Below the pieces are notes generated by a model. That model was not told the origin of the DNA. It saw nothing but the letters and a program-made list of their open reading frames with translations, and did not search any database. Source: a virus. From it: a stretch of 23,359 nt of DNA. The translations under genes and the position numbers were made by a program. The DNA is taken from positions 1 through 23,359 of the IMG/VR virus record IMGVR_UViG_3300037574_000019. One strand, 5' to 3'. Positions 1 to 23,359 of this stretch are shown here, piece by piece. How positions within the stretch are numbered: position 1 is the first letter of the stretch; every line of letters starts with the position of its first letter.

Positions 1-1407
1 GCTATCAAAGTCCTTCTCAACGACCTTACGGTCTATGATTAACCTGTGGCTATTCATTACTGGCTCTAGAGTATCACAGATACGTCGTTCTTTCTGCATA
101 CTGTGCCTTATTTCTTCTACAGGACACTTGTGAATCTTACGTAGTATTGGTTTAAGGAGTTGTGAGAACATCCCATCGCCAAAGTTAGACTCTATCAGTA
201 TCGAATTGACCTCTTGTTCCTTAGCAATCATGGCTAACGTCTTAAGAGTGTCCTCAGAATACCCTCCGGTTAGTCCACCGGCATCCGTAACGAATAAGAA
301 GCCATTCAACATCTTCACAACAGCATAGGCAGTCTCATCTGCACCACGTCCTGAGGGGTCAATGGTCATGATGGAGCCAGTGTAGTCAGCCCAATCTCCG
401 CCGCCTAGCGTTATGGGTCCGTAGAATCTATCTCCGGGCAACCCGACATTCGGTAGGTCCTGAATCATATTATCAACTGAGGCTGCCCACACAGGCTTCT
501 CTGGGCCTTGTCTGGGGTTCAGTGACATGACTACTAAGTCCCCAAGTTTCAACGGATACCGGTCGGCATCTGAGAGGCTTGGGTCAAGCATGAATTGTAG
601 GGAGAAACCAGTGCGTCCATAGGATGCTGCTCGTTCCATAAGGTCTGTGTCGTCAAATCGACCGGGGTCTGTGGGCTTACCGGCTAATTCAGGGTCATCA
701 ATGAGTTCTTGTTCAGTTCTTGGGGCTAAAAAGTCCCCATAACCTACCCTTTGTTTCTTGGTAGGGTACCTAGCAGGCCAAATGCGTGTCTTGAAGCCCC
801 TCTCAGGGAGGACTGAGTATAAACTGGATTCTGTCTGAGGGGTTCCTAAGAACACAATGGAACCACCGGGCTTCAAGACAGCATCAAATTCTTTGATTAC
901 CTCGGATAACTTATCTCTCATCATCTGTGTCGCTGAGTTATTCAGAGATTCCACGTCATCTGCGACAATTAAGTCGGCACGAGAACCTGTAATCTGTGAG
1001 GTGATTCCTTTAGAGACAACGGATGGAGCATGGGAAGGAGGTGCAGGAGCAACATCAAAGGCAATCTTTGAGTTTCTTTGTGCATCTCCCGGTATCAGAT
1101 GCTGTAATATAGGCATCTCGTTGATTAACCTGAGTGTAAAGGTACTGAAGTCATCTGAGCGTTGTTTGGACGCAGAGACAACCAATATATTCAACGAGGA
1201 GTCTAATAATAGACGCCACACGACATATGCGGAAGTAATCCAAGACTTTCCAACGCCTCGGAACGCCTGCACTACCCGTCTCTTTGGACCATTCTGAATG
1301 TAATCAGCGATGTCATATTGAACGGGAGTAGGCTCAGGGAGTCCGAGGTGTTCCCAACATATGTATAGGAAGTTTCGGAAGTCTTGTAGTCTGGGGTCTA
1401 TAGGCAC
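1..1407 (-). CDS. Terminase large subunit (T7 gp19-like), 3'-truncated by window edge
   Basis: ATPase-nuclease that pumps phage DNA into the procapsid and cuts the concatemer. I translated the minus strand from position 1407 and the frame stays open for 469 codons to base 1, so the C-terminus lies outside. Residues 49-56 read FRGVGKSW, the T7-type Walker A. Residues 146-153 read LIVADDVE, Walker B plus the catalytic Glu. FLGTP at 187-190 fits the coupling motif. The nuclease domain starts with TIDPSGRGADET around 348-359 (metal-binding Asp350) followed by LIESNFGDG at 404-412. T7 gp19 is 586 residues, so roughly 115 residues are missing here. The start is a GTG directly after the TAA of the small terminase, with GGAG eight bases upstream; the next in-frame Met falls after Walker A, so it cannot be the start. 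Function is near certain, the GTG start likely. Confidence 0.95.
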   Translation of the reverse strand, partial: MPIDPRLQDFRNFLYICWEHLGLPEPTPVQYDIADYIQNGPKRRVVQAFRGVGKSWITSAYVVWRLLLDSSLNILVVSASKQRSDDFSTFTLRLINEMPILQHLIPGDAQRNSKIAFDVAPAPPSHAPSVVSKGITSQITGSRADLIVADDVESLNNSATQMMRDKLSEVIKEFDAVLKPGGSIVFLGTPQTESSLYSVLPERGFKTRIWPARYPTKKQRVGYGDFLAPRTEQELIDDPELAGKPTDPGRFDDTDLMERAASYGRTGFSLQFMLDPSLSDADRYPLKLGDLVVMSLNPRQGPEKPVWAASVDNMIQDLPNVGLPGDRFYGPITLGGGDWADYTGSIMTIDPSGRGADETAYAVVKMLNGFLFVTDAGGLTGGYSEDTLKTLAMIAKEQEVNSILIESNFGDGMFSQLLKPILRKIHKCPVEEIRHSMQKERRICDTLEPVMNSHRLIIDRKVVEKDFDS

Positions 1408-1623
1408 TTAAGCGGCTCCGGCATCCACATTAAAGGGTAGAGACTTCGCTAGGTCGTGCATAGGTTCACTCTGGTCTAACGTGCCATCTATACCATTATC
1501 TTTGAGGAAGCCCCTAGCAACATTTAGTTCAGCAGCGGTTGCTTCACCACTCTGAATCTTTCCTAAGAGTTCTTCGGCTACTGCATTATGCAGATTAGCC
1601 ATCATTTCTTTACTTGCTTTCAT
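1408..1623 (-). CDS. Terminase small subunit (T7 gp18-like)
   Basis: DNA-recognition subunit of the packaging terminase, 71 residues, compared with 89 in T7. The chosen start is the ATG at 1623 (MKASKEMMANLHN), which overlaps the upstream stop as ATGA and has AGGA eight bases before it. A longer in-frame reading back to 1695 would run through the upstream gene and has no support. The N-terminal half is a helical segment (AVAEELLGKI, then TAAELNVARGFLKDNGI), the helix-turn-helix-like pattern common in small terminases of marine T7-like phages; the C-terminal tail is acidic and disordered-looking. The assignment rests mainly on size and on its position directly before the large subunit; the sequence itself is only weakly diagnostic. 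Confidence 0.82.
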   Translation of the reverse strand: MKASKEMMANLHNAVAEELLGKIQSGEATAAELNVARGFLKDNGIDGTLDQSEPMHDLAKSLPFNVDAGAA

Positions 1624-1844
1624 ATTTTGTTTCCTATAATTGTTACAACTATGGATGCTATCCCGCCTATGATGGCAGCAGCCCCAAAGAGCCATGCTTT
1701 AGATTGCTCCAGTTGTCGTATTCGTCGTTCTTGGTGTGCTAGTTCCTTATCGTGCCTGCTCTGTCGGCTAATAAGTGCGTCTACTTTTCCCTCTAGTCTT
1801 CCAAGTGCCAAGAGTATTTCCTTGTCTATTTTTAGTTCATCCAT
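1620..1844 (-). CDS. Small coiled-coil membrane protein in the holin slot (XhlA-like)
   Basis: A 74-residue protein. Residues about 5-48 are highly charged heptad-like sequence (LGRLEGKVDALI, then RRIRQLEQ), predicting a coiled coil. Residues 50-71 (WLFGAAAIIGGIASIVVTII) are one transmembrane helix, ending with a short GNKI tail. This layout is that of XhlA/haemolysin-type lysis accessory proteins. The gene sits between fibre and small terminase, exactly where T7 encodes its holin gp17.5, so a role in membrane permeabilisation at lysis is a reasonable inference, not a demonstrated one. The start is the ATG at 1844, one base after the upstream TAA, with GGGA seven bases ahead; the longer reading from 1883 overlaps the upstream gene and is less likely. 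The stop overlaps the next ATG as ATGA. Confidence 0.7.
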   Translation of the reverse strand: MDELKIDKEILLALGRLEGKVDALISRQSRHDKELAHQERRIRQLEQSKAWLFGAAAIIGGIASIVVTIIGNKI

Positions 1845-1845
1845 A

Positions 1846-2163
1846 TTAGGTTCCCAACGCACTGAAGTCGATAAAGGCACCAACTCTAGTCACACCACCC
1901 GCTGTTATTTTAATCATGATGTCGCCATCACTTCCACCCCCAGTTCCATCGCTCATCCACATAACCGCTTCGCCTTCTGGAGGGTCTTCCGGGGCTGCGG
2001 CCCTCTCGCCAAGTCTCAAAGGAGACATGGGAGGAATGTATGCCTCTGGTACTTCTCCGGAACTATTAAGTTGCATCACTTTTCCCTCATCACCCGCAAC
2101 ACTTACTGTGGTTGTTTTAGATGCAAGAGAAGCAAGCATATCTGTAATTATTTTAGTTGTCAT
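1846..2163 (-). CDS. Fibre-associated small structural protein, function unknown
   Basis: A 105-residue protein directly downstream of the tail fibre. The N-terminal part is helical (IITDMLASLAS), followed by SVAGDEGKVMQLNSSGEVPEAYIP, a phrase typical of phage fibre or neck-appendage proteins. The C-terminal half has VMWMSDGTGGGSDGDIMIKI and ends VGAFIDFSALGT, a Gly/Asp-rich beta-type segment that I associate with small proteins next to fibres in marine phages. No enzyme motif is visible. AAGGA stands eight bases before the ATG. It could be a fibre-tip adhesin, a fibre chaperone or a minor tail decoration; the sequence does not decide between them. It is separated from the fibre stop by 13 bases and from the next start by one base, so it is part of the late operon. 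Confidence 0.75.
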   Translation of the reverse strand: MTTKIITDMLASLASKTTTVSVAGDEGKVMQLNSSGEVPEAYIPPMSPLRLGERAAAPEDPPEGEAVMWMSDGTGGGSDGDIMIKITAGGVTRVGAFIDFSALGT

Positions 2164-2176
2164 ATATTATTTCCTT

Positions 2177-4183
2177 TTAAGCATAAACTGCAAAGTTATA
2201 CATTACATACAGTGTGTCGGTTGTAGAACCAGTGCCTTCACCATCCCAACCAATCTTTACGGTATACCCGTCAGCGGATTGGATATCATATTGTGCCGAG
2301 GCTTCGCTGTATCCGGTGAGGGCAGCAACGTACCGTGTTGACGAATCTTCTTGCATTATCAACCGCATATTAAACTGACCAATATAATCTGTGATGCCAT
2401 GTGTGGTTGAGAGGCTGTGGGTGAAAGCAGCAGTGTAAGAAACGCTACTAGATGCCATAGTTATAGAGATGCCTAAATTTCGGGCTATGCCTGTTGTTAC
2501 AAACTTCCCATCACGCCGTAGGTATCCATGTCCTGCCATCATCCCTTTACAAAGGACGCTTGATGACCCCCCACCCCCTGTAGCCGAATCTACATATCCT
2601 TTAGTTGCCGCATCAAACTCGAATTCTGGGTACTTCAACTCAGCGATTGCAAAGTTATTCATGTCGAGTTTGCATCCACCACTGCTCCCTTCATTCAACT
2701 GCACACTCGCACTGAGACACTTAATCTGTGGTCCAGTTTCTGATGCCGTCTTATATTCCATAGATGGGCCTAGTGAGTCTATAGTTATCTTACCAAAGTT
2801 GGTTTGATAATCGTCGGTGCCTGCTGTAATACCAAGAGTGGGGTCAATGATTACAGTGCCAGTACCCTTTAGGTTAGTACCTGTAATGTTTCCGGTTGCG
2901 TTAATATCACCTGTAGCACTAATGTCTCCGATTCCTGTCGGACTTGCACCTGTACCAACACCAAGGTTGCCATCAATAACGCCATCACCTGTGACATCTA
3001 TGCCACCCCCTGTACTAGAGATTTCTCCAGTAGTTTGAAGTGTTCCATCTACTGTGGTGTCTCCTGATATAGTGGCGGCTCCAGAAGCCAGTGTGCCATC
3101 AATAGCAGCGTTTCCTGTGCCTGTAATGTTCGCACCTAATATATTAGCACCAGAGATATCTCCAGTACCTGTAATCGAAGTGACTCCAGTGATTGCTCCA
3201 GTACCCGCAATAGCACCAACAGTCAAGTCCTTGAATGTAGCATCGCCATCGGCTTCTACTTTACCCAACATAGTTCCTGTTTCTGTTTGCCACTGTTGGA
3301 GGTCTGCGGTAGTTCCTGAAGAATACCTCTTTATCTGAAGAGCAATAGTATCATCATCTAAATTCGTGAATGGTTGCTCAATAACATTACGGGCAACGCC
3401 AAAGTTTCTAACGAAGAATTCATCCTCGTCTGCAATCGAAGTTGCTCCACCAGTAATTCTTAGTTTGTAAGATGCACCCTCTGTATAAACCGTGTAGGTA
3501 GCGGGGTCTTGAATAACACCACCGAGTTCTACTAGATACATATTATCTACTTGAGAAGCGGGGATGGGTGTGGTAAAGGTGAAGACTCTATCATCACCCA
3601 CGACTGTTCCATCGTCACCATTGAATGGCCAATATTGTGGGTCTGTACCCCCAAAAGCAGTGCCGTGTAGTTGAATGTTAGAGATATATCCTCTAGTAAC
3701 TGCCTCATCATCATTTCCGGGAGACGGAAGATTCTTGATAGTCTTCCCTCCGGCATCATACTTATTATCCGTATCAATAGGAAGTGAGCCTACTCCAGAG
3801 TCCGTTTGTTCTTGGAGTCTAAAGAGTAACTGCTGATTCTGTGCGTTCAAGTCGGATGACTTAAGAACTGAACCATCTGTGAATGTCCTCTGTAACTCGT
3901 CGATAGGGGTTGTTCTTGTGATTCTTACAAATGTGCCGCCTGTTGTGAGAAGTAGGTCAGTAACAGCGGTGCTTGTAATTGTAACTGTAGATGAGCCGGA
4001 ATCTCCGGTTACTGTGAAATCACTTGTGTCTAATGTAGTAGCCACATCCGCTATCGTTGTTATTACTTCTACATGGGTGGTTGAGAGAAACTGAAGAGTG
4101 ACACTCTCAAATAACCCATCCGCTTGGTCTGTGGTCAGGTTTTCTTCCAGACCATAATCAATGTAACTAAGTGCTTCTGGCAT
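2177..4183 (-). CDS. Tail fibre protein with T7-type N-terminal anchor (gp17-like)
   Basis: Receptor-binding fibre, 668 residues (T7 gp17 is 553). Residues 1 to about 130 are the T7 tail-fibre N-terminal domain that docks on the tail tube: SYIDYGLEENLTTDQ, then PFAM-like core ITRTTPIDELQRTFTDGSVL and SSDLNAQNQQLLF. At about 140-168 comes KTIKNLPSPGNDDEAVTRGYI, a fibre shaft linker. Residues 315-448 are an array of imperfect Gly/Thr/Asn/Ile-rich repeats (GTGDISGANI, TGDINATGNITGTN). A second linker-like motif ends DAATKGYVDS at about 533, followed by a Gly/Ser hinge. The last 125 or so residues are a distinct head, rich in aromatic and beta-type sequence, which is the likely receptor-binding part. 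AAGGA lies nine bases before the ATG. I see no chaperone/autocleavage motif. Confidence 0.92.
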   Translation of the reverse strand: MPEALSYIDYGLEENLTTDQADGLFESVTLQFLSTTHVEVITTIADVATTLDTSDFTVTGDSGSSTVTITSTAVTDLLLTTGGTFVRITRTTPIDELQRTFTDGSVLKSSDLNAQNQQLLFRLQEQTDSGVGSLPIDTDNKYDAGGKTIKNLPSPGNDDEAVTRGYISNIQLHGTAFGGTDPQYWPFNGDDGTVVGDDRVFTFTTPIPASQVDNMYLVELGGVIQDPATYTVYTEGASYKLRITGGATSIADEDEFFVRNFGVARNVIEQPFTNLDDDTIALQIKRYSSGTTADLQQWQTETGTMLGKVEADGDATFKDLTVGAIAGTGAITGVTSITGTGDISGANILGANITGTGNAAIDGTLASGAATISGDTTVDGTLQTTGEISSTGGGIDVTGDGVIDGNLGVGTGASPTGIGDISATGDINATGNITGTNLKGTGTVIIDPTLGITAGTDDYQTNFGKITIDSLGPSMEYKTASETGPQIKCLSASVQLNEGSSGGCKLDMNNFAIAELKYPEFEFDAATKGYVDSATGGGGSSSVLCKGMMAGHGYLRRDGKFVTTGIARNLGISITMASSSVSYTAAFTHSLSTTHGITDYIGQFNMRLIMQEDSSTRYVAALTGYSEASAQYDIQSADGYTVKIGWDGEGTGSTTDTLYVMYNFAVYA
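2840..3241 (-). repeat. Imperfect Gly/Thr-rich repeat array inside the tail fibre gene
   Basis: This stretch encodes fibre residues about 315-448, where short units such as ITGTGDISG, ITGTGNAAIDGT and ISATGDINATGNITGT recur with spacing of roughly 10-16 residues. At DNA level similar words recur, for example gtacctgtaat near 2877 and 3166 on the plus strand and cctgtaatgtt near 2879 and 3119. It probably forms a repetitive beta-helical or triple-stranded shaft. Such arrays can change length by recombination. Confidence 0.7.
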
Positions 4184-4185
4184 GG

Positions 4186-7100
4186 TTAATTATCCTTTTT
4201 CTGTATGTTAAGATTACTTATTATTTGGTTTGTTGCGGTATCCATTCCGGGGATTTTAGTCATCCATAGAAGACTAGCCGCATTCCTTAAATCAGATTGA
4301 GATAACTTATCTCCTCTAAATAAGGCCCCCGTTCCTTCTCGTAATGTAGGCCATGCTCTTCCATATAGTATACTATAAGGTACAGAGCCTCTAAGTGGGT
4401 CAATTCCAAGACCTGTGGTTCTCATGCTAGGGTCAAATACTGGCTCTCCTCCTAGCAGAAATGAACCGGAATCAATAATCATTGGGAATATAGAAGAATA
4501 GGAACCCTTCATTATCCCCGCTTTTATCAATTTGTTATCTTTAAATCTTTCTCGTAAATATTTCTTCCTCTCTTTATCACTCATTCCTAATGCCCGATAA
4601 TGGCTCTGTATTTGGTAAGCAAGGAGACCTAATCCCGCAGAACCTACCATATTCACAACCTCTTTTGCATCACCACGAGCAATCCCTGAAGCCAGTTGTT
4701 TTGATTTTGATGCCATCATAAATACTCTATATTGTCCTAGAAGTTTTCCAACCTGTGTGTTCATCCAAGCAGGGGTTTCTCCATAGGATTGCCTTTGGAC
4801 CATACTATCAGTATGTCTACGCAAGGCTAAAGCAAATTGGTCAAAAGCAAACTTATCAGTTACCTTCTCTAAATCTACGTTTTTGACAGTATATCTTCCA
4901 AACATTCCAGACTCTAGAGTAACGATACTCGGGTCGCTAAGTGTCTTATTGAGCCTTTCTAGCATTTCTTCGTCCATGCCTATTTCTTTGAATCGAACAC
5001 GGGAGTTATTCCAGAAACCTCTATTTAATACCGGCTTTCCTCCTTTAACACTATATGCCTGATTAACGAAGTGTTGGAAGGATGACCTTACAGCCCACCT
5101 TCTTAAGAATGTGTCCATAGGCATAATACCTAGAGGATTAAGCATGGCAGTCTGTCGCCCATAATCTAACCACCTATTGAAACCTTGTTTAGCAATATCA
5201 TCATCAAATCCAAGTTCATCTAAACGACGCATAAAGTGGTCGCCACGTCTGTAATCACCCGCAATCCCTGTAAAAGTTTCTAAAGTGGCTGATAGGTCAT
5301 CTTTAGAAAGTCCTTGAAGACCTAGTCCTTTTCGACCCTTAACAAGGTCTCTAATACCTAAGGTAAATATGTGACCTACTTCTTTTATACCCGGAAATTG
5401 CTGAAGAGAAGCCTTAAAACCAGACCTCATCATGATAGAAGCAATCTCTGGAATCTGAGCAAAACCGAGAGTCATTCCAATAGTGGCTTGCCCAAATGAG
5501 TTGGCTCCCATAATCCACTTCATAAGTCGGGGGTTCGCATAGATAGGAAGTCCCACAAGAGTATTATACACATGACTCACCACTTCGACTGCAAACTGTG
5601 AATCATCTCCTGCTTTTATTGATTGTTTTTCCACCTCTTCTACCACGTCTGATATAGTCATGGTCTCTCCCTTTTTCCCAAACAATGCCTTGAATCCTTT
5701 CTTAGTCTCCACACCGCCTATGACTCGCTGTGCATATCTTGTTGTATTAGAGAGTATATTATTATCAAAGAACTCGTCAATATGAACATCTCTTCCCCCA
5801 ATTCGCCCAGTAAAGGTTTCATCTAAATCAATACGTCGTCTACCGTAAGATATGTGGGGCTGATTATCGAGGTGTGGTATAAGTATATGCATGAACTCAT
5901 CTACTTGGTCTTCAGGTATTCCGTCTTTTATTAGTTTTGGTTTAAGTTTATTGAGCATGAATTGAGTTCCACGCCAATCCCTTGCTCCACTTGGGTTTGT
6001 TCCATATTCAACAATACGTTTAGCAATAGATTTTGCGTTTTTTTCTGATAATTTAGATGCTATAGATGCCTTGTGACTTCTTATTGCTTTTGCAAAGAAA
6101 TCTACCACTTGCTCTTCGCCAAGTTCTTCTACAAGTTTGGTGAACATCCGAGTATTATAGGCTCTGTGGAAGTAAGAAGAAGACTCTGGGATAGCCTCCA
6201 TAAACACTCCCCCCTCTTTACCATACTTTAACAACTCACTGTTGAATTTTCTTATTCCAGAAACCGCAATATTCAGAGGATTCAGACCCCCCGCCACTCT
6301 TGGTGGTATTTCGGCACCAGAACGAACGGCTCTAACAATATCTTTATTGGATAATTTAATTCCCTGTTGTCTTGCTAACTCGATTGCTTTCTTCATCTCT
6401 ATATTCAATCTAGAAAGAACCCTATCAACATTAGTTTTCACTGCAGTCGATATGTTCTGACCTCCGCCTCTAGAAGTTTCAAGCATGATGTCAGCAAATC
6501 GACGGGTTAGTTCACTTTTGTGCCTTAACAAACGATATGTTACGGGTGTGAAGAATTTATATAGTCCCCTCAATCCCGGAACATCTCCGGGGAATATATC
6601 AAGAAATCTAGCGAGTGTTTCTCGGAAGCCCAATGTATGATTAGTGAGTCCATAAAACAGGGAGTTTCCTTCTAGAGCCGATTCATCAATACGAATCATA
6701 TCAGCCGGACCCTCAGCGACAGGCTTTCCATTTGCATGAACAGTAACCTCTGGACCTTCCATAGGATGTGGTCGTGGGTCGTCGATGGTTCTAGGAAACT
6801 CTCCTCCCTCATCATCAATCTTAAATCTATGTGGAGTACGGTATTCAAATAGTCCCTGACCGGGTTCTAATTCTACTTCCTTACCGCCTACTATCCTCGT
6901 CTTTAAACCTTTTTGGCCTGCCCGAATATCCATATTCCTAATATCAATATCTATATTCCCACCTTTCTTTGCAGAAAGTGCTTTTTCTTCTACATCTTTA
7001 ACAAACTGCTTCGCAAGACGCTCAACACGCCCCTCTATCGTCATCCTACTGCCTTTGTTAAACCAAGCAATAAGAGCCTTCTTTTTCTCAGCATCTCTAG

Positions 7101-8436
7101 TTTTCGCAATAACCCAAAGAACAGACTCTGTTCGACTTTTGAATTTAATCTTCACACCCTTGATGGTAAGACTACTAACAATCCGAAATCCTTTGGGGAG
7201 GTCTGGAATATCTCCTCTGGAGATGGAGCCGGTTCTTACCGTTTTCGCTACCTTTTTATGGACGGCGGCGGTGAGGTGTTTTCCACCACGTTTTATTGCT
7301 CTTTCAGAGACTCCCAGTTTCCTTGCATACTCAGCCCGTGCCGCTGCATTTTTTAAGGCTGCCCACTCCTTGGCTACCTGTACTTGAGCGTGTCGAACAC
7401 TGGGTTGTGTTTCTTGTAGATGATTAAATAAATCGTTTCGGACTTGCTTGGCAGACTTGGGGACTTTCCTCTTAACCTGTACCATTCCAGCCTTATTTTT
7501 ACGCCCTGTACCAACGATTGCTTGCGTTGTTTCTAGTCCGGCTGCTCTTGCTTGAGCGAATAGTTCTTTTATGCTTAATCCATCGACATAAGCCATTTGT
7601 TCGTCATAAGGAACAACCCTTAGTGTTTGTTGGGGAGGCTCAAGAGCATCCGCTACACCTGACTTACCGGCGGCTCTAGCAGCATCTGCGGCTTCTTTGG
7701 ATGTTGCGGTTTTACTCATGCCTCGTAATTCTGGTAAGAAAAAGGATGGCTTTAATGCTCCCAACGTACCCCCAATACTGATAGCAGCACCCATCGCAAT
7801 GATAGCATCTCTAGGTCGGAGGGTGTTATCTAAATTATATCTGGCGATTTCAAGAGGCACATCGACTCCCGCTGCTAATGATAATGCTCTGAATACTCCC
7901 TTGATTCTGTGTGCTTTTGTTATAGCACTTCCTGCCGCCATTGCCGGACCTCCAGTTCCCCCAGTGAGTGCCATTGCTAACCCTGTAAGTAGAACCGCTT
8001 CGCCACCCGCAGCAAGAATCATAAGACCCAATCCTTCCGCCATTCCCCAACCACCTCCAGAAAACAGTTCTGCTCTTCTTTTATTCGTCATACGAAGTTC
8101 ATCAGTTTCATATAGAAATTCTGAAAATGAGCGGGAGTCTTTTATGACTCTATTAACCATGCCTCTATCTAGGTCTCCTGCATATTTCATAATATCTTCT
8201 TCAGTTATCTCATATCCTGTATCTGCGAAGTTGGGAGCCGTGGCTGCTCTTATTAGTTCCCCTGTAACTGTTTCTCCTACAAAGGCGTTGCTGAATTTTT
8301 GGAAAAATCCCGGGTCCATATCAGGAGAGAGCCTATACATTCGGTTTAATTCTCTAGACGTTCGGTCTCTAGGTGTTTGGGGATTCCAAATTTCCGCTAA
8401 ATTATAGGATTCGGTTATTTCGTTTGGTTGTGCCAT
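4186..8436 (-). CDS. Large internal virion / DNA ejection protein (T7 gp16-like)
   Basis: At 1416 residues this is the longest gene and sits directly before the fibre, as gp16 does in T7 (1318 residues). Such proteins leave the virion first and form the conduit through the cell envelope. Residues 131-168 (GMAEGLGLMILAAGGEA and on), 180-192 and 210-228 are hydrophobic Gly/Ala-rich segments that could insert in a membrane. The middle is basic and helical. Around residues 860-880 is GRRRIDLDETF, followed by HIDEFFDNNILSNTTRYAQR, a block I recognise from the conserved core of gp16-like ejection proteins. The T7 protein starts with a soluble lytic transglycosylase domain; I find no such ESxGNP/GLMQ-type motifs here, at either end. 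The start at 8436 is six bases after the upstream stop, with a weak ribosome site. Confidence 0.85.
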   Translation of the reverse strand: MAQPNEITESYNLAEIWNPQTPRDRTSRELNRMYRLSPDMDPGFFQKFSNAFVGETVTGELIRAATAPNFADTGYEITEEDIMKYAGDLDRGMVNRVIKDSRSFSEFLYETDELRMTNKRRAELFSGGGWGMAEGLGLMILAAGGEAVLLTGLAMALTGGTGGPAMAAGSAITKAHRIKGVFRALSLAAGVDVPLEIARYNLDNTLRPRDAIIAMGAAISIGGTLGALKPSFFLPELRGMSKTATSKEAADAARAAGKSGVADALEPPQQTLRVVPYDEQMAYVDGLSIKELFAQARAAGLETTQAIVGTGRKNKAGMVQVKRKVPKSAKQVRNDLFNHLQETQPSVRHAQVQVAKEWAALKNAAARAEYARKLGVSERAIKRGGKHLTAAVHKKVAKTVRTGSISRGDIPDLPKGFRIVSSLTIKGVKIKFKSRTESVLWVIAKTRDAEKKKALIAWFNKGSRMTIEGRVERLAKQFVKDVEEKALSAKKGGNIDIDIRNMDIRAGQKGLKTRIVGGKEVELEPGQGLFEYRTPHRFKIDDEGGEFPRTIDDPRPHPMEGPEVTVHANGKPVAEGPADMIRIDESALEGNSLFYGLTNHTLGFRETLARFLDIFPGDVPGLRGLYKFFTPVTYRLLRHKSELTRRFADIMLETSRGGGQNISTAVKTNVDRVLSRLNIEMKKAIELARQQGIKLSNKDIVRAVRSGAEIPPRVAGGLNPLNIAVSGIRKFNSELLKYGKEGGVFMEAIPESSSYFHRAYNTRMFTKLVEELGEEQVVDFFAKAIRSHKASIASKLSEKNAKSIAKRIVEYGTNPSGARDWRGTQFMLNKLKPKLIKDGIPEDQVDEFMHILIPHLDNQPHISYGRRRIDLDETFTGRIGGRDVHIDEFFDNNILSNTTRYAQRVIGGVETKKGFKALFGKKGETMTISDVVEEVEKQSIKAGDDSQFAVEVVSHVYNTLVGLPIYANPRLMKWIMGANSFGQATIGMTLGFAQIPEIASIMMRSGFKASLQQFPGIKEVGHIFTLGIRDLVKGRKGLGLQGLSKDDLSATLETFTGIAGDYRRGDHFMRRLDELGFDDDIAKQGFNRWLDYGRQTAMLNPLGIMPMDTFLRRWAVRSSFQHFVNQAYSVKGGKPVLNRGFWNNSRVRFKEIGMDEEMLERLNKTLSDPSIVTLESGMFGRYTVKNVDLEKVTDKFAFDQFALALRRHTDSMVQRQSYGETPAWMNTQVGKLLGQYRVFMMASKSKQLASGIARGDAKEVVNMVGSAGLGLLAYQIQSHYRALGMSDKERKKYLRERFKDNKLIKAGIMKGSYSSIFPMIIDSGSFLLGGEPVFDPSMRTTGLGIDPLRGSVPYSILYGRAWPTLREGTGALFRGDKLSQSDLRNAASLLWMTKIPGMDTATNQIISNLNIQKKDN

Positions 8437-8442
8437 AGTTGT

Positions 8443-11313
8443 TTAATCCAATAAAAGGTTGTCTTCGTCATAATCTGGAATGTTTTCCATCTGCTCAAGC
8501 AATGAATCTCCACCAACACCCATTATGCTTCTATCCTGAATGTGCAAGGGGTGTCCTATTCTAGCATCTTGTCGTGGAGAACGAACTTTATGCTTACCTG
8601 TTTTTCTAGACCAAGTACCATGAATGTTATCCCAATCTCCTAGACCAACGACTTCATCAAGAGTAAAAGGGGTTCCATTTCTCTGGGGATTCCCTAAAGG
8701 AGTTATAAGTCCCTCCGGCCCCTTAACTAGAGCCATATACATCGAACCCCTACCAACAGCCTGAAAACCCACGAACTCCGAGCCTATTACTTGATTCTTC
8801 TCAGCCCACCATTTTGGGGGGTTAGTCTCCATTCTCTCGGTAGCAGCATCAAGAGCATCATATACAGTTATATCCCTTTTGCTGCTACTTCTTGATTTTA
8901 TATAATGCATAGCAACATTATTCATAACCTCGGAAAGTGTTTCATCTTCTTTGTCACTACCCATGCCGGGGATACCAATTCCTCTCAGAATAGGCTTTCC
9001 AATAGAAGCCGCAGCATCAGGGCTATGATATATCAGAGACCACCACATACGAACGGCATCCCCTACCCACGTCCTTTCTTCAGCAGACCCGTGTACGCCG
9101 GTCGGCATAGTTTCTCCGGGGTCTGACTCTTCTATAGCCCTGTCTATAAAACCGAAGAGTTGGTCATTAACGACTTTCGGAAGGGTGCCTGGTCCATCTA
9201 TTGGAATGAAACCCGCCAATATGTTAGGGTCAATACTTTCTTTTTCTACTAGAACACCACCTAGTGAAACCATAGATTTCTTCTTCATATCTATCGACTG
9301 CGTGATTGCCTCATCAAGAGGCATTCCTTGCACGAAGTTTAGCAACCTCGCCACGTTCTTTATTTCTTGGGTTACGGCTCCTCTATCCGCAATCATCTCG
9401 TCGCCCATGAAGTCCTCTACTAGACCATCTCCATCTGCTTCTGTCCACGCCGCCTGAATAGACTCCATCTTTGGAACATCCAGTGAGGTGAACATACTGA
9501 CTCTTTGGTATAGGGCTTCTATGGTCCCTGTATTTAGAAGAGTAGCAGCCGTATTATTATTAAGTGCCAAGTGTGACATTACGAAGAAATCACGAGTGTT
9601 GGGGTCTGGAATATGTCGCATGATTAAATCACGAGAGTCAAAACTCTCTAATGCTGAATATGCATGGATGGCTTGAGTGAAGGCTGCTAGTCCATGTGCC
9701 GCATCTCTTTCGTCTCCTACTCCCATTTGAGATGCATTTATTAGTTGCCATGATTCTTTAAAACTGGCGGAAAGGACATCTGAAGGTATGTTTGATTGTG
9801 CCGCAGATAAAGCGTGGGCTGTCGCCTCAGGGAAGGGGACATACTCCTCATCTGTAGGTGTCCCCGTCTTCTGTGCGTCCAACACCCTTTCATTTTTATT
9901 TAAAAGAATCTGAAGGGACTTATCATATACCTGTTGATAATACATATTATCAGACTCACTAACGACATCATCAAAATTTATTTGTCCGGTGTATCCTTCT
10001 TCGGTAGTAAATTTGATGGTATCTCCGTCTTTTACCATAGTCATTCCGTCTTGTTCAATAATAAGACTCTCTTGGAAATCCCTGAAGAACAACTTCTTCC
10101 ACTCAGTAGTGTTTAGTCGGGAATCAGAATTATGCCTCAACTGAGTCAGTCCCTGTGTGAGTTGGTTCTTGTAAGATAATATGTATGATTGGAATTGTTT
10201 AGTACCCGCTGCTTTAGATGAAGAAGCCTGATGAGCAGCGATGGTGTCTTTGCGGTCTCTGTAATATTTATTTACTGAACCAACTTCCCACAGAGGACTT
10301 CGTGCATTCTTCGGTCCGGTATCAGTTTTTAAAAGTATCGCTTCTGCAATCTTACTGGCGTATGGGTTGTCTTCATTCGCTGCTATATCAACTAAAGCGA
10401 ACCCAATCAACTCATGCATCTCATTGGGAACATGAAGACCGCCCCGTCCCCCATCCAACATTTGTGTTATAGATACCGCAGCCTGTTCCACCGCAGCATC
10501 GAAGTTTTCTTCGGGGGTTGGTGCAATAATCGGTCCAATAGTAGACCCCGGATATTGATTCATGTTAAACCCGCTTTGCACTACAGGGTCTATTTTAAAG
10601 ATAGACGCATTATCTACGATGCTTCCGACAGATTCTTTTACTGCTAATCTAGATTCATCAAGAACTCTCTCGCTCAACCACTCCCTATGTCTGGCCTCAT
10701 ATCCCTGCCTAAGAGTAGACTGTGCAACAATTATGTTTCTATCAAATACATCAGCACGTCCAATAGTGGGAGTATCTATGCCTTGAATTCCCGTATCCCA
10801 CCGAGCCATTGTTAAATCCATATTCAAAGCATCTGGGTTATTGGCTCTAAAAGTATCCCTCTCAGCATTCATTCTATCAGAGAAAGCATTAGCAGCATTA
10901 GTAGACATAGCATTGGCTTGTCCAAGGAGAGCCGCAGGATGTTGCATGGCATCGAGAGTTCCCTTACTAACTTCGTCTGCAAACACCAGACCAGTATCAT
11001 CCATTTGCTTCTTTAGTTCTACCATCTCCGCACCAAATTCTTCCATCTTGCCATATCCAGAAACATCGGCTTCGCCTAGTTGTTTAGCAGAATCACTAAG
11101 CATATTAAGAGATTTAGCAAGTGCGAGTTGGTCTTTAATACCTTGGTCGTCTGGGGCTACGGGTTGAGCGGCTTGTATAGGTGCGGCAGGAGCATTGGCG
11201 AGTCCGGGCTGTACAAAGGTATCAACGCCAGATGCTGTTACGCCAATCTGATTCTGTTGTACCCCGTATGAAACAGTTTGCCCTGAGGCTCTTTGTGGTC
11301 TTTTGCTTGCCAT
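8443..11313 (-). CDS. Internal virion protein (T7 gp15-like)
   Basis: A 956-residue, mainly helical, Gln/Ala/Asp-rich protein (T7 gp15 is 747). Position between a gp14-like and a gp16-like gene, size and composition support a structural part of the internal core that is ejected into the periplasm. The N-terminus is disordered (Gln/Ala/Pro-rich to about residue 55). The bulk is amphipathic helix, without transmembrane segments or recognisable catalytic motifs. Near the C-terminus a beta-rich part (FVGFQAVGRGSMYMALVKG, then TPFTLDEVVGLGDWDN) looks like a separate small domain. The assignment is mostly by synteny; the primary sequence of this family diverges fast. The ATG at 11313 has AAGG eleven bases upstream, which is a poor spacing, and lies 24 bases after the preceding stop. 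Confidence 0.8.
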   Translation of the reverse strand: MASKRPQRASGQTVSYGVQQNQIGVTASGVDTFVQPGLANAPAAPIQAAQPVAPDDQGIKDQLALAKSLNMLSDSAKQLGEADVSGYGKMEEFGAEMVELKKQMDDTGLVFADEVSKGTLDAMQHPAALLGQANAMSTNAANAFSDRMNAERDTFRANNPDALNMDLTMARWDTGIQGIDTPTIGRADVFDRNIIVAQSTLRQGYEARHREWLSERVLDESRLAVKESVGSIVDNASIFKIDPVVQSGFNMNQYPGSTIGPIIAPTPEENFDAAVEQAAVSITQMLDGGRGGLHVPNEMHELIGFALVDIAANEDNPYASKIAEAILLKTDTGPKNARSPLWEVGSVNKYYRDRKDTIAAHQASSSKAAGTKQFQSYILSYKNQLTQGLTQLRHNSDSRLNTTEWKKLFFRDFQESLIIEQDGMTMVKDGDTIKFTTEEGYTGQINFDDVVSESDNMYYQQVYDKSLQILLNKNERVLDAQKTGTPTDEEYVPFPEATAHALSAAQSNIPSDVLSASFKESWQLINASQMGVGDERDAAHGLAAFTQAIHAYSALESFDSRDLIMRHIPDPNTRDFFVMSHLALNNNTAATLLNTGTIEALYQRVSMFTSLDVPKMESIQAAWTEADGDGLVEDFMGDEMIADRGAVTQEIKNVARLLNFVQGMPLDEAITQSIDMKKKSMVSLGGVLVEKESIDPNILAGFIPIDGPGTLPKVVNDQLFGFIDRAIEESDPGETMPTGVHGSAEERTWVGDAVRMWWSLIYHSPDAAASIGKPILRGIGIPGMGSDKEDETLSEVMNNVAMHYIKSRSSSKRDITVYDALDAATERMETNPPKWWAEKNQVIGSEFVGFQAVGRGSMYMALVKGPEGLITPLGNPQRNGTPFTLDEVVGLGDWDNIHGTWSRKTGKHKVRSPRQDARIGHPLHIQDRSIMGVGGDSLLEQMENIPDYDEDNLLLD

Positions 11314-11337
11314 GTTTAGTGTTGCCTTTTATTATTC

Positions 11338-12078
11338 TTAATTTGGAGGGGTGACGGGGGTTGTTGCAGAGCCGGACCACCACGAATTACCCCAAGAATT
11401 AGCATAGTCAGCAGTGTCCATCCACTGAGCATCTATTCCTTGCTGCCAAGCCGCTGCCCCCACAATAGCACTGCCTCCTTGGATTAAGTATGGAAGCATA
11501 GATGGTTGTGATACTTGTTGTGTTGGTTGTACGGGGTCAATAGGAGCCATAGGAGCAGGCATTGCCTGATTGATTCTATTCTGTGCTTGTGCATTGATTC
11601 CCATTAGGTTTCTTTCAGATTGCTTCAGAGAGCCTTTAAGATTCTCAAATGCAATGTATGTATGACGTGCTTCTGCGAGTTCATATTGTTGCTGTGCGAG
11701 TCTAATAGAAGACCCGCCTGTTCCGGTTTCTGAAGACGATGCGTAAGTAAATGAGCGACCCTTCTGAGCCTGTCTGCTTGCGTTGGCAATACTATGGAGT
11801 GTTCTGTTTCTAACTTGGTCTACTTGCTCTAGTACTGTGGAGTATTGTCCCCTTGCACTCTCTGTGGCGGAAGCCGCTGTTTTATAGTATCGCTCTTCTT
11901 GCCAATCTGCTACCTTCTGTTGGTAGTCTACCATACTCTGAAATCTATCATTTCTCCATTGAGCCATCTGAGCGTTGTATACGGATTGTTCATAAGCACT
12001 TTGTCCTGCGGCTTGTCCCTGAGCATAGGAACTAGCAATTCCCATTCCTGCCGATGCTGCCGCCATTGGTGTACACAT
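11338..12078 (-). CDS. Internal virion protein B (T7 gp14-like)
   Basis: A 246-residue protein (T7 gp14 is 196). It begins MCTPMAAASAGMGIAS, the short Met-Cys plus Ala/Gly-rich start seen in gp14 proteins, followed by long Gln/Ala-rich helices (residues about 20-105 and 125-172). Residues 173-193 are Pro/Gln-rich, then MLPYLIQGGSAIVGAAAW at 194-211 is hydrophobic, and the C-terminus is Trp/Ser/Thr-rich. gp14 of T7 inserts in the outer membrane during ejection, and the hydrophobic stretches fit that. AAGGA six bases before the ATG gives a good ribosome site. It is the first of three ejection genes in the order gp14, gp15, gp16. Confidence 0.85.
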   Translation of the reverse strand: MCTPMAAASAGMGIASSYAQGQAAGQSAYEQSVYNAQMAQWRNDRFQSMVDYQQKVADWQEERYYKTAASATESARGQYSTVLEQVDQVRNRTLHSIANASRQAQKGRSFTYASSSETGTGGSSIRLAQQQYELAEARHTYIAFENLKGSLKQSERNLMGINAQAQNRINQAMPAPMAPIDPVQPTQQVSQPSMLPYLIQGGSAIVGAAAWQQGIDAQWMDTADYANSWGNSWWSGSATTPVTPPN

Positions 12079-12080
12079 AG

Positions 12081-12530
12081 TTAATCCTTTATTTTAGCAA
12101 ACTCATAGAATAAGTTACCGTCTGGTCCGTAAATTGTTTCTCGTATAAAAGTAAACCCAAGCCACTTAATCCATTTTACATGAACCTCATTCTCGGAGAA
12201 TACCATATTCCCTACCATCTCATAGGGTTCCATTAGACCCCGCAATACTTCTTTGCTTAATCGCAAAACCTTCATGGGGTGTTTCATTATATCATCTGTC
12301 CCTAGCATCCATATACTACCAAAGCCCTCCTGTATAGGGACGGTTCCAAAGATAGCCATAGGCTTGTCGTGGAGACAGGCGGTGTATGTGGGTCCCTGAG
12401 TTATTGCTCTCTTGAACTCTTTGGAGGGACTTTTAATACCTAGTGCTTTCAGTTCGGCTCTATCAGCGTCTCGTAAGTGGAATACTAAATATTTAATATG
12501 GTCATTAGTTGATTTTTTAAGGTTTATCAA
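12081..12530 (-). CDS. gp13-like protein with acetyltransferase-type fold (DUF2833-like)
   Basis: A 149-residue protein between tail tubular B and the gp14-like gene, the slot of T7 gene 13 (138 residues). The pattern fits the GNAT-related gp13/DUF2833 family: a central strand GPTYTACLHDKPMAIFGTVP, then SIWMLGTDDIMKHP, a helix, and the C-terminal EVHVKWIKWLGFTFIRE, which parallels the HIRFLKTIGAVFHEE segment of T7 gp13. The canonical acetyl-CoA loop (Q/RxxGxG/A) is not obvious, so enzymatic activity is doubtful. T7 gp13 is needed for virion assembly. The start appears to be a TTG at 12530 directly after the TAA of the upstream gene; there is no in-frame ATG before residue 57, so a non-ATG start is needed. 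Ribosome site is weak, suggesting coupling to the upstream gene. Confidence 0.78.
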   Translation of the reverse strand: MINLKKSTNDHIKYLVFHLRDADRAELKALGIKSPSKEFKRAITQGPTYTACLHDKPMAIFGTVPIQEGFGSIWMLGTDDIMKHPMKVLRLSKEVLRGLMEPYEMVGNMVFSENEVHVKWIKWLGFTFIRETIYGPDGNLFYEFAKIKD

Positions 12531-15422
12531 TTAGGAGAATCTCTGGGACCTTGATGTATAGTATGCTTCAAATTCTATAGATTGAATGTTACTAGGTAGT
12601 GGTGAATCATTCTCGATTATTATACTAACAGAATCAGATTCAGCAAACACAGGAAACCTAAAATCTCCAGATTCACTTGGTACTGAACCCAAGTACCCAC
12701 CGGCTCCGAGGAACCTCCCTGTAAATGGATACTCTATGGTTTCGCCATCAGAACCCCCAATCTCCGGAGTGACCTTAATATTAAATGTTGCGGTATCAGC
12801 GAAGACTATAGTCATGTACCGCAACTGGTGTCTTCCTGCTGCAATCATTTCATACCCACCACCCTCACGTTGCTGTTTAAGGACGGGTTCTGATAATTCA
12901 TAAGTCATTATGTACTGAGTCCCAACATAAAACGAATCAGTATCCGTAAAGTCTTCATTTAGTGTTACGGTATCTGTGGTGGATGAATCAATAGTCATGA
13001 GTTCACCGTCTGTAGAGACTACTTGTGTTACATCTCCGGAGACTATATCATATGGGAGAGTAATAGTGTTACCCGCTTCTCCGGGTGTCACCAATGCTCT
13101 TCGGTCAATGTTAGTAACATAGGACTTTCCAATATCTACAAGACCTGTTTGGAGGTCCATACGTTCTATGAAAGTCTTCCCATCACGTTCCACAATTAAG
13201 TATAGACTTTGTGCTATAAAGTTAATATCGACAATCTCACAATTACCTAAAGAGAACTTAAACCAAGCAGACTGAATCCTCCGTTCTGAAGTTTTGAAGT
13301 ACTTATAGAGATATAATTCATTCGTAGTTGTTCCTGATAATACTGCTAATATATCTTCATGAGTAGATGCCGTAAGTTTCCGAACAATTCCCGGTATGTA
13401 CTTAGGACACTGAGCGGTCGATTCAACCGCATCAAAATCAATGGTAGTCTCACTCGTTTTATAGAACTCCCGTATGCCACTGTAGGCTCCTCTATTAAAT
13501 GCAAAGAAGAGAGAGTTGCCTGCGGGAGTAGGAGTAGCAGATGTTGTAATGTCAAAGTTAGTTGCTTGTGATATCGAAGCAGTCATTGGACTGAGTATGG
13601 CTTCTCCTTGAAGAACAAACTGTGTTCTATCCGAAAATAGAAGCAGCCGGTCACTGAAGGGTACTGCTTTATCCAACTTACTTATATCTGTACCACCCAC
13701 ACCTACATCAATAGGAGCAGTATCCATAAGAACTGTAGTGGTGGTCCTAAAGAAATTAAAGAGTTCCCCTGCTTCACTTAAAGCACAATCTTCACCACTT
13801 AAAATAGTGAGTCGATTCTTAAAGAACGATATGTCATTGATAGGTCGTCCCGCAAAGGAAGGCAGGGGGTTCGTTAAGTTAGAACCACATTCTCTATCAA
13901 TAAACTTGAAGGCACTATAGTCTGCATCAGACGGAGCAAGTGTTGCATCTGGCGTGATTCCATCAGCCCTTTTAACAAGAAAGGTACCGTCAGACTGCCG
14001 TATCAAAATATGTGGTAACGTGTTGTAGTCCCATTGGTATTTGATGTTTGGGCCGATGGTCTCAAGCCATATCCCTTCTCCAAAGTCACCACCACCGTTA
14101 GTTTCAAACTTAACGTAGTAGTCATCGACTTCAGATTCTGGGTCGCCTTTGACAAGGACTTTAAATCCATTTTTAGCCACAGGAGGTAGTTCGTTAAAAT
14201 CCCCTACTTCATCCTTAATGACTTTGTGTGCGTTTTGTCCAAGAGAGTCTTCAACGGTTAGTTGGAAATCCTCAACAGTATTTTCAATAAATATTACACT
14301 TCCGCTTTGTTCTGTTGTGTAATTTGTAAGACCATCGAGACCCTTGGTGGTCACCATCCACATATTCAAATCTTTCTCGGCACCAAGAATATCTGTGGCT
14401 TCTATGTCTGTAAGTAGAGCCGATTCATCTGGATTAGTCACTGTACGGAGAGTTGCTACCCATCCTGCTTTTTCAGGGGTAGCAGTCCCCAAGTCATTTA
14501 TGTGGGTCACAAGTTCTGCTATTGTATCGTAATCATCCGACCCTAAAAGAATAGTGTCACTAAAGTCTGAACTAGAAACAGTAAGAGTAAGAGTCAGGGT
14601 AGTATCGTTTTTTGTAACCGTAGCAACTTCAGTGTTACTGACAGAATTATCGTTATGTATTGTGAACGCTAAAGTATCAACAAGGGTATCTGGCTGTTGT
14701 GTTCCTATTGCCATAGACTCTGCAACATCTGAAGTCGATGGTGGGTTCGGGGGGTATCCGTAGATGTTAGGATTTTCGGCTGTTCCATCTCCGCCAATAA
14801 GTTGTGCTGCGGGTGAGTGGTGTACTCTTACTACTTCTTCTATATCTTCGCCCACGCCTGTGACTTTAGCCCTGAATCCCACACCCTGACCTGATGACTT
14901 AATCCATATAAGTCCTTCATTAGGCTTCGTTGTTTCACCACGGGAGTATAGAGATGTGTCAGCACTCATACTTGCATCGACTGTGTTGTTTACTAGAAAT
15001 GTTACGTCTGCTATGGTTACGGCTTTGAAGGCTGTCCTAGGAGTACCGCTACTAAGATATGTCGAAACGTCTAGGTCTGATAAAACCTCTTTAGCAATCC
15101 CATCAATTCCCGTAACAAGTATGGAGTTAGAAACACCGCTCAAAGATATGATGAATTCTTCATTAGAGTCTCTAGTAACCACATGGTTGAATGAGGTACT
15201 GAGGTCTACTGATAAACCCGGAACCACTTCTTCTGTAACTTCATCCCACAAATAAGTCGTTATCTCACCTACATGGTTTGATGGTGGTCTCTTGATTAAA
15301 CCGCCAACCAAAAGAGGCAGAGCATTCTCTTGAGCCTCACATTGATTCAGCAGACGCTGAGATGAGGGCTGTTGAGATACTCCACCTGTTAGGTTTGGAA
15401 ATCGTGTTGTTATCAGGGGCAT
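12531..15422 (-). CDS. Tail tubular protein B, nozzle (T7 gp12-like)
   Basis: Forms the distal nozzle of the short tail. I place the start at the ATG at 15422 (MPLITTRFPNLTGGVSQQP), which overlaps the upstream stop as TAATG and has GGGG six bases before it; the longer in-frame reading from 15473 overlaps tail tubular A and lacks a ribosome site. The N-terminal phrase GGVSQQPSSQRLLNQCEAQENALPLLVGGLIKRP is the family hallmark. The C-terminal half has SFAGRPINDISFFKNRLTILSGEDCALSEAGELFNFF, also classic, and a Gly-rich segment before the end. The product is 963 residues against 794 in T7. The surplus seems to be mostly a Ser/Thr/Val-rich beta region at about residues 225-385 (ATVTKNDTTLTLTLTVSSSD), which looks like an inserted Ig-like or fibre-like domain. 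Confidence 0.93.
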   Translation of the reverse strand: MPLITTRFPNLTGGVSQQPSSQRLLNQCEAQENALPLLVGGLIKRPPSNHVGEITTYLWDEVTEEVVPGLSVDLSTSFNHVVTRDSNEEFIISLSGVSNSILVTGIDGIAKEVLSDLDVSTYLSSGTPRTAFKAVTIADVTFLVNNTVDASMSADTSLYSRGETTKPNEGLIWIKSSGQGVGFRAKVTGVGEDIEEVVRVHHSPAAQLIGGDGTAENPNIYGYPPNPPSTSDVAESMAIGTQQPDTLVDTLAFTIHNDNSVSNTEVATVTKNDTTLTLTLTVSSSDFSDTILLGSDDYDTIAELVTHINDLGTATPEKAGWVATLRTVTNPDESALLTDIEATDILGAEKDLNMWMVTTKGLDGLTNYTTEQSGSVIFIENTVEDFQLTVEDSLGQNAHKVIKDEVGDFNELPPVAKNGFKVLVKGDPESEVDDYYVKFETNGGGDFGEGIWLETIGPNIKYQWDYNTLPHILIRQSDGTFLVKRADGITPDATLAPSDADYSAFKFIDRECGSNLTNPLPSFAGRPINDISFFKNRLTILSGEDCALSEAGELFNFFRTTTTVLMDTAPIDVGVGGTDISKLDKAVPFSDRLLLFSDRTQFVLQGEAILSPMTASISQATNFDITTSATPTPAGNSLFFAFNRGAYSGIREFYKTSETTIDFDAVESTAQCPKYIPGIVRKLTASTHEDILAVLSGTTTNELYLYKYFKTSERRIQSAWFKFSLGNCEIVDINFIAQSLYLIVERDGKTFIERMDLQTGLVDIGKSYVTNIDRRALVTPGEAGNTITLPYDIVSGDVTQVVSTDGELMTIDSSTTDTVTLNEDFTDTDSFYVGTQYIMTYELSEPVLKQQREGGGYEMIAAGRHQLRYMTIVFADTATFNIKVTPEIGGSDGETIEYPFTGRFLGAGGYLGSVPSESGDFRFPVFAESDSVSIIIENDSPLPSNIQSIEFEAYYTSRSQRFS

Positions 15423-16024
15423 TAGAATCCCCGCTCTGCATCGGGACGAGAGACGATTCTGAATACGTCCCAATGTTGGAAGATGTTGTGGTCTGCCGTG
15501 TCTCCTTCAAACTCTTTAAGTAAAGCCAAAGACCTTACTTCATCTTCCTGACTGAAGGAGTGATGGGCTGTAGAGCCGACCATACGGTCTTGGAATACTC
15601 TTGCCGATTTAACTGTTATATATCTACGAGCAGGCTCCGGCATCTCATCCCAATCAAGGACATAGACTACCGAAGCCTTCACGACCGAAGTGAACTCGTA
15701 GGTATTATCTGTTCTATCGAATAACCTAGAACCTCTTTGTGTAACATCACGGGTATCATAAGTAGAATCCGCAATATCTATACGTAGAATATTCTCAGGT
15801 AGGTCGATGTATTTGGTGGCATCAGCAGGAGTTAGGTTCACTTTATCTTGGCTATTGAAATGCCAACCGTGTGCCTGAACCTCTCTGTTGATTTCGCCAA
15901 GAATGTTTCGTGCTATAGCAGCATCAGCATTCTTTTGTTCATCTAGAGAGTTAATGGGAGGTTCCCCTACAGCAGACAGAATAGTATTTACTGCCTCTAA
16001 TTCTGATGTTCTAGTTCCTGCCAT
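15422..16024 (-). CDS. Tail tubular protein A, adaptor/gatekeeper (T7 gp11-like)
   Basis: Ring protein joining portal and nozzle, 200 residues (T7 gp11 is 196). The N-terminus SELEAVNTILSAVGEPPINSLDE followed by ARNILGEINREVQAHGWHFN is the well-known start of this family; the C-terminal part has MPEPARRYITVKSARVFQDRMVGS, also typical. The correct start is the ATG at 16024: GGAG at 16031-16034 stands six bases before it. A longer reading beginning with TTG at 16036 would overlap that ribosome site and is rejected. It is the first gene after the terminator downstream of the capsid gene, and its stop overlaps the ATG of tail tubular B (TAATG), so the two tube subunits are likely translationally coupled. 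Confidence 0.95.
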   Translation of the reverse strand: MAGTRTSELEAVNTILSAVGEPPINSLDEQKNADAAIARNILGEINREVQAHGWHFNSQDKVNLTPADATKYIDLPENILRIDIADSTYDTRDVTQRGSRLFDRTDNTYEFTSVVKASVVYVLDWDEMPEPARRYITVKSARVFQDRMVGSTAHHSFSQEDEVRSLALLKEFEGDTADHNIFQHWDVFRIVSRPDAERGF

Positions 16025-16030
16025 TATACG

Positions 16031-16034
16031 CTCC
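16031..16034 (-). promoter_or_regulatory. Ribosome binding site deciding the tail tubular A start
   Basis: GGAG on the minus strand, six bases before the ATG at 16024. It overlaps the alternative TTG at 16034-16036, which therefore cannot use it, and so fixes the start at 16024. Confidence 0.75.
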
Positions 16035-16049
16035 AAAAAGATTTTTCAT

Positions 16050-16083
16050 AAAAAGGGGCTACCTAGGAAACCTAGATAACCCC
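16050..16083 (-). terminator. Intrinsic terminator downstream of the capsid gene (T-phi analogue)
   Basis: On the minus strand a 13-base arm GGGGTTATCTAGG, a TTT loop and CCTAGGTAGCCCC pair over all 13 positions (two G-T wobbles), directly followed by TTTTT. This is a textbook factor-independent terminator. It stands between capsid and tail tubular A, where T7 has T-phi, and would lower tail gene expression relative to capsid by partial readthrough. No separate strong promoter for the tail genes is certain. Confidence 0.9.
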
Positions 16084-16105
16084 CGTGTGGGAGACTCACA
16101 TAATA

Positions 16106-16134
16106 ATTATACCACATAACCTAAGTTATGTAGT
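16106..16134 (-). promoter_or_regulatory. Hairpin and possible promoter element after the capsid gene
   Basis: Right after the capsid stop the minus strand carries ACTACATAAC, loop TTAG, GTTATGTGGT (16111-16134), a 10-pair stem with one wobble, without a T-run. It is followed by TATAAT at 16106-16111. The hexamer 17 bases upstream of TATAAT reads ACTACA, a poor -35. The hairpin also contains the 11-base word shared with the capsid leader. It could be a transcript-processing or 3'-end protecting stem, a phage polymerase promoter or a weak host promoter. Confidence 0.35.
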
Positions 16135-16139
16135 TTTTA

Positions 16140-17210
16140 TTATACTGCCGCAGTGGTGAATTCATAACACGCTTCTTCACGAAGAATGCCATGACCCATT
16201 GCGTAACGAGCAAGTAATAGAGTACCGAGCCGCTCCATTACATATTCGCTTTCCATAGACAAATCAAGCAATTTCACAGTACCAACGGCTTCGGTTTGGA
16301 AACCAAGTCCTATGGTAGTTGAGAAATCTGCTTCACCATAACCTACACCGGCATCACCAAACACATCATTGTTAATCAATGCGGAGTTGTGGGTACCGAT
16401 TGGCGTAGTGGCTTCATTCGTACTTGGAATGTGATTACTTTTGAAAATACGACATCCTGCGACAGAAACAATTTCTCCGCCTGCAATCGAACCATTACCC
16501 TCTGGGTTAAAGTCACGATTGATAGCGTCTGTATTCTGTGCAATCATTTTGTAGTATTCTGCGGGTGGCATGATGACGTAACGACCATCTTCTGGTACGT
16601 TCTTCTCATCCATTTTCTGGGCCATTTCAAAGATACCATCTACCCATTCATCGCCGCCGATGGTTGAATCAGCAACTGGTGAATCAAGACCTAGACGTTC
16701 GCCAAGATATTCGGTAGCAGTACCACCAAATCTATCAGCGGTTTTTCTAGCACCCGCAATCACTGTACGAATAACATTCTTATCCGCAGCATAAGCGAGT
16801 TGTCGCCCAATTTCTGTGGAATAAATGCTTCTTACTTCATAGTGATTCTTTGCTTCATCAATATCAGCCAAGAAGGATGACGCTGTAAGAACACCGTCAA
16901 TAGCGATAGTTCGCTCTGAGTGATTGAGTTTGCTTAGGTATGTAGGTTCTGCATCAGCATTTTCGTCAGCGAACAGACTTTCACCAGGAGTGTGGTACGC
17001 AGCAGCAGCAACGCCAGTTACTGGAAATTGTGCTGTTTTACCACTTGTAATCGTCCGAGAACGATGTAGAGGTAACATAACATTGTTACTCTCAAATGTG
17101 GTAAGTACTTCACCACTGAACACCTTCAGAAATAGGTCATCATTACCCGGAACAGCCAGAGCAACGTCACGTCCTATCCTAGAAGGATTGTTTGAACCAT
17201 AATAAGGCAT
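16140..17210 (-). CDS. Major capsid protein (T7 gp10-like, HK97 fold)
   Basis: Forms the icosahedral shell, 356 residues (T7 gp10A is 345). Diagnostic phrases are LKVFSGEVLTTFESNNVMLP, RSRTITSGKTAQFPVTGVA, then YHTPGES, IDGVLTASSFLADIDEAKNHYEVRSIYS and GRQLAYAADKNVI, all matching the T7 gp10 core. DGRYVIMPPAEYYKMI at about residues 204-219 and the late GLGFQTEAVGTVKLLDLSMESEYV fit the rest of the fold. The gene has the best ribosome site of the window, AAGGAGG six bases before the ATG, its own leader and a strong terminator, consistent with the highest expression. There is no sign of a T7-style 10A/10B frameshift extension: the stop is followed by hairpins and no long open frame. Confidence 0.97.
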   Translation of the reverse strand: MPYYGSNNPSRIGRDVALAVPGNDDLFLKVFSGEVLTTFESNNVMLPLHRSRTITSGKTAQFPVTGVAAAAYHTPGESLFADENADAEPTYLSKLNHSERTIAIDGVLTASSFLADIDEAKNHYEVRSIYSTEIGRQLAYAADKNVIRTVIAGARKTADRFGGTATEYLGERLGLDSPVADSTIGGDEWVDGIFEMAQKMDEKNVPEDGRYVIMPPAEYYKMIAQNTDAINRDFNPEGNGSIAGGEIVSVAGCRIFKSNHIPSTNEATTPIGTHNSALINNDVFGDAGVGYGEADFSTTIGLGFQTEAVGTVKLLDLSMESEYVMERLGTLLLARYAMGHGILREEACYEFTTAAV

Positions 17211-17216
17211 AATATG

Positions 17217-17223
17217 CCTCCTT
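17217..17223 (-). promoter_or_regulatory. Strong ribosome binding site of the capsid gene
   Basis: AAGGAGG, a full Shine-Dalgarno match, six bases before the ATG at 17210. It is the strongest such site in the window and fits the high demand for capsid protein. Confidence 0.85.
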
Positions 17224-17324
17224 ATATATAAAAACTAAAACGAAACGAAGATTGGAGACGTAGATACCTAAGTTATCCGTCGCAACGGGCAAAGATTCAG
17301 ATACCTCTTCTCTTCTATTAAATG

Positions 17325-17341
17325 CCTACAACCGATGTAGG
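17325..17341 (-). other. Small hairpin between the 37-residue gene and the capsid leader
   Basis: Perfect 6-pair stem CCTACA/TGTAGG with a 5-base loop, 11 bases behind the stop of the small membrane gene. The bases after it (CATTTAATAG) are not a T-run, so termination would be weak. An RNase processing site or 3' stabiliser is equally possible. Confidence 0.4.
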
Positions 17342-17351
17342 ACTTTGTGAT

Positions 17352-17465
17352 TTATTTATTCCATGGCATCATATTAGACAGCCATGAATACATGGGTTTA
17401 CCCATGAAAGCACCCGCTATAAATGCAAGTGCGATAAAGAATATTGTCCCAAGTAATTCATTCAT
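17352..17465 (-). CDS. 37-residue single-span membrane protein, function unknown
   Basis: Found by reading the gap between the predicted lipoprotein and the capsid gene. ATG at 17465, stop TAA at 17352-17354, giving MNELLGTIFFIALAFIAGAF then MGKPMYSWLSNMMPWNK. Residues about 4-21 form one hydrophobic helix; the remainder is a short, Met/Trp-rich, slightly basic tail. AAGGA lies eight bases upstream, and the start overlaps the end of the upstream gene by eight bases, so translational coupling is likely. I know no T7 homologue at this place. It might be a small holin-like or membrane-remodelling peptide acting with the upstream lipoprotein, but no function can be assigned from sequence. The good ribosome site, overlap and clean transmembrane pattern argue for a real gene. 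Confidence 0.68.
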   Translation of the reverse strand: MNELLGTIFFIALAFIAGAFMGKPMYSWLSNMMPWNK

Positions 17466-17838
17466 TTGATTTTTCCTTGTATATTTCCAAAACAGTGTTC
17501 CACCCCCACGCTGCACTGACACAACCAGTGGCGATAATCACAGGAATGAAAATCCAATCAGCATATCGGGCTACCATATAATTCAAAAGAATTAAGAGTA
17601 TTCCGCCACAGAATGGTCGCCACCCCATGGTTCCTCTTGAAATTACGAGCAACGCCATGCCTGCCAAAAGACAAAGTCCCCCAACGCCGCTGAGGACAGT
17701 GAGGGTTTCTTGAGATTCTGTAATACTATCTAACACCCTATCAGTGGGGGAGGGTGGTGGGTCAGAAAATCCGGGGATTAACTGAGTCATCCCACATCCG
17801 GAGATGACGATGACGAGCAGAAATATTAAGTATTTCAT
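17458..17838 (-). CDS. Predicted lipoprotein with three further membrane segments, function unknown
   Basis: A 126-residue protein. MKYLIFLLVIVISGC is a typical lipoprotein signal with lipobox VISGC and acceptor Cys15. A Pro/Ser-rich periplasmic-type stretch (residues 20-45) follows, then hydrophobic segments at about 48-66, 73-90 and 95-112, and a charged tail EIYKEKSNE. The ATG overlaps the scaffold stop as ATGA and the 3' end overlaps the 37-residue gene. T7 has nothing between genes 9 and 10 of this kind. Possible roles include lysis (holin or spanin-like), superinfection exclusion, or membrane-linked assembly; none is supported by a motif. Being just ahead of the capsid gene, it would be expressed with the structural genes. 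I do not recognise the family. Confidence 0.8.
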   Translation of the reverse strand: MKYLIFLLVIVISGCGMTQLIPGFSDPPPSPTDRVLDSITESQETLTVLSGVGGLCLLAGMALLVISRGTMGWRPFCGGILLILLNYMVARYADWIFIPVIIATGCVSAAWGWNTVLEIYKEKSNE

Positions 17839-18605
17839 AAGATATTTGAGTTGTCCAATCGGGTTTCAATTTCCTTGCGATACGCAGGGTCTTTAGTATA
17901 CCTAACATCCTTCATGGCTGCTGTGAGTTCTGCGAGTGAGCGGAAACCGCCGTGTGCATTCGCTGAACCAGTGCTTCCCTGTAGGAGTGGGGTTCTTGGA
18001 GATGTGTGTGATTGCCACTGGCTCGACAGGCTCTTTATTGCAAACATCATTTGAGCAGAGTTTCCGCCCATTACAGCATCATTAAATACTTCTTGCTCCT
18101 CTGGGGCTAGATTCTCTCCTGCCCAATTAAGCATTTGATTATATTGTTCCTCTCCACCAACCGACCTATATACATCGTCGAATAGGGAGTTCACAAGGGA
18201 TTGCTGTCCTTCAATATATGAGTCAATCATTTCACGAGGAATTCCCATGCCTTCGATGGCAGTCCGGGATTCATTTGAAATATCACCAGTAGTATCAAAC
18301 TCTTCCGCAAATGGGGAAAAAGATTCTACTGAAAGAGATTCAGAAATCTTAGGAGTCTCTTCAGACGATTCCTCTCCGCTCTCACTGGCTTGTTTATCTC
18401 TCGTATAATTGGATTCAAGTTCTCCATATGCTTTCGCCATCGCCTCCGGAGAATCGAATTTCTCAGGTAGCCACTGGGGTCGTTGTTCTTCAACTCGTTC
18501 TGCTTGCTCTTCCTGCGGGGCTTCCTGCTCAAGGTTTTGTATGTCCTGTTCTGAGAATGCTTCGGTTTCACCTTGCACTATCTCTACTTTTTGGTAATCA
18601 CTCAT
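17835..18605 (-). CDS. Capsid assembly scaffolding protein (T7 gp9-like)
   Basis: Internal scaffold for procapsid assembly, 256 residues (T7 gp9 is 307). The N-terminal 90 residues are very acidic and Glu/Gln/Ser-rich (EQEAPQEEQAERVEEQ), with WLPEKFDSPEAMAKAYGELES at about 45-65, the phrase by which this family is usually recognised. The middle has NYTRDKQ and an acidic linker. The C-terminal part, from ELTAAMKDVRYTKDPAYRKEIETRL, is a basic amphipathic helix pair that in T7-like and other scaffolds binds the capsid protein. It overlaps the portal stop as ATGA and is itself overlapped by the lipoprotein gene. Position before the capsid gene supports the call. Confidence 0.93.
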   Translation of the reverse strand: MSDYQKVEIVQGETEAFSEQDIQNLEQEAPQEEQAERVEEQRPQWLPEKFDSPEAMAKAYGELESNYTRDKQASESGEESSEETPKISESLSVESFSPFAEEFDTTGDISNESRTAIEGMGIPREMIDSYIEGQQSLVNSLFDDVYRSVGGEEQYNQMLNWAGENLAPEEQEVFNDAVMGGNSAQMMFAIKSLSSQWQSHTSPRTPLLQGSTGSANAHGGFRSLAELTAAMKDVRYTKDPAYRKEIETRLDNSNIL

Positions 18606-20146
18606 TGTGGTTGCTGTTGCTCCATTTGTTTAGATGCTGCTTGAATTGCAGATGGACCCATTTGTTGAGCCATTTGCTGTTGCTGTTGTTGTTGCATCAT
18701 AGCATCCAATTCTTCCTGTGTACGAACCAATCCTTCAGTTTCTATTCCTAAAGCAGAAGCCCGTCGTTTCATATACTCTTGTATATTGATATGTTGTTGT
18801 AGAACCTCTGGTCCTAAGACCTGTGCGATTCCTGCCAAGTATATATCGAGACGATTAAGGTCATTCCCCCTACCTAAAGCCTCTATTCCTGTCACTATTG
18901 CGGGATGTATCTTATCTCTAGGAATCTTGGGAAGTTTCTTAGCCTTTTCCATCCTACTCATCACTCTATTGACAAGAGGTAACTGGAATTCCTGTGATAG
19001 GACACTATAAATTCCCCCTAATTGCCTCTCGATAGATTGAGTTACTAACCTTATCTCTTCTGCTGTGACTCTATCCGCATTACGTATTGTCGATTCAGTG
19101 AGCAGAAACGCATACGAAAGACGTTCTTGTATCTGCTGCATCGCAGTAAATGCAACTTGGAAATCGTTTGACTTCTGAGTTTGTAGTACTGTAACATCGT
19201 TTGCTGACCCCTCTCGTATAGCCCCATTAGGTGCATCTGCGAGAGTCTTAGCCCTCGTAGTGCCGTTCGGATTCACTAGGAATAATATCTTAGAGGAAGC
19301 CGCAGCACCCTCCACAATCGCTTTGGTCAGTCCCTCGAGACTCTGTAAATCTCCGAAGTACTGTTCCACATACCCCCGACCATAATCCTCACCATCAACT
19401 CTTAACATTCTAAGAGCAATGAATGGAGAGTACCCCTTCTTATATATCTGTCTAGTCTCTTCTATTGCGATTCCTTTAATTTCCTGTGAAATCTCTACCT
19501 CACCATCATCGTGGATAATCTGTTGAGTATAAATATCACAGTTTTCAGAATCATAGTCCCTAGTCTCTACCGCAATTATTGCTCGGATATTCTCCGGAAG
19601 CGTTGCGGGATTTACAGTCTCTTTAAGTATGATGAGTGTCGCCTCACCTGATGGGTCCCTCTTGCAGATATATCGGTCCAAGTGGATTACCCTCATAGGA
19701 CCTTCGTCAGGCATATAAAGTAGGGCATTGCCAGTTACGATAATATGTCTAAGTGCCTCAAAGGTGGATACTCGGATGTTGTTTAGTTCAATCTCTCTAG
19801 ACACCGAGCGTTCGATGGAAGATAAGGATGCCTCGACCTCTGTGATAATCCTAGGGTCTAACTCTTTCATCTTTCTCTTCTCTTGCTCGTCAATAACGAG
19901 ACGGAAGAAAGGTGCGTTAGGAGGTAGTAGGCTCAATAATAAAGCAGATGCTAGGTTATTGACTCCTCTAGCCCCCACAGATTGGTAGGGCGTTGGTATT
20001 TTTTGTGCTGAGTTATTCCCAACACTCGTAAGTATTGTGGGAATAGTGAGGGCTGACGAGTCCCTGCCTCGTTCAAGGTAGGAGGAACGTCCAGACTCAC
20101 ACTTCGCATATAAGGAGGCAATAGGCCCTTGGGTAGTGTGACTCAT
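18602..20146 (-). CDS. Portal / head-tail connector protein (T7 gp8-like)
   Basis: Dodecameric ring at the capsid vertex through which DNA is packaged and ejected; 514 residues (T7 gp8 is 536). Family phrases include the N-terminal YLERGRDSSALTIPTILT, QSVGARGVNNLASALLLSLLPPNAPFFRL at about 55-84, ALRHIIVTGNALLYMPDEG, the long helix segment DRVTAEEIRLVTQSIERQLGGIYSVLSQEFQLPLV, and the barrel region after it. The C-terminal 30 residues are Gln/Met-rich (MMQQQQQQQMAQQ), encoded by a run of CAA/CAG codons, and probably disordered. The ATG overlaps the upstream TAA (TAATG). The ribosome site is poor, so coupling to the upstream gene is likely. Confidence 0.96.
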   Translation of the reverse strand: MSHTTQGPIASLYAKCESGRSSYLERGRDSSALTIPTILTSVGNNSAQKIPTPYQSVGARGVNNLASALLLSLLPPNAPFFRLVIDEQEKRKMKELDPRIITEVEASLSSIERSVSREIELNNIRVSTFEALRHIIVTGNALLYMPDEGPMRVIHLDRYICKRDPSGEATLIILKETVNPATLPENIRAIIAVETRDYDSENCDIYTQQIIHDDGEVEISQEIKGIAIEETRQIYKKGYSPFIALRMLRVDGEDYGRGYVEQYFGDLQSLEGLTKAIVEGAAASSKILFLVNPNGTTRAKTLADAPNGAIREGSANDVTVLQTQKSNDFQVAFTAMQQIQERLSYAFLLTESTIRNADRVTAEEIRLVTQSIERQLGGIYSVLSQEFQLPLVNRVMSRMEKAKKLPKIPRDKIHPAIVTGIEALGRGNDLNRLDIYLAGIAQVLGPEVLQQHINIQEYMKRRASALGIETEGLVRTQEELDAMMQQQQQQQMAQQMGPSAIQAASKQMEQQQPQ

Positions 20147-20397
20147 TATGAATTAACCGACCCACCACCGGTGCCACCTAGAGGTATAGTAAATCTTGCT
20201 TTTCCTGATATACCACCGGATGCCGCCCGTCTTCTATTAGCATATGTTTTAGCCTTCTTCTGTGGATTCTTCTCCGCTTTTCCGGGGGTTGATGGTGGAG
20301 CCATCACTGATACAGGAGAGGGTGGTGGTGGTGGAGCCACTGCTTGTAAGGGTGCAGGGGCTTGGCGAGGTGTGGGCATTGACATTGAAAAGCACAT
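20146..20397 (-). CDS. gp7.3-like small virion protein
   Basis: An 83-residue protein directly before the portal, the slot of T7 gene 7.3 (tail assembly/host range protein, 99 residues). The N-terminal half is Pro/Ala/Met-rich with a PPPPPSP run. The second half is basic (KAEKNPQKKAKTYANRRRA) and ends with a Gly/Ser-rich tail, GGTGGGSVNS, which resembles the RSSGGGINI end of T7 gp7.3 after its own basic part. Similarity is by composition and C-terminal pattern, supported by synteny. GGAG stands nine bases before the ATG, and the stop overlaps the portal start. I consider a small virion component likely, with the exact role inferred. Confidence 0.7.
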   Translation of the reverse strand: MCFSMSMPTPRQAPAPLQAVAPPPPPSPVSVMAPPSTPGKAEKNPQKKAKTYANRRRAASGGISGKARFTIPLGGTGGGSVNS

Positions 20398-20398
20398 A

Positions 20399-20596
20399 TT
20401 AAGGTTCTCCGAGTTGTATGTCTCGTTGTTCTGAAGAAATCTGAGTAAGGAGGCGAATTACTGACCGCTGTCCCGCCTGATACCAGACCTCTTTCGATTC
20501 CATTGTTAATTCCGCACATTTCTCTGGAAACCTACGGTTTAATTCACCTAGTAGGTCTACAGGAATAAGAGGAAACGCTGTTTGTTCGTTAATCAT
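20399..20596 (-). CDS. Small hypothetical protein between Nmad1 gene and gp7.3-like gene
   Basis: A 65-residue soluble protein I cannot assign. It has LIPVDLLGELNRRFPEKCAEL at residues 10-30 and MESKEVWYQAGQRSVIRLL at about 32-50, a pattern of 'target helix, then W-x-x-GQR-x-V-h-x-h-L' that recurs in small proteins ahead of the portal in many T7-like phages. The ATG overlaps the upstream TGA (ATGA), and its own TAA is one base before the next ATG. No membrane segment or known catalytic motif is visible. Position at the junction of the replication and structural blocks gives no further clue. Confidence 0.7.
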   Translation of the reverse strand: MINEQTAFPLIPVDLLGELNRRFPEKCAELTMESKEVWYQAGQRSVIRLLTQISSEQRDIQLGEP

Positions 20597-20934
20597 TCCG
20601 TATAGTCATCCTTTTCGTGCTGTGTATATGCATACAGTAATATGGCATAGTTAATCAGGTCCATAATGGTGTCTCTAAGAGCCTCATCCTTCACTTTAAA
20701 CGTGCCTGTTTGGATAAAAGTAATAAGTCTAGATATCTTATCGGTTATCCGGACCATGAATCCGGTCTTCGTATCCGTTATTCCTAGACGCTCCACACGA
20801 GTGAAGTTTAAGAAGGGGTCAGTCATATCTTTGCCACCACTATAATCATGGTTCTTCACCTCCATAAGTTGCCTTGCATTGATGCATAGTTCCTTGTGGA
20901 GGTCTAATAGTGTCTCTCTATTTAGGGAAGCCAT
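20593..20934 (-). CDS. Nucleotide modification associated domain 1 (Nmad1/DUF1599) protein
   Basis: A 113-residue all-helical protein. Residues 27-31 (KNHDY) correspond to the K-N-x-D-Y motif; residues 61-70 (VRITDKISRL) and 86-97 (LRDTIMDLINYA) give the R-x-x-D-K-x-x-R-L and D-T-x-x-D-L-x-N-Y motifs that define the family. In the literature the Nmad1 family is linked by gene context to systems making or handling modified nucleotides, and is related in architecture to MazG-type all-alpha NTP pyrophosphatases. The biochemical activity is not established. Its place right behind exonuclease and polymerase suggests a role in nucleotide pool handling during phage DNA synthesis. The start overlaps the exonuclease end by 13 bases, with GAGGT just upstream. 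Confidence 0.82.
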   Translation of the reverse strand: MASLNRETLLDLHKELCINARQLMEVKNHDYSGGKDMTDPFLNFTRVERLGITDTKTGFMVRITDKISRLITFIQTGTFKVKDEALRDTIMDLINYAILLYAYTQHEKDDYTE

Positions 20935-21659
20935 AGTATTACCTCTTCATTCTTTCTGTCATACTCACCAAATCTGAGGATTCTAGCGACCTGTGCCTGA
21001 ACCAAGGCATCCTCTTCCTCAATGCCTTTCTTGTTATAGGCATCAACAACAGTATCCCACGTCGCCCCCTTATCATCTAGAAGTCGGGAAGCGGTCTTTG
21101 GACCAATCCCCGGACATCCCGAGTACCCGTCCACAGCGTCCCCCATCAATGCCTGATAGAGGTGGTTGTAATCAGCCTGCTCTCCAGACACCTCAAAAAT
21201 ACCCTCATCCCTCCTCATAGGATTATAGTGAAAACCCTCGATTGTCTTAAGGTCTTTATCAATAGTAACACAGATTTTATTACCTAATAACTTGGAGTCG
21301 CCCATCATAATACCAAGAACATCATCACCCTCCAAGGTGTCAGCCATGTGGGTCTTATAGGTATCATGCACATAGTCCTTAAGTTCATTGAATACCAAAG
21401 GTTTTCTGTTGGATTTTCTGTGGCTCTTGTATGAAGGTAGAATGTGCTTCCTCCAATTACCAGTACCAGAGAATGCTATCTCACACTCCTGACCATCAAG
21501 TCTTTTCATTATATCTGCAACCCAACAATCCCACCTCTGCTTCGCCTCCTTGAAGTCAGAATGCAGAGTCCACATATCATTCCCCCAATCTACCGCTGTC
21601 TCACACGCTTGAGTGACTTGGTATAAAATCACGTCCCCATCTAGTAATAATCTATTCAT
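20922..21659 (-). CDS. 5'-3' exonuclease, FEN/flap family (T7 gp6-like)
   Basis: Degrades host DNA and removes RNA primers; 245 residues (T7 gp6 is 300). LLLDGDV at residues 4-10 supplies the first metal-binding Asp, YKSHRKSNRKP (77-87) the basic arch, DTLEGDDVLGI (107-117) and TIDKDLKTI (132-140) the acidic cluster, and GDAVDGYSGCPGIGPKTASRLL (173-194) the last acidic residues plus the helix-hairpin-helix/H3TH DNA-binding loop. I place the start at the ATG at 21659 (MNRLLLDGD) because AGGAG stands nine bases before it and the family begins just there; the reading from 21686 adds nine residues inside the upstream gene. It overlaps the upstream stop by eight bases. Confidence 0.95.
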   Translation of the reverse strand: MNRLLLDGDVILYQVTQACETAVDWGNDMWTLHSDFKEAKQRWDCWVADIMKRLDGQECEIAFSGTGNWRKHILPSYKSHRKSNRKPLVFNELKDYVHDTYKTHMADTLEGDDVLGIMMGDSKLLGNKICVTIDKDLKTIEGFHYNPMRRDEGIFEVSGEQADYNHLYQALMGDAVDGYSGCPGIGPKTASRLLDDKGATWDTVVDAYNKKGIEEEDALVQAQVARILRFGEYDRKNEEVILWLP

Positions 21660-21867
21660 CAGTTGAATCTCCTGTTTGTATTGCAAGTCGTCCTATCTCT
21701 ATCAAACCCACGCAGGCATGATATGCCCCAGAGAAAGAAACCGTTAAATCCTCAGTTTCTCCTGTTCTCCGGACAGCCCCTAATAATATCATTTCATCAT
21801 GCCTCTTTTGTAACTCTATAATTAGAGCCTTAGATGAAATAAACTCTAAACCCGTATCGTCTGTCAT
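21652..21867 (-). CDS. 71-residue hypothetical protein between homing endonuclease and exonuclease
   Basis: I do not recognise this family. The start is the ATG at 21867, which overlaps the upstream TGA as ATGA and has AGGG seven bases ahead; the longer reading from 21909 lies inside the homing endonuclease gene. The protein begins acidic (MTDDTGLEF), then has a helix ISSKALIIELQKRHDEMILLG, a basic turn RRTGETED, a strand LTVSFSG, and a second helix AYHACVGLIEIGRLAI, ending with an acidic tail. It looks like a small alpha/beta protein with no membrane segment. Its position in the replication block suggests an accessory role to exonuclease or polymerase. Confidence 0.65.
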   Translation of the reverse strand: MTDDTGLEFISSKALIIELQKRHDEMILLGAVRRTGETEDLTVSFSGAYHACVGLIEIGRLAIQTGDSTDE

Positions 21868-22211
21868 AGTGAAACCCTTTTTAATCCTTTCAACCTCGAC
21901 TGTATACACGCTCTCATTGCGGAGTGAGGTGGGTATTTATATATCTTTGATAGAAGCATCGCCTGTTCTTTCTTGTCTCGTAGGTATGGAACAAGTAGTA
22001 TACACACTTTTATTGATTTCTTACCCCCTATCTTCCAACGAAACACAGGTCTTCCAACAGAGGTAAGGCGAGATATGGCATAACACTGTCCACCCAAGAT
22101 ACGATATGCCTCTTCGACAACCGTTCTACAGGTAGAATCTATTGATATAGATGGGGATTTCTGAAACATAAAGCACCCCTCTCCATCTATTAGTCCTGCT
22201 AACCAACTCAT
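21864..22211 (-). CDS. Free-standing LAGLIDADG homing endonuclease
   Basis: Site-specific DNA endonuclease of the kind that spreads its own gene into related genomes; 115 residues from the ATG at 22211. Residues 4-12 read LAGLIDGEG, the single LAGLIDADG helix with Glu11 in the place of the catalytic Asp. The downstream pattern fits single-motif LAGLIDADG proteins: RPVFRWKIGG (about 64-73) and LLVPYLRDKKEQAMLLSKIY (about 83-102). One motif per chain means it should work as a homodimer. The gene starts one base behind the polymerase stop and ends overlapping the next ATG, without any sign of an intron or intein. A frame extension of 52 codons upstream (to 22367) overlaps the polymerase and is probably chance. 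Activity is untested. Confidence 0.9.
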   Translation of the reverse strand: MSWLAGLIDGEGCFMFQKSPSISIDSTCRTVVEEAYRILGGQCYAISRLTSVGRPVFRWKIGGKKSIKVCILLVPYLRDKKEQAMLLSKIYKYPPHSAMRACIQSRLKGLKRVSL

Positions 22212-22212
22212 A

Positions 22213-23359
22213 TCAATGAGTCTCTGCCCAGTTAATTCCGGTGTTGTATGACCCGTCAAGAGGGCATCGGAAACCAAGATTTTGTCCCGCTTCCTTAATG
22301 GATTCCACAGCAATCTTTCCGACCTCGTCGGCAATTTCTGTTCTACATTGTAATTGTATTTCATCATGTATGTGTGCTACCTGTTGTACATCAGCAATCC
22401 CCCATCCCATACTTCGGAACTTCCGATGTAGAATGCAAGTTGCTTCTTTCATGGCGATGGCTCCTGCGGATTGCAGAAGTGTGTTCAACGCACTATGGGG
22501 TGAACGTATATTTAACTTACGACCGTCAATTCCTGTCAGATACTCTTGATGCTTTAGACGGTATGCGATTCCTTCTTTAACTTTCTTAAGAGCAGGAATC
22601 TTAGAGAAGAACTTGGACTTTAACATCCTTCCTTCATTCCTACCTCCTCCCACTATCTGTCCTATCTTGTAATCTCCGGCTCCATAACATACGGCGTATA
22701 TAAGAGTTTTTGCATCATCTCTATTTTTCAGACCCGCCGCTTTCTGATTAGCAGTATGAATATCTCCCTCTAGAATCTCTTTGGTATAACCCCCATCATC
22801 AAAGGGGTAGGTGTAGTGAGCCAAACATCTCAACTCTAAACCACTAGCGTCCACGCCAACCAAAAGACAACCTTCGGGTGCAATGAACAACGAGCGACAG
22901 TCCTTGCCCCACAACGCTCCTACACGAGGAACCTGTGCCATGTTTGGTCTACTGTGGGTACATCGAGATGTTACGGCTCCGCAGGGATTTACCCCACCAT
23001 ATATTCGTCCATCTACTTCAGCCTTAAGCCATGACTCGTTGCCATCAGCAACCTGTCCTAGTCTTTTTGATACTGTGAGGTATTTGACCATGAGTTTGGC
23101 TTCTGGGAAACTGAGTTTACTGAGGACCTCTTCATTTAACTTTGGTCTTCCCTCAGGAGTGAACTCCTTAGGAGACCAACCATACTTCTCTTTAAAGGCA
23201 TCAGCAATCTGCTTTCTAGAGCCGGGATTGAACGGTATCTTCTTAACTCTTAACTCGCCGTTCAGCAATCTCTTTTTGGCGTCTGCGGGTGCTAATCCCT
23301 TACGTGCATACCTCTCATTAGTAATGGGGTCAATGTAATCTACAGGTGTCTTCATGGTC
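22213..23359 (-). CDS. DNA polymerase, family A (T7 gp5-like), N-terminus beyond window
   Basis: Replicative polymerase; the window holds the polymerase domain (about 382 codons of roughly 700), and the frame is open to the right edge, so the exonuclease domain is outside. GAVTSRCTHSRPNMAQVPR matches the T7 template-binding part. Motif A is LLVGVDASGLELRCLAHY with the catalytic Asp, motif B is RDDAKTLIYAVCYGAGD, motif C is HIHDEIQL with the second catalytic Asp. LNTLLQSAGAIAMK and the C-terminal INWAETH also match T7 gp5 (NWAICH). The residue equal to T7 Tyr526 / E. coli Phe762 is Tyr. An internal ATG at 23355 is not the true start. The T7 thioredoxin-binding loop would lie near the thumb, outside or at the edge. 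Confidence 0.97.
   Translation of the reverse strand, partial: TMKTPVDYIDPITNERYARKGLAPADAKKRLLNGELRVKKIPFNPGSRKQIADAFKEKYGWSPKEFTPEGRPKLNEEVLSKLSFPEAKLMVKYLTVSKRLGQVADGNESWLKAEVDGRIYGGVNPCGAVTSRCTHSRPNMAQVPRVGALWGKDCRSLFIAPEGCLLVGVDASGLELRCLAHYTYPFDDGGYTKEILEGDIHTANQKAAGLKNRDDAKTLIYAVCYGAGDYKIGQIVGGGRNEGRMLKSKFFSKIPALKKVKEGIAYRLKHQEYLTGIDGRKLNIRSPHSALNTLLQSAGAIAMKEATCILHRKFRSMGWGIADVQQVAHIHDEIQLQCRTEIADEVGKIAVESIKEAGQNLGFRCPLDGSYNTGINWAETH

Follow-up and report, generated by a model that had tools for sequence, protein, structure and literature searches.

A mobile pair of membrane-protein genes in uncultured phages as a candidate lysis cassette

By architecture, the nearest functional analogue of a multi-helix protein paired with an N-out/C-in one-helix protein is LysF1a/LysF1b of mycobacteriophages, whose role in lysis was established by deletion and both of which are needed for efficient lysis (PMC13056207). 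The gene pair described here likewise joins a multi-helix gene to a second, one-helix gene with a predicted N-out/C-in topology, but LysF1a has two helices and is N-in/C-in, and the LysF1 cassette also encodes lysins A and B (PMC13056207). Class I holins (lambda S105 type) resemble the lipoprotein of our pair in being small, with three helices, a predicted N-out/C-in topology and a positive C-terminal tail. Unlike them, our lipoprotein has a conserved lipobox and a probable lipid anchor, and it comes with a constant short partner, no above-threshold holin match and no endolysin neighbor that we could find. Unimolecular spanins (u-spanins) are lipoproteins with one C-terminal helix, no three-helix form being described in the part of the account cited here (PMC6139136). 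One of them, T1 gp11, also combines an N-terminal lipobox and a C-terminal membrane anchor in one small protein, but it has one helix and a beta-rich periplasmic domain, whereas our lipoprotein has three helices and a linker of 25 to 36 residues (PMC6139136). As for XhlA/XhlB of prophage PBSX, the window (the whole stretch of 23,359 nucleotides analyzed here) and several related genomes encode a coiled-coil membrane protein that is XhlA-like, but our lipoprotein matches no XhlB-type profile, and PBSX has a recognized endolysin, XlyA (PMC5589764).

The pair lies on the minus strand of the window. The first gene (17458..17838) encodes a lipoprotein of 126 residues, with a signal sequence ending in the lipobox V-I-S-G-C15 (VISGC) and three predicted C-terminal membrane helices (hydrophobic segments at about residues 46-66, 74-92 and 97-117). 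The second (17352..17465) encodes a single-span peptide of 37 residues with one helix and the core FxAGAxxGxP. Both frames are open, the stop of the first and the start of the second overlap by 8 bases (ATGAATGA), and AAGGA stands 5' of the start of the short gene. Upstream, the scaffold gene (17835..18605, minus strand; PF05396, E = 1.2e-19; phrog_1052, E = 4.9e-51) shares ATGA between its stop (17835) and the start of the lipoprotein gene (17838), and the major capsid gene (16140..17210, minus strand; PF21703, E = 5.6e-58) lies downstream of the pair. The first-pass annotation of the window, which had described a coupled membrane module of a lipoprotein with three further segments and a short peptide, was correct in this, as it was in naming the scaffold and major capsid genes. 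A scan around the cassette detected no promoter above chance. Several terminator-like hairpins were seen in the same region.

The charge distribution of both proteins fits the topologies predicted from their sequences. After cleavage by signal peptidase II, the lipoprotein would be N-out/C-in with three helices, and mean net charges over 23 members (linker, -1.0; loop 1, +2.0; loop 2, -0.65; tail, +2.65) are those expected for this arrangement. The window protein has a loop 1 charge of +2 and 31 residues between the Cys and the first of these helices (25 to 36 in the family). The short peptide is also predicted to be N-out/C-in, with mean net charges of -0.3 before the helix and +3.0 after it in 23 members. 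AlphaFold placed helices of the lipoprotein at residues 2-15, 32-66, 74-92 and 97-125, in a low-confidence model (pLDDT 65) that agrees with the helix prediction and has no strands in the linker, and it modeled the short peptide, from a single sequence, as one helix at residues 2-32 (pLDDT 84). Lipidation at Cys15 is predicted from the motif, and the residue after this Cys (+2) was never Asp in the 23 members, in keeping with a lipoprotein signal that carries an outer-membrane sorting residue.

A protein search of IMG/VR yielded 44 loci and a profile search 114, the best 80 of which were kept; pairing was counted over 57 non-identical loci. A short-peptide HMM matched at the 3' end of the lipoprotein gene in 56 of these 57, and in 54 of the 56 the two genes overlap or adjoin. 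L030 and L037 have a gap of ca. 500 bases between them, with a frame of ca. 160 codons inside the gap in L030. The 57th locus, L134, has an intact lipobox (LLTGC) and a divergent one-helix candidate frame that was found by eye. The lipobox Cys is invariant in all 23 aligned lipoproteins, as are the glycines of helix 1 and of the next loop. Values of dN/dS ranged from 0.13 to 0.30 for the lipoprotein gene and from 0.08 to 0.30 for the short gene (two short-gene pairs were saturated at synonymous sites), and both genes are under purifying selection. Thus, we saw neither of the things that the first-pass annotation had held would speak against the module, loss of the short frame or lipobox in relatives and substitution without protein-level constraint. 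Given its recovery by HMM in nearly all loci, the short frame is not a chance one, and the small gene is, as had been proposed, real and easily missed by gene callers. Since the pair is kept in 56 or 57 of 57 loci across unrelated contexts, we conclude that the unit has a function of its own. It is spread over several lineages of uncultured, probably marine phages.

Four kinds of genomic context were seen among the loci. The first is the scaffold-capsid gap of T7-like phages, found in the window and in thirteen other distinct loci. In the second (L004, L006, L015, L032 and L106), the pair stands between ssb/RusA-like genes and the primase-helicase gene, names that were read from sequence and gene order. 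The gene 3.5 lysozyme of T7 occupies the matching position, where roseophage CRP-113 has the order ssb, endonuclease I, lysozyme, primase. In the third, the pair adjoins genes for short one-helix coiled-coil proteins, either one or two of them, and in the fourth it is upstream of a portal-sized gene (L030). L129, of the third kind, has the pair between a tail gene and TerS/TerL, preceded by a coiled-coil one-helix gene (weak match to the Rz-like spanin family phrog_13, E = 0.0048); on the 3' side come a gene resembling a small terminase (phrog_1351, E = 0.0016) and then a T7-type TerL (PF22530, E = 1.9e-34). The holin of T7 is found at this same position. In G022, the pair (10.4 to 10.9 kb) is about 13 kb from the scaffold and capsid genes of that genome. 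The pair is therefore a mobile unit, with the scaffold-capsid gap as one site among several and not the defining one, and the idea that it is conserved between scaffold and capsid holds for the two genes staying together but not for their always being in that gap. In L081, L089, L112 and L114 (about 5450-5990), two short proteins in a row, both with an N-terminal helix and a coiled coil, are encoded directly upstream of the cassette; they have only weak spanin/holin matches.

Within the scaffold-capsid gap, the pair is exchanged with another. The two nearest portal relatives are L137 (portal 76% identical), which has the cassette, and L138 (75%), which has a different pair in the same gap (L138:12304-12846), composed of the KPGYKTTEFW membrane protein (64 residues; two holin families matched it weakly, at E = 0.015 and 0.018) and the VVFVPESDGLIRLGP lipoprotein. 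This alternative cassette uses the same slot and likewise supplies a membrane helix and a lipobox, but it carries them on separate proteins and is not matched by the profiles of our pair; it is itself unnamed, with no relatives among named phages by tblastn. It was present, complete or as its first member alone, in the gap of 37 loci (L138 and 36 others), numbers that are not frequencies, since each locus had been retrieved in a search for one of the two types; for the same reason, we make no use of a hypergeometric value calculated for their exclusivity. Among these loci, both cassettes occur together only in L040, where an alternative lipoprotein gene that is 5' truncated, with neither start codon nor signal sequence, lies downstream of the lipoprotein/short pair (about 8490-8640). 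This remnant is a trace of cassette replacement. In cyanophage-like relatives, the gap holds a Phage_lysozyme2 gene (PF18013, E = 1.4e-12) as well as hli and psbA (both read from sequence). HNH and basic proteins also occur in it. Therefore, the gap is a cargo site able to carry lysis genes but not reserved for them, and, since non-lysis genes are also hosted there, the slot alone is weak evidence for lysis. In pelagiphage and related genomes, the gap has an unrelated predicted membrane protein (L047:3847-4212, which is HTVC011P, and L049:4862-5233; phrog_2524, function unknown).

Searches with three divergent members (tblastn) found no relative of the pair in 50,697 named phage records, and two scans found none in 84,980 bacterial and archaeal genomes, so that the database search proposed in the first-pass annotation gave relatives in IMG/VR but no named phage. 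No credible Pfam, PHROG or PDB profile assignment was obtained for any of the 23 members (the best PHROG value, E = 0.0019, was to a family of unknown function). The PDB sequence search returned nothing significant, and Foldseek against viral and PDB libraries, run from the low-confidence model, gave only matches with E > 1. These are small phage proteins with membrane helices, as holins are, but the best holin-type profile match was Phage_holin_3_6 (E = 0.12, one member), and no endolysin gene was matched above cut-off with or near the pair in records that may be incomplete. Exclusion families fared no better, with one member each matching SieB (E = 0.052) and Cor (E = 0.25). As to spanins, the lipoprotein departs from the unimolecular type in its three helices and short linker, which in the low-confidence model is not a long, mainly beta periplasmic domain, and from the two-component type (Rz/Rz1) in having these helices, although coiled-coil genes adjoin the pair in some groups. 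A relation to gene-transfer-agent holins, an idea that came from a GWRP motif, was discarded, PF11351 being absent at E ≤ 1 in every member. Because the profile or architecture tests each failed, we do not file the pair as holin, spanin or exclusion protein; the cassette may nevertheless work like a holin.

Co-occurrence with an endolysin gene, another check that had been suggested, was negative for the families searched. Across 28 records (the window and 27 contigs with the cassette, which are classed as linear and may lack ends), no match to Amidase_2, Phage_lysozyme, Peptidase_M15_4, SLT, Phage_lysozyme2 or Peptidase_M15_3 exceeded the cut-off, and none to Hydrolase_2 did so in 20 records. 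When most of the unknown proteins encoded by G001, G002, G003, G004, G005 and G022 were scanned against Pfam, the families listed included no endolysin domain. As controls, Amidase_2 was matched in 4 of 5 named T7-like phages and Phage_lysozyme2 in two cyanophage-like contigs. The named T7-like marine and rhizobial phages differ in having a recognizable endolysin, whereas the searched cassette records, possibly incomplete, have none above cut-off. Amidase_2 was also absent from the sister phage and from further contigs carrying the alternative cassette, which makes the endolysin gap a trait of the clade and not of the cassette and leaves the notion that the cassette compensates for endolysin loss unsupported.

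Once likely spurious frames and virion proteins are set aside, G002, G003 and the 64-kb G022 have no credible membrane proteins of <260 residues other than the cassette and a single coiled-coil protein with one helix. In G001 there are two or three more one-helix frames, which have no assigned function, and the window itself is no more than a fragment of 23 kb. In the window, just upstream of the small terminase gene, the XhlA-like gene (1620..1844, minus strand) encodes 74 residues with a coiled coil and a C-terminal membrane helix, matching phrog_689 (holin, E = 0.0018) and PF10779 (XhlA, E = 0.0023, below the curated cut-off). The protein is common to the window, G001, G002 and L138 (the L138 copy is 55 to 64% identical to the other three) and is likely a lysis partner retained in sister phages.

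Taken together, these data lead us to favor, with modest confidence, a mobile two-component membrane cassette with a holin-like function in host lysis. Lysis was the first of the roles listed in the first-pass annotation and is the best supported of them, by slots, exchange and elimination rather than by homology. The pair appears to sit where T7 and CRP-113 keep a lysozyme and, in L129, where T7 keeps its holin; it is exchanged with a pair whose first protein resembles holins weakly, in a slot where cyanophage-like relatives keep a Phage_lysozyme2 gene; and few other small membrane proteins are present in G002, G003 and G022. In addition, the predicted topology of the short protein is that of LysF1b (PMC13056207). 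On the other side, the pair matches no holin, spanin or endolysin family significantly, neither its neighborhood nor the rest of the contigs gave an above-cut-off gene with an endolysin domain of the families searched, and the holin could instead be encoded by the XhlA-like gene, in which case the cassette would serve some other role. Under the lysis reading, the lipoprotein would undergo export and lipidation at Cys15, and its three helices (N-out, C-in) would keep it in the inner membrane, where it would accumulate and permeabilize that membrane at a set time. The short N-out/C-in peptide, made by translational coupling, would act as its partner or regulate its timing. The set would be completed by a separate coiled-coil membrane protein of XhlA-like or i-spanin-like type.

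The main rival is superinfection exclusion or immunity, in which the lipidated three-helix protein and its peptide would block genome entry of related phages at the inner membrane, much as other phage lipoproteins or membrane exclusion proteins do. The pair does behave as a portable accessory, but we consider this reading rather unlikely. It moves like an accessory gene among several sites, including one beside replication genes that are expected to be expressed before lysis, and the scaffold-capsid slot also carries accessory genes. However, the sub-threshold SieB and Cor matches of single members are at chance level, in the T7-like clade the pair replaces another membrane/lipoprotein pair instead of adding to it, and in some genomes nothing but the pair and one coiled-coil protein is left among membrane proteins to serve lysis.

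Improbable, in our judgment, is an atypical unimolecular spanin joining the membranes through an N-terminal lipid anchor and C-terminal helices. A lipoprotein signal with a C-terminal membrane helix is the u-spanin plan, as in T1 gp11 (PMC6139136), the absence of Asp after the Cys agrees with it, and members show weak Rz-like matches (best E = 0.0082). Yet there are three helices and not one, the linker, with no predicted strands, would extend to at most about 12 nm, probably too short for a normal periplasm, and the weak matches probably reflect a shared signal sequence, since phrog_6073 matched residues 1-15 only. We are slightly more doubtful still that the cassette forms the core of a lysis system independent of endolysin, in which the peptide and the lipidated protein with its three helices would breach the envelope with no dedicated soluble endolysin. 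A membrane-associated factor for virion assembly or genome ejection made with the scaffold, akin to the procapsid-linked role first envisaged, is suggested by the overlap with the scaffold stop in the window and by the scaffold-capsid position in T7-like loci of the clade but is very improbable, because the pair lies far from capsid genes in other groups, adjoining replication, terminase or portal genes (for instance, in G022), and an unrelated cassette takes its place in sister phages.

If the pair is a lysis cassette, as we favor, it extends the holin-like types by one with a lipid anchor and three helices, and the junction between scaffold and capsid genes in these T7-like phages is a site at which cassettes of this kind are exchanged. 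The pair was found at 114 places in one IMG/VR scan, across several lineages, and in none of the named phage records searched, which is why it is absent from curated families. With no recognizable endolysin found, how these phages open their hosts becomes a concrete question; were lysis endolysin independent, the clade would consist of tailed double-stranded DNA phages that infect diderm hosts and have abandoned the canonical holin-endolysin scheme.

Two other elements of the window deserve mention. In the interval that separates the short gene from the capsid gene, a single-copy hairpin (17272..17289, minus strand; CCGT-TGCG-ACGG, then ATAAC) is conserved in position among 13 related loci, and HTVC011P and CRP-113 have CTGA-TACG/TGCG-TCAG at this site, that is, paired stem changes around a UNCG-type loop. 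It had no Rfam match. The hairpin is probably an RNA element and not part of the cassette, possibly one that processes or stabilizes RNA before the capsid gene. Finally, an HNH-type endonuclease gene (21864-22367, minus strand; phrog_5046, E = 8.7e-18; weak LAGLIDADG matches) sits between a DNA polymerase fragment and an exonuclease gene.
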